From assembly GCA_028693445.1 (NCBI GenBank), contig JAQUVI010000001.1, forward strand, positions 310,001-374,000: a stretch of DNA of 64,000 nt. The letters are read 5' to 3'. This DNA is from Candidatus Absconditabacteria bacterium. Lineage in GTDB: Bacteria > Patescibacteriota > Gracilibacteria > Absconditabacterales > Absconditicoccaceae. Within the stretch, counting starts at the first letter, position 1. The number at the start of each line of letters is the position of its first letter. Position numbers and translations under genes: made by a program. This document shows positions 1 to 64,000 of the stretch, piece after piece. The notes under the pieces are model-generated. The model ran no database searches and had not been told where the DNA came from. It saw only the letters and a list, made by a program, of their open reading frames with translations.

Positions 1-2204
1 AGTGATTCGAATTTCGCTTTTTCTGCTACTTTTTCTTGGAGAGAAAATGTTTTATTGCTCCATGCTTGCATAAGTTTTTCTAGTTGTCATTTGGACATCG
101 CATATCTTTGGCGAGATTGTTTTCTTACTTTATCGATAAGTTCAAGAGATCATTCAGCTTTAATTGGTCATAATGTTTTCATACTAAACGGATCCGAAGA
201 AATTCCATCGATCATCAGTCTAGTATAAGCAGTATATTTTGGCAAAGAAATCAAATCATTGACCTCAGCCATATTTTTGAATTGTGTAGTCATATGAGCG
301 GCATCATCAGATCCTATTGTCATACAAATTGTTGTTCATACATTACCAAAAATAGCATCTCTAATTTCAGGCATCAATTGCGAAATATATTGGTTTGCTA
401 CAATAAGTGCCAATTTATATTTTCTCGCTTCCGACAAGATTGTAGTAAATGATTCTGATGCAAAATTTTGAAACTCATCTATATAAAGATAAAAATCTCT
501 TCTCATATGTGCAGGAATATCAGCTCTCGACATGGCATCAATTTGAAATTTGGTCACCAACAACGATCCAATCATATTTGCATTATCTTCTCAGATTCTT
601 CATTTGGATAGATTTACCAAGATAATTTTTCCTTCATCCATAGCTTTTCTGAGGTTCAATTTGGTTCTTGGTTGTCCAAAGATGTTTCTCACGAGTTTTG
701 ATGACAAAAATTGTCCAACTTTGTTGGTAATAGGACCAGCTGCTTCTTCTCTTTGCTTATCATTTCGTTTGTTAAATTCATTGTTCCAAAATTTCAAAAC
801 CACACTATCTTTTATACAAGAGATCACTTCTTCACGGAAATTTTTGTCGGTAAGCATTCTCAAAATATGCATCAATGTAGCATTTGGATAATCCACAAGC
901 GACAAAACAATATTTCTCAAAATATATTCCAATCTTGGTCCCCAACTATTTCCAAATAATTTCTTAAATGTAGAAACAACTCCAGATGCAACCAGACTTC
1001 TTTCTTCTTCTGTATCTGCCTGCAACAAATTAAATCCAATAGGAAAATCAGAATCTGCTACATCAAACAAAATCACATCATTTATTCTATGAGTAGGAAT
1101 ATATTCCAAAACTGTATCTACCAATTCTCCGTGAGGATCGAGCAAACAAAGTCCATTCCCAGCTTGCATATCGCTAGCAATAAGGTTGGAAATCAAGGTA
1201 GATTTTCCCGTACCTGTTTTACCCATAATATACATATGTCTAAACTTATCTTCTTTCCTGATTCCAAAAGTAATTGCATCTCCTCTATAATCAGTTTTTC
1301 AAAGGACAGTTAATTCTTGTCCGGCATTTGGCGTGTTGTAAGTTGTAGGTATATTTGTAGGATAAGGAAGTTTTCTATACAAAGTATATTCCAATCCTTT
1401 TGTAAAATTTGCCAATGTTGGAAGATGAAAGAAACTCACAGATTGATCGTAAGTCATAGCTATTTTTTTGGGTTTTTTTGTGAATTTTATTGATCAATTT
1501 TCAAAAAAAGTTGCAAATGCTGATTTTATATTTGATTTTGTGGTTTCCAATAAATATTTATCTTTGCTTTTTATATGATATCACATTGTCATAAATAAAT
1601 CTGGTTTTTCTTCTTTTTCTTCTTTTCAATCTTCGTTTGTTTTTGCTTTTGGAGATCGAAATCGTGTGATTAGATCTTTGATTGTATTTAAGAAACTTTT
1701 TTTGGTTTTGAATGTATATGTAAATACAGTATCCAATCTTGATTCTGAATCTATAGTATTGTACAAAGAAAGTATAGTAGTCATAGGATCCATATAAGTT
1801 CCGTCTCTTACAAAATCATCTTTTGATAAGACAGCGGCATTATCTTTTGCTATAATGTATTCCAAACTTTTGTATAAATGGGGATTTTCTACTTCCACTA
1901 AATCAGAAGTTGGAAAACTAGCATAAAAAGTATTTTGAAAAAATTGCTTGAAATCTTTTGGAAGTCAAACAAATAATTTGATATTACGATTATTTCCTCT
2001 AATCAAAAAAGTAAGTTGTTTCGTTTTGAGGCTTATAAGGTTTTTACTTACAGTTTCCCAGTGGTTGATACCACGATCATTATCTTTGAAAGGTTTGATT
2101 TGAAAAAAAATTGTGTTTCCCTGAATTTGAGGAACTGGTGTGGAAGAAATTCAACCACTCGCTTCAGCAAGCATTTTGCCGAGTTTTTCTGCTGATTTAA
2201 ACAT
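1..2204 (-). CDS. VirD4/TraG-type conjugative coupling ATPase, C-terminus off the window
   Basis: At least 734 residues; the reading frame is still open at base 1. Walker A GKTGTGKST lies at about residues 328-336 and Walker B LYIDEF at about 573-578, followed by a sensor-like Asn in VANQYISQ. This order fits the VirD4/TraG/TraD family of membrane-associated pumps that feed DNA or protein into type IV secretion channels, and such genes are common in CPR genomes. Roughly the first 300 residues show no ATPase motif. ATG at 2204 was chosen; an in-frame ATG at 2231 is an alternative, 15 bases after the predicted transcription start. Several TGA codons are read as Gly. It probably partners the VirB4-like gene at 58374-60419, although the two are far apart here. 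Whether it drives conjugation, DNA uptake or pilus function cannot be told from sequence. Confidence 0.85.
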
Positions 2205-2252
2205 ATATTCTTTTTTTGTTTGTAAAAGCATTGGAATACCATTGCTAGAGTG

Positions 2253-2280
2253 ATTATATCTAATTTATCAAAAAATACAA
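2253..2280 (-). promoter_or_regulatory. Probable sigma70-type promoter of the VirD4-like gene
   Basis: On the minus strand TTGTAT (2275-2280) and a perfect TATAAT (2253-2258) are separated by 16 bases, about 50 bases upstream of the chosen ATG. The -10 is strong and the -35 weak (3 of 6). Confidence 0.45.
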
Positions 2281-2383
2281 GTAAAATTAGCTGTTTTAAA
2301 TCTTGTAATTTGATATACGAAGGTTATCATGATTTTGTAAAAAATATCTTATATTTCATTTCTTTTAGTTTATTTTTTATGGT

Positions 2384-2626
2384 ATGAAACTTCAATTTCC
2401 TTGTAAAGAACATGATTTTGAACAAGATGGTAACGTACGATGTTGGGAATTAGTAAACAAAAAACATTGCGATCATGCAGCAAAATGTATGCTTCTTGTA
2501 GAAAGAGAACTTTGTGATGTTATGAATGCTCCCAAAAAATTACTTAATAACCAAGAAGATATAAAAGAAGTCTTGGTTAAAGATTTAGGATATCAACCAG
2601 AACCAGAATTTGCTGAAGCAATTTAA
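2384..2626 (+). CDS. Small cysteine-containing protein of unknown function
   Basis: 80 residues with five cysteines (7, 20, 29, 35, 44) plus His 10, 28 and 31 in the first half, and an acidic C-terminus. The Cys/His spacing could bind a metal, but no known zinc-finger pattern is met. No signal peptide or membrane segment is seen. It stands alone between the divergent VirD4-like gene and AMP phosphorylase, with about 120 A/T-rich bases on its 3' side. It uses no TGA codon. Being a real gene is likely from the clean start and compact composition; the function is unknown. Confidence 0.6.
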   Translation: MKLQFPCKEHDFEQDGNVRCWELVNKKHCDHAAKCMLLVERELCDVMNAPKKLLNNQEDIKEVLVKDLGYQPEPEFAEAI

Positions 2627-2744
2627 AATACAACTATTCTTACATAATAAATTTCTTTCAATAAAACTCTTTATTTTTTTGCAAAAATAAAAAATCTGGA
2701 TATACTTAAGGTGTATATCTTTATTTTTTTATGACAAAAACAAA

Positions 2745-4256
2745 ATGGAAAAAACAAACATCTTTCATGCCAAAACCAAATTGGTTGACATCCTAGATGG
2801 TGAGGAGTTTATTGTACTTATAAACGAACAAGAAGCACGAGAATATTGAATCAATGCTTTTGATAAGGTTTCTCTTGGCTATAATTGACAAGAAATTGTA
2901 TTAAACGCAGATCTTACAAATAAAGTAGTAAAATCATGAGAAATATGACTTTTCAAAGATGTTTACGAAAAATACAATATTCCAGCAGATGCAATTGTTA
3001 GTGTTACCTTTACTCAAACAAATGGTAAGGCTATAGATGCTCTCAAAAAAGCTATCAAATGAGAAAAACTTAATTACAAAGAAACATATGCTATTATGAA
3101 AGATATTGCGGATAATCGTTTTACAGATACGCTTATTACATATTATTCTGCGATTGGATTTTTCAAAAAAGCCAGTGATTACGAATTATATGAAATGGCA
3201 AAAGCTATGGCTGAAACATGAGAAATGCTGCATTTTGATGGAGTAGTTGCTGATAAACATTGTATGGGATGAGTTCCAGGAAATGAGACAACTATGATTA
3301 TGATCCCATTACTTGCCTCTCTTGGTATCAAAATGCCAAAAACATTTTCCAAGGCTATTACATCACCAGCAGCTACATGAGAATGTGTAAATGTTCTTAT
3401 GGATATTTCTTTTTCCAAAAAAGAAATTGAAAATTTAGTGAAAAAACAAAATACTTGTTTAGTGCGAGGTGGGGGATTGGATCTTGCACCAGCAGATGAA
3501 AAATTAATCAAAGTTGCTTATCCACTTTCTATGCAATCATATTCGAGAACAGTTGTTTCTATTATGGCAAAAAAATATGCTATGGGAATTACACATTCAT
3601 TGATTGATATTCCTATGGGACCAACTGCAAAAGTTCCAGACATGAAAACAGCAAAACGACTCAAGAAAAAATATGAATATGTTGGTAAAAAACTTGGTAT
3701 GAAAGTCCATGTAGAAATCACAAAAGCAATGGAACCAATCGGCGCAGGAATTTGAGCAACACTTCAAGTTAGAGAAGTGCTTAGAGTATTGCAACAACAC
3801 GAACTTAGACCAATGGATTTACAAACAAAAGCATTACATCTTGCATCCAAAATTATCGAACTTGTAGGTATGGCAAAAGGTAAAAAAGCATATGAACTTG
3901 CATATCAACAACTCAAATCAGGAGCAGCATGGAAAAAAATGCAAGAGATTATCAAAGCTCAAAGATGAAAAAACCCAAATATCAAATCAGAAGAATTGGA
4001 ACTCGCAAAATTCAAAAAAGAAGTAAAAGCAGAAAAAGATGGAACCGTAAAAGTTATAGATATGAAACTCATAAATCTGACTACTAGAGCACTTTGAGCT
4101 CCTATCGACGATCAAGGTGGTCTTTATCTTCACAAAAAACTTGGAGACAAAGTAAAGAAAAACGATATCATCTACGTTATGTACGCCAATCAAAAAAGCA
4201 AAATCGATATGGCTTTGGAAAGTTTGAAATGAAAGAAAATGTACGAGATTAGATAG
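2745..4256 (+). CDS. AMP phosphorylase (archaeal-type, thymidine phosphorylase family)
   Basis: 503 residues, matching the length of archaeal AMP phosphorylases and longer than bacterial thymidine phosphorylase (about 440), because of an N-terminal domain of about 85 residues. The nucleoside-phosphorylase signature KHCMGGVPGNETT starts near residue 171 and [14 protein letters not shown] follows; several of these glycines are TGA. The family converts AMP and phosphate to adenine and ribose-1,5-bisphosphate. In archaea and several CPR lineages this feeds R15P isomerase and a form II/III RuBisCO. Neither partner is in this window, so the pathway role is inferred. ATG 2745 was chosen because it gives the full N-terminal domain; the ATG at 2731 is in another frame. 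Confidence 0.93.
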
Positions 4257-4327
4257 AGCTTAGAGCTTAGAACTTAGAGCTTAGAACTTAGAACTTAGGG
4301 CTTAGGGCTTAGAACTTAGAGCTTAGT
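4257..4327. repeat. Heptanucleotide tandem repeat, consensus GARCTTA
   Basis: About ten consecutive 7-base units (GAGCTTA, GAACTTA, GGGCTTA) start directly after the AMP phosphorylase stop codon. Related arrays occur near 6567-6595, 10118-10160 and 25712-25785. Confidence 0.85.
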
Positions 4328-4330
4328 TAT

Positions 4331-4447
4331 TCTCTTTGTCTCATTGAGCCAAAGCCTTGAGTCTAGTCGAAAGGGATGTCGAAATGAATAAGAGAACTTA
4401 TTCTCTTCATTTCCTTCGACTGACGCTCAGGACTCAGAGAGACAAAG
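4331..4447. repeat. Intergenic hairpin element, copy 1
   Basis: An imperfect inverted repeat: CTTTGTCTC near the left end pairs with GAGACAAAG at the right end, with further pairing inside (AGTCGAAAGG against CCTTCGACT). The segment from TCTCTTTGTCTCATTGAGCC is repeated at 7902-8010. No ORF is present. It resembles a REP/MITE-like non-coding element, an interpretation that rests on the palindromic form and the second copy. Confidence 0.7.
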
Positions 4448-4516
4448 TTCAAAAGTCTAAAAGGAATAAGGCTAATTTATAAAACTTAGAACTAATTTTA
4501 CAAAGTAAAATTATCC

Positions 4517-5515
4517 ATGCCTCAAATTATTGCAACATTATGACCATCTACAAATACTGTAGAAATCTTACAACAACTCTATAAAGATTGAGTTCGTACA
4601 CTAAGATTTAATTTTACGCATGAAACAAAAAAAACAGCATTGGCTAGAATATCTATGATTAGACAAGCAGAGAAAGAGGTTGATGGTAAATTTGAATTGA
4701 TGATGGATATCGAATGACCAAGTATCAGAACTGGTATAATCAAAGAACCAAGACTCTATCAAAAATGAGAGCTTTTTAAAATAGTTGTAGGCAAAACAAA
4801 ACCAGAAAATAATGATATTTGGTGTGATTATTCATGAATTGTAAATGACGTAGATATTGGCGATATAGTCAAAATAGAGTCTGGACTTTTTGATGCGGTT
4901 GTCCGTAAAAAATGATCAGATTATATTTTGTTGGAAGCTTTAAATGAATTTTCTATGACATCCAAAAGACACATTAATTTACCAGGGGTTCATATGGATT
5001 TGCCGACAATCACAGAAAAAGATAAAGAAAATATTTCTTTTGCATTGGAGAATTGATTTGAACAAATAGCTATTAGTTTTTGTAGAAATGCTGCAGATAT
5101 CCAAGAAGTCAGACAACTTATCAATAATTCAAATCAGACCAAGCTTATCGCTAAGATAGAAAATCAAGAAGGACTAGATCATATAGATGAGATTATTGAT
5201 GCAAGTGATATGGTTATGGTAGCAAGAGGGGATTTATGAACAGAATTACCGATAGAAAAAATCCCAGAAATCCAAATGGATATCGTAAAAAAATGTAAAA
5301 TTAAACATACACCAGTAATTATAGCCACTCAGATGCTCAGCTCTATGGTAAACAGTCCTGCGCCTACCAGAGCAGAAGTTTCTGACATATTCCTCGCAAT
5401 CATCGAAGGCGCAGACTATTTGATGCTTTCTGAAGAAACCACCATTGGACTTCATCCAGTAGAATCAGTACAAATGATGAACCGCGTGATCGCCGAAGTC
5501 CAAAATGGTCGATAA
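4517..5515 (+). CDS. pyk: Pyruvate kinase lacking the C-terminal regulatory domain
   Basis: 332 residues, about 140 shorter than ordinary pyruvate kinase. The catalytic barrel is complete: substrate and nucleotide loop RFNFTHE, DIEGPSIRTG, catalytic lysine in IAKIENQEG, metal site VARGDLGTEL and signature ATQMLSSM...PTRAEVSDI. The protein stops soon after ETTIGLHPVESV, just where the C-terminal domain that usually forms the allosteric interface would begin. It catalyses PEP + ADP to pyruvate + ATP, the last step of glycolysis. The short form may be unregulated. In-frame TGA codons sit at conserved glycines. It follows AMP phosphorylase across a 260-base repeat-filled spacer. Confidence 0.93.
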
Positions 5516-5528
5516 AAACAACGAAAAT

Positions 5529-5557
5529 TTGACAAAAAGCAAAATTTAGATTATAAT
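5529..5557 (+). promoter_or_regulatory. Perfect-consensus sigma70 promoter
   Basis: TTGACA (5529-5534) and TATAAT (5552-5557) with a 17-base spacer, both hexamers exact, 33 bases before the ATG at 5591. This shows that the host uses ordinary housekeeping promoter elements. Confidence 0.8.
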
Positions 5558-5590
5558 TAATTAACATTTATCTTTTATTTATCAAACACA

Positions 5591-5797
5591 ATGAAAAAAC
5601 TTATCAAAAAAGTAATGTCCAAAACAAAGTCATTTAATATTGTCGACTACAGTGTACTTAAATTATGTATATTCTTTTTTGGTCTTTGGATTGCTACAGT
5701 TATTCCTGTAATGACAGAAGTAAATCCTTGGATTTATGGAGCAGTTTGGGCAGTTTTGTATGTTTATTTAATTTGGAAAGTATTAAAAAAAGACTAA
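5591..5797 (+). CDS. Small two-helix membrane protein, unknown function
   Basis: 68 residues: a basic N-terminus (MKKLIKKVMSKTK), then two hydrophobic segments at about residues 24-42 and 47-63 separated by a short TEVNPW turn, then KVLKKD. By the positive-inside rule both ends should face the cytoplasm. It has its own strong promoter and a strong terminator downstream, so it is a monocistronic gene. No family was recognised. Confidence 0.7.
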   Translation: MKKLIKKVMSKTKSFNIVDYSVLKLCIFFFGLWIATVIPVMTEVNPWIYGAVWAVLYVYLIWKVLKKD

Positions 5798-5814
5798 AAA
5801 TAATTTTTTATAAA

Positions 5815-5842
5815 GAAAAAGCCGCAAATGCGGCTTTTTTTG
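5815..5842. terminator. Bidirectional intrinsic terminator
   Basis: GCCGCA/TGCGGC stem flanked by A5 on the left and T7 on the right, between convergent genes ending at 5797 (+) and 5856 (-). Confidence 0.9.
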
Positions 5843-5855
5843 TATTTATGCTTTT

Positions 5856-6131
5856 TTAGTGATGATGTTTTCCGCAACATTCATCGTCTTTTTTGTTTTC
5901 ACAATCATCATTTCATCCACAACATCAATCATGGTGTTTATGAGTGTGATGATGACCGTTATGAGCTTCAGCTTGTTGTTTCATGTATGTCAACGAATCA
6001 AAAAATCCACCAATCATAGCTTCCATAATCTGATCATTAGCTAGTTTTTGATTTGGATAAAGTTTATTCAATTCTTCCAATAATCTATTAAACTCAGCAA
6101 GTGTTTTGTCTGATACTTCAATATGCGCCAT
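5856..6131 (-). CDS. Small protein with His/Cys-rich metal-binding-like tail
   Basis: 91 residues. Residues 1-55 look like a compact helical domain (SDKTLAEFNRLLEELNKLYP). The tail has clustered His and Cys: HNGHHHTHKHHDGCCGG, then a Cys, then DDECCGKHHH at the very end. Two glycines in this tail are TGA, so standard-code callers lose the Cys part. The composition suggests binding of soft or transition metals such as Ni, Zn or Cu. Storage, chaperone or sensing roles are all possible. No signal peptide, so probably cytosolic. It is followed on the other side by a shared terminator. Confidence 0.75.
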
Positions 6132-6186
6132 TTGTATTTATTTATTATATAAAAAGAATGTAGAACTTAGTTGGTAGAACTTAGAT

Positions 6187-6543
6187 TTATTTTAGTGATA
6201 CAATAAACCCAGATAACATTTTCAATATTTCACTTATCTCTGTTAATATTTCGTTTGTTTCCGCTTCCTTGATATAACCTAATCTTTTTGCTATAATAAT
6301 TTGAGTTTCTAATTCAGCTGTTGATCATTTAGCTATACGCAAAAAATTTTGTTTATCTTTGCTGGTTCATCTTTGGTTTCATTCAGCAATATTTGAAGCT
6401 ATTGATATAGCACACCTTCTTATTTGACTTATTAATCAGTAAGTCTCTTCTTTTGGAAATAATCACGTAATTTTATAAATTTGTTCAATTAGATCCATTG
6501 ATTTTTGTCGTACAATTAGTTTTTGATAATTACTCTTTTCCAT
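6187..6543 (-). CDS. Four-helix-bundle protein (S23/IVP family)
   Basis: 118 residues with the family's conserved stretches SIASNIAEGNQRGTSKD and AKGSTAELETQ; three of these glycines are TGA. The family includes ORFs inside 23S rRNA intervening sequences and is related to DGR Avd proteins, but this gene stands alone between pheS and the His-rich gene, with no reverse transcriptase nearby. It is divergent in sequence from the Avd-like gene at 39874. Typical members form pentameric nucleic-acid-binding barrels; the exact role here is unknown. Confidence 0.85.
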
Positions 6544-6566
6544 TATAATTAAAATTATAAAAATCA

Positions 6567-6595
6567 CCCTCTAAGTTCTAAGCTCTAAGTTCTAA
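6567..6595. repeat. Short heptamer array (complement of GARCTTA)
   Basis: Four units of the CTAAGTT/CTAAGCT type. The last unit overlaps the stop codon of pheS (CTA at 6592-6594 is TAG on the minus strand). Confidence 0.7.
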
Positions 6596-7611
6596 AATGA
6601 TTGTGCGAATCTTAAATCACCATTGGTAAAATATCTGATATCTTTGATTCCGTATCTTACTGCAGCAAGTCTGCTAAGTCCCATTCCAAAGGCAAATCCT
6701 GAATATTCTTTTGGATCAACGCCAGCCATTTCCAAAACTTTTGGATGAATCATACCAGCGCCCAAAAGTTCCATCCATTTTGACATGGTTTTTTTTCCTG
6801 TTTTGGGGTCGGTAATTTCATATCTAGCATCTATTTCAAATCATGGCTCTACAAATGGGAAATATCATGGTCTCATTCTTGTTTCTACATCTTTTTTTAA
6901 GATTGCAGAAAGTAATTTTTCTATCATATGTTTTGCATGAGCTATTGTAACTCATTTATCAACAACTATTCCTTCAAGCTGGTAAAACATCGTATCATGT
7001 GTTGCATCCATATTTTCGTACCTATATACTTTCCCTGGAACAACAGCTTTCAAAGGCACACCATATTTTTTGATCATAAAATTTTGCATAGAAGAAGTTT
7101 GTGTTCTCAAAATCAATGGTTCTCCACGAGGGTCAGTTTCTTTTAGATAGATAGTATCTTGCATTTCTGTTGCAGGATGACTAAGTGGAATATTCACCGA
7201 CTCAAAATTTTCAAATTTTGTCACAACATCTGTTCCGTATTCGATGATAAATCACATAGATTTACATACTTCTTCAGCTTCTCTTCTAACCTCAGCCAAA
7301 AGTGAACGATGTCATATATTATAAGGTGATTTTTCCAAAGAAAAATCAACCAGATCTTTATTCAAAGACTCATTAATTTGATATATACTTAATTCCTGTA
7401 ACTTAGCTTCATAAGCTTCATTAAGCAATGTTTTTGCTTCAGACAAAGTCTTTCCCGCTTCTTTTTTTTCTTCCGGACTTAAACTAGCCATTTCTTTGAA
7501 AGCTAGAGTAAGAGATCATTGTTTCCCCAAATATTTTTGGAAAACTTCTTCAAGTTGTTCCAATGTTTGTATTGTTTCCAATTCTTTTAAAGCTCATTTG
7601 TAATCAAACAT
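6592..7611 (-). CDS. pheS: Phenylalanyl-tRNA synthetase alpha subunit
   Basis: 339 residues, normal for PheS. The N-terminal coiled-coil region (to about residue 90) is followed by the class II catalytic core: [11 protein letters not shown], then RTQTSSMQ (motif 1-2 region), [10 protein letters not shown], and motif 3 [12 protein letters not shown] near the C-terminus. It charges tRNA-Phe as part of an alpha2-beta2 enzyme. The beta subunit (pheT), usually adjacent, is not in this window. Several conserved glycines are TGA. ATG 7611 gives the expected N-terminus. Confidence 0.96.
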
Positions 7612-8069
7612 TCTATATAATAATAATTAAAAAATTCAATTCACATTTTTTATAGATTCTGATTTCTCTTTCAATGGAAAATCGTTTATTATTTATTTGT
7701 TAATATTTCCTAAATTATGTCAACCTTAATTTCTCTTCAAATGTTGGATTTCTTTGCAGAATTTTGATTTAGGGATAAAATTAAATAGAAAGAATAGACA
7801 AGATTAGATTATTAGACAGATTAGACACGCTATCGCTTTAGATAGAATAGACAGGATTAGTTTTAAATAGAATAATAAGTATTGTCTTCTTCGTTACGAG
7901 CTTCTCTTTGTCTCATTGAGCCAAAGTCCTGAATAAAATGAAGGAAATGTCGAAATGAATAAGAGAACTTAGAATTGTTTTATTCTCTTCATTTCTTTCA
8001 GAGAGACAAAAAACAATTAACGCAATAATCTATCTAACCCATTTAAATTTTACAACATAAAACAAAAGA
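7612..8069. other. Gene-free spacer with repeats
   Basis: 458 bases without a credible ORF. It holds a degenerate GATTAGA-type heptamer stretch (about 7783-7862), the second copy of the hairpin element (7902-8010) and AT-rich sequence. No tRNA or conserved leader was seen. Confidence 0.7.
7902..8010. repeat. Intergenic hairpin element, copy 2
   Basis: The left part repeats copy 1 (4331-4447), sharing TTCTCTTTGTCTCATTGAGC and GTCGAAATGAATAAGAGAAC. The right end TCAGAGAGACAAA pairs with the left end. The middle differs from copy 1, but arm order and ends are conserved. Confidence 0.7.
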
Positions 8070-8735
8070 ATGCATATCGACAATCTCATTGAAATGAGAA
8101 ACCTTACCCGGGGTTATCCAGAAAGTCCAATATTGTTATTTAATCATTATAACTTTTCTCTCAAAAAGGGAGAATTTTGTGTGATTATGGGAAAATCTGG
8201 TACAGGAAAATCAACTCTTGCAAGAATTATTACTTGAGAAAAAAAAGTAGGAGAAAAAATGATTTACCATAAACATGAAGATATATCCAAATATACAGAT
8301 GAAGAAATGCAAACATATAGAAGAAAAATATGAATTATATTTCAGGATTATAAATTAATTGAATATATGACAGTTAAGGAAAATATTATATATCCTTTGG
8401 TTTTATATGGAGTAGGGGATTCTATTATAGAAGCAAAATATAAAAAACTTCAACAAAAATATGATATTACTCATCTGGAAAATCTGTCTGTAAAGTTTTT
8501 GAGTGCTTGAGAAAAGCAAAAAGTATCTTTTGCTAGAGCATTAATTCATGAACCAGAATTTATTATAGCAGATGAGCCAACATGAAATCTTGATCGAGAA
8601 CATACTCAAACTATTTGAGACCTGCTGATTAAATCAAACCAAAATTGAAATACTGTTTTGTTAATTACTCATGATATTCATTTGGTAAATTATTTAAAAG
8701 AAAAACATCAAATCAGATTGGAAATACTTGGTTAG
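8070..8735 (+). CDS. FtsE-like ABC transporter ATP-binding protein
   Basis: 221 residues, a single ABC ATPase domain: Walker A GKSGTGKST near residues 41-49, Q-loop IIFQDYKLI, a slightly off-consensus signature LSAGEKQKV, Walker B FIIADEPTGNLD and H-loop ITHD. Closest in overall form to FtsE/LolD. FtsE normally pairs with the membrane protein FtsX, but the next gene is soluble and unlike FtsX, so the membrane partner must be elsewhere. TGA encodes Gly in the signature and Walker B. The start at 8070 was taken as the first ATG; 8093 is not in frame. Confidence 0.85.
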
Positions 8736-8772
8736 TTTACTGTTCTTTTATATTTTTTATTTTTTGTTACTC

Positions 8773-9252
8773 ATGACGAAGAAACATACTATTTTAGATA
8801 CAATAATTGCAGATATTAGTTCTTTGGATATTGCTTGATATCTCAAAGAAGAAATTTCTTCTTTATTTAAAAATCTTCATTATTATAAACTCAAGAATAT
8901 TCATCAAAATATTGATGCTCTCAAAGAATATTTACATTTTCTTGATCACAATAGTACTCAACAAATTTATGCTTTAGAGTATATTGAAAATGTAGATTTG
9001 CCAGAGAATAGTCATGACTTATTATATTATGTCTCACAAAAGTGATTGGAAAAAGTTGGACATCAAAAACTTCGTCAAAAAATATGGGAAGACCATTATA
9101 GTCTTTCGTATATTATGCAAGCGGTAAAAGGTTTTTTGTTGTTAACTGCTGATGAGTTCTGTAATGCGTCGCCAACAAGAATGTCTATAAATAGAATACT
9201 TCGACAAAATCAATTGGTTTGAAAAAAAGAATATACAAATAATGTCTTGTAA
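8773..9252 (+). CDS. Hypothetical protein, predicted soluble and helical
   Basis: 159 residues, 37 bases after the FtsE-like gene and followed by a strong terminator, so probably co-transcribed with it. No transmembrane segment. Rich in Leu, His, Tyr and Lys, with likely helices at residues 20-60 and 95-125. No motif recognised. Two in-frame TGA codons confirm that it belongs to the recoded host. Confidence 0.65.
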
Positions 9253-9367
9253 TAATATTTCTTTTGTTTATAGTACAACCTATAGATGATGAGCTTCAGA
9301 TTGTTTTTTAGATTAAAATTTTAGGTTTCAACACAAAGCTTTTTTTGTTTAAATCTTGCTCATTATC

Positions 9368-9398
9368 TCCCCTGGTATTTTCCAGGGGATTTTTTTTA
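9368..9398 (+). terminator. Intrinsic terminator
   Basis: TCCCCTGG/CCAGGGGA stem followed by eight T residues; it ends the FtsE-like transcription unit upstream of the L10 leader. Confidence 0.9.
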
Positions 9399-9419
9399 AT
9401 ATCTTTTTTAAAAAAGGGC

Positions 9420-9447
9420 TTGATTTTTGTTTCTGTTTTGTTAAATT
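9420..9447 (+). promoter_or_regulatory. Probable promoter of the rplJ leader
   Basis: TTGATT (9420-9425) and TAAATT (9442-9447) with a 16-base spacer, just upstream of the L10 leader RNA. Confidence 0.45.
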
Positions 9448-9454
9448 CAACCCG

Positions 9455-9511
9455 TAAACCAAAGACCGTAGGCAGTTAGTTCTTACAAGAAACATAAGTT
9501 CCTACCGAGGA
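9455..9511 (+). ncRNA. Ribosomal protein L10 leader RNA
   Basis: The segment reads AAACCAAAGACCGTAGGC, then a variable arm, then CCTACCGAGG. GTAGG pairs with CCTAC, and the conserved AAAGACCG and CCGAGG flanks match the known L10 leader (kink-turn type binding site for L10-L12) found before rplJ in many bacteria. It sits about 100 bases upstream of rplJ. Excess L10(L12) binding is expected to repress rplJL. The identification is by pattern recall, not a covariance search. Confidence 0.85.
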
Positions 9512-9561
9512 TATTCATAAAAAACGAGAAAGTATTTAGCTTTCTTTTCTATGTAATAATC

Positions 9562-9587
9562 TCGATCATTGGTGATCGATTTTTTTA
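9562..9587 (+). terminator. Attenuator terminator between L10 leader and rplJ
   Basis: Perfect CGATCA/TGATCG stem with a TTGG loop followed by T7, located after the leader but 20 bases before the rplJ ATG. This position suggests conditional termination controlled by L10 binding. Confidence 0.8.
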
Positions 9588-9607
9588 GTTTTAGAAGTAT
9601 GTAGTAA

Positions 9608-10117
9608 ATGGCTATTACAAAAGACAAGAAAAAAGAGCTTTTGAAGCAGTATGTTGAAGACCTTAAAAATGCAGGTAGTACATATATTGTAAACCAAAGT
9701 GGTATATCTGTAGATGTTTCAACAAAAATCAGAAAAGAAATGAAACTGACTGATGCAAAATTCAATGTTTTAAGAAAAAGACTTTTTCTTAGAGCTGTTG
9801 AAGAAGCTGGTTTAGAAAAAGTTGATTTAGAATCATTGCAATGAGCTACTGTAGCGATATTTGCAAAAAACGAAGATTTTACTCCGCTAAAAATTATTAG
9901 CAAATATAGCAAGTGATTTGAAAAAGCTGGAGAAAAATCATCATTTGGCTTTCTTGGTTGATGGACAGAAAAGAAATGGCAAGATGGAACATATGTTTCA
10001 GAATTAGCAAATATCCCATCAAAAGAAGAATTGTTATCGAAATTTATTTACTTGTTGAAGTATCCTGTGCAATCATTTGCTTGTGTACTTGATCAAGTTG
10101 CAAAAAAACAAGGTTAA
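9608..10117 (+). CDS. rplJ: Large-subunit ribosomal protein L10 (uL10)
   Basis: 169 residues, normal length. It begins with the typical AITKDKKKELLKQYVEDL helix and contains FNVLRKRLFLRAVEE, which matches the rRNA-binding part. L10 anchors L7/L12 dimers in the ribosomal stalk. Glycines at SLQGATVAIF and YSKGFEKAG are TGA. It is preceded by its own leader RNA and attenuator and followed by rplL after 74 bases that contain heptamer repeats. Confidence 0.95.
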
Positions 10118-10160
10118 ACCTAACCTAAGTTCTAAGAACTAAGTTCTAAGAGCTAAAAAA
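10118..10160. repeat. Heptamer array between rplJ and rplL
   Basis: Units CTAAGTT, CTAAGAA, CTAAGTT, CTAAGAG: the complement of the GARCTTA family. It lies in the 74-base rplJ-rplL spacer. Confidence 0.75.
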
Positions 10161-10191
10161 TGTCCTTTATTTATATTATTATATTATTAGA

Positions 10192-10575
10192 ATGGAATTG
10201 ACACAAAACGCACAAAAAGTATTGGATCTTATATCAGAAATGAATCCAGTAGAATTGAATGGACTTGTAAAAGCTATCGAAGAAAAATTTGGTGTTAGTG
10301 CTGCCGCTATGGTAGTTGCTGGTGGTGCTGCTGCTGGAGCTGCTGATGCTGGAGCTGTTGCTTCAGATTCAGTTAATGTTGAATTAACAGATGCAGGACA
10401 ACAAAAAATTGCTGTGATAAAAGTTGTAAAAGAAGCTTTAAATTTAGGACTTAAAGAAGCAAAAGATTTGGTAGAAAAAGCGCCAGTTGTTGTAAAAGAA
10501 AACGTTAAACAAGAAGAAGCTGATGCATTAAAAGCTAAATTAGAAGAAGCTGGAGCTACTGTTTCTTTCAAATAG
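10192..10575 (+). CDS. rplL: Large-subunit ribosomal protein L7/L12 (bL12)
   Basis: 127 residues in the usual plan: N-terminal dimerisation domain (about 1-35), an Ala/Gly-rich hinge ([15 protein letters not shown], about residues 44-58), and a C-terminal factor-binding domain with [20 protein letters not shown] and [11 protein letters not shown]. It recruits translation GTPases. It has no TGA codon, unlike most neighbours. The gene continues the L10 leader operon. Confidence 0.97.
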
Positions 10576-10624
10576 TTTTTTCTATTTGGTTAATATTTCT
10601 TTATTTATTACGCAATTTTAGAGT

Positions 10625-11287
10625 ATGAGCATAGCAACAAAAGACGTCGTTGATGCACAACTTCATATTGGTACATTAAAAAGTGAAGCACACCCAAAAA
10701 CTTCAAAATTTTGGGCTGATGTTGTTAATGGCGTAGTAGTTATCAGTCCTGATGCTATTATAACCCAATTAGAAGCTGCAAAAGAAAAAATTCAAAAAGC
10801 AAAGGAGCAAGGAAAAGAAATTCTTGTTGTTTCAGAAAAAAAGATGTATGCAGAAGAATTGGAGGCACTTGGAGCAAAATTATGATTTAATTACTTAAAT
10901 TATAAAGTTCCTGGTGGTTTTCTTACAAATTTTGATACTTTGAAAAAAAGAATTGAATCTATGAATACTATGGAGAAGTTTTTGGAAACAGATGCATATA
11001 ATTCTCTTACAAAGAAAGAACAACTTGTATATAAAAGAAAACTTGCTAGAGTATTTAAAATATACAAATGAGTAAAAAATCTATCAAAAAAACCAGATTT
11101 AGTTGTAGTATTGGATGGTTTGATGATGGAAAATTTTGTAAATGAAATAGAAAAGAAAAAAGAAGTAGATTCTATACTTATTTGTGGTACAAATTTCCCA
11201 AGATGGTGGAAAGAAGATGGTTTGATTATTGCAAATATCAATAGTCACAAAAGTACTGACTTTATATTAAAGTCTATCTTATCTTAA
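10625..11287 (+). CDS. rpsB: Small-subunit ribosomal protein S2 (uS2)
   Basis: 220 residues. Recognisable S2 features are HIGTLKSEAHPKTSKFW near the start, the central VSEKKMYAEELEALGAKL, the coiled-coil region around residues 110-140, DLVVVLDG, and IANINSHKSTDFILKSILS at the end. S2 sits on the small-subunit platform. It lies 49 bases after rplL and before tsf, the common rpsB-tsf pair, but here embedded between rplJL and rpoBC, which is unusual. Confidence 0.9.
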
Positions 11288-11297
11288 TCATTTGCTT

Positions 11298-11858
11298 ATG
11301 GATCAACAAAATCAATTACAATCAAATGTATCTATACAAGAATATGTTCCAAGTAGTGTAGAAAAAAAGAAAGCACTTATGATGTATTTTCTTTTTGGTA
11401 TAATTATTGTGATTTCAAACAAAAAAGTTAACGATTTTGAGTTTTTCCATGTAAAACAGGCAATGTGATGGTGGATGATATTTATATTGAGTATATTGAT
11501 TTCAGCTATTGTATTATTTCTTCCTATTATTAAGTTTTTGGGAATTATATGGCTTTTGGCAGTAATGATAGTATTTGTTATTATTGCAAAGCAAGCATGG
11601 GATGGTAAATATTATCAAGATGTTACAAAATATAGTTTGGGATTGTTTCCATCATTATGAGCTCGGCTTTTTGGTTTGTTTGGTATTACTTTCGATGGTA
11701 GTGATTTAACTGACAACAAAATAGGTTCTATAGAAAAACCAATAAATCAGGTTCCAAATATACAAATACCTTCAAATATAGATCAAACTCCAAATACAAA
11801 TACACCTTCAGATACAGATCAAATTTCAAATATAGACCAAAATAATAAAGATGCTTAA
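11298..11858 (+). CDS. Membrane protein resembling DUF4870/Tic20-like family
   Basis: 186 residues, starting 10 bases after rpsB. Three hydrophobic segments at about residues 33-45, 55-77 and 80-95. A FFHVKQAMGWW motif before the second resembles the F(H)xKQA pattern of DUF4870 proteins. The last about 60 residues are low-complexity and rich in Asn, Pro, Thr, Asp and Gln with repeated NIDQ/NTDQ-type units. Lying between rpsB and tsf it is probably co-transcribed with them, but a functional link is not evident. Confidence 0.7.
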
Positions 11859-11882
11859 TTTTTAATTGTTAATTATTTATGT

Positions 11883-12683
11883 ATGGCAGTAGATATCACA
11901 CTTCTCAAAAAATTGAGAGACGCAACTTTTGCTCCACTATGAGATTGTAAACAAGCTCTTGAAGAAACAAATGGTGATTTTGATCAGGCACAAGAAATTT
12001 TGAGAAAAAAATGAATATTGAAAGCTGGTAAAAAAGCAGAAAGAGAGACAAATGAATGACTTGTAAAACTTATTCAAAAAGATGGATGGTTGGCAGGTAT
12101 TAAACTTCTTTGTGAAACAGATTTTGTAGCAAAAAACGAAACATTTGCAGAATTGATTGATATATTGTTGGAAAAAGTAATTTCTCATAAATCTGAAGTA
12201 ACAAGTTTAGAATCAATTGATGCTGGTTTGTTAGAATCTCTAAATACAACTATTGCAGAATTTATTGGAAAAATTTGAGAAAATGTACAAATTTGAGCTG
12301 TTATCTTGAATAACAAAACAGCTTTTGTATACAATCATCCATGAAATAAGGTTGCATCAATTATTTATTACGAATGAACTGATGATAATTGAGTAGCAAA
12401 AGAGCTTGCTTTGCAAGTTGCTGCTATGAATCCAACTTATTTATCTTTCGAAGATATTTCTGCTGATGAAAAAGAAAAACTTTTGGCAGAATATCGCGCT
12501 GAAATGGCTACAAGTGGAAAACCTGAAAATATGATAGAACAAATTATAGAAGGTAAATTAAGAAAAACACTTTGAGAATCAGTATTATTAGAACAAGAAT
12601 ATATTAGAGATTGAGGTAAAAAAGTTAAAGAATTAATATCAGGTGATTTTGTTGTAAAAGGTTTTGTTAGATTGTCTATTTAA
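11883..12683 (+). CDS. tsf: Translation elongation factor Ts
   Basis: 266 residues. N-terminal UBA domain (LLKKLRDATFAPLGDCKQAL), the core motif LCETDFVAKNETFAELI that contacts EF-Tu, and a second core half with AKELALQVAAMNPTYLS. It exchanges GDP for GTP on EF-Tu. About a dozen TGA codons are read as Gly, including the UBA-domain PLGD position, where homologues have T-G. Confidence 0.95.
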
Positions 12684-12714
12684 AAAATATTTTTATTTCT
12701 CGTATTATGGTATA

Positions 12715-13281
12715 ATGAAAAATTACGAACTTGTCTTACTATTGAACCCATCTGTTCAAGATAAAGATCAGAAAGAATTTCTTGCGGGTTTGGAAAAAGA
12801 AATACAAAGTAATATTGTCGAAAAAGATGATATAGGTTTGTTGACTTTGGCTCATGATTTGTGAGAAAAGAAATGAAACAATAAATTTTATTTTGTGTCT
12901 TATTATCTTAAAGCAGATACAAATATTTCTCAAACAATTAGTCAATTTCTTTTGTATAACAAGGTAGCTTATAGATATTTTGTATTTTTTATGGATAAAA
13001 CAGAAATTCCTCTTTCTATGGAAAAAAACCAACAAGAATTACAAAAGTTTATTGATGAATGGGTAGAAAAAAAGAAAGGTAATAAAATGACTTTTTTTAC
13101 TAAACCAGAAAACCAAAAATATATTTCTTGGAAATCATTGCCTATGTTAAAAAAATATATGACAAGATTTGGAGATATTAAACCAAGAAAATATACATGA
13201 AATGCGGTTGGTGTTCAAAAAAGCCTAAGAAAAACAATTATTAGGGCTAGGGAAATGTGACTTCTTGAGTATGTGAAATAA
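12715..13281 (+). CDS. Fused ribosomal proteins S6 (bS6) and S18 (bS18)
   Basis: 188 residues in one uninterrupted frame. Residues 1 to about 92 are S6-like: KNYELVLLLNPSV at the start, LAHDLGEKK, then FYFVSYYLKAD and YNKVAYRYFVFFM in the positions of S6 beta strands. Residues about 123-188 are S18-like: KYISWKSLPMLKKYMTRFGD, IKPRKYTG and a C-terminal SLRKTIIRAREMGLLEYVK, which matches the S18 LxxAIKRAR end. A Lys/Glu-rich linker (about 93-122) joins them. S6 and S18 are neighbours in the ribosome and bind as a heterodimer, so fusion is structurally sensible. No TAA or TAG lies between them, and no separate rpsR is seen. An internal ATG at 13087 could allow separate S18 synthesis. Confidence 0.88.
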
Positions 13282-13351
13282 TTGCTCATAGAATCATTAT
13301 AAAAGTGTATTAATACTTTAAATTATAGACTTTATATTTTTATATATAATT

Positions 13352-13510
13352 ATGGCGAGTAAATTAAGAAGAATTAGAAAATATTCTCGAAGAAAAAGAC
13401 TTACCAAACATGGTTTTAGACAAAGACTTCAGACGAAAAATTGAAGAAAATTATTAGCTAGAAGAAGAGCTAAATGAAGAAAAAGTTTAACAGTTAAAAG
13501 ACAGAAATAA
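13352..13510 (+). CDS. rpmH: Large-subunit ribosomal protein L34 (bL34)
   Basis: 52 residues, highly basic, with HGFRQRLQTKNGRKLLARR and AKGRKSLTV, the L34 signature; three glycines are TGA. Too short for many ORF finders, and broken by TGA under the standard code. It is usually next to rnpA near the replication origin; here it sits just before rpoB, and no rnpA follows. Confidence 0.95.
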
Positions 13511-13607
13511 TTTTCGTTGATATTGAAAATATACGTAAAAATTGAAATATTTACGAGATAACGAATCAAAACATTTTTGTTTATTTTCTTAATGAAAAAC
13601 AAAACCA

Positions 13608-17324
<3,717 letters not shown>

Positions 17325-17330
17325 TTTAGT

Positions 17331-17397
17331 AACACTTACGTTAGACAGATTAGACATGATTAGGTTTCTTTCTAATCTATCTAACCCATCTAATCTA
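17331..17397. repeat. Inverted heptamer-type repeat between rpoB and rpoC
   Basis: GTTAGACAGATTAGACATGATTAG faces TAATCTATCTAACCCATCTAATC; the two can pair imperfectly (TTAGA...TCTAA). It is of the GATTAGA type also seen near 7783-7862. Confidence 0.6.
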
Positions 17398-17436
17398 CCT
17401 AAAAAACTATAAATTTTACCCTCTTTTAAATAAAGC

Positions 17437-21249
<3,813 letters not shown>

Positions 21250-21319
21250 AATCTCTTGAAATAAAAGAGTAAATACATAAAAATAAAAACTGTCAATTTT
21301 TAATTTGTTTTTGAATATT

Positions 21320-21592
21320 ATGGCACACAAGAAAGCCGGTTGATCGGCGGAAAACTTAAGAGACTCGAATCCAAAATATAGAGGAGTCAAAATATTTGGA
21401 TGACAATCTGTCGCTGCATGAAATATTATCATTAGACAGAAATGATCTAAATATGAATGTGGAAAAAATACCTATGCAGGTAAAGATTTTTCTATTCACG
21501 CATCTGTTGATTGAACAGTTTCTTTTTCAAAGAAAAATTTTGAAAGATTTGATTGAAGAAGATATCTCAAAACTGTTGTTAACGTAGATTAA
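21320..21592 (+). CDS. rpmA: Large-subunit ribosomal protein L27 (bL27)
   Basis: 90 residues starting AHKKAGGSAENLRDSNPKYR, the L27 N-terminus that reaches the peptidyl-transferase centre, then GVKIFGGQSVAAGNIIIRQ and GKNTYAGKDFSIHA. Six or more glycines are TGA. There is no Firmicutes-type cleaved leader before the AHKK. The usual partner rplU is not beside it. Confidence 0.96.
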
Positions 21593-21680
21593 TTTAGAGC
21601 TTAGATTTTTTCTATCATCTACCCTCTATCTACTACCATCTAAAATCTACCAACTAATTTTATTTATAAAATATAAAAGG

Positions 21681-21911
21681 ATGACTATCGGTCCAAAGAA
21701 AAAAATATCCAAAACAGCCAGTCACAAAAGACATGCTACTTGGGAAACTATTAACCTTAAAAGAATGACAGCAACATATCAAGTATGAAAATGTGCAAAC
21801 TGTGGAGCAAAAAAATTATCTCACAGAGTTTGTCCTGTTTGTGGATATTACAAAGGTAAACAAGTAATCACTATTAAAGCAAAAGGTGGTGCAAAAATTG
21901 TTGACGCATAG
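21681..21911 (+). CDS. rpmF: Large-subunit ribosomal protein L32 (bL32)
   Basis: 76 residues: [16 protein letters not shown] at the start and a CANCG...[10 protein letters not shown] zinc-binding ribbon, both typical of L32. One glycine (YQVGKC) is TGA. Followed by an AACGTT-rich spacer and nusB. Confidence 0.95.
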
Positions 21912-22000
21912 TAAAATAGAACGTTAGAATTTAGTTTTTGGAACGTTAGATACTTCCAACGTTCTAAAGCAAAACGTTATCAACGTTCTAAAGCTTTAGT
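21912..22000. repeat. Cluster of five AACGTT palindromes between rpmF and nusB
   Basis: AACGTT occurs at 21920, 21942, 21958, 21973 and 21982. Two sit in TTAGAACGTT-like and two in AACGTTCTAAAGC contexts that are mutual reverse complements, so several hairpins are possible. No ORF. May be a diverged version of the heptamer family. Confidence 0.6.
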
Positions 22001-22015
22001 GTTTCTAAAAACTAT

Positions 22016-22555
22016 ATGAATATAAGAACAAGAATAAATGCTAGAAAAGTAGCGCTGTCATATATATATCAGCACTGCTTTTTTTGAAATCTATTACATC
22101 AAAAATCAGCTATCGATGAATCATTATTTATCGGTAATATTTTTCAAACACAAACTGAGAAATTTGAAAAAGAAAAAGAGATATTATTGAAAGAAATAGA
22201 AAAATATCATACAACAAATTTTGAAGAACACGTAGAAGATTTTGTAGAAAATTTTTTTGATGAACGAAGTAAAAACGATATAGATTTTGATTATTTACTC
22301 AAAGTTGTACCTACAGTTTTTAAATTAGAATCCGAATTAAGAGAAGAAGTGAACAAATACGCACAAACATTTTCTTACGATGATATGGATGTTATAGATA
22401 GGTCGTTATTTCTATTGGGATATGCAGAATGGAAAGCCCTAAAAACACCCAAAGAAGTAATTATAAATGAATTGATAGAACTTGCAAAGAGATATTCAGA
22501 TGAATGAGCACCAAAACTATTAAATTGAATTATGCACAAGATTATATCAAATTAA
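22016..22555 (+). CDS. nusB: Transcription antitermination factor NusB
   Basis: 179 residues. NusB landmarks are the N-terminal NARKVALSYIYQ helix and the C-terminal MDVIDRSLFLLGYAEWK, PKEVIINELIELAKRYSDE and PKLLNGIMHKII. It binds boxA RNA with S10 and takes part in rRNA antitermination. About 30 residues longer than E. coli NusB because of an acidic insertion around residues 45-85. It ends in a terminator. Confidence 0.93.
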
Positions 22556-22556
22556 G

Positions 22557-22579
22557 CTTACCTCAGGGTAAGTTTTTTT
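22557..22579 (+). terminator. Intrinsic terminator after nusB
   Basis: CTTACC/GGTAAG stem with a TCAG loop, followed by seven T residues. Confidence 0.85.
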
Positions 22580-22640
22580 GTTTGTATTTTCTTATGTTTT
22601 TTGTATACTAAACGGGCATATTTATAAAAATAAATAACTT

Positions 22641-23546
22641 ATGATTATAGGTAATCAGGAAGCAAAAAATCGTTTACAAAAATACCTCGAGCAGCATGCT
22701 GCAGCAGTTTCTGGGCAAGCAAGCTTTTTCCTGCTTTATGGCCCTGCCAATATTGGCAAATCTGCTATCGCACTCGAGCTTGCCCAGTCATATCTCTGAG
22801 CATTCGCTCAATGATGACTCTTACATATCAAAGATATGTCGGCAATTCTATGAAAAAAACATTCTATAAAGATCGAAGAAAAAAAAGAAACAGAAGAATA
22901 CAAGACGCTATATGAAGAACATCATTACCAAGATTTGTGAGTCAGAGAAATAAATACTTGGCTTCAGCAATCTTCATTTGGATGATCAAAAATTCTTCTT
23001 ATAGAAAATATAGAGAGAATGACGCCAGAAGCTACCAATGCTTTTCTAAAAGCCTGTGAAGAACCGCTTTCAAATAGAGCTATTATAGCAACAACATCCA
23101 ACAAAGGAAAAATATTGGAAACTATACTTTCTAGAGCCATTTCTATATCTTTTTCTTCTTTATCAGATCAAGAGATGGAAGAATATATAGAGCAAAAAGG
23201 TATTGAATTAGATTCTTTAGAAGTCAAAGAACTATTGATAAAAATGGCTATGTGAAAACCTTGAACATTAGAAAATTTTGTAAACCAACTAATCAAAAAT
23301 GAAGAACGACAAAAAGATATACAATCTTTGATAAAAATTCTACCACAAAAATGAAAAATTTTGGAAAAGTATACAATTCTCGAAAAATTCAAAGAACAAT
23401 GAATTCTGGAACAATTCTTGGATGGTTGGATTGCTTATTGTACTCATCATCATATTGAACACACAAACAATCGACTCAAAGTTAAAAAACTTTTTCAACA
23501 AAATATAAATAAAGAAAATGTAATGTTGTATGGATTATTATGATAG
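22641..23546 (+). CDS. holB: DNA polymerase III delta'-like clamp-loader subunit
   Basis: 301 residues. It begins IIGNQEAKNRLQKYLEQ and has a P-loop FLLYGPANIGKSAIALELA, then KILLIENIERMTPEATNAFLKACEEP (Walker B/SRC region) and AIIATTSNKGKILETILSRA. This order is the delta-prime/RuvB-like AAA+ clamp-loader fold. The P-loop GPANIGKS departs from GxxGxGKT. Zinc-finger cysteines expected in tau/gamma are absent, so delta-prime fits best. TGA codons supply several glycines, including the penultimate codon directly before TAG. Confidence 0.85.
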
Positions 23547-23550
23547 CGAT

Positions 23551-23643
23551 CAGTCATTGCGAATGAATATGAAGCAATCCATGACGAATATATAGATTAT
23601 CTGACATTCCAATCTGGATTACCACGCTTAGCTCGTAATGACA
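23551..23643. repeat. CATTGCGA palindromic element, copy 1
   Basis: Ends GTCATTGCGA and GCTCGTAATGAC are imperfect inverted repeats; inside, GAAGCAATCCAT faces TGGATTACCACGC. A clearer copy is at 43561-43639. Non-coding. Confidence 0.65.
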
Positions 23644-23698
23644 TGGATTGTTTAGTCTAGAGAAAAGATTTTTTATAAAATAACCTTAAGTCACTATT

Positions 23699-25702
23699 AT
23701 GAAGAAAATATTGTTCTGATTGTTGTTATTTACATGTATCACTCCTGCATTTGCTAGCGAATGGGATTTACCAGGTATTGAAATTATTTCTCGTAAAGAG
23801 CGATGAGCGGATGAATCAATTAGATATACACAGATGTCTTATGCAGAACGTAAAGCTCGATTAAATTCCAAATCAGAAGAAGAAATGAAACGTTTGGAAG
23901 AAATAAACCCAGAAGAATTTTTTGAAAAACAAAAAGAAAGCCGGCAAACTGAATATGAGAGATTAATGAGAAATGACTATCTTCAGACAAATTATTCTAA
24001 TGAACAAAAGGTTGATAAAGTTGTCTATCAAAATGGTTTAAATTATCTTAAACGACCGCAAAGTTATCATTATGAAAAAAATAAAATTATAGTTCATCAT
24101 ACAGCTAGTGATTCATCATCTTTTACAGGAAAAGAAAGTGTGACGAAATACATAAAAGATGTATATATTTATCATGCAAAAAGAAATTGACGAGGAGATA
24201 TCTGATATAATTTTCTTATAGATCCTTATGGTAATATTTACGAATGAAGAGCAGGTGGTGATAGTGTTATATGAGCACACGCACTTTGGAACAATACACC
24301 AAGTATTTGAATATCACTTATGGGTAATTTTGATATCCAAAAACCAACGTCAGAACAAATAAAAAGTTTGGTTTCACTTATAGCAGTACTTAGTAAAAAA
24401 TACAATATAGACCCTACAGCAAAGGCAGAATATCACAAAGTTCTTTCAGATATTCCTTATATGAAGTCAGTCCAAGCTGGTACTATTGCTGGTCATAGAG
24501 ATGCAGGTATTACTTCTTGTCCAGGTAAAAATCTTTATTCACTTTTGCCCCAAATAAAGACAATGGTTATGCAGACTATGGCAAAAGGTGTTCTAGTTAG
24601 TTCTACTGAAGTTATGAAAAGTCTACCAACAGTAAAAACTATAAAAAAAACAGCAACTAATACCAAGAAATGACTTGATTTATTGAAAAATTGGCTTCCG
24701 GCTTATGATAATATTTCGACCGCATTTCAGAAAGAATATATCAAAAAGAAATGAACAAAAAAAGCAACAACATCAATGAATAAAATTTCTGCCAAGATTT
24801 CTTTAGATGAAGCAAAACAATATTTAAATTCTGATATTTCTGTGCTTTTATATGAATTGTCTATGAATTTTACAAATTGGGATATTTCTTGCTCTTCAAC
24901 GTGTTATTTTGTTACGCCTTCATGAACACATCAAGCTACATTAGCAAATATAGAAATTGCAGAGTGAGGTTTGCTTTTGCAGTTAAATGGTAAAAAATAT
25001 TTAGAATCAAATATAAAAATACAGACAAAATCAAATGAAATTATAGAAATCAAAAATTACTCTAGAGTTTCTTATTACAAAGTTCCTCGAAATACTTTTT
25101 ATGGAAGTTTGTCTTTTGAAAAAGGACAAATAAAAAATCTAAAAACAGGTAAGTTTGATACTCAATATACTGTAGTAAATACACTTCCTTTTCACCAATA
25201 TCTCAAGTGAATTGTAGAGACAAATGATTCAGAAAATAATGAAAAAATAAAAGCAATGAATTTGATTTCCAAATGATATGCATTATTTTATATGAACAAA
25301 AAAAACAAACATCCATCAATTCCAGATTTAGCAAAATATACTGCTATAGATAGTCCAGATATGTTTCAAAAATATGTAGGTGCAGGTTTGGAAAAGACAT
25401 TGAAAACTGTTCCAAATTTAGTAGATCAACAAAAAAATGAGCTTATTGTGTATGATAACTATCTTCCTATTTTACCATATTTCAATTGTTCAGCTTGATT
25501 TACTCGATCAGCAAAAGATAAACGATGATGGTCTGATACCCCATATCTTGTATCTAGAGTTGATATAGAAAAATGTAGCGATTTTAATGGTCATGGAGTA
25601 GGTTTAAGTGGTAAATGAGCTCAATTTTTTGCTCAAAATTGATGGACATATAAAGATATCTTAAATTATTATTATCCATGAATTCAAATTATTACTTTAT
25701 AG
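23699..25702 (+). CDS. Exported N-acetylmuramoyl-L-alanine amidase with SpoIID-like domain
   Basis: 667 residues. Signal peptide 1-20 (KKILFGLLLFTCITPAFASE). A charged coiled region to about residue 110 is followed by an amidase_2/PGRP domain: IVHHTASDS (His 133-134), GYNFLIDPYGNIYEGRAGG, and AGHRDAGITSCPG with His 266 and Cys near 274 as zinc ligands. Residues about 420-660 resemble SpoIID/LytB proteins (NTLPFHQYLKGIVET...HGVGLSGKGAQFFAQNGW). The amidase cleaves the stem peptide from glycan, while SpoIID acts on glycan strands. The combination suggests remodelling of the cell's own wall or of a host's wall. Many TGA codons. Confidence 0.9.
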
Positions 25703-25711
25703 AGTCATCGA

Positions 25712-25785
25712 GTCATAAAGTCTAAGCCCTAAGCTCTAAGCCCTAAGTTCTAAGTTCTAAGCTCCAAGCTCTAAAAGCTAATCTA
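25712..25785. repeat. Heptamer array (complement of GARCTTA)
   Basis: About eight units TAAGCCC, TAAGCTC, TAAGTTC and so on, between the amidase and the glycosyltransferase gene. Confidence 0.85.
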
Positions 25786-25809
25786 TCTTCTTTATACCTT
25801 ACCAAAAAA

Positions 25810-26673
25810 ATGAAACCGATTCTTGATAAGTTATTTACAGGAAATAAAATAGATGCATATGAGTACATACTCAAAGAATATTATCGTAAATCACGAGTAA
25901 TTGTAAATTATTTGTATTTCGCAAATGTCACAGGAAAACATCTTTTTGACAAATACAAAACATCAATAGATAAAACTATATTTCAAGATGCTTTAAAAGA
26001 TGATTATAAAATTCTTTCACCTTCTATTATTTCTCCTGCATACAAGAAAGCTCTATTGGAATCAGATATTTTATTACCAGATTGAATAGCATTGCAATTA
26101 TTTTATCGAATGGCAGCAAAACGTAAAAAAATATCTACAAAAAAAGAATGGTTGAATAATTTAAATTGAACAGATTTTTGATTATTTTTTATTGATCGAT
26201 TGCAATCAGAAAAATGAAAAGATAATGTAGAGCTTTATTTGTATGGTACATATCCAGGTATATTAGAAAAAACAAAATTATTTTTACAAGAACGTTGATT
26301 CTCTATTGCTTATTCTCAAGATGGTTTTTCTAATTTTGATCGAGATCAAGTAAGTGAGATTCGCAAAAAAAACAAAAAACAATATGCTGTTTTATTGGTT
26401 GCTCGTACAACTCCAGAATATCCAATCCAAGAGTTACGAGCCTGGAGTAATCAAGATAAAATAGCCAAAAACAAATTGATGATTTTTAATCAATGAGGTA
26501 CTTTTGATTTTTGGGCAGGTATACAAAAAAGAGCGCCAAAGTTGCGAAGAACCTATAAAATAGAGTGGTTACGAAGATTAATTACTGATCCAAAAAGGAA
26601 TTATAAAAAAGTAATAGATACAACTTTGATTATAAAGTATATTTTCTCTCATTTACTATTGAAAAACAAATAA
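25810..26673 (+). CDS. WecG/TagA/CpsF-family glycosyltransferase
   Basis: 287 residues. The family pattern is visible: LLPDGIALQLFYRM, NGTDFGLFFIDRLQ, LYLYGTYPGILEK, VLLVARTTPEYPIQE, and the C-terminal GGTFDFWAGIQKRAPKLRR...EWLRRLITDPKR. These enzymes add N-acetylmannosamine or related sugars to lipid-linked carriers for teichoic-acid-like or exopolysaccharide polymers. It acts at the inner face of the membrane. The neighbouring cell-wall amidase supports an envelope role. Several TGA glycines. Confidence 0.88.
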
Positions 26674-26747
26674 ATTTTTGTACAACCACGATAAGGATTT
26701 CTCTTACGATTTTTTTCGTTATATTTAGCAATAAACTTTTCTTACAT

Positions 26748-28817
26748 ATGCACATTCTAGAAGAAAAGAAAATATATCAAGATGCTGATAGATATATTGA
26801 CATACAACAACAGTTGCGTGATGGTATTCAATTTTCTCTGGTGGTAGAAATTCAATCAGAAAAGTTTATAGAATTTCAAAAAGATTTGATAAATGAATTT
26901 GTCGCAGATTTTGTAGATTGAATTCAAAATGCTGAAGATATTTATGACAATGATTCTATTAGATTGAAATGTGAAAATTCATTACAAGAATTAAATACAA
27001 AACTCAAAACTTTTGCAGACAAAGTTCGTGATATAGAGTATTTTTCTATAAAGTGATATATGCAAATTATACTTGGTACAATGCTTATATCTTCTATGAT
27101 ATGAAGTACTACGGTTATGATTTTAAGAGATCGTAAAATTTATTATACGCTAACTAATTCTACCAAAATTCAAGGTAAAATAGATTTGTTCTCTGAATTT
27201 ATAGAATGAGATTTGGAAAGTTGAGATGAAATTGTATATGTTTGAACCAAAATTGCTGATGTGTTGGATGCTTATGATGTTAAAGATATAGAACAAATTC
27301 TTCAATCAGAAGAGAGTAGTGTGATAAGTTTTATGGATGAAGTACTAACATCTAGAATAGAAAAAGAAAGTTTGTGATTTTTGATGTGATATACTATACA
27401 GGGTATGACTAGAAAATCCAAAATGGGAAATAAACTTTCATTGGGTAAAATCAAATGACAATTTACATACTTACAAGACTTGAAACAAAGATTTTTCAAA
27501 AATAAATATCAAGTTACTGTTGGTGTTTTGAGTTTGTTTATTGCTTTTATGATATATAGTCTTATCAATCAGCTTCTTCAAAAACCACAGTGAGAAGTTT
27601 ATGTTAACACACAATGAGTGACTGTTGATCTTACAATTGATGATATCAAAAAGGATATAGTTCTTTTCAAATCTATGGATCCAACTTGAGATGAAAAAGC
27701 TATGAAATATCAAGAAATTGTAAATAAAATTACAATTCTAGAAAAAAGATGAAGATGGGTAGAGGATTTACAACAATTACAAAAAATACTCAAAGCTGAT
27801 TATTATAAAGGATTCAATATTATTACTGTAAATAATCTTTCCCAATTTGATGATCCAGTGTTGGGTAAAAAAACCACATTAATTAATTTTAATACTAGTG
27901 AAAAATCAAAACTTTGAGATTTACGTAGTATAGAATATTCAAAAGATATTCTTGTTGCTGGTTCAAAGGCTTCGTTGCTTTGAGTAGTAAATGAAAATAG
28001 CAGAGGTTCTTTGATATGATACAATATCGATGATGTAATAGAAAATTGTAGTTTAAATCTTTTGAAAAACTGATTTTATTGTTATACTACAAATTGAAAA
28101 ATATATGTAGTTACTAGAGCCGGTATAGAAACGGTAACAACTGCTGATCCAGATTGATTCCCTATGGTTATAGGATGAATTGGTACGTATGGTAAATCAA
28201 ATATGTATGTGTTCTCCAAAAATGTTACCAATTTATCAGATAGTACATTGGTGATTAGATACCGCAATACGCTATGATCTCAATCAATATATCAACAATG
28301 ACAAAAATATATGATAGCTCCAGATTTAGCTACATGATTAAATTTTTGATCAGGTTTTTCTACGTTTACTATTGATGTAAACTTTTTAGGTTGGTCACAA
28401 GGTAAATTATATCAATTCCGAAGAAATCCAGCTACATCATTTAATCTAGCTTATCGTGAAATTAAATTGTTGTGATGAGATACAAAAACTATGAAACTTT
28501 CAGATGATATAAAGATAGTTACTCCTTCAAATTCTAGATATGTTTATCTGTTTGATAGAGTGAATCAGATCTTTATGGTATACGAATCTCGTCCTATCAA
28601 AACAAATGATCAATACGCAACAAATTATAATTTAAATTACCTATTTAGTTTTGCTTTTGATTTGTGAACAAACAAAGTTGTGGATGTGACTATTCCAGAT
28701 GAATTAGGAAATAGACCAGAACTTTATGTCCTTACTCAAGAAGGTATAAACAAAATTCAACTTCATGAATTTGTAGATAGTATCAAAAACAACAATGTAC
28801 TGAAACAAGTAAATTAA
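26748..28817 (+). CDS. Large two-TM membrane protein, unknown function
   Basis: 689 residues. Hydrophobic segments at about residues 104-125 and 258-278. The first about 100 residues are helical and charged. After the second segment there is a long domain of about 400 residues with repeated short beta-like units (ILVAGSKASLLG, GKIYVVTRAG, SRYVYLFDRV, ELYVLTQEG), which suggests an extracytoplasmic beta-propeller. No catalytic motif. Heavy TGA use. Has its own terminator downstream. It could be a sensor or envelope scaffold; the fold call is an impression from sequence only. Confidence 0.7.
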
Positions 28818-28837
28818 AACAATAAAATAATTACTAG

Positions 28838-28863
28838 ATCCCAAGATTATTCTTGGGATTTTT
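28838..28863 (+). terminator. Intrinsic terminator
   Basis: ATCCCAAGA/TCTTGGGAT stem, TTAT loop, T-rich tail after the large membrane protein gene. Confidence 0.9.
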
Positions 28864-28919
28864 AAATTGAAAATAAACTTGGTTTATGTATAATAATAAA
28901 AAAATAAAAAAAATAAATT

Positions 28920-29264
28920 ATGGAAACATTGTATTTATACCCCGTTGAAGATTCTTTAGTGACATTTGGTTTGTTTTTCCTTTTTGTTACTATGATTTTT
29001 TTAGCAAAAAAAGAAATACATTACCAAAAGACCAAACTAAAGATAGATGGCGTTATGTCAGAAAGATTGTTTTTTGCTGAGCAACTTATTACAAATTGGT
29101 GGTGTAGAAGTAGATTTCTGTGTGATGTAAAAAAAAGAAGAGTCAATTTAAATAAGGTTTTTACTTCTCAAGAATATCTAGATCTAACTGTTTTATACAG
29201 GACAAATCCGTCAAAAGAAAATTTGGAAAAAACAAAAAAAATTATTGTAGAGTATCTAAAATAG
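28920..29264 (+). CDS. Small single-TM protein, unknown function
   Basis: 114 residues with one membrane segment at about residues 13-31 and a basic cytoplasmic remainder (RFLCDVKKRRVNLNKVF). Isolated between two terminators, so it is a separate transcription unit. No TGA codon and no recognised family. Confidence 0.65.
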   Translation: METLYLYPVEDSLVTFGLFFLFVTMIFLAKKEIHYQKTKLKIDGVMSERLFFAEQLITNWWCRSRFLCDVKKRRVNLNKVFTSQEYLDLTVLYRTNPSKENLEKTKKIIVEYLK

Positions 29265-29291
29265 AGCGGAGTGATATATTCCGCTTTTTTT
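29265..29291 (+). terminator. Intrinsic terminator
   Basis: AGCGGA/TCCGCT stem followed by T7, immediately after the TAG of the preceding gene. Confidence 0.85.
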
Positions 29292-29391
29292 ATATTACAA
29301 TAATTTTGCTTGTAAACTAGCTGAAAATTGATATACAAAATCAGATGAAATTATTAATTCAGATTTTTTTATATTGTTTGAATTATTTATT

Positions 29392-30972
29392 ATGAAATCA
29401 TTATCTTCACAGGAATTTAGAGATTTACGAAACAAATTTCGAGAATCTAAACAACATAAATATTTATCAGAGGTTTCACTTATTGCAGACAAAGAAAGTA
29501 CAGCTATGTTTAATGTGGCTGGTATGCAGCAATTAATTCCATATTTGATGGGAAAACCACATGAACTTGGGAAAAGAGTTCATAATATTCAAAGATGTAT
29601 CAGAACTGTTGATATAGATGAAGTAGGAGATGCTTCGCATCTTACTTTTTTTGAAATGATGGGAAACTGGTCGCTCGGAGACTATTTCAAAAAAGAATCA
29701 GTTGAACGAAGTTGGGAATTTCTTACGAGTCCAGAATATCTTGATATAGATCCAAAAAAGCTTGCAGTAACAGTGTTTCAAGGAGATGAAAACGCTCCAA
29801 AAGACGAAGAGACAGCGTTATATTGGGAGAATGTAGGTATGACCAAAGACAGGATTTCTTATCTGTCAGCAAAACACAATCGATGGAGCCCAGGACCAGT
29901 TTGACCATGTGGACCTGATACAGAAATATTCTATCGAGTGGGTGCGGGAGATTTGCCCCCTGCAGGCAGCAATGTAGAAAACGATGAAGATAATTGGATG
30001 GAAATTTGGAACAATGTATTTATGGAGTTTTATCGTGACGAATCTGGAACTCTTACAAAATTGAAACAACAAAATGTAGATACAGGAATGTGATTTGAAA
30101 GAATGGTAAAAACTTTGCAAGGCAAAGAGACTATTTACGAAAGTGATTTGTTTTTGCCAGTTATTCAATCTATAGAAAAACATACAATACTTAACTACCA
30201 AGAAAATCAAAGAAGAATGAGAATCGTCGCAGATCATCTCAGAACTGCGATTGTGCTTATCAATGATGGTGCAATGGCATCAAATGTATGAGCAGGATAT
30301 GTACTTAGAATGATTATTAGAAGAATGTATTACAATCTGATTTTGTTGAGCAATACAGTTCAAGATTGATATGAATCTTTATTCAACGAAGCAATTGCTT
30401 TTTTTGGTCAACAACGTAAATTAACCAATCCATCTGCTATTTTACAAGCAATCAAAGATGAATTAGCACAATTCAAAAAAACCATAGCAAACGGAACCAA
30501 ATTATTACAACAAATGATAGATAAACATCCAGCTCAATTATCAGGTAAAGATATATTTATGCTCTACGATACCTACGGATTCCCAATTGAGCTGACTAGA
30601 GAAATTGCTAGAGAGAAAGGAATCTCTGTTGACGAAATCTGATTCCAGAAATCACTAGAAGAAGCTCGCGAGAAATCTCGTCAATGAACCAAAGAAATGT
30701 TCAAAAAAGGAATCGACCGATCCAAATATCTAGACGGAGTACAACCAACCAAATTTATCGGTTATGATCAGATAATTTCAGAGTCTCAGAAGCTTATCAA
30801 AGATTTTGAGGTAGACGGACAAAGGGTATTAATCTTTGACCAAACCCCATTCTATGCAGAAAGCTGAGGTCAAACCTGAGATAAAGGGAAAATTATTTTG
30901 GATGATGGAACAGAGGTAGAAGTGGTTGATGTAAAAAAATATGAATGAGTTTTTTTGCATTTTGTGAAATAG
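29392..30972 (+). CDS. alaS: Alanyl-tRNA synthetase without editing and C-Ala domains
   Basis: 526 residues against about 870 in most bacteria. The aminoacylation half is intact: [30 protein letters not shown] (motif 2), [24 protein letters not shown] and TGMGFERM (motif 3), then the tRNA-recognition helices ([24 protein letters not shown]). It ends soon after AESGGQTGDKG, just before the HTATHLL segment that opens the editing site. The stop is a clean TAG and a lipoprotein gene starts 24 bases later, so this is not a simple frameshift. The enzyme should charge tRNA-Ala but not clear Ser- or Gly-tRNA-Ala in cis. ATG 29392 is preferred over the TTG at 29374. Confidence 0.93.
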
Positions 30973-30995
30973 TTTTTATTTATTATTTATATATT

Positions 30996-31505
30996 ATGAA
31001 AAAAATTGTTGGATTGTTTGCTTTATTGCTTTGAGTTACTTTTTTGGCTGGTTGTAATACGACAAACATCGTTGAAGAAGAAAATTCAAATGTTACAAAT
31101 GAGGAAGAGATTGTAAAAGTTATGGAAAAATGATGAAAAATCACTTGTACTATGGAAATGGAAGAGGATTGAGTTAAAGCTTCTGGGCTTATTTATATTG
31201 ACTGAGACAAGGTTTACACAGAATCAAAAATGAATATGATGTGAAAAGATATCGAAGCTAGAAGTCTTATGATAGATGATTATAGTTATACATGGACAGT
31301 TGGTGATAAAAGTTGAACAAAATTTAAATTAGAAGATGAAGAAGATGAATCAGATTTTGATTTTATACAAGAAGAATGAGTGTATGAGGAAGATTGAGTT
31401 TCTTATGATTGTAAAAAATGAGTTCCTTCAAATATAGATTTCAAGGTTCCATCTGATGTTGATTTTAAAGAATTTAATGAATCTGATTTTGATCTACCAT
31501 TCTAA
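30996..31505 (+). CDS. Lipoprotein, unknown function
   Basis: 169 residues. Lipoprotein signal KKIVGLFALLLGVTFLAGC with lipobox LAGC (Cys 20). The mature part is acidic with Asp/Glu runs, has two further cysteines (CTMEMEEDG and SYDCKKG) and repeated GxKxYTES/SYTWTVGD-like beta segments. Many TGA glycines. Outer-face membrane anchoring is expected. No known domain was recognised. Confidence 0.8.
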
Positions 31506-31522
31506 TTATTTCTTTTTTTTAT

Positions 31523-31557
31523 AAAAAACTCTGAGATTTATTTCAGAGTTTTTTTTA
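31523..31557. terminator. Bidirectional intrinsic terminator
   Basis: AAAAACTCTGA/TCAGAGTTTTT stem with a short loop between the convergent lipoprotein (+) and pyrophosphohydrolase (-) genes. Confidence 0.85.
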
Positions 31558-31581
31558 TTATAATGACAAGACAATATTTCT

Positions 31582-31893
31582 TTATTTACCCGTTTCTTCC
31601 AAAATAATTCTCTTTGAGAATCATCATCTTTTCTCCAATTTTTCCAATCTGATTTTTTCTATTTCTTCTTTGGAAATATTTTTGGCATCAGCAATTGCAT
31701 AGGCAACTTCCAAGATATCGGCTAATTCTTCAGCAATATTTGTTCCTACAAAAAGTTCATCTGTTTCCTCATGAAGTTTCTCTTCTAATTTCTTTCGATA
31801 TTCTTGATCATCAGCAATATGAGTGACAGCAGTTTCTCATTTACTTTTTATAATTTCTGGGATTTTATCCCTTACAAGTTTGTTGTAGAGCAT
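31582..31893 (-). CDS. Nucleoside-triphosphate / phosphoribosyl-ATP pyrophosphohydrolase-like protein
   Basis: 103 residues. Starts LYNKLVRDKIPEII, contains EELADILEVAYAIAD (the all-alpha NTP pyrophosphatase EExxD metal site) and ends EKRGGFSKRIILEE, a pattern of small MazG/HisE-like house-cleaning enzymes. TGA codons encode the GG in RGGF. It should hydrolyse an NTP or a damaged nucleotide to NMP + PPi; the substrate is unknown. Confidence 0.85.
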
Positions 31894-31919
31894 AAGAGGA
31901 AAAAATAAAATAAAAATAT

Positions 31920-32396
31920 TTACTCAGCTTCTATATTTCCTGCATTTGGATTTGGATCTCTAGGATCTGGACATTCACCATCAAGATTTGCTTGTGCATT
32001 ACAAAGTGTTCCATCAATTCTTTTACACATAGGAGTTTCTGTTCCCATGCCTTCTACTTCACCACCAGTGATTGCACAGAATATTTGTGCATCATTTTCA
32101 TATCAAGTAATTTTTACTCCACCGACAGGACAATAACCGCGTAAAAGGGCCCATTCTTCACATTGACGATTGTCTTCAAAAAGACAGACTCAATATTGTC
32201 CTTGTTTGTTTTCTCTAATTTCAAGAGTACCGCCTTTTTCAATACAATTTATAGAAGCTGGATTTGCTAGACCAATTTGTTCTTGCGCAGGTGTATTTTT
32301 GATTTTTAAATCAAACCAATCGGTCTTTGTATTAACAAATTTTAAGCCAGCTAAAACCAAAATAGTGATAATTACTGTCCAAAAAATTTTTTTCAT
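31920..32396 (-). CDS. Exported DUF333-domain protein
   Basis: 158 residues. N-terminal hydrophobic anchor or uncleaved signal (KKIFWTVIITILVLAGLKF). DUF333 core at about residues 48-92: NPASINCIEKGGTLEIR, GVCLFEDNRQCEEWALLRG, then C. A C-terminal Cys-containing extension (FCAI, MCKR, LCNA, ECPD) may form disulfides. DUF333 occurs in putative hemolysin/META-like periplasmic proteins; the function is unknown. It starts divergently from the DUF134 gene. Confidence 0.85.
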
Positions 32397-32474
32397 ATGA
32401 TATAGTTAGAAAATAAACTATTTACTTTATATTCATATTAAAAAGTAATACAAGAACTGTTTATAAAAAATCTC

Positions 32475-32502
32475 TTGCAATTATGCTTCTATTTTCTATA
32501 TA
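32475..32502 (+). promoter_or_regulatory. Promoter of the DUF134 gene
   Basis: TTGCAA (32475-32480) and TATATA (32497-32502) with a 16-base spacer, directly abutting a 16-base palindrome. Confidence 0.5.
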
Positions 32503-32517
32503 TGGGAATATTCCCAT
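32502..32517. promoter_or_regulatory. Perfect 16-bp palindrome, probable operator
   Basis: ATGGGAATATTCCCAT is a perfect palindrome lying at the predicted transcription start, 20 bases before the ATG of the DUF134 DNA-binding protein. Autoregulation of DUF134 and the downstream transporter is the simplest reading. Confidence 0.6.
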
Positions 32518-32537
32518 TTATTAAATAAATAAAAAAT

Positions 32538-32834
32538 ATGATAAATATATCAGAAAAGGGGAGAAAGAGGAAAATTAGGTGTATAGAGTTTTCTCCAGAT
32601 GTCTGTGTGTTTCAGCCGTTATGATGTTCATCGAATATGCAAGATAAGGAAATTGTCTTAAGAAAAGATGAAGTAGAAGCTCTTAGACTCAAAAATATTG
32701 AATGATTTGATATTGTTTCTGGTGGCGAAAAAATGGAAATATCCAAATCTACTTTTGCTAGAATTTATGAAAGCTGTGTAAATAAAATTGCAGATGCGAT
32801 CGTAAATAGCAAGAGAATTGTATTGGAAAAATAG
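32538..32834 (+). CDS. DUF134 (UPF0251) predicted DNA-binding protein
   Basis: 98 residues. Family features: RKRKIRCIEFSPDVCVFQP near the start with two cysteines, EIVLRKDEVEALRLKNIEG and the helix-turn-helix-like segment MEISKSTFARIYESCVNKIADAIV. Start at 32538 follows a promoter and palindrome. It precedes a membrane transporter by 23 bases, suggesting a local regulator-transporter pair. The Cys residues hint at a metal or redox signal (inference). Confidence 0.88.
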
Positions 32835-32857
32835 ACTATCGAAAAAGTCAGAATTTT

Positions 32858-33823
32858 ATGTTGTTATATAAAAATATGTTAGTTGCATGAGCTATTGTTT
32901 TAGGATTGATAATCAATTATTTTACTTGAGGGCTACCTTTTTCTAGTATACTTTGTGTTTTTGCAGGTATATTTATGATTATGCCATCATTGTTGGATTT
33001 TGAAACAAAAGATTTTCTAAAAATAAGAAAACATCAAAAATTATTGCGAATAAATCTCGCTGTAAATATTGTGATAACTCCATTGATTGCTTGGGGAGTG
33101 GGGAGTTTGTTTTTTCAAGATATTTGATTGACTATAACTTTGATTATGTTGTCTTTGCTTTCATGAGGATGATTGGTCTTTGCATGGATCAAAAAAACAA
33201 ATGGCAATAATTCGTTGTGATTCCAATTTTTTATGCTTAATTTGCTTATTTTTACAGTAATATTTTTTATTGCTACTCCTTTTGTTCAGCAAATAGGAAT
33301 GTTGCAGTCGGTAGCATTGACTTGTGATCTTTCTGGACCAGTTAGTTGTGGTATTTGATGAAATATTTCTCCTATAAGTGCTATTGTTGTGTTGGTTATT
33401 TTTCCATTTTTGCTTAGTAGGATTGTTCTTTGGAACCAGAAAATTACAGCATTGGCAAAAAAATATAGCAAATATTTATCACAAATAGGCACTTTCATAA
33501 TTATTGGATATATCTTTTCATTGCAGCAAATTCATACTATATTTGAAACAGATATGCTTTTGGTCACAAAAATATTTGTTGCAACTTTGATATTCTATCT
33601 TTTGATATTTATATATAATCTGATTATTTATCATCGTTTCCTTCCAAAAACGTCAGAATCGAAATCATTATTTTGGCTTACAACAAGTAGATTTATAACA
33701 TTGGGGTTGGTGTTGAGTTTTATCTATACTCAATATTTTGGAACAACTATTATGCTGATATTTATAAGTGCATATTTTATACAAATAGGATTGTCTCAAT
33801 TGGTATCACGTTACTTAAAATAA
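32858..33823 (+). CDS. Polytopic transporter resembling ACR3/bile acid:Na+ symporters
   Basis: 321 residues with about ten hydrophobic segments. FSSILCVFAGIFMIMPSLLD at the start, LSLLSGGGLVFAWIKKTNGN and the following pattern resemble the BART superfamily (ACR3 arsenite exporters, bile acid:sodium symporters). Whether the conserved Cys of ACR3 is present is not clear. ATG 32858 was used; ATG 32876 is also in frame. Co-transcription with the DUF134 gene is likely. Substrate unknown. Confidence 0.7.
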
Positions 33824-33848
33824 CTTTTAATCTTTTAAAAAATAAACC

Positions 33849-34595
33849 ATGAAATACTTAGTAGGAGCAAATTTTAAAATGTACAAAAGTCAAAAAGATC
33901 TCAAAGAATATTTTGATCAGTTTGTAAATAATTATGCATGTTTTGTAAATATTGACCTTATGATTGCGCCGATGACAGTGTGTCTTGGTACGGCTTCAGA
34001 AATGACCAAAGATAGTTGCGTGCATCTTGGCGCTCAAAATATGCATTATGAAGAACAGTGAGCATTTACGGGAGAAACTTCACCGGTTGTCCTCAAAGAA
34101 CTTGGTGCTGAATATGTGATCATCGGGCATTCAGAAAGAAGACAGTACTTTAGCGAGACAAATGAAATGATCAATAAAAAACTCAAAGCAGCCTTGCATC
34201 ATGGTATTAGACCAATTCTTTGTATCGGGGAAAATCTTGAGCAAAAAGAGCTTGGTATTAGCAAAGAAACACTAAAAATACAACTTCGCGAAGCGTTGCA
34301 GGGGATTGATGAAGTAGAAAAAATTGATATCGCTTATGAACCAATCCGAGCCATCGGAACCGGGAAAAGTGCAACTCCAGAAGGTGTTCAAGAAATCCAT
34401 GAATATATTAGATCAATTATTGGAAATGAAAAAAGCAGAATTATTTATGGTGGTAGTGTCAACGACACAAACGCAGAGAGTTTGATTTCACAACCTGCAA
34501 TCAATGGTTTCCTCATCGGTTCAGCTAGTCTCGATCCACAAAAATTTCTAAAGATCTTAGATGTGGTATCCAAGAGTGAATCAGTTAAGAAATAA
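33849..34595 (+). CDS. tpiA: Triosephosphate isomerase
   Basis: 248 residues, full length. Catalytic Lys in GANFKMYKS (residue 11), catalytic His in IIGHSERRQYF, catalytic Glu in IAYEPIRAIGTG, and the phosphate loop IIYGGSVND...GFLIGSASL. It interconverts DHAP and G3P. Usual WAIGTG is RAIGTG here. Only one TGA codon (EEQGAFTGE). Confidence 0.97.
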
Positions 34596-34616
34596 TATTT
34601 ATATTATTTTCTTTAT

Positions 34617-34728
34617 GTTACTTTTTGCTTCCAGGTCAAAAAGTAACCAAAAACCCCTCGTGAGCTGTTGCATTTTCTTAACGGTAGAAAACACAAACAA
34701 ATTCGACTCCATGTGTTTTCTTTACCTA
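34617..34728. repeat. Two hairpins in the tpiA-aldehyde dehydrogenase spacer
   Basis: GTTACTTTTTG (34617-34627) and CAAAAAGTAAC (34637-34647) are a perfect 11-base inverted repeat. Further on, GGTAGAAAACACA faces TGTGTTTTCTTTACC with a two-base bulge (34683-34728). No ORF. Could be a terminator-like or REP-like structure. Confidence 0.6.
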
Positions 34729-34787
34729 AAAATACAAGCGCTCACCTATTCTGCTATAAATACTATTTAATTATTAATCATATTATC

Positions 34788-36149
34788 ATGATAACTTCAA
34801 CAAACCCATACACTCAAGAAACTACAAAAACTTATCAACAAATGACTTGGGAACAGGTAGAATCCAAAATAATCCTTGCCCACGAATCATTTCAATCACG
34901 AAAAAAAACATCTTTCACAGAAAGAAAACAATTGATGAATAATCTTGCGAAAATCATGCAAGAACAATTTGAAGATCTAGCAAAACTAGATACGCAAGAA
35001 ATGGGGATGCTCTACAAAGATGCAAAAGGAGATGTAACAAAATCAGCTTCCAATATTGCTTATTTTGCAGAAAATGCAGAAAAAATTCTCGCTCCAAAGC
35101 CTTTTGATCAAGATGGTCTTACATGAGAAATTGTTTATCAACCAAAAGGAGTAATTTTTTCTGTGATGCCATGGAATTATCCATTCAATCAAGTTTTGAG
35201 AAGTGCGATACCAAATATTATGGCAGGAAACGTAGTATTGATGAAACATGCTTCCAATGTCCCTCAAATTGCTGAAAAGATCGAACAATTATTTGCACAA
35301 GCAGGCTTTCCAAAAGGAGTTTATACAAATCTTTTTTTACCACATGATTTTACCGAAAAAATTATCGCTCATCCATTGGTTATTGGCGCTAATGTTACTG
35401 GTTCTGACGCGGTAGGTAGACAGATTGGTTCGCTTGCAGGGAAATATCTCAAACCTTCGGTTTTGGAACTTGGAGGAAATGATCCGTTTATCGTCTTAGA
35501 AACAACAGATCTGGATACTATTATCAAACAAGCAATTAAAGGCAGATTTTCAAACTATGGTCAGAAATGTAATTCATCGAAAAGATTTATTGTCATCGAA
35601 TCGATGTACGATCAATTTTGCGAGAAATTCACTGCAGCCGTTAACCAGTTAAACATCGGTGACCCAATGAACGAGGCAACAGATATCGGACCGTTGGCAA
35701 AAGCTTCCGCTGTCAAAGATATAGATGCTCAAGTAAAACAAAGTATCCAGCAATGAGCTATCCTTTTGACAGGCGGACAACCTTGATCAGTCTTCGGACC
35801 AAATTTCTACCTCCCAACGGTCCTCAAAGACGTAGTCCCAGGTATGAAAGTTTTTGACGAAGAAGTCTTCGGTCCTGTTGCACCGATCATCAAAGCCAAA
35901 GACTTGGATGATGTTGTAAGATTAGCAAACCAAAGCGTTTATGGCCTTTGATGCTCAATCTTTGGAGATAATAGAGAAGACAAAGAATATATTGCTCAAA
36001 ATGTAGAAGTAAGTAATGCATTTATCGATAAAGTAGTTACTAGCTACGCGTTCTTGCCATATGGAGGAATCAAAAATACCTGATATGGAAAAGAATTATC
36101 CGAACATGGATTGAAAGCGTTTATGAATGAAAAGGTGATTGTGAAATAA
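34788..36149 (+). CDS. NAD(P)-dependent aldehyde dehydrogenase (succinate-semialdehyde type)
   Basis: 453 residues, the length of the GabD/Sad-like subgroup. MPWNYPFNQVLRSAIPNIMAG, catalytic Glu in LELGGNDPFIVL, catalytic Cys in NYGQKCNSSKRFIV, and EEVFGPVAPIIKAKDLDD...YGLGCSIFG. It oxidises an aldehyde to the acid, probably a semialdehyde by overall similarity. Several TGA glycines. Codon usage in this gene is slightly richer in GC than its neighbours. Confidence 0.92.
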
Positions 36150-36214
36150 AACTGATTTGACATTAATCAGAAAATAAGTATAAAAAATCAAAATTAAAAA
36201 ATTTAAATTAAATA

Positions 36215-37241
36215 TTATTTATTTTCCAATTTTATTTGTTGTTTTACTAGACGATCAAAATCAGATTCTATACTTTGTATTTTGTTAAATTCTTTGTATT
36301 CGGCAAAAGCTTTATCTTCTGCTTGTTTTCTTGAAATTCATCATTTTCATTCTAATACTTTATATTTATTAAATTGTAAGAAATTGTCTACTGCTTGTGC
36401 TAAATCTTCCATCTTCATAGGTGTATGATTTTCAACTAGGGTTTCTAGATAATCAAAAAATCATGAAACAGATCTTTCAAGTTTCTTAATTTTACTTTCT
36501 TGTAAGTAATTTTTTGCAATGATACTATCTGATTTTAATATTCTTCATTTTGGTGAATTTTTCCAAGTTTTTAGACCCATAAATACTTCTTTAGCATTTG
36601 CATGTTCATATATTATTTCCGATGCTGTCTTTCCTGTGATAGCAAAATGAAACTTGTTTTGTATCATAGCATAAAAATTCTTGGTTATATCTGAATTTGG
36701 ATCATAATCTACACTACATTCTGCAAAAATATCGGTAATCTTTTGATACAATCTTCTTTCACTTGTTCTGATCGAACGAATTCTCTCTAGTAATTCTTGG
36801 AAATAATCTTTTCAGAAATATTTTCCGTTTTTCATTCTTTCATCATCGAGGGAGAATCCTTTGATGATATATTCTTTTAGTCTTTCTGTTGCCCAGATTC
36901 TGAATTGTGTAGCTTGTGATGAATTTACACGATATCCAATAGAAATAATCATATCAAGATTATAAAATTCAATCTCTCTAGAAATATCTCTATCTCATTC
37001 TTTTTGAACTGTTAGAAATTTTCTAATAGTTGAATTTTGCCTTAATTCTCAACTTTCATAAATTTGTTTGATATGATAATTGATTGTTGGTACTTCAACA
37101 CCAAAAAGTTCGGCAATTTTTTTTTGATTCAACCAAAGATTTTCATCGTGTAAAAAGACTTCTACTTTTATGTTTCAATTTGGGGTTGTGTACAGAAGAA
37201 AATTTGTTAATTCATCTTTGATCGATAAAGATTTGTTCATT
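36215..37241 (-). CDS. RhuM-family protein with an apparent frameshift near the N-terminus
   Basis: About 341 residues if one base is skipped. From about residue 15 the frame is a full RhuM-type protein: DENLWLNQKKIAELFGVEVPT (helix-turn-helix-like), YNLDMIISIGYRVNSSQATQF, RIWATERLKEYIIKGFSLDDER, then a Fic/Doc-adjacent-type helical half. The natural start, ATG 37241 (NKSLSIKDELTNF), is in the +1 frame; the two join at an A5 run (37199-37203, plus strand). Removing one base restores the typical RhuM N-terminus. Either a sequencing indel, a pseudogene, or slippage. RhuM proteins occur in pathogenicity and defence islands; function poorly known. A homologue lies at 63217. Confidence 0.75.
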
Positions 37242-37439
37242 ATGTTAAATAAAATATTAAAATGTTTATTCTTTATTTCACAGGGATTATATATCTTTTC
37301 TCTATATTTTCAACCACTTTTATAAATTCCTATTGAAATATGTCAATAAATATGTATACTTAATTTTGTAAAAATTTGCAAAAAAAGGGAATCTGGTTAT
37401 TATTATAGCATACTATTATTTATTTTTTACTGTTTTCTT

Positions 37440-38258
37440 ATGAAACTTAATCCAAAGGCAAATTCTATTCGTAATCTCAACCTTTCTGAACAAAGAAAGG
37501 AAGATATTGAGATGAAACAAGAAATCATTGATCTTCTCAAGACAAAGACAGGATATACAAAAGATATTGAACTTTCAAAAGGGAAAAGAGAAAGACGAAG
37601 TAAAATCAGAGAATTGTCTGGTAATGATCCAGAAAAAATTACATCGTTAAAAGAAACGTTGTATACAGAAGAAGAAAAGAAAGATCTAGATCTTTGTCCT
37701 TTTGCACAACACAAAGGCTACGCAGAACTCTGGAAATCACTTACTCCAGACCAACAAAAGGGGATGAAAGAAAATATAAAAATAACAGCTGATGGAAAAG
37801 TAGAAATGATTAAAATGAAAAAGAAATTTTCTCAGCTTACAGCACAGCATAATGGAAAGGATATTTTTGATGGAAGTCATGTAGATCAGAATTGAAATAC
37901 AGGAACCAAAGGAATAACCTATCTAACAGGTAAAGCAGCTGAGAAAGAATCAAAAAATCAAGGAAAAAAGTTATTAAAAGATAGATCAGAAGTTGAACAA
38001 TTTATCAATTTCTTTCCAGGCGAGAACACAAAAGAGAAAATATTTAATTTTGTCAAGCTATTTGGTCTAGAGAAAGCTGGGTATTGGTATCCTGGTAATA
38101 AGCGATGGGGCGATGTCGGGTCTGTCGGCTATGTCTACATGTCTACTGTTTATGACTATGATGGTGTATTTGAGGTCAAGTGGAGTAGTGATGATGCAGA
38201 TGTAAGTCGAAGCCATCAGGGATTTCCTTCCCCTTTTCTTGCCTTTGAGGACTGCTAA
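37440..38258 (+). CDS. DGR target protein with C-type-lectin-like variable C-terminus
   Basis: 272 residues. The N-terminal about 200 residues are charged and helical with no signal peptide or TM segment (LNPKANSIRNLNLSEQRKED...). The last about 60 residues are encoded by the variable repeat: KAGYWYPGNKRWGDVGSVGY, VFEVKWSSDD and GFPSPFLAFEDC, with the W/G/S pattern of CLec-type DGR targets. Compared with the TR, 21 residues are changed, mostly Asn to Tyr, Ser, Gly, Asp, His or Thr. One TGA codon (near 37894) is read as Gly. Probably a binding protein; the ligand is unknown. A strong terminator lies downstream. Confidence 0.9.
38073..38249 (+). repeat. DGR variable repeat (VR)
   Basis: 177 bases inside the target gene, aligned without gaps to the TR at 38535-38711. 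30 mismatches, all opposite TR adenines (20 A-to-G, 6 A-to-T, 4 A-to-C). The last 27 bases (38223-38249) are identical, pyrimidine-rich and almost adenine-free, matching an initiation-of-mutagenic-homology region. Immediately after it VR has GACTGCTAA where TR has CACTGCTTA. Confidence 0.97.
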
Positions 38259-38349
38259 TCCTGAGCGGAGCGAGGGACTTATCTCTTTTGTCCGCAAAAA
38301 AGTTAGAAAAAAACTTCAAAAGAATATACGACTGTTTCAAAAAAATCGA

Positions 38350-38379
38350 GGGGAATTGCAAGGCAATTCCCCCTTTTTT
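38350..38379 (+). terminator. Intrinsic terminator after the DGR target gene
   Basis: Perfect ten-base stem GGGGAATTGC/GCAATTCCCC with an AAG loop, followed by C and six T residues. Confidence 0.92.
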
Positions 38380-38384
38380 CTATA

Positions 38385-38534
38385 GAGTATTTTAGCCAGA
38401 ATTGATACGCTCTACGGATCTATCAAGCGAGCCTTTTAGCAGTCCAGTCGTACCCTGTTTCTCTACAAAAGATAATAGGAGTAAAAGATGGTATTGTTGG
38501 CTACGACAGTATCACAAAGTTAAGTACGACCACA
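38385..38534 (+). other. DGR spacer upstream of TR, with a possible protein-domain remnant
   Basis: Part of the 500-base gap between target and RT genes. The frame that leads into the TR is open from after TAG 38304 and translates near 38450-38530 to a peptide containing SLQKIIGVKDGIVGYDSITK, which resembles the LQxxLGVxxDGIVGxxT pattern of peptidoglycan-binding (PG_binding_1) domains, then continues in frame into the TR. There is no start codon. It may be the decayed upstream part of an old target paralogue; the TR promoter should also lie here. Confidence 0.4.
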
Positions 38535-38711
38535 AAAGCTGGGTATTGGAATCCTAATAATAAGAAATGGAACAATGTCGGGTCTGTCGGCTATGTAAAC
38601 ATGTCTAATGTAAATGACAATGATAATGTATATGAAATCAAATGGAATAATGATAATGCAAATATAAATCGAAACAATCAGAAATTTCCTTCCCCTTTTC
38701 TTGCCTTTGAG
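38535..38711 (+). ncRNA. DGR template repeat (TR)
   Basis: 177-base non-coding copy of the VR, rich in AAT/AAC codons if read in the target frame (more than 15), which is typical of TR design: adenine-directed mutation of AAY cannot give a stop codon. It lies between the target and RT genes on the same strand, ends 47 bases before the RT start, and is followed by a GC-rich hairpin. Expected to be transcribed and reverse-transcribed with errors at A. Confidence 0.96.
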
Positions 38712-38720
38712 CACTGCTTA

Positions 38721-38738
38721 CCCCGCAAAATCGCGGGG
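38721..38738 (+). other. GC-rich hairpin directly after the TR
   Basis: CCCCGC/GCGGGG stem with a six-base loop, followed by TTTATTTG. It could be part of the TR RNA structure needed for priming, or a weak terminator that limits RT expression. Confidence 0.7.
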
Positions 38739-38758
38739 TTTATTTGTATATACTCTAT

Positions 38759-39874
38759 ATGGATCAATTATTATTTGATATATTCAAAGCATATTATGAT
38801 GCGAGATGTAACAAAAGAAATACGATAAGTCAGCTGGAGTTTGAATTGAATTTTGAACATAGTCTATTTCAGCTTTATGATGAATTAAGTACATGAACAT
38901 ATACTATAGGACAAAGCATTTGTTTTATTATTTGTGACCCAGTCAAAAGAGAAGTCTTTGCAAGCAGTTTCCGTGATCGTATTGTTCATCATCTCATATA
39001 TAACTATATTTATAATTTCTTTGATCGTCATTTTATCCATGATAGTTATAGCTGCAGATTAAATAAATGAACGCATTATGGGATTAAAAGATTAGATTAT
39101 TTTATTAGGTATTGTTCTCAGAATTATAAAAAGGATTGTTATATACTCAAACTGGATATCAAAAGTTTTTTTATGAGTATTGATAAAACAATTCTTAAAC
39201 AGAAAATCACAGAAAAACTAAGTTCTTTTGAATATTCATCTTTGGATAAGAAGCGATTATTTAGTTTATTATATCAGATTATTGATCATGATCCTACACA
39301 GAATTATTTGTTCAAGTGAAATACATCTGATTATGATTGATTACCCAAAGAAAAAAGTTTATTTCATGGGTGAAAAAATAAGTGAATTCCTATTTGAAAT
39401 CTTACAAGTCAGCTATTTGCAAATATCTATTTGGATGATTTTGATAAATTTATGAAATATGAGCTATGAATCAAATATTATGGCAGATATGTAGATGATT
39501 TTGTGATTATTCACCATGATAATGAATATTTGAAATCATTACTTCCTATAATAAAAAGATATCTTACCGAAAAACTACAACTTACTTTACATCCCAATAA
39601 GATCTACCTCCAGCATTATTCCAAATGAGTAAAATTTCTTTGAGCATATCTCAAACCATGGAGAATATATATCCATCGTAGAACATTGGAAAATTTTAAA
39701 AGAAAAATGAAACAGCTTCCTTTGCTTTGAAATAAAAAGGAGGAACTGAATATTATTAATTCTTATCTTTGAATCCTTAGACATGGGAAAAACTTTGTTT
39801 TTAGAAAAAGGATTCTTAGCACATTGTCTGATTTTTCTTTTGATACTAATTTTACTTGCTGATCTATAAAATAA
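38759..39874 (+). CDS. DGR reverse transcriptase
   Basis: 371 residues. Domain order of group II-intron-like RTs without maturase: SSFRDRIVHHLIYNYIYNFF (RT1-2), LKLDIKSFFMSID (RT3, first catalytic Asp), GIPIGNLTSQLFANIYLDDF (RT4; TSQ rather than the SP of introns and retrons marks the DGR clade; residues 209-228), YGRYVDDFVII (RT5; YVDD at 244-247) and KFLGAYLKPW (RT7). Eight or more TGA codons are read as Gly, several at conserved positions, so the gene is adapted to the host code. The stop TAA overlaps the next ATG (TAATG). It should copy TR RNA into adenine-mutated cDNA. Confidence 0.95.
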
Positions 39875-40218
39875 TGGTACTCTACGAACATTTGCCTATT
39901 TACAAAGCGAGTTATGATCTAACTTTGCAATTATTTCATAGTATCAAAAAATTCCCCAAAGAATTTAAATATACACTTGGAGAACAAATCAAGAAAGATT
40001 CTCTGATTTTGATATCAAGTATTTATAAAGCTAATGTTTTAAAAGATAAGAGAAAAGAATCTCTGCAAGAATGTAGGGCATACATTGAAAGTATAAAAGT
40101 ACTGATTAGAATCTCTAAAGATTTACATATATTTTCTCTTGAGAAATTCATAACTATTAGTCAATCAATAGAAACGATATCTAAACAATTGATAGGTTGG
40201 GAAAAATCTGAGAAATAA
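39874..40218 (+). CDS. avd: DGR accessory variability determinant (Avd-like four-helix protein)
   Basis: 114 residues, all helical: YEHLPIYKASYDLTLQLFHS, PKEFKYTLGEQIKKDSL, ESLQECRAYIESIKVLIRIS and FITISQSIETISKQLIGW. This is the pattern of Avd proteins and the related four-helix-bundle family (compare 6187-6543). Avd forms a basic pentameric barrel that binds the RT and TR RNA and is required for retrohoming. ATG overlaps the RT stop, indicating translational coupling. It is downstream of RT here; in the Bordetella phage element it precedes the TR. Confidence 0.9.
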   Translation: MVLYEHLPIYKASYDLTLQLFHSIKKFPKEFKYTLGEQIKKDSLILISSIYKANVLKDKRKESLQECRAYIESIKVLIRISKDLHIFSLEKFITISQSIETISKQLIGWEKSEK

Positions 40219-40249
40219 ATTTCTAAAAAAAATTAATCTAAAATAAAAA

Positions 40250-40450
40250 GGGGGCTTCTTTATTTGAATATTTAAAGTAATCCAAATGGGGATATGTCAT
40301 CTAACGTCCGCCGATGGTACGATGTCCGAAGGATGTCGTGCATCGGCTGTTAGATGACCGAACGTAGTGAGGCGAGGAGCGTAGCGACGAAGTGTATCCC
40401 CAATTTGGATTTTCCTTATTAAATTACATAAAAGAGATGAAGAAGCCCCC
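40250..40450. repeat. Large nested inverted-repeat element
   Basis: Outer arms GGGGGCTTCTT (40250-40260) and AAGAAGCCCCC (40440-40450); middle arms TCCAAATGGGGATA and TATCCCCAATTTGGA; inner arms CATCTAAC/GTTAGATG with GCCGATG/CATCGGC nested. The right interior is rich in CGA/GCG repeats. No ORF. It sits between the convergent Avd (+) and Cys-rich (-) genes and could act as a terminator for both. The left arm recurs at 43336-43403. Confidence 0.8.
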
Positions 40451-40482
40451 AAAAAATTAAATTAAAAAATCTAAATTAAATA

Positions 40483-41595
40483 TTATTGTTCTTGATAGCA
40501 AGTATTGTTTGAATAATTCATTTTATATCCATAATCACAATAACAGGTATTTCATAAACTTGAATCTAAATGTGAATTACTAGGACAACTAACTTTTTCA
40601 CAAGTATTGTTTGAATAATTCATTTTGTATCCATAATCACAATAACAGGTATTTCATAAACTTGAATCTAAATGTGAATTACTAGGACAACTAACTTTTT
40701 CACAAGTATTGTTTGAATAATTCATTTTATATCCATAATCACAATAACAGGTATTTCATAAACTTGAATCTAAATGTGAATTACTAGGACAATTAACTTT
40801 TTCACAAGTATTGTTTGAATAATTCATTTTGTATCCATAATCACAATAACAAGTATCTCATAAAGTGCTTAAATAAGAATTTTCTTTACATCAATTATTG
40901 TTAGAAGATAGGTCTGTATCTGTTTGGTATATTGTGTTTTTAACTGGTTCTTTGATACAAGAAATTTTGTCGTCAGATGTGATATATCAATAGTTACAAA
41001 TACATAATTTGGATGTGCTATTATAAGCTGAATTAATTGGACAATTTATATTATTGTTTTTGTTGGTAGTTGTTGTAGATGATGTATATGTTGTAATATG
41101 CGAATTTGTTGGACAACTTCTAGTATTACTATTTCGAGTAGATGTTCATTTAGTATCTCATTTACATGCACATCGTTTGTCTGATGTTCTATATATTGTT
41201 CATGGATACCAAATATTACATTTTTCATTCATTGTTAATGTCTTTTTTGTATTAGTAGTTTTTTTTGTATTAGTTTTTGTTGGACAACTTCTAGTACTGC
41301 TATTTCGAGTAGATGTTCATCTAGTATCTCATTTACATGCACATCGTTCGTCTGATGTCCTATAAATTGTTCATGGATACCAAATATTACATTTTTCATT
41401 CATTGTTAATGCTTTCGGAGTAATTGTTGGTGTATAATAAGATCATCATCAGCATTTTGCACTTAATAGAGATCAATCACAACAACTATTACCACAAACC
41501 CCACCATGCCAAGAGCAACATCATCTTTCAGCCAAGGAAAATGACATGAAGGAAAATAAAATTAATATTAATATTAGAGATAGCAGGTATTTCAT
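40483..41595 (-). CDS. Secreted cysteine-rich repeat protein
   Basis: 370 residues. Signal peptide about 1-22 (KYLLSLILILILFSFMSFSLA). N-terminal motif RGCCSWHGGVCGNSCCDGS, seen in small CCSxHGG-type secreted domains. Then two 57-residue repeats with CNIWYPGTIYRTSD...RCACKGDT, a Thr/Ser-rich linker, and four C-terminal 34-residue repeats with CPSNSHLDSSLGNTCYCDYG and NYSNNTCEK. Cysteines suggest small disulfide-bonded EGF-like units. Probably surface-exposed adhesin or spacer. Many TGA glycines. Ends in the shared TAATATTTAATTTA 3' sequence. Confidence 0.85.
40500..40906. repeat. Four tandem 102-bp coding repeats
   Basis: The AGTATTGTTTGAATAATTCA block recurs at 40501, 40603, 40705 and 40807, a period of exactly 102 bases (34 codons), nearly identical at the DNA level except the last copy. 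Recent expansion or frequent recombination is likely. Confidence 0.95.
41108..41411. repeat. Tandem 133-bp coding duplication, 171-bp offset
   Basis: 41108-41240 and 41279-41411 are nearly identical (few substitutions), encoding the two 57-residue units of the Cys-rich protein. Confidence 0.9.
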
Positions 41596-41675
41596 TTTAT
41601 ATTATTATTAGTTAAAAGTAATGTAAGTTGTCCTTGTGTAATTTCATTATAATCGTAATAAGATTTGGTTATGTA

Positions 41676-42281
41676 TTACATAAATAAAATTATTCATAAA
41701 ATTGCTAAAAAAATAATTAAAGAAATACGGTAAATGGCATATATTATATCTTTTTTAATCAGGAATCATTCCTCTCTAATCTTATATTTATATAATAATT
41801 CATCCAATTTATTTCTTCTATTTTCTACTAGAAATAATACTCTTTCAATGCCTTCGCTGTCTTGAGTTATTCATTTTAAATTTAAAATTTCTTCTCATAA
41901 AATAATGGTGTTTCAATCGTAATAGTTTTCTATGCTTTTTGATAATTGCCCCCTTAATTTAAATGCAAAAATAATTCCTACAGTAATTAATATGAAATTT
42001 ATAAAAAATGTTATCTTTAATATTGTGTTGATACATTCATATCAAAATAATTGATTATATATGAATGTCATTCATGCAATCAACAATCAAAATAGTGTTA
42101 TATATAATTCACAATCTTTCAATAATCTATTTGTTCATAAATCCATAGATTTTCATCAAACTAGTGTTTTTTGATCTATGAGTCTGTTTCTGTACTGTTC
42201 CATATATTTTATAGATTCTGATTTTGATAATTGTTCTATATATTTGATAAATTCTGATTTTGATAATTGCTCTTCAGGCAT
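41676..42281 (-). CDS. Membrane protein, unknown function
   Basis: 201 residues. A short internal repeat at the start (EQLSKSEFIKYI then EQLSKSESIKYM), two TM segments at about residues 62-80 and 88-112, a cytoplasmic charged region (LRGQLSKSIENYYDGN...VENRRNKLDELLYKYK) and a final TM at about 185-201. TGA codons used as Gly. Orientation and neighbours suggest an operon with the zinc-ribbon gene upstream and the Cys-rich gene downstream. Confidence 0.7.
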
Positions 42282-42358
42282 GGTTGAAAACTTTAAAAAT
42301 TAAATAGTTTAATCAACTTTTAGAAAAAAAATGGTGTTTTAAGAAAATCAATTATTTT

Positions 42359-43246
42359 CTAGTTGTTGTTTATCTGAATTGGTTCAATGTTCATTTTTTT
42401 TGCTTCTATATTGTATAATTCAATAAAATGGAAATACTCTTTTTTTACATTATTTAAATCATTGACTAAATTTTTGTATTCAATTGACCCTGGTTTTAAT
42501 TTTTCTAATTCTCTTTCTTTTTTGTACAACTCATTATATTTTTCGTTCAATAGTTCTTTTGCGATATTATATCTCTTTGCTGTATTAAGTTGGATTTTTT
42601 CTTTTTCTATTTCTTCTTGTTTACAAATTGCATATTCATCAGAAAATTTATTCATTCCATAGCAAGGGCATGAGTTTGTAAGATCTAGACTACGACTAAA
42701 GTCTATTATTCCATTTGCTGGGCGACCTCGTCAACAATATTCTATATATGGTTTGTAGTAAAAAAATAAGCCGGTTATTGCTATTAAAATAGCTACAAAA
42801 GAAGCAATAATAATGTCTCTTTTGTAAATTTTTTTCAAACCAAGATAAAAACAAAAGTTATCAGGATTGTCTCACTGTCTCTTAAATAATTTGTCAGGAT
42901 TGGTTGTTTTATGTAGTATAATTATACCTTTAATTGTTCCAAATATTCAAAGAAGAAAATATAATATAAATAGGATTCCAAATACTTCATCTGAGGAAGG
43001 GCCATTCGCAACATTATATGCGATTCATAAAAAGAAAAGAGGAATTAACATTCGAATAAGACTTAATAACCATACCCATCAAGTTGTTTTTGTTAATCCC
43101 TGTTTGTTTTTATCTGTTTCGATATTTTTTTGTTGTTTAGATTCAATTTTTTGATGTATCTTTACTTCATCTAATCGTTCTCAGCAATATCTACATTTTT
43201 TAGCAATATCTTGAATTTCTTCCCCACAGAATTGACATTTCTTCAT
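42359..43246 (-). CDS. Zinc-ribbon membrane protein, unknown function
   Basis: 295 residues. N-terminal zinc ribbon CQFCGEEIQDIAKKCRYCG (CxxC...CxxC) at residues 4-22, then hydrophobic segments at about 58-75, 90-112 and 145-170, a loop with three cysteines (EYCGRG, NSCPCYG), and a helical charged C-terminus (EEIEKEKIQLNTAKRYNIAK). Zinc-ribbon plus membrane architecture is common in CPR genomes but not functionally defined. Confidence 0.75.
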
Positions 43247-43335
43247 CTCTAATATTTGTTATTAATAAAAACAAACAATTTTTATATAGCCATTGTATCT
43301 TTGATTTCCACTTCTTTTTCTAAAAAAAAATAAAT

Positions 43336-43403
43336 TAAAATAAAAAGGGGGCTTCTTCATCTAAGTATTATTAAATTAATCCAAATGGGGATATATCATC
43401 TAA
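43336..43403. repeat. Partial second copy (one arm) of the 40250 element
   Basis: AAAATAAAAAGGGGGCTTCTT, then a variable piece, then AATCCAAATGGGGATATATC and ATCTAAC, matching 40240-40305 in order and spacing. The right half of the element is missing here. Together the two copies flank 40483-43246. Confidence 0.8.
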
Positions 43404-43447
43404 CTAGATTCTGTGCGACATAAGTGTCGCACAGGTAGTCAATCTAG
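43404..43447. repeat. Nested perfect palindrome
   Basis: CTAGATT/AATCTAG outer arms enclose TGTGCGACA/TGTCGCACA inner arms. Could extrude as a cruciform. Confidence 0.8.
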
Positions 43448-43503
43448 GTATCTTTTACGTAAATTTCTCTCAAAAACAATATAATTTTTTATATCAAAAA
43501 AAC

Positions 43504-43559
43504 TTGAAATTTTCTAAAATTTTTTTATAATAGCACCGTTTTGGTTTTAGTGCTAGCAC
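43504..43559 (+). promoter_or_regulatory. clpB promoter with nearby 10-bp palindrome
   Basis: TTGAAA (43504-43509) and TATAAT (43526-43531), 16-base spacer. GTGCTAGCAC, a perfect palindrome (43550-43559), lies about 20 bases after the -10. A heat-shock operator is conceivable, but it does not match CIRCE. Confidence 0.6.
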
Positions 43560-43560
43560 A

Positions 43561-43639
43561 TCATTGCGAGTGGCAACGAAGCAATTCATCGTGAACTAGT
43601 TTATCTTATATGGATTGCCACGCTATTGCTCGCAATGAC
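43561..43639. repeat. CATTGCGAG palindromic element, copy 2
   Basis: TCATTGCGAG and CTCGCAATGA are perfect inverted ends; inside, GAAGCAATTCAT faces TGGATTGCCACGC. Same family as 23551-23643. Confidence 0.75.
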
Positions 43640-43666
43640 TTAGTTTATATCATAAGAAATTAACTC

Positions 43667-46417
43667 ATGCCAAATTTCAATAAATTTACTATCAAAGCAG
43701 CGGAGGCTGTACAAGAAGCGCATGATCTTGCGCTCAAAAGCAAACATAATCAGATTGATGTTTTGCATCTTTTTTTGGCAATGATCGATCAAAAGGATGG
43801 TTTTGTACCTATGGTTTTCAAAAAATTAGGAAAACAATCTGATGTTATCAAAGGATTGATTCAATCTAAATTTTCAACGATTTCTATAGTTGAATGAAAT
43901 TATCAAATTGGAATTTCTCAAGATCTCAATAAAGTTTTCTTGGAAGCAGAAAATCTGATGGCGAAAATGGGGGATAGTTACGTGACGACAGAACATTTGT
44001 TGTTGGCAATACTAAACTGAAATAGTGAAGTAAAAAAAATATTAGAATCAGAATCCATTCTTTATGAATGAACAAAAAAAATAATTGAAGAGATGAGAAA
44101 AGGACAGACTGTGCAATCTCAGGATCCAGAAACTACTTTGGATGCTTTGGGTAAATATGGAAAAGATATTACAAAACTTGCAGAAGAGGGGAAGCTTGAT
44201 CCGGTGATCGGAAGAGATGAAGAATCCAAACGTGCTATCCAAATTCTTTCTCGCAGAACCAAAAATAATCCGGTTTTAATTTGAGATCCTGGGGTAGGGA
44301 AAACAGCTATCGCAGAACTTTTGGCTCAAAAAATTATCAAAGGAGAAGTCCCTGATATTCTCAAAAATAAACGTCTTATCGAACTTGATATGTGAGCTTT
44401 GATGGCTGGAAGTAAATATAGAGGAGATTTTGAAGAACGTCTCAAGGCGATTTTGGCTGAAGTCGAAAAAGCTGACTGACAGATAATTTTGTTTATTGAT
44501 GAGTTACACAATGTGGTAGGAGCTGGCAAGGCCGAAGGATCTATGGATATGGGGAATATGTTGAAACCAGCCCTTGCCAGAGGTCAAATGCGCGTCATCT
44601 GAGCAACAACTATCAATGAATATCGTAAATATATCGAAAAAGATGCGGCACTTGAAAGAAGATTTCAGCCAGTGATGGTCAACGAACCAGAAAAAGAGGA
44701 TGCAATTTCAATTCTTAGAGGAATCAAGGGAAATTATGAAACCCATCATGGAGTAAAAATCTCTGATGCTGCAGTGATTGCTGCAGTTGATCTCTCAGTA
44801 AAATATATCGCTGATCGTAGATTGCCTGATAAAGCGATTGATTTGATCGATGAAGCCGCAGCAAGCGTCAAAATGGGTATGACATCACTTCCAGATGATC
44901 TGATGAAACTCGAAAGAAAAATTGGTCAGCTTGAAATCGAAAAACAAGCGCTTATTATCGAACAAAAACAATGATTGAGCGATGCCCAGGCAAAACGTCA
45001 ACAAGAAAGGCTTGCTACAATTGATAAACAACTTGCAGATCTCAATGAATCTTATAGAACTGAGAAAACTGCTCGAGAATGAGACAGAAATCTTTTGGTT
45101 GAAACCAAAAAAATCAAAGAACAGCTCCAAAAACTCGAACATGAAGCAATTATCGCCGAAAAACAAACCGATTACAATAAAGTTGCTGAAATCAAATATA
45201 GTACAATTCCTAATTTACAAAAACAGCTGACAGATATTGAACAAAAATTAGCAGAAGTAAAACAACAATGAAAATCTGGAATTAATGATATTGTTCAACC
45301 TGAAGATATAGCAATTATTATTTCAAAACGAACCTGAATTCCTGTATCAAAGTTGATTGAAAGTGAGGCTCACAAACTTACTGAGTTGGAAACTTACTTA
45401 TCAGCCAAAGTGATAGGACAAGAAAAAGCTATTTCTTCAGTTTCTAACGCTATTAGACGTGCAAGAGCTGGACTTAAGGATCCAAGTAGACCAATCTGAT
45501 CATTCTTATTCTTGGGTCCAACAGGTGTGGGGAAAACAGAACTAGCAAAAACCCTTGCTACTTTCTTGTTCAACGATGAAAAAGCAATGATCCGTATCGA
45601 TATGTCAGAATATATGGAAAAACACGCAGTAGCCCGCCTCATCGGTTCGCCTCCGGGATATATTGGACATGATGAATGAGGACAATTGACTGAGGCAGTG
45701 AGAAGAAGACCGTATTCTGTCCTTCTTTTTGATGAAGTCGAAAAGGCTCATCCGGAAGTATTTAATATTTTGCTTCAAATGCTAGATGATGGAAGGTTGA
45801 CGGATTCCAAATGAAGAACAGTTGATTTCAAAAATACCGTAATTATTATGACATCAAATATTGGTTCGGATATAATTATGTCAAAACTTCAAAAAGTTCA
45901 AGATTATCAGAAAGATGAAGAAGAAAAAGAACATATTATCCAAGATCTCAAAAAAACAACCAAAAAGAAATCAAAAAAATCAGACTCCAATGAATGAAAA
46001 AACAAAAATATTACAATAACAAACCAAGAATTAGAATCAGAATTGATGCCTATTCTTCAAAGATTTTTCCGTCCAGAATTTCTCAATAGGCTAGATGATA
46101 CTATTATATTCAATCCTATTTCATCTATTATGCTTAGAGCTATTGTAGAAATCCAATTAGCAAATTTTATTAAATTAATCAAAGAAGAGAAAAATATTAA
46201 ATTAAGTTTGAGCGATAAAACCAAGGATTTTCTTGCTCAGCAAGGTTGGGATCCTTTGTTTGGAGCTCGTCCTCTCAAAAGGACTATTCAACGTTATATA
46301 TTAGACGAATTGGCAATGCAAATTATAGAGGGTAAAATATGAGACAATGATGAAATCTTTGTTGATGAAAAAAATCAAAAGTTTATTTGGAAGATTGATC
46401 ACGGTTTACAATCATAA
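43667..46417 (+). CDS. clpB: ClpB-type AAA+ disaggregase
   Basis: 916 residues. Clp N-domain repeats (1-150), first AAA+ with [15 protein letters not shown] and [13 protein letters not shown], middle coiled-coil (about residues 410-530), second AAA+ with [32 protein letters not shown] and the C-terminal [18 protein letters not shown]. ClpB pulls apart aggregated proteins with DnaK. In the second AAA+ domain, after MTSNIGSD, there is a Lys-rich insertion ([18 protein letters not shown]) not found in ordinary ClpB. It has its own promoter. Many TGA glycines, including in the first Walker A. Confidence 0.96.
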
Positions 46418-46541
46418 TTTTTTTAAAAACTCTTGAAAATAATAAACGAATCACTATTCATAATCAGATTCCAAATTTTTTTGTATAGTAAAAAATACTA
46501 TCAGTTTAATTTGTTTATTTTAATTTTAACTTTTATTAATT

Positions 46542-48650
46542 ATGGCTGAAGACAGAAAACCATTGAATATGGTGAGAAACATCGGTATCATGGCCCACAT
46601 TGATGCGGGAAAAACTACAACTACCGAAAGAGTTTTGTTTTATACAGGAAAGAAACATAAAATCTGAGAAACTCATGATTGAGAAGCAGATATGGATTGG
46701 ATGGAGCAAGAAAAAGAAAGAGGTATTACAATTACTTCTGCAACAACAGCGTGTTTTTGGAGAGATCATCATATCAATATTATTGATACTCCAGGTCATG
46801 TAGATTTTACGATTGAAGTAGAAAGATCTCTTAGAGTTCTTGACGGGGCAGTTGCCTTGCTTGATTGATCTCAATGAGTTGAACCACAAACAGAAACAGT
46901 TTGGAGACAAGCTGATAAATATAATGTACCAAGAGTTATTTATGTTAACAAGATGGATAAATTGGGGGCTGATTTTTATATGTCAGTAGACTCTATTAAA
47001 TCAAGAATTACTGATAAAGGAGTTGTTGTTCAATTACCAGTAGGTCAAGCTGATGAATTCAAAGCAGTAATAGATTTATTAAAGATGAAAATGTATACAT
47101 TTGAATGAAATATGTGAATTGAAGTAAAAGAACATGAAATACCAGCTGATATGTTAGCAAAAAGTCAGGAATATAGAGAAGCTATGATTGATAAAGTTTC
47201 TATGTTTGATGATGAATTAGCAGAAAAATTTCTTGGAGGTGAAGAAATTTCAATTGATCTTATCAAAAGAGCTATTAGAAATTGAGTTATTTCTACACAA
47301 TTATATCCAATTATGTGTGGTTCGTCTCTTGGAAATAAAGGTACTCAACTTATGCTTGATGCTGTTGTTGATTATTTTCCATCACCACTTGATAGAGGAG
47401 CAATGAAAGGTCATGATGTAAATGACGAAGAAAAAATTATAGAAAGAAATCCAGATGACAAAGAACCTGTTTCAGCTATTGCGTTCAAAATTCTTACTGA
47501 CCCATTTGTTGGTACTTTGACATATGTAAGAGTGTATTCTGGAGTTATTCATTCTGGTGATTCATTGTTGAATCCAGTTACTTGACAAAGAGAAAGAGTT
47601 TGAAGACTTTTGCTTATGCATGCAAACAAAAGAGAAGAAATTTCTGAAATTCATGCAGGACACATATGTGCTTTCTTGGGACTCAAAGATACAAGAACTG
47701 GAAATACTCTTTGTGATGAAAAAAATCCTGTTATCTTAGAAAAAATGACATTTCCAGAACCTGTTATTGACATAGCAATCGAACCAAAATCAAAAGCTGA
47801 TCAAGAAAAAATGGGATTGGCTCTTTCAAAACTATCTTACGAAGATCCATCTTTTAGATATTATACAGATAAAGAAAGTAATCAAACTATTATTGCTGGT
47901 ATGGGAGAGTTACATCTAGAAATTATTGTAGATAGATTGAAAAGAGAGCATAAAGTTGAAGTTATTACAGGAAAACCTCAAGTATCATATAGAGAAACTA
48001 TAACTCAATCAGCACAAGGAGAGTGAGTATTTAAAAAACAATCATGAGGTAGAGGTCAATTTGGACATGTACTTTTGAGGCTTGAAAGACTTGAAGAAAA
48101 AGATTATGAATTTAAAGATGAAGTAACTGGAGGTAGAATTCCAAAAGAGTTTATTCCAGCTATCGATAAAGGAGCAAAAGAAACAATTGCTCAAGGTATA
48201 TTAGCAGGATTTCCAATTATCAATGTAAGAGTTTGTCCTTATGATGGATCTTATCATGATGTGGATTCTTCTGAAATTGCTTTTAAAATTGCTACATATA
48301 AATGATTTAAAGATGCATTTATGAAAGCTGGTCCAGTTATTCTTGAACCAATAATGAATGTAGAAGTTGTTACTCCTGAAGAATATGTAGGTACTGTGAT
48401 GTGAGATCTTAGTTCTAGAAGAGGTATGATTCAATGACAAGATAAAAGATGAAATGGAGCAGTAGTAAGAGCAAAAGTTCCATTATCAGAAATGTTTTGA
48501 TATACAACAGATTTGAGATCAAACACACAATGAAGAGCTCAATCTAGTATGGAATTTTCAAATTACGAAAAAGTTCCAGAATGAGTTGCAAAGAAAATTA
48601 TGGAAGAAAGAGCTGGAGCTTGAAAAATCAAAAAAATGGATGAAGAATAA
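46542..48650 (+). CDS. fusA: Translation elongation factor G
   Basis: 702 residues, full length. G1 [17 protein letters not shown] (residues 16-32), G2 [12 protein letters not shown]3 [10 protein letters not shown]4 VNKMDK and domain IV/V landmarks ([22 protein letters not shown]). It drives ribosomal translocation. About thirty TGA codons, for example in the conserved GETHDGEADMDWM. The gene stands apart from rpsL/rpsG, unlike the usual str operon. Strong terminator after it. Confidence 0.98.
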
Positions 48651-48671
48651 TATATTTTCAAAAAAAAGATT

Positions 48672-48698
48672 CCCTGCATGTATTTGCAGGGTTTTTTT
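48672..48698 (+). terminator. Intrinsic terminator after fusA
   Basis: CCCTGCA/TGCAGGG stem followed by T7. Confidence 0.92.
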
Positions 48699-48750
48699 AT
48701 AATAAAAAATGATTTTGTCAATCTAAATAAAATAATTCTGATTCTTTTTT

Positions 48751-48779
48751 TTGTTTTTTTTTTGTTTTGAGAATATAAT
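48751..48779 (+). promoter_or_regulatory. Promoter of the exported Gly-rich protein gene
   Basis: TTGTTT (48751-48756) and exact TATAAT (48774-48779), 17-base spacer. Confidence 0.55.
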
Positions 48780-48811
48780 TGTAGTGAAGGATTTACTTCA
48801 AATAATTACAT

Positions 48812-50557
48812 ATGAAACAGATAACCAAACATCATTTTAAACAACATATTCTGTATAATCATATATTGCACCTAATGTTGGGGCTTATTTTTGGTTTTTG
48901 ACTTATAGTTTATGTGTTTCAATGAAGTGCTCAAGAATCAAATCCATTTTTTCCTTTTAATACATTTATAGCAACTCATAATAATACAACAAATGTTTCA
49001 TTTAAATATTGATGAAATAATTTGTCAGGAATTTTGGCTTGGTCATGACGATTGACACTATCAACACCTGAAACTATTTATATAACTTGATCAAATACTA
49101 GTATTTCTTGTTCAAAACAGTTGGAATGATTGTATTATAATCCGATTAGATGAGCAACATTATGGCCAATGGATCAATATACATTGAATAAATTAAGAGA
49201 GATTGACGGTTCTTACAATAATGTTTGAGTTGAATGATGATTTTATACAGATTGTATTTGAACAAATATACAAAATAATTTTGTTATTTGACAGATAACT
49301 CATTCCAAATTATGATTGAAATATATATTATTTGCAGGATTGCTTTATGGTGAATCAAATAATTCACTTAGTCCAACGCAAAATCTTAATGCAGGAACTT
49401 TGGTATTTCAAAATAATGTATTTCAATGAAGAATTTTTGATGTGTATTGAGGTTGAATATGAGATCTTTCAAATCAAACAACACCATGATCTATTACTAT
49501 ATGATGATTTACTGGTGCAGTATTCTTCCCAGGAATTAGTAGTGTAACTAATGCTGAACCAAAGCAACTTTATTCTTCAAATATATTTAGTGTAGCATGA
49601 TTAACTGGCCCTACATTGATTTCTATATCAAGTTGAGCTTTGTTATATGTAAATGGTTCTGGTGTGTGAACAACATGAATGATAAATAATAATGATCCAC
49701 TTAAAATAGAAATGTTTGCTAGTGAAGAATATGATACAACATTTAGTTCTTCAATTGCTGTAGGTTCATTGACATGAGTATTTACTATTACAACAAAACC
49801 AAAACAGCCAGATAGATGTATGTTAACAAAAGAAGAAAAAGAAAGTATTCAAATAGTTTTTTCTGGGTTGCTTGAACAATATTGAACAACTGCAAAGCTT
49901 ACAACACTTATGAATACTATGAAAAGTATGATAAATGATATGCAAGACTTTAATTATGATTGTAATCTTGAATATTTACAAAGCTTGGTAGAGGACTATT
50001 TAGAGGAAATTTGATTATGAAGTGAAAATACTCATATTGCGCCAAACTGTAAGAAATATACAATAATCTATAGTGATGATAAAAAATGATATACATCATC
50101 AAATCTCAAAGTTAGGCAATATTTTGCTACTCGTCAAAGTTTAATTAGATTTATAGATAGTAAAAATCCATGAGATTGTAATATAGCAATATATTGAGAG
50201 GATGAAGAAGATTATCAGGAATTGGATGATAATATGTATGTAGCGCCAAATGGAAAAGTATATGAAATAAGTGAAACAGCTTGAATTTATTCTTCTCCAA
50301 CCATGACTAGTAAAAAAGAATTTACTACAAAAGATGCTTTATTATATTATATAGACAAAAATAATCCAAGAATTGAAGTTTGGGATCATAAAGTAGATAC
50401 TACTCGAACTCCAATAGTTTATGCAGCAAGTAATAGTAAAGAATACAAAATATATAAAACTGACAAAGGTTTTATGTCTTATAGACTGATAAAAGTACAA
50501 TATTTTTCAAGTCAAGAAGAAATTATTTCTTATATAGAAAAGTATAACAAAAGATAA
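48812..50557 (+). CDS. Large exported Gly/Ser/Asn-rich protein, unknown function
   Basis: 581 residues. A hydrophobic segment at about residues 19-38 (HLMLGLIFGFGLIVYVF) acts as signal or anchor. Residues 45-330 are rich in Gly, Asn, Ser and Thr with beta-strand-like alternation (GRIFDVYGGGIGDLSNQTTP, SGALLYVNGSGVGTTG), suggesting a beta-rich surface domain. Residues 345-410 are helical, and the tail has repeated YKIYKTDKGFM-like units. More than 35 glycines are TGA. It resembles a fibre- or adhesin-like surface protein; no family recognised. Confidence 0.75.
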
Positions 50558-50564
50558 TATATTA

Positions 50565-51638
50565 TTATTTTGACATGGTTTCTTGCAATAGTCTTGTTTG
50601 ATTTTCCAAAACCATTTTTTCCATTATATCATCAAGATCGCCTGTTAAAACTACAGGTATATTAGACCAAGATTCATGAATACGATGATCTGTTATTCTA
50701 TCTTGAGGAAAATTATATGTTCTGATTTTTTCAGATCTATCTCATGTTCAAATTTGGTTACCTCTTAGTGACTTTTCTTTTTCCATTTTTTTGTCAAATT
50801 CTATTTGGTATAATCTAGATTTTAATACTTCAAAAGCTCTTTCTTTGTTTTGAAGTTGTGATTTACTTTCCCCAATATTTACAATTAATCAACTGGGTTT
50901 GTGATGAATTCTAACTCAAGTCTGGTTTTTGTTTGCATTTTGACCTCATGCAGAAGATGCTGCATAAGTTTCCATTTGTATATCTTTTGGATCTATAACT
51001 ATATCTACATCTTCTGCTTCAGGCATAATAGCAACTGTCACAGTAGATGTGTGAACTCTTCATTGACTTTCTGTCTCTGGAATTCTCTGTACTCTATGTA
51101 CTCAGCTTTCAAATTTCATAAGGTAATAAACACGATCTCCAGAAATTTTAACGGTTACATCTTTAATTCATCAAATATCAGAAAGTTGTTCGTCAATAAT
51201 TTCGGTTTTCCATCCTTTTCTAGTTGCATATCCGAGATACATTTTCAAAAGTTCTGTAGCGAAAAGTCCAGCTTCATCTCCTCATGCAGCAGGTCTAATT
51301 TCTAGATAAACATCTTTGTCATCATTTGGGTCTTTCGGTAATAGTGCTATTTTGATTTTTTTTTCAAGATCTTCTATTTGTTCTTTTGCTTGCCCAAATT
51401 CTTCTTGAGCCATATCAACCATTTCTTCGTCAGATTCATTTTCAATAATTTCTTTTGCTTCAGATATTTGAGTCTTAGCTTTTCTATAAGCTACAGCTAA
51501 ATCATAAACTTCTTTGAGGCTTGAAAGTTCCTTATTTATTGAAATATATTTTTTCATATCATTCATAATAGTGGGATCCATAGATTGTTCTTGTAATTGT
51601 AGATATTTTTTTTCTATGGTTTGTAATTTTTCTAGCAT
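50565..51638 (-). CDS. prfA: Peptide chain release factor 1
   Basis: 357 residues. GGQ catalytic motif in [14 protein letters not shown] (GGQ at 231-233) and the RF1-type anticodon region [19 protein letters not shown], where the tripeptide is PET (residues 187-189) instead of the common PAT/PVT; RF2 would have SPF. RF1 reads UAA and UAG, the only stops used here. RF2 is not in the window and would be harmful in a UGA=Gly organism. The gene itself uses TGA for the first glycine of GGQ. Confidence 0.95.
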
Positions 51639-51972
51639 TTTTTAAAATTAGAGATTTAAAGTTAGTATTTAGATAGATTAGCTTTTAGTATTTAGAATTT
51701 AGTTCTTGATAACTTTATGAGCATTATATCTTTATGAACTACTAGATGAATCGAGCAATAAAGAAGACAAACAAAAGAAATGAATCATTACCAGACCAAC
51801 ATAATCCGTAGCCAAAAAGCAGCGATATAATTCTAACTAGACTTTAAATCTAAACAATAATACTGCCTTAATGAGAAATGAATTTTGTTGTCTTTTATTG
51901 CGAGAGAACTAGTTGATTTGAATAAATAATTTAGCTATCAGGTTTTGGTTTTTAGTACTTATTTTAACGAAG
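51639..51972. other. Gene-free spacer
   Basis: 334 bases between the site-2 protease and prfA genes. The prfA side has a degenerate TTTAGAT/TTTAGTA heptamer-like stretch (about 51650-51705). No ORF, tRNA or clear hairpin terminator was found. Confidence 0.6.
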
Positions 51973-52623
51973 CTAATAAAAGACTTGCCCTAATATCATA
52001 AATAGTACGTTGAAAATTGCAGAGCTAATATTTGTAAGAAAACTACCAACAATACCACTTCCTGGTCAAAGAATCAGAATTAAAAAGAAAATTCAAATAT
52101 ATAATGTGTATTTTTCTATAAATTCTCAAAATTTCCATGAAATCATTTTTACCAATCTAAACCCATCAAGTGGGGGAATAGGAAGAAGATTGAAAATAGC
52201 AAGAGCGATATTGATAAAAGAAAAAGTAATCCAGAATGAAAAGTAGATATCTGTAGGATTGAGAATTGCTTGAAGTCAGAGTCAGCTTATTTTTGATGAA
52301 ATAATAAGCAAAAGAATCCCAAAAAAAGCTAATACAAGGTTTGTAGCTGGTCCAGCAAGTGCAACCATGAGTTCTCACAAATGAGGTTTTTTATAATACA
52401 TAGGATTTATTTGTACTGGTTTTCCCCATCCAAAATGAATTATAAAAATCATTAGAAATCAGATTGGATCTATGTGTTTCAAAGGATTTGGAGTAAGTCT
52501 TCATTGAAGTTTTGGCGTTGGATCTCCAAGTCTATACGAAACATAAGCATGCGCGTATTCATGCAAGCCAATAGATATAGCAAGAATAATTGCTATTTGA
52601 ATTATTTGAATAATATCTAGCAT
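51973..52623 (-). CDS. Site-2-protease-family (M50) membrane metalloprotease
   Basis: 216 residues, all membrane. HEYAHAYVSYRLGDPTPK carries the HExxH zinc motif (His 22, Glu 23, His 26); the third ligand is in NLLPIPPLDG near the C-terminus. Similar to the YwhC/Rip3-type short M50 peptidases lacking a PDZ domain. It cleaves membrane-embedded substrates. TGA glycines include LQGRLTPNP. Confidence 0.92.
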
Positions 52624-52646
52624 ATTTTAATTTAAGAAACAAAATT

Positions 52647-54701
52647 TTATTCAATAACAACTTCTTCTAATGATGAATCTTCATTATTGTCAGTTTCTGT
52701 TTGTATTATAGAATTACTCAAACCAAGAGAGTTTTTTATGAATATAGAAAAATTATTGTAATTCCAAACTCTTTTGTTGTCTATATGAACTGTATTTACT
52801 AATCTAATATTTTTGTAAATAAGATCTCTTCGGTTGTAATCGTAAAGTTCCAATGATTCATTGCCTGTTCAAAAAAGTTTTTCAGCAACATTTATTTTAA
52901 CTTGCATAGGTACAAAGGCTTTTCAAACAATTACAAATGGCATATCTTTAGAATAAATATCGTTTATTTCTTTTAGTATTCTATCAGATGGTTTTGTATT
53001 ATATTGTTGTAATAAAGAGATTAGTTTTGGATTTTGGTATTGAGAAGGGTTTTTCATTGCACTATCAGTTGCAAAGAGCTTTGTGATATCCTTCTTGAGA
53101 CCCATATCTATAGTATTTATCATAATATCATAATCACCCAAAAGTAATCTACCTTCCAATTCTTCCAAAGAACTTATACTTTCAAATACAAAATAATCAC
53201 CAATACCAAAAGAAAGAAAAATAGATTGTAGATTTAGTACTATAGCGTTATACAAAGGAGCATCATAATAAATAATCGAAATAGGTTGAACAGTACCAGT
53301 AAAAGTAGTCTTTGGTTCTATAACATTATATATATCTATAGTAGCAAGAGTTATTTTTTTGTTACTTTTCCATCAAACTATTGTATATTTATTTAATCAT
53401 GTTCAAAAGTTTTTTACATTAGTTCAAATATAAAATCCAGCTTTTTTGTCTTTAGCAGAATAGGAACTTGCTGAAATCAATTTTTGGTTGTATTCCATAG
53501 CAATTCTATCGTACGCTACATCAAGAAATACTGTTAATCCTGTTTTATTTATTTCATTTTCTGTATAAAATACAAACTTTTTATTTTCTCATTTGATACT
53601 TATTTCTTTTGCCAATGGCTGTATTCAGCTGTCTATCAAATCTTTTTTTACTACAGCATCTTGATCATAACTAATATTTAGATAGTCTTCTATATTCAAT
53701 CATGTTGAAAGAAATGTATCAAATAATCAATCGGCATTTTTTATTAAATAATTTGTATATCATGTGCTATAGAAATTGCGTTTTATTAGTCATCAAAGAG
53801 CTCTTCTAGTTCTTACGCGCAATTTATCAGAACTTGTATTGAAAAATATAGTTATTATTCTGTTTGTTAAAATATTGTGTTGTTCGTAACCAGGGAATGT
53901 TTCTTCTCATAAGTATACATCAACGATAGAACTTTTTTTTTCTTCAATAGCTAATTTAAAATCATCGAAAGAAACATGATTTTTGATCTGATAAAAGTTG
54001 AGATTAGTATCTGCACAATTTACTAAATTAAAAATCAGGCTAAATTTATCAGAAGTTTGTTTAACAATGTTTGCACAATTTGTATATACTGGTTGAACAG
54101 AAAAAATATCTCTATAACCTTGAAAATCAAAATCTTTTAGAATATGATTTGGTAGTATATATTGAGTAAAGAAAAGTTTATTATCCACAGATGAAGTTGG
54201 AAAAACTATTTTAAAGGAAGAATCAGATTCTTTTTCCAAAGTGACATCTTTATAAGCAGAAAGAGATTTGATTGATCGTTTATTTTTTATTATAATATCT
54301 TGATAAGTGAATATAATATCATCTGCAGAAAGAGGTGTCCCATCAGACCATATAGTACCAGGTTTCAAATCGATTGTATATATTTTATTATCTTTGGTAT
54401 TTACATTACAAAGATCTTCTTTGAATTCCATTCCTTCAGAAGTAATAGAGTATTTTAAACATCAATTAAACAATAGTCCTTGATAAAAGAAACTTTGTAG
54501 ATCACTACGAAGATAGGGTAAATAAGATGTATTATCAAAAATTCATTCAACAAAAGTTCATCATTTAGAATTTATATTGCTAGAAGAAAACCATACATAT
54601 TTATAAAGAATAAATATGCTACTAATAACCCATAATATCAAACTTATAAAAAACACATATCTTAGAATTCTTTTGATATGATGTTTATCGAGATTAAACA
54701 T
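52647..54701 (-). CDS. Membrane-anchored peptide-type substrate-binding protein (SBP family 5-like)
   Basis: 684 residues. N-terminal TM anchor at about residues 11-33 instead of a lipobox. IDLKPGTIWSDGTPLSADDIIFTYQDI is the SBP_bac_5/OppA signature (LRxGxxWSDGxPxTAxD). The C-terminal half has QNPKLISLLQQYNTKPSDRILKEINDIY and DMPFVIV, consistent with the closing lobe of OppA. No permease or ATPase genes adjoin it, and secG follows, so the use of this protein as a transporter component is uncertain. Confidence 0.8.
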
Positions 54702-54705
54702 AAAA

Positions 54706-54930
54706 TTATTCACTATAAGGTAAAAGTAAGGACGCTACCAAAAAAATTATTCCAGCAACAGTTGCTATTTTTTTTACTTTCCCTTCGAGAGATTTCTTAC
54801 TACCATATTCGTTTCCACCAGACATTCATCATATACCCATTCAGATTCAACCTTTTGGAGACATCAAAAGAGCTGATCATATAAAAGCAATTCCTGAAAG
54901 AACCATAATGATAATTAATAATGTACGCAT
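54706..54930 (-). CDS. secG: Protein translocase subunit SecG
   Basis: 74 residues with two TM helices (LLIIIMVLSGIAFIGSALLM and VAGIIFLVASLLLPY) around a Gly-rich loop (GGIGMGIGGMSGGNEYGSKK), typical of SecG. Part of the SecYEG channel. Seven or more loop glycines are TGA, so it is invisible under the standard code. Five bases separate it from the SBP gene. Confidence 0.88.
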
Positions 54931-55009
54931 TCAATAAAATATTCAAAAAATAAAACAATACGCTGAAACTTTTTTCAAGTTTAATATCGCTTTTTTATTA
55001 TTTATAACA

Positions 55010-55042
55010 AAAAAACGCATGCATTATAACATACGTTTTTCC
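55010..55042. terminator. Weak hairpin with T tail
   Basis: AAAAACGCATG/CATACGTTTTT stem with one mismatch in the spacer between the T4SS-like operon and secG. Confidence 0.4.
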
Positions 55043-55064
55043 AATACAAAATCAAATGAAAATA

Positions 55065-57341
55065 TTAGTTGATAATCAAGAAGTTGGTAATTATATATCA
55101 AGTTCCAATAATAAGTATTCAGATGAAAATATATAACAAACTATTTTTAATTTTCTTCATAGCATCTGGACTATCTGGTTTTAGTAATAATTGAAATGCC
55201 TGAACTAATATCATAATCAAAACTACTAATGCAGCCAATCACATTGCCCAATTTATGATCTCATATAATATTGGTAAATTTTTATTTGCAAAGATACCAG
55301 AACCAATTTCTCATAGATTACTAACAGATTTAACAACATCTGCTTGTTTACCATAAATAAATTCAACAACTTGTTTTGCTCATATAATAACAAGCATACC
55401 AAGTACATTTCGAGCAATAATAGTACCAGCTTTCTTTTTTGCATCTTCATCACTACCAAAAACAAATGTTAGCGCACGAGAAGCCAAAATAATAAATAAT
55501 ACTCCAAGAGCTAGATACATAGCCAATTTAATAAATGGGAATGCTATTTTTTCATATAACTTTTGAGCAATTTCATATCATTGTATAGATCAATAGCCCA
55601 ATATTCATTCTTGGAAAATATTGCTATATAATGTTGTAGAAATAAAATTAGCACTCATTATCAATATAATACCAATTACTCAATATATAATATAATTTGT
55701 TCATTCACCAATAGATTTTTCATCATTAGAGAAAAATATCTTATAAAATCCCAATAGTGCAATTAAAATTCAAAGTGTTATGATAAGTGGGACCAAAACA
55801 TTCATAATTTTTTTTATCAAGAAATCTTTTACAGCATCAGCTCAAGGTGTAGTACTAACATCACTAAGTATTTCTGGTGCATCTAGATTGCCTTTTATGC
55901 TATCAATAGATCTGTTCATAGCTATATCAAATCTTTCTGCTTTTATAATAGATACAGTACTTGATCGTATATTATTTTCTGTATCTCATTCACTTGGTCG
56001 TTCTCTTAATTCACAAGATATTTCTTTATCGCCCAAAGATTGAGTAAAAATATCGTTGAGAACAATTGGTTGATTTAAAACAGTTCATGGATTCAATGTA
56101 AATTGAACTATTTTTTTTGATTCGTATATTTTTAATTTTTCTCAACCATCCATTTCCCAATAACAAGTCAATAATCACGGTGCAACATTTTTTCAGTCTA
56201 CTAATGCCATTCATCGGTTTTTGATTATAGCTTGCAAAGTAGGACTTGAATATTGTGCAAATCAGTTTAATCATCATAAAAATTTAATATCAAGTCTAAG
56301 GTCTACTCATTCTACCAATCCTCAAGTAACCTGACATCATAAATATTTAAACATATTCCAATTTCATAAAATAGCTCAATTGTTGCAAGATAGTTTTGTT
56401 GAAACTTGTTCACAAGTTTTTGGATAAAATACTAATTCTGAAGAATAAGTTGTAATACTTCCAGAGTGAGGTACACTTTCTCATCAGATATTACAATCAG
56501 CTGGTAATCAATCTAAACAAGTATCGTATGGGTATTGATTAAAATCTCCAATAAATGTTCCATTTATACAAGAAAACATAGAAGCAATATCTACGCATTT
56601 TTTTGGATATAAACTAGTTAAGTTAGAATAGAAAATTCCAGACCATAAATGAGGATAATTTACATTATTTACAGTACAATCTTTGAATCCAAGATCTTCA
56701 CATCCACTATAGATACTATTTGGATTTCATCATTGTCGTTCTCCATTAGTACAATTCAAAGTAACTTGTAATTCAGAACAAGTTTGAGTATTTGTAGACG
56801 TTGTAGATGTATATCAAATCAAAGAAGTACCATTTGGAACAAAGGTTTCTTGCCATGGATGAAGACATTCATTATCTCTTCTTTCTGTACATGATTCATA
56901 AGGGTAGTCATCTATATTATAATTATTTGAACTAACAAAATCTCAGTCAAGACATTGAAAAGTAGCTTGTTCTTGTGCACAAGTTTGTGTATATGTAGAT
57001 ATAGAAATTGTATAAAAACCAGTATATTCTAGATGATTTATTGTTTTACCAGAAGGAGTTTTACAATTTTCCCAAACTTTTGGAGTACAAATAGGTCGTT
57101 CATATATATTACTACCTCATTCTAAATATCAATTATTACAAGTCAAAATTCAAAACGAGTCATCACAAGTTTGGTCATAAGTTTCTTCGGGTATAGTCCA
57201 TCAAGTGATATTTTCACCATCTTGTATGGTTCATCACCAAGGAAGATCGCAAGAGTTTCATTGCGCATATGTTTGTTGAAAAATAGCTCATCATGTGAGT
57301 ACAACAAGTCCAAATAAAATAGTGTAAATAAAGCGTTTCAT
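55065..57341 (-). CDS. Large Cys-rich/polytopic protein of the T4SS-like operon
   Basis: 758 residues. Signal peptide (KRFIYTILFGLVVLTHGAIF...A), then about 420 residues with roughly 30 cysteines in CxDGxF/CNNGxxxG-like repeats (LTCNNGYLEGG, LNCTNGERQGG, LSCNNGAILGN), then a TM-rich C-terminal part of about 230 residues: six hydrophobic segments such as VLVPLIITLGILIALLGFYKIFF and ALVVLIMILVQAFQLLL. The polytopic end recalls VirB6/TrbL components. It starts 3 bases after the upstream gene. Probably the surface and channel part of the secretion machine. Confidence 0.75.
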
Positions 57342-57343
57342 TT

Positions 57344-58345
57344 TTATTTTTTTGAAGTAAAAGGTTTGATAATAGTATTTAAAAGCATTACAATTTCTCT
57401 CATCAGTGGTATTGCAGGACTACGTCACCACACGAATATCATGATTCAATATCTTATCAATATAAGAATAATTGATATAACTGCTAATCATGAAATATTT
57501 CAGAGATCTACCTGTAACAATATTAGTACTATACCAACCAATAATAATCAGTATTGTCGTTGAATTGAACCAAATTTTTTGATATCATAGAGATATTGAT
57601 ATTCTTTTTTTGTATTTTCTACCAACAATTTCCAATAGGGTAGGTTGTAGTTGCCATGCAATACAAATACAATACTTCACCATATATATCACCATATTTC
57701 TTCTGGATTTTTATAAAACAAAGAAGATATAAATTCTGATATTTTTTTGGATACAATATTGATATTTCCAAGCAAACTTACTATTCTTACAACTATTGCT
57801 ACAAATACAAAAATTGAAATAATTTGAATTGGAATAAAACAAGAAATTCCAAACAATATCCACATTACAAAAGACTCTTTTATCAATAAGTCTGGTTTTT
57901 CAAAATCATGTTTATTATACCAAAGATATATAGAATAACCTGGTAAATATCACAATATAGTATGTATTTTATTGGTATTATTGAATTCTTCGAGAGTATT
58001 TTTATTTGAATAAACTGAATTTATAATTTTAGTTTCTGTGATTGCTCATATACATCATATTGTCAGAACAATAATTAATAGTCCAATTATAATCTGATAT
58101 ATTGTTTCTATAATAGGAATAAAATAGAAATAAGAAGCAAGCCCAGTAACTAATGCCAACAATAATAATACAATATTTATCCATCATAAAGAGATATATG
58201 ACTGTACAAAATCGTTATCTTTATTATCAAGTTCAAAATTACTTGTTTTAATTAAATATTTTACAAATGGAGAAAAAAACATCAAAGAAGCCAGACTTAA
58301 TTGAATTTTTAAAGATTGATTATTTGCTTTTTCTTCAATATTCAT
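57344..58345 (-). CDS. Polytopic membrane protein of the T4SS-like operon
   Basis: 333 residues with about eight hydrophobic segments (for example IVLLLLALVTGLASYFYFI, FGISCFIPIQIISIFVFVAIV) and a central soluble loop with KKEYQYLYDIKKFGS. Between virB4 and the Cys-rich gene with spacings of 28 and 2 bases, so a shared operon. No family recognised; a PrgI-like role would fit the position but is not supported by motif. Confidence 0.65.
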
Positions 58346-58373
58346 AGTTTATATATCCTAATTGCTAAAAATA

Positions 58374-60419
58374 CTAAGCAACATCAGTTGTGATAAATTC
58401 TTTCTCGCTTGGAGAAGCAAGTACTTTAACCCCTACGTGCTGTTGTCCAGCAAATATTAACCCTTCTCCAACACCACAAGACACTAATCTTCTCTGTTCT
58501 GCTTCAGAAAGTCAAAGCAAATCATTTAGTGATTTAATGGATGTTGTAGATTGTTTGAGTAGAACTTGTAAAGATGAGTTGGAAAGAATAGGTTTTCCAT
58601 ATTTACTTCTTACAAAATCTTCAATATCTTGAGAGATTGTTGTAATTCCAAGTCCATATTTTCTAGCTCTTTTAATAAGTCCAAATAAGAATTCTGCAGA
58701 AGTTTCGTGTTGGAGCATAATCCAGGCTTCATCACAGATAAGTAATCTTTTTTTCTTATTTGCTCTTACTTTTGTCCATATAAAATTCAAAACATTAAAC
58801 ATTGCAGGTGTTTTCAATACTTCTTCAAGATCTCTAATACTAAAAACTGTCATTGCATTATTGATATCTACGTTTGTATAATTATTGAAAAGCTTTCCAA
58901 AAGTTCCTGTTACGTATTTACTTAATTTAAGAGCAATTTTTTCTCCACCATCCATACCATCAAGTACATTCATCAAGTCTTCCATCAAAGGAGGCTGTTT
59001 TCATTCGTATGACATTGCTTCCAAAGAAAATCATTTTAATCAGTAAGTGCTTTGGATTGCTTTATCTAGCAATGCTTCTTCTTCTACGCTAATATCTCCA
59101 ATAAGTAATTTAATCAATCAAATAAGTGTCATAATCTGACTTCTCAAAAGATCTCATTTTCCATAATCAATATCAGCAATTTTTGGCGGAATATCAAAAG
59201 GATTGATAAATTGTTGAGAGCTTGTAGCAATATTTACATAGGTTCAACCTACTTTTTGAGCAAGGGTTTTATATTCATTTTCAGGATCGATAATCAAAAT
59301 ATCAATTCCATTGAGCAAATATCTTAAAACTTCAAGTTTTACAGTAAATGATTTTCAAGCTCCAGATGTCGCCAATACACAACTATTCATATTTGGTAGT
59401 TTTGAATTGAATCTATCAAAAATAACTAATCATCAAGTATGAGCATTAACACCATACAATATTCAAGTTTCACTAATCATATCATTTGATATAAACGGAA
59501 AACTTCCAGCCAAAGAAGAAGTTACACTACTTCTACTAATACCAAGATCATCGATACACAAAGGAAGCATACTAGTAAATCATTCATCCATTCTTTGAGT
59601 GGCATTTTTCATTTTAATACCATATCCTGATATTTTTTGCTCTATTTTTTTACCTTCTTCTTTGAGTTTATCTTCTTTTTCTTCATAAACATTGACATAA
59701 TATGATGTTTCAAAATATCTTTCTTCACGAGTTGTTAGTTTTTCTCTAATCATTTCTACATCTTTGTATTGTTGCTCAACTTCTGTATCAAGAGTAATCC
59801 CTTTTTCCATAGCATCTTTAACTTCTGCTTTTAGTTGGGTTGCTCTAGTTTTGAGCATAGATTGGATAGCGGCATCATCCTCTGGATAAATAAACCAACT
59901 CATATCCCATTTTGCATGAAAGCTCAAAATATCTCTAGTCCAAAGAGCATCAATATATGATGGGTAACTTTGTACATAATAACTTTTCCCAAAAAGTCCT
60001 GAAATATTGAAATAAGTAGGTTTGTGTTCCCAAAAAGAAGGAGCAATATGTGATTTGTAATCATTGATTACAGAGGTATATTGTTTTTCTACTTCAAGAA
60101 TATATTGTCTAAGTTTACTTGTAAGCTTGCTATCATTATACTCTTCATCAGGTAATTCCAGAAGATATTTTATTTGATCTTTGAGTTCTTTGTCTTTTAT
60201 GTTGATATTTTTTTGGATTACAGGTGATCATTTTGAATTTTCTGCTTTTGGTGCAGCCGCGCTAGGAAAAAGAGTAGCAAAAAAACTATCAAATAATCAT
60301 CAAATTCCACCAGCAGATTTTTTTGTTGGTTCAACCTGAATTATATAATTGGGTTTTCCTCAATTGGGAATTTGTTGGCTATAGTTAGTATCAAAAATAA
60401 TGTCTTGAATAGTATTCAT
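58374..60419 (-). CDS. virB4: VirB4-type secretion ATPase
   Basis: 681 residues. N-terminal half with long coiled region (residues about 160-280), Walker A ATSGAGKSFTVKLEV (SGAGKS at 352-357), IDPENEYKTLA, Walker B RLLICDEAWIML (Asp 563), then ARKYGLGITTISQDIEDF typical of VirB4/TraC. VirB4 powers assembly and transport in all type IV secretion systems. TGA supplies the Walker A Gly before Lys. First gene of the minus-strand operon; ATG 60419 is in frame, the ATG at 60423 is not. Confidence 0.93.
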
Positions 60420-60510
60420 TCATATATTTGAAATATAAAATTATTCCTTTTAATTATATTCAAAAACATATAAAGAACAAAACTGTTGATGTGTTTATTG
60501 TTATTTTGGT

Positions 60511-60538
60511 TTGACTTTGTTTGGTATTTGTATATAAG
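60511..60538 (+). promoter_or_regulatory. Promoter of the small gene at 60565
   Basis: TTGACT (60511-60516) and TATAAG (60533-60538), 16-base spacer. Confidence 0.5.
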
Positions 60539-60564
60539 ATAAAAGAACTTTAAAAAATATACAT

Positions 60565-60825
60565 ATGAATACTAACATTTTTGTAGCCGAAGGTAAATTA
60601 AATCCTTCTTCTTCCTTATGGGAACCAGCTCAAGGGTCATCTTTAAAAGAAGAACACCATCAGTTAATATCAGATGGGAAAGCTATTGTAAAAAGTAGCG
60701 GTTCAAAGGTAAAAATCTTTAGTAAAGTTGGCGGTTCGTTAAAAAGCATCCGTTTTGAAGGAGGTTCAATTGAAGGGCGAGTGAAGCAAGTCTTGGGCCA
60801 AGAGGCTATAATTCATGGCTTATAG
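60565..60825 (+). CDS. Small hypothetical protein
   Basis: 86 residues, soluble, with alternating beta-like sequence (SGSKVKIFSKVGGSLKSIRF, GSIEGRVKQVLG). All eleven glycines use GGN codons and none TGA, unlike most neighbours. Own promoter and terminator. No family recognised. Confidence 0.6.
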   Translation: MNTNIFVAEGKLNPSSSLWEPAQGSSLKEEHHQLISDGKAIVKSSGSKVKIFSKVGGSLKSIRFEGGSIEGRVKQVLGQEAIIHGL

Positions 60826-60837
60826 TTCATAATATTT

Positions 60838-60874
60838 CCCAGATGTCTGTATCAAGATATCTGGGATTTTTTTT
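60838..60874. terminator. Intrinsic terminator
   Basis: CCCAGAT/ATCTGGG stem followed by T8. It overlaps the stop codon region of the convergent PriA-like gene. Confidence 0.85.
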
Positions 60875-61937
60875 AAACAATACTATCAGCATTCCAATCT
60901 ACTTTAAAATATTTTCCAACTAAATTAAGTTTGGTATAAACAATATCCATAAAATTTCTCAGATTTGTCCCTTTTAGGATGATATTATATCTATATTTAC
61001 CAAAAATTTTATAAATTAACGGTGGTGTTGAATAAATTTCTAAATCATGAAATTGATATTTTTCTTTGAGGTAGAGGAGTTCCTTGTGGAGTTTATCTAC
61101 CTTGGTAAAAACCTTTTCCTCTACCTCGTTTTTGTAAAGAAGGACACAGAGGTCAGCGAATGGTGGATAATTGTGAGTTTTTCTAAATTCATTTTCTTCT
61201 TTCCAAAAACCATCTTCATCTAGTTTACAAGCATGACGGATACTATATTGTTCAGGATTAAATGTTTGTACGACAAACTGAGCGTTTTGGTGATGCAAAA
61301 ATGTGTGATAAAGCAGATTAAAATTCTTTTCTCATACATTATAATCAGGGATATTTAGCCCCATATCGGCATTAAAAAATATTACAAGATCCAATGGATA
61401 TGATGGGATAGCCGTACTCAGCAAGGATGTTCCAATCAATATTGGATATTCACTTTTATGTTGATTTAATTCTTCCATAATGTTTTTGATTTTATTTGCA
61501 GAATTAGCTTTTTCTGATTCAATAATCAACGATTTGGCTCCAAATTCTTGTTGTAAATATTCAGCGACTTTTTGGGTTCCCATCCCGTATCATTTAATAT
61601 TGTGTCCGTGACAGTGAGCACAACTTTCCTGTACATTATATTGGGCCTTGCAAATATGACAGAGTCAAATCTGATCTCCGCTTTCCAGCTTATGATAACT
61701 GATACTGACAGAACACTTCGTACACTGTGGCACAAATCAGCAATCGCGACAGATCATCCCACTAGAAAATCATTTTTTATCCACAATGATACCGATTCTT
61801 TTGCCTTGTCTCAGGTACTTACCAATCCCTCTTTGTGCCAACGTCGAGAAAAAATGCTCAACTTCTTGAGTCATATCTACGAGGAAAATGCTTTTTTCCT
61901 TGTCATTGATCGTATGAGAGAATTGTTCGTAGTTCAT
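60873..61937 (-). CDS. PriA-like protein consisting only of the C-terminal half
   Basis: 354 residues against about 730 in PriA. It begins just before the zinc-binding insertion: ICRDCGFVPQCTKC, LCHICKAQYNVQESCAHC (eight Cys), then YGMGTQKVAEYLQQEFG (helicase motif V region), ADMGLNIPDYNV and the C-terminal domain (NYPPFADLCVLLY, IYKIFGKYRYNIILKG). The 3'-DNA-binding domain and the DEAH ATPase domain with Walker A are absent. A TAA lies two codons before the ATG, so no extension is possible. It starts 3 bases after the upstream methyltransferase. It may act as a replication-restart scaffold. Confidence 0.85.
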
Positions 61938-61940
61938 TTT

Positions 61941-63035
61941 TTATCTAAAATAAAACATTACTTCATCGGCGCCATTAAATAACTTCTTCTTTCTCCATTC
62001 TTTTGGAAGATTTCTTTCACATTCTTTGTAAGAAGTGATAAATCAGCCTCAATTGCTGTTTTGGATATGGCTGATAAGGTGAGTATAGATATTTTCTAAA
62101 TTGCTTTCATTCAATCTCTTTCCATAAGGAGGATTAGAAACTATAGTCAAATCATTGAGTTCATAAGGAAGTAGAGGAGACAAAATGTCATGCTTCGTAA
62201 ATGAAATAGTGTCATCAACTCATGCCTGTTCTGCGTTGGTTTTTGCTATTTCCAATATTTTTTCATCGCTATCGCTACACAAAATCTGATATTTTTTGTC
62301 TTTATATTGTTTGTTTTTTGCTTCAGTTTTGATTTTCAAGTAAAGTTCTTTATCTAGGTTATTCCATTGTTGATATGCAAATGTTCTTTTGAGTCCTGGT
62401 GCAATATTTCTAGCAAGTAGGGCAGCTTCTATTGCCAGGGTTCCCGAGCCGCAAAACGGGTCCCAAAAGGGACTACCATATTTCCACCTACTCAGCACTA
62501 CCAGCGCGGCCGCCAGATTCTCTTTCAATGGAGCATCACCCGTCTGGATTCTATATCCTCTTTGATGTAGAGGAGCTCAAGAGCTATTGATAAAAATCGA
62601 AGCGCGATTATCGATAATCATCACAAAAATATCCAAAGTCTCTTTTTTGGGATCCATAGGCCAGGTTCCATTGGGAGAGATTTGTTTATATACAGCTTTG
62701 TTGGTTATGGCCTGGATAGTTCTGGTACTTTCTAGTTTTGATCATTTGCTATGTACGGTTACTACGATATTTTGTCCTGGATTGACATAATTTTTCCAGT
62801 CCACAGTTTGTACCAAAGCAAACAACGCATCAAAATCAAAACAAGGACCAAAAGCCGCCTCCAAATAGACTTTATTTGCAATTCTACTCCAAAGGTTTAC
62901 ACGCATCATATCGCGAAAATCTCCATCCACATATACTCAGGTTTCAAAACTATGATGAGGCGTAAGCCCTAAATATTGAAGTTCATTATTTACTAATTTA
63001 CTCAGTCCAAAGGGACAACTTACAAGGAAACGCAT
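61941..63035 (-). CDS. RlmL/Trm14-type THUMP-domain RNA methyltransferase
   Basis: 364 residues. N-terminal ferredoxin/THUMP region (VSCPFGLSKLVNNELQYLG...VTVHSKGSKL), then the Rossmann methyltransferase core: GYRIQTGDAPLKENLAAALV, DPFCGSGTLAIEAALLARN (SAM motif I) and SNPPYGKRL (N-P-P-Y catalytic motif). Members make m2G in 23S rRNA or tRNA. The second methyltransferase domain of E. coli RlmKL is missing, as in most bacteria. Co-transcribed with the PriA-like gene. Confidence 0.9.
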
Positions 63036-63216
63036 AGTTTGATTTATATTTTAAAAATTATTTTTTCATATTAGGTAAAAAATTATCTCCAGTAATTATA
63101 TTTTGTCCTGTTTGTTTCTCAAGGTTTTTTCTTGCATTTTTTGCTATCAAACTTTAGCAAGTCGTATCTTGATTGTTTTGTCTTTTTTCATAGTGTGTAA
63201 TTATCTAAATTAAATA

Positions 63217-64000
63217 TTATTTTTTCTTTGTAAGTTTTTGAACTTCCTTGTCAAAATCAGAAATATAATTTTTATCTTCTTCTTTTCTGTATTTCTCATA
63301 TTCTATTTTTGCTTTTTCTATAGCTTCTTTATGACTTATACTTCAAGAATTATCTAATAATTCTTTTCCACTTGTTTTTAGAAAATCATCCAATTTGTTT
63401 ATCCAATTTTGCATTGTCATAGTTTGCATATTCATAGCTTGAAGTTCTGCAAAATCTAAGTACATTGATACAATTAGATTTAATTGTCTTAGTTCATTTT
63501 CTGTAAGATAGTTTTTGGCAATTCATATATCACGAGTTGTAATATATTTTCATTTAAAATTAGTCAGTCACATAAATTCTTTGTCTGAATTAACTCTTTC
63601 TTTTATAACTTCTGCAGCTGTTTTCCCGTGAATAGCATAATGTATTTTGTTTTGTACGGTAGCAAAGAATTGTTTTGTGAGTTCATCATCTCTTTTATAA
63701 TCTATTGCTGTTGTGTAGATATCAGTAATTTTTTGATAGAAGTTTCTTTCACTACTTCTAATGTCACGAACTCTTTGTAATAATTCTTCAAAATATCTAG
63801 ATTTTGCTCATTCTTGTTTTAGTCTATCATCATCCATAGTAAATCATTTCACTATATATTCTTTGAGTCTTTCTGTTGCTCGTATTCTAAATTGAGTTCA
63901 TTGTTGAGATTTTACACGATATCATACAGAAATGATGACATCTAGGTTGTAAAAAGCTACAGGTTTATCTGAAATTGCAATATGCATTTTTTGCATAGTG
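63217..64000 (-). CDS. RhuM-family protein, N-terminus off the window
   Basis: At least 261 residues, open to the right edge. Clearly homologous to the gene at 36215: FYNLDVIISVGYRVKSQQGTQF, RIRATERLKEYIVKGFTMDDDR, SSERNFYQKITDIY, VQNKIHYAIHGKTAAEV. Intact in the visible part, with at least seven TGA glycines. Its 3' end shares the TAATATTTAATTTA sequence with the RhuM gene at 36215 and the Cys-rich gene. Confidence 0.85.

What the first reader, a model, noticed from the sequence alone, without database searches (positions are those of the whole stretch)
37440..40218. Complete diversity-generating retroelement in a UGA-glycine bacterium
All four parts are adjacent and co-oriented: target gene with VR, TR, DGR-clade RT (TSQ in motif 4, YVDD) and an Avd-like protein overlapping the RT stop. 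VR and TR are gap-free over 177 bp with 30 mismatches, 30 of 30 at TR adenines. 21 codons of the target change amino acid and 4 change silently. DGRs are known in CPR bacteria as a class; this locus, in a recoded host and with target-TR-RT-Avd order, looks worth describing.
Basis: partly seen in the sequence, partly recalled or inferred. Interest (0 to 1): 0.95.

Follow-up and report, generated by a model that had tools for sequence, protein, structure and literature searches.

The report
Self-mutating gene cassette in SR1 bacterium
This is a complete, apparently recently used diversity-generating retroelement, a known kind of cassette that deliberately scrambles one patch of a binding protein, here in a tiny bacterium that reads UGA as glycine; it is a sound new member of a known family rather than a new kind of system.

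Summary
VR (38073-38249) and TR (38535-38711) align without gaps; all 30 mismatches lie at TR adenines (67 of 177 positions; P about 1e-15), changing 21 residues, 4 codons silently. The RT (371 aa, 13 in-frame UGA) has the DGR motif IGNLTSQ and YVDD, best matches the BPP-1 DGR RT among solved structures, and groups with DGR RTs, not with the genome's retron-like RT or group II RTs. Avd is confirmed (Pfam bAvd 7e-17). The target's C-terminal domain is probably a C-type-lectin fold. The lineage is SR1/Absconditabacteria (inferred).

Novelty is lower than claimed: 10 of 49 genomes of the order have this RT, at least four with the same target-TR-RT-Avd layout and adenine-specific variation, and VR-TR-RT is the commonest published order. 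Recoding barely matters: no VR codon became UGA by mutation.

New details: a closed genome of the same genus keeps a diversified target without TR, RT or Avd (a frozen VR; adenine bias p=1e-4); VR and TR differ by one G/C at the homing site, a recurring mark; a terminator-like hairpin sits just after TR; the BPP-1-type cruciform after VR is not evident. Activity was not measured.

The parts
37440..38258 (+). Target gene, 272 aa; helical N-terminal half, C-terminal lectin-like domain with VR; no export signal or membrane segment
38073..38249 (+). Variable region (VR)
   Evidence: 30 differences from TR, all at TR adenines
38222..38255 (+). Invariant 3' end of VR, IMH-like; VR-type G at 38250
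   Evidence: function inferred from BPP-1
38350..38372 (+). Terminator-like hairpin after the target gene
38535..38711 (+). Template repeat (TR); TR-type C at 38712, then shared ACTGC
38720..38739 (+). Terminator-like GC hairpin directly after TR
   Evidence: z -2.8; z -3.2; similar placement in 10 of 14 other loci
38759..39874 (+). Reverse transcriptase, 371 aa, 13 UGA codons, IGNLTSQ and YVDD
39874..40218 (+). Avd accessory protein, 114 aa; ATG overlaps the RT stop by one base
   Evidence: bAvd 7e-17; PHROG Avd 1.1e-20

Best explanation
A cellular, chromosomal diversity-generating retroelement. The TR region is transcribed; RT with Avd copies it into cDNA, misincorporating opposite template adenines; the cDNA replaces VR at the 3' end of the target gene, using the shared 3' end as homing signal, while the single C instead of G in TR's copy of that signal marks TR as donor. 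The result is new versions of the surface of a C-type-lectin-like domain at the target's C terminus. Shown: the anatomy, adenine specificity, RT and Avd families, a single target, and recent use (30 changes at A sites, none at 110 other sites). Inferred from BPP-1: cDNA synthesis, homing and its direction. What the target binds is unknown; as it has no export signal, sensing a ligand inside the cell (a conflict or defence role) seems somewhat likelier than adhesion to a host cell.
For: 30/30 at A; bAvd, Avd PHROG 1.1e-20, RT PHROG 4.5e-100; PDB 8ub7-8ube DGR RT, 1.4e-32; RT in a 100/96-supported group of six RTs of the family, among DGR RTs; same cassette and adenine signature in relatives; top fold matches nearly all C-type-lectin fold; orphan VR adenine bias.
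Against: No read-level or experimental evidence of current homing. The BPP-1-type GC-rich cruciform with a 4-nt GRNA loop after VR is not evident (z -0.5; BPP-1 control z -5.4). No single fold match has E below 0.001.
Confidence: 0.95

Rival explanations
1. A once-working DGR that is now inactive: the VR is a frozen last product and the cassette is decaying.
For: No clear cruciform after VR; a congener has lost the machinery altogether.
Against: RT and Avd open reading frames intact with conserved motifs; no VR-TR difference at 110 non-A sites, whereas the frozen VR of G043 has 7.
Confidence: 0.15
2. The RT is a retron or group II intron RT, and the repeat is an unrelated gene duplication.
For: Weak NCBIfam matches to group II and retron models, all below cut-off.
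Against: 30/30 mismatches at A of one copy; IGxxxSQ motif and tree; Avd present.
Confidence: 0.01
3. The cassette is part of a prophage or other virus and varies a phage receptor-binding protein.
For: Many DGRs are phage-borne; viral contigs hold RTs up to 48% identical.
Against: Neighbours are ordinary chromosomal genes (triosephosphate isomerase and aldehyde dehydrogenase upstream, ClpB downstream, names by sequence inspection); closest RTs are all in cellular genomes of the same family; the TR core is absent from viral contigs.
Confidence: 0.04

Closest known systems
DGR of Bordetella phage BPP-1 (mtd-avd-TR-brt)
   Same: VR and TR with adenine-specific differences, RT with TSQ motif (29% identity), Avd, VR at the target's C terminus, IMH/IMH*-like 3' ends
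   Different: Here cellular; Avd after RT rather than before TR; about 41-47 nt between TR and RT against 144 nt in BPP-1; no clear cruciform after VR; UGA read as Gly
CPR-restricted cellular DGRs (DGR clade 2 of Roux et al. 2021, PMC8144416)
   Same: Cellular DGR in Patescibacteria; target without recognisable transmembrane or other domain
   Different: Not placed on their tree here, so membership in that clade is untested; host reads UGA as Gly
DGRs of the same family found here (G044/UBA5124, G017, G012, G009, G006)
   Same: Same order target-TR-RT-Avd, RT 55-75% identical, adenine-specific TR/VR differences, hairpin after TR
   Different: Different target proteins, e.g. a 1000-aa AAA ATPase fusion in G012; G044's VR and TR are merged on its contig

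Membership tests
Diversity-generating retroelement (DGR) | TR/VR repeat pair differing essentially only at TR adenines | tested here: met
   30/30, P about 1e-15
Diversity-generating retroelement (DGR) | RT of the DGR group with (I/V/L)GxxxSQ in motif 4 and YxDD | tested here: met
   IGNLTSQ, YVDD
Diversity-generating retroelement (DGR) | VR at the 3' end of a target gene | tested here: met
   VR ends two codons before the stop
Diversity-generating retroelement (DGR) | Accessory Avd (common, not universal) | tested here: met
   bAvd 7e-17 over cut-off, PHROG Avd 1.1e-20; NCBIfam Avd 3.4e-15 but 56 bits, below its 80-bit cut-off
Diversity-generating retroelement (DGR) | IMH in VR and a distinguishable IMH* in TR | tested here: met
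   one G/C difference in an otherwise identical 3' end; its role is inferred
Diversity-generating retroelement (DGR) | VR domain with C-type-lectin-type fold (most, not all, DGR targets) | tested here: inconclusive
   confident model (pLDDT 95 for residues 84-272), top matches almost all C-type-lectin fold, but best E only 0.016-0.05
Diversity-generating retroelement (DGR) | DNA hairpin/cruciform after VR (needed for efficient homing in BPP-1; not strictly required, PMC12875486) | tested here: not met
   z -0.5 against -5.4 for BPP-1. This is not treated as a defining feature of all DGRs
Diversity-generating retroelement (DGR) | Mutagenic retrohoming activity | not testable with these tools
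   no reads or experiment
Retron or group II intron RT | RT grouping with retron or group II RTs | tested here: not met
   the genome's separate retron-like RT has TSP/YADD and is far away
DGR clade 2 of Roux et al. 2021 | Placement on the published RT tree | not tested
   reference RT set not available here

The most novel reading that the evidence does not exclude
SR1-type DGRs use a compact priming unit: a terminator-like hairpin directly after TR and a gap of only about 45 nt to the RT gene replace the roughly 140-nt structured spacer of BPP-1, so that the template RNA ends just after TR and primes cDNA synthesis differently.
Probability: 0.15. Interest if true: 0.6.

Novelty: new member of a known kind. 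Interest (0 to 1): 0.38.

Why it matters
It documents DGRs whose RTs carry many reassigned UGA codons across the UGA-glycine SR1 and Gracilibacteria lineages, where standard-code gene calling would break the RT. It also supplies a natural pair: a congener that kept a diversified target but has no machinery. That makes it possible to ask what these reduced, probably host-dependent bacteria diversify and how a variant becomes fixed.

Tried and rejected
(1) That UGA=Gly enlarges the usable sequence space of the DGR: no VR codon had become UGA from a non-UGA TR codon in any pair examined; the chance of a stop-free product at the observed change rate rises only from 0.69 to 0.72. Rejected as important. 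(2) A second target in the genome: the only extra TR match (C1:36547) is chance, in a coiled-coil gene. (3) Rfam search of 37240-40480: nothing. (4) Viral carriage: no viral contig holds the exact TR core. (5) G044, the closest RT: VR and TR are merged into one copy on a 5-kb contig, probably an assembly collapse, so it could not serve as a TR/VR test. (6) Sequence search of target and Avd against PDB gave nothing useful. (7) Paul et al. 2017, the main CPR DGR paper, is not held. (8) No scan of metagenome contigs and no reads were available, so no population variants.

Full report
Observation. VR 38073-38249 and TR 38535-38711 align over 177 bp without gaps; 30 mismatches, all at TR adenines (67 A of 177 bases; P about 1.3e-15), giving 21 amino-acid changes and 4 silent ones. 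After a single G(VR)/C(TR) difference at 38250/38712 the shared ACTGC continues. The target (37440-38258), RT (38759-39874) and Avd (39874-40218, ATG overlapping the RT stop) are co-oriented. There is one TR, one VR and one such RT in the 1.17-Mb genome.

Genetic code. The RT has 13 in-frame UGA. In an alignment with eight homologues, mostly from standard-code hosts, the residues opposite those codons are Gly in 72 of 98 cases. The family is SR1/Absconditabacteria by inference: the 152,178-bp contig of relative G006 has the length of a contig titled 'candidate division SR1 bacterium', and the 192,480-bp contig of G118, in the same class, that of one titled 'Candidatus Gracilibacteria'.

RT and Avd. 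RT: PHROG reverse transcriptase 4.5e-100, best solved relative the 8ub7 series, 1.4e-32 (the BPP-1 DGR RT: it aligns to the same residues as BPP-1 brt), motifs IGNLTSQ and YVDD. In a 53-sequence tree it sits in a 100/96-supported group of six RTs of its own family, five of which lie beside TR/VR pairs (the sixth, G044, has them merged), within a larger set of DGR RTs; group II RTs form their own 100/100 group and the genome's own retron-like RT (C11:417391-418254; TSP, YADD) is far away. The group II branch is long and the tree is unrooted, so deep placement is not claimed. Avd: Pfam bAvd 7e-17, PHROG Avd 1.1e-20; NCBIfam's Avd model scores below its own cut-off.

Target. No Pfam, PHROG or PDB sequence match; no hydrophobic segment. 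The AlphaFold2 model from nine homologues is good (mean pLDDT 85; 95 for residues 84-272 alone). Foldseek matches are individually weak (best E 0.016-0.05) but almost uniformly C-type-lectin fold: human MCL and BDCA2, Bdellovibrio Bd2740 C-terminal domain, Legionella Lcl, phage Fibrobacter-succinogenes-major domains. I treat the lectin-type fold as likely, not proven.

Relatives. RT homologues occur in 10 of 49 genomes of the order and 50 of 353 of the class. Four other genomes of the family show the same target-TR-RT-Avd order with adenine-specific differences (G006 19/19, G009 29/29, G012 14/15, G017 11/12 in the scored stretch), and about 30 loci of the class have such a pair (these counts come from a script that favours A mismatches, with at least 80% at A required, so they show presence, not an unbiased rate). 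The order VR-TR-RT is the commonest published one (PMC3521204) and CPR DGR clades are described (PMC8144416), so this is a new member, not a new kind.

A frozen VR. The closed single-contig genome G043 of the same genus has a target 67-69% identical over 218 residues, but no RT or Avd relative at the thresholds used and no TR. Its VR differs from this window's TR at 19 of 67 A sites and 7 of 110 others (p=1.2e-4); using this window's VR as reference gives no bias (p=0.53), and the conserved stretch upstream shows none towards A. It also carries the VR-type G at the homing-site mark. So it was most likely diversified from a closely similar TR and then separated from the machinery; gene context differs, so loss in place and transfer of the target alone are both open.

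Recoding. UGA as Gly removes one of three possible stop outcomes for AAA codons, but no VR codon in the set arose as UGA by mutation and the computed gain is small.

Flanking structures. A terminator-like hairpin follows the target gene (38350-38372) and a second lies directly after TR (38720-38739). Hairpins with different stems occur just after TR in most near relatives: this locus and 10 of 14 others have z of -2.4 or lower. This fits the published suggestion that template RNA is transcribed separately (PMC3521204). The GC-rich, GRNA-loop cruciform that BPP-1 needs after VR for efficient homing (PMC3240598) is not evident here, though short GC stems follow VR in G009, G012 and G006.

Limits.

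Noticed in passing
G043 C1:53162-53890 (L074:5162-5890): Orphan DGR target with a frozen, adenine-biased VR in a closed congener genome without TR, RT or Avd.
   Followed up: yes
L087:5571-6989, L088:3485-5242, L089:2892-5027, L086:7993-9441, L091:7491-9173, L114:2878-4842: In other recoded families of the class, DGR targets start with a type IV pilin methylation motif (Pfam N_methyl) and most end in a Fib_succ_major domain holding the VR: diversified pilin-like proteins.
   Followed up: partly
G000 C11:417391-418254 (L120), outside the window: The same genome encodes a separate retron-like RT of 306 aa with in-frame UGA codons.
   Followed up: no
L025:8650-11649, L097:9758-11584, L111:737-3547: DGR targets fused to AAA ATPase domains in relatives, as reported for CPR DGRs (PMC10907252).
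   Followed up: partly
L022 (G044 C9, DHYS01000012.1): Closest relative's contig has VR and TR merged into one copy ending with the TR-type C mark; probable assembly collapse.
   Followed up: partly
window 40249-40451: Long inverted repeat (GGGGGCTTCTTTATTT...AAGAAGCCCCC) around a GC-rich core just after avd; part of the core recurs once at C8:50496.
   Followed up: partly
window 40483-41595, - strand: Cys-rich protein with near-identical 102-bp tandem repeats and EGF-like matches, beside the DGR.
   Followed up: no
L048, L097, L099, L108, L110: Several class members have two VRs served by one TR.
   Followed up: no
window 36215-37240, - strand: RhuM-family gene (Pfam Virulence_RhuM 1.8e-106) next to the cassette; absent from the closed congener G043.
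   Followed up: no
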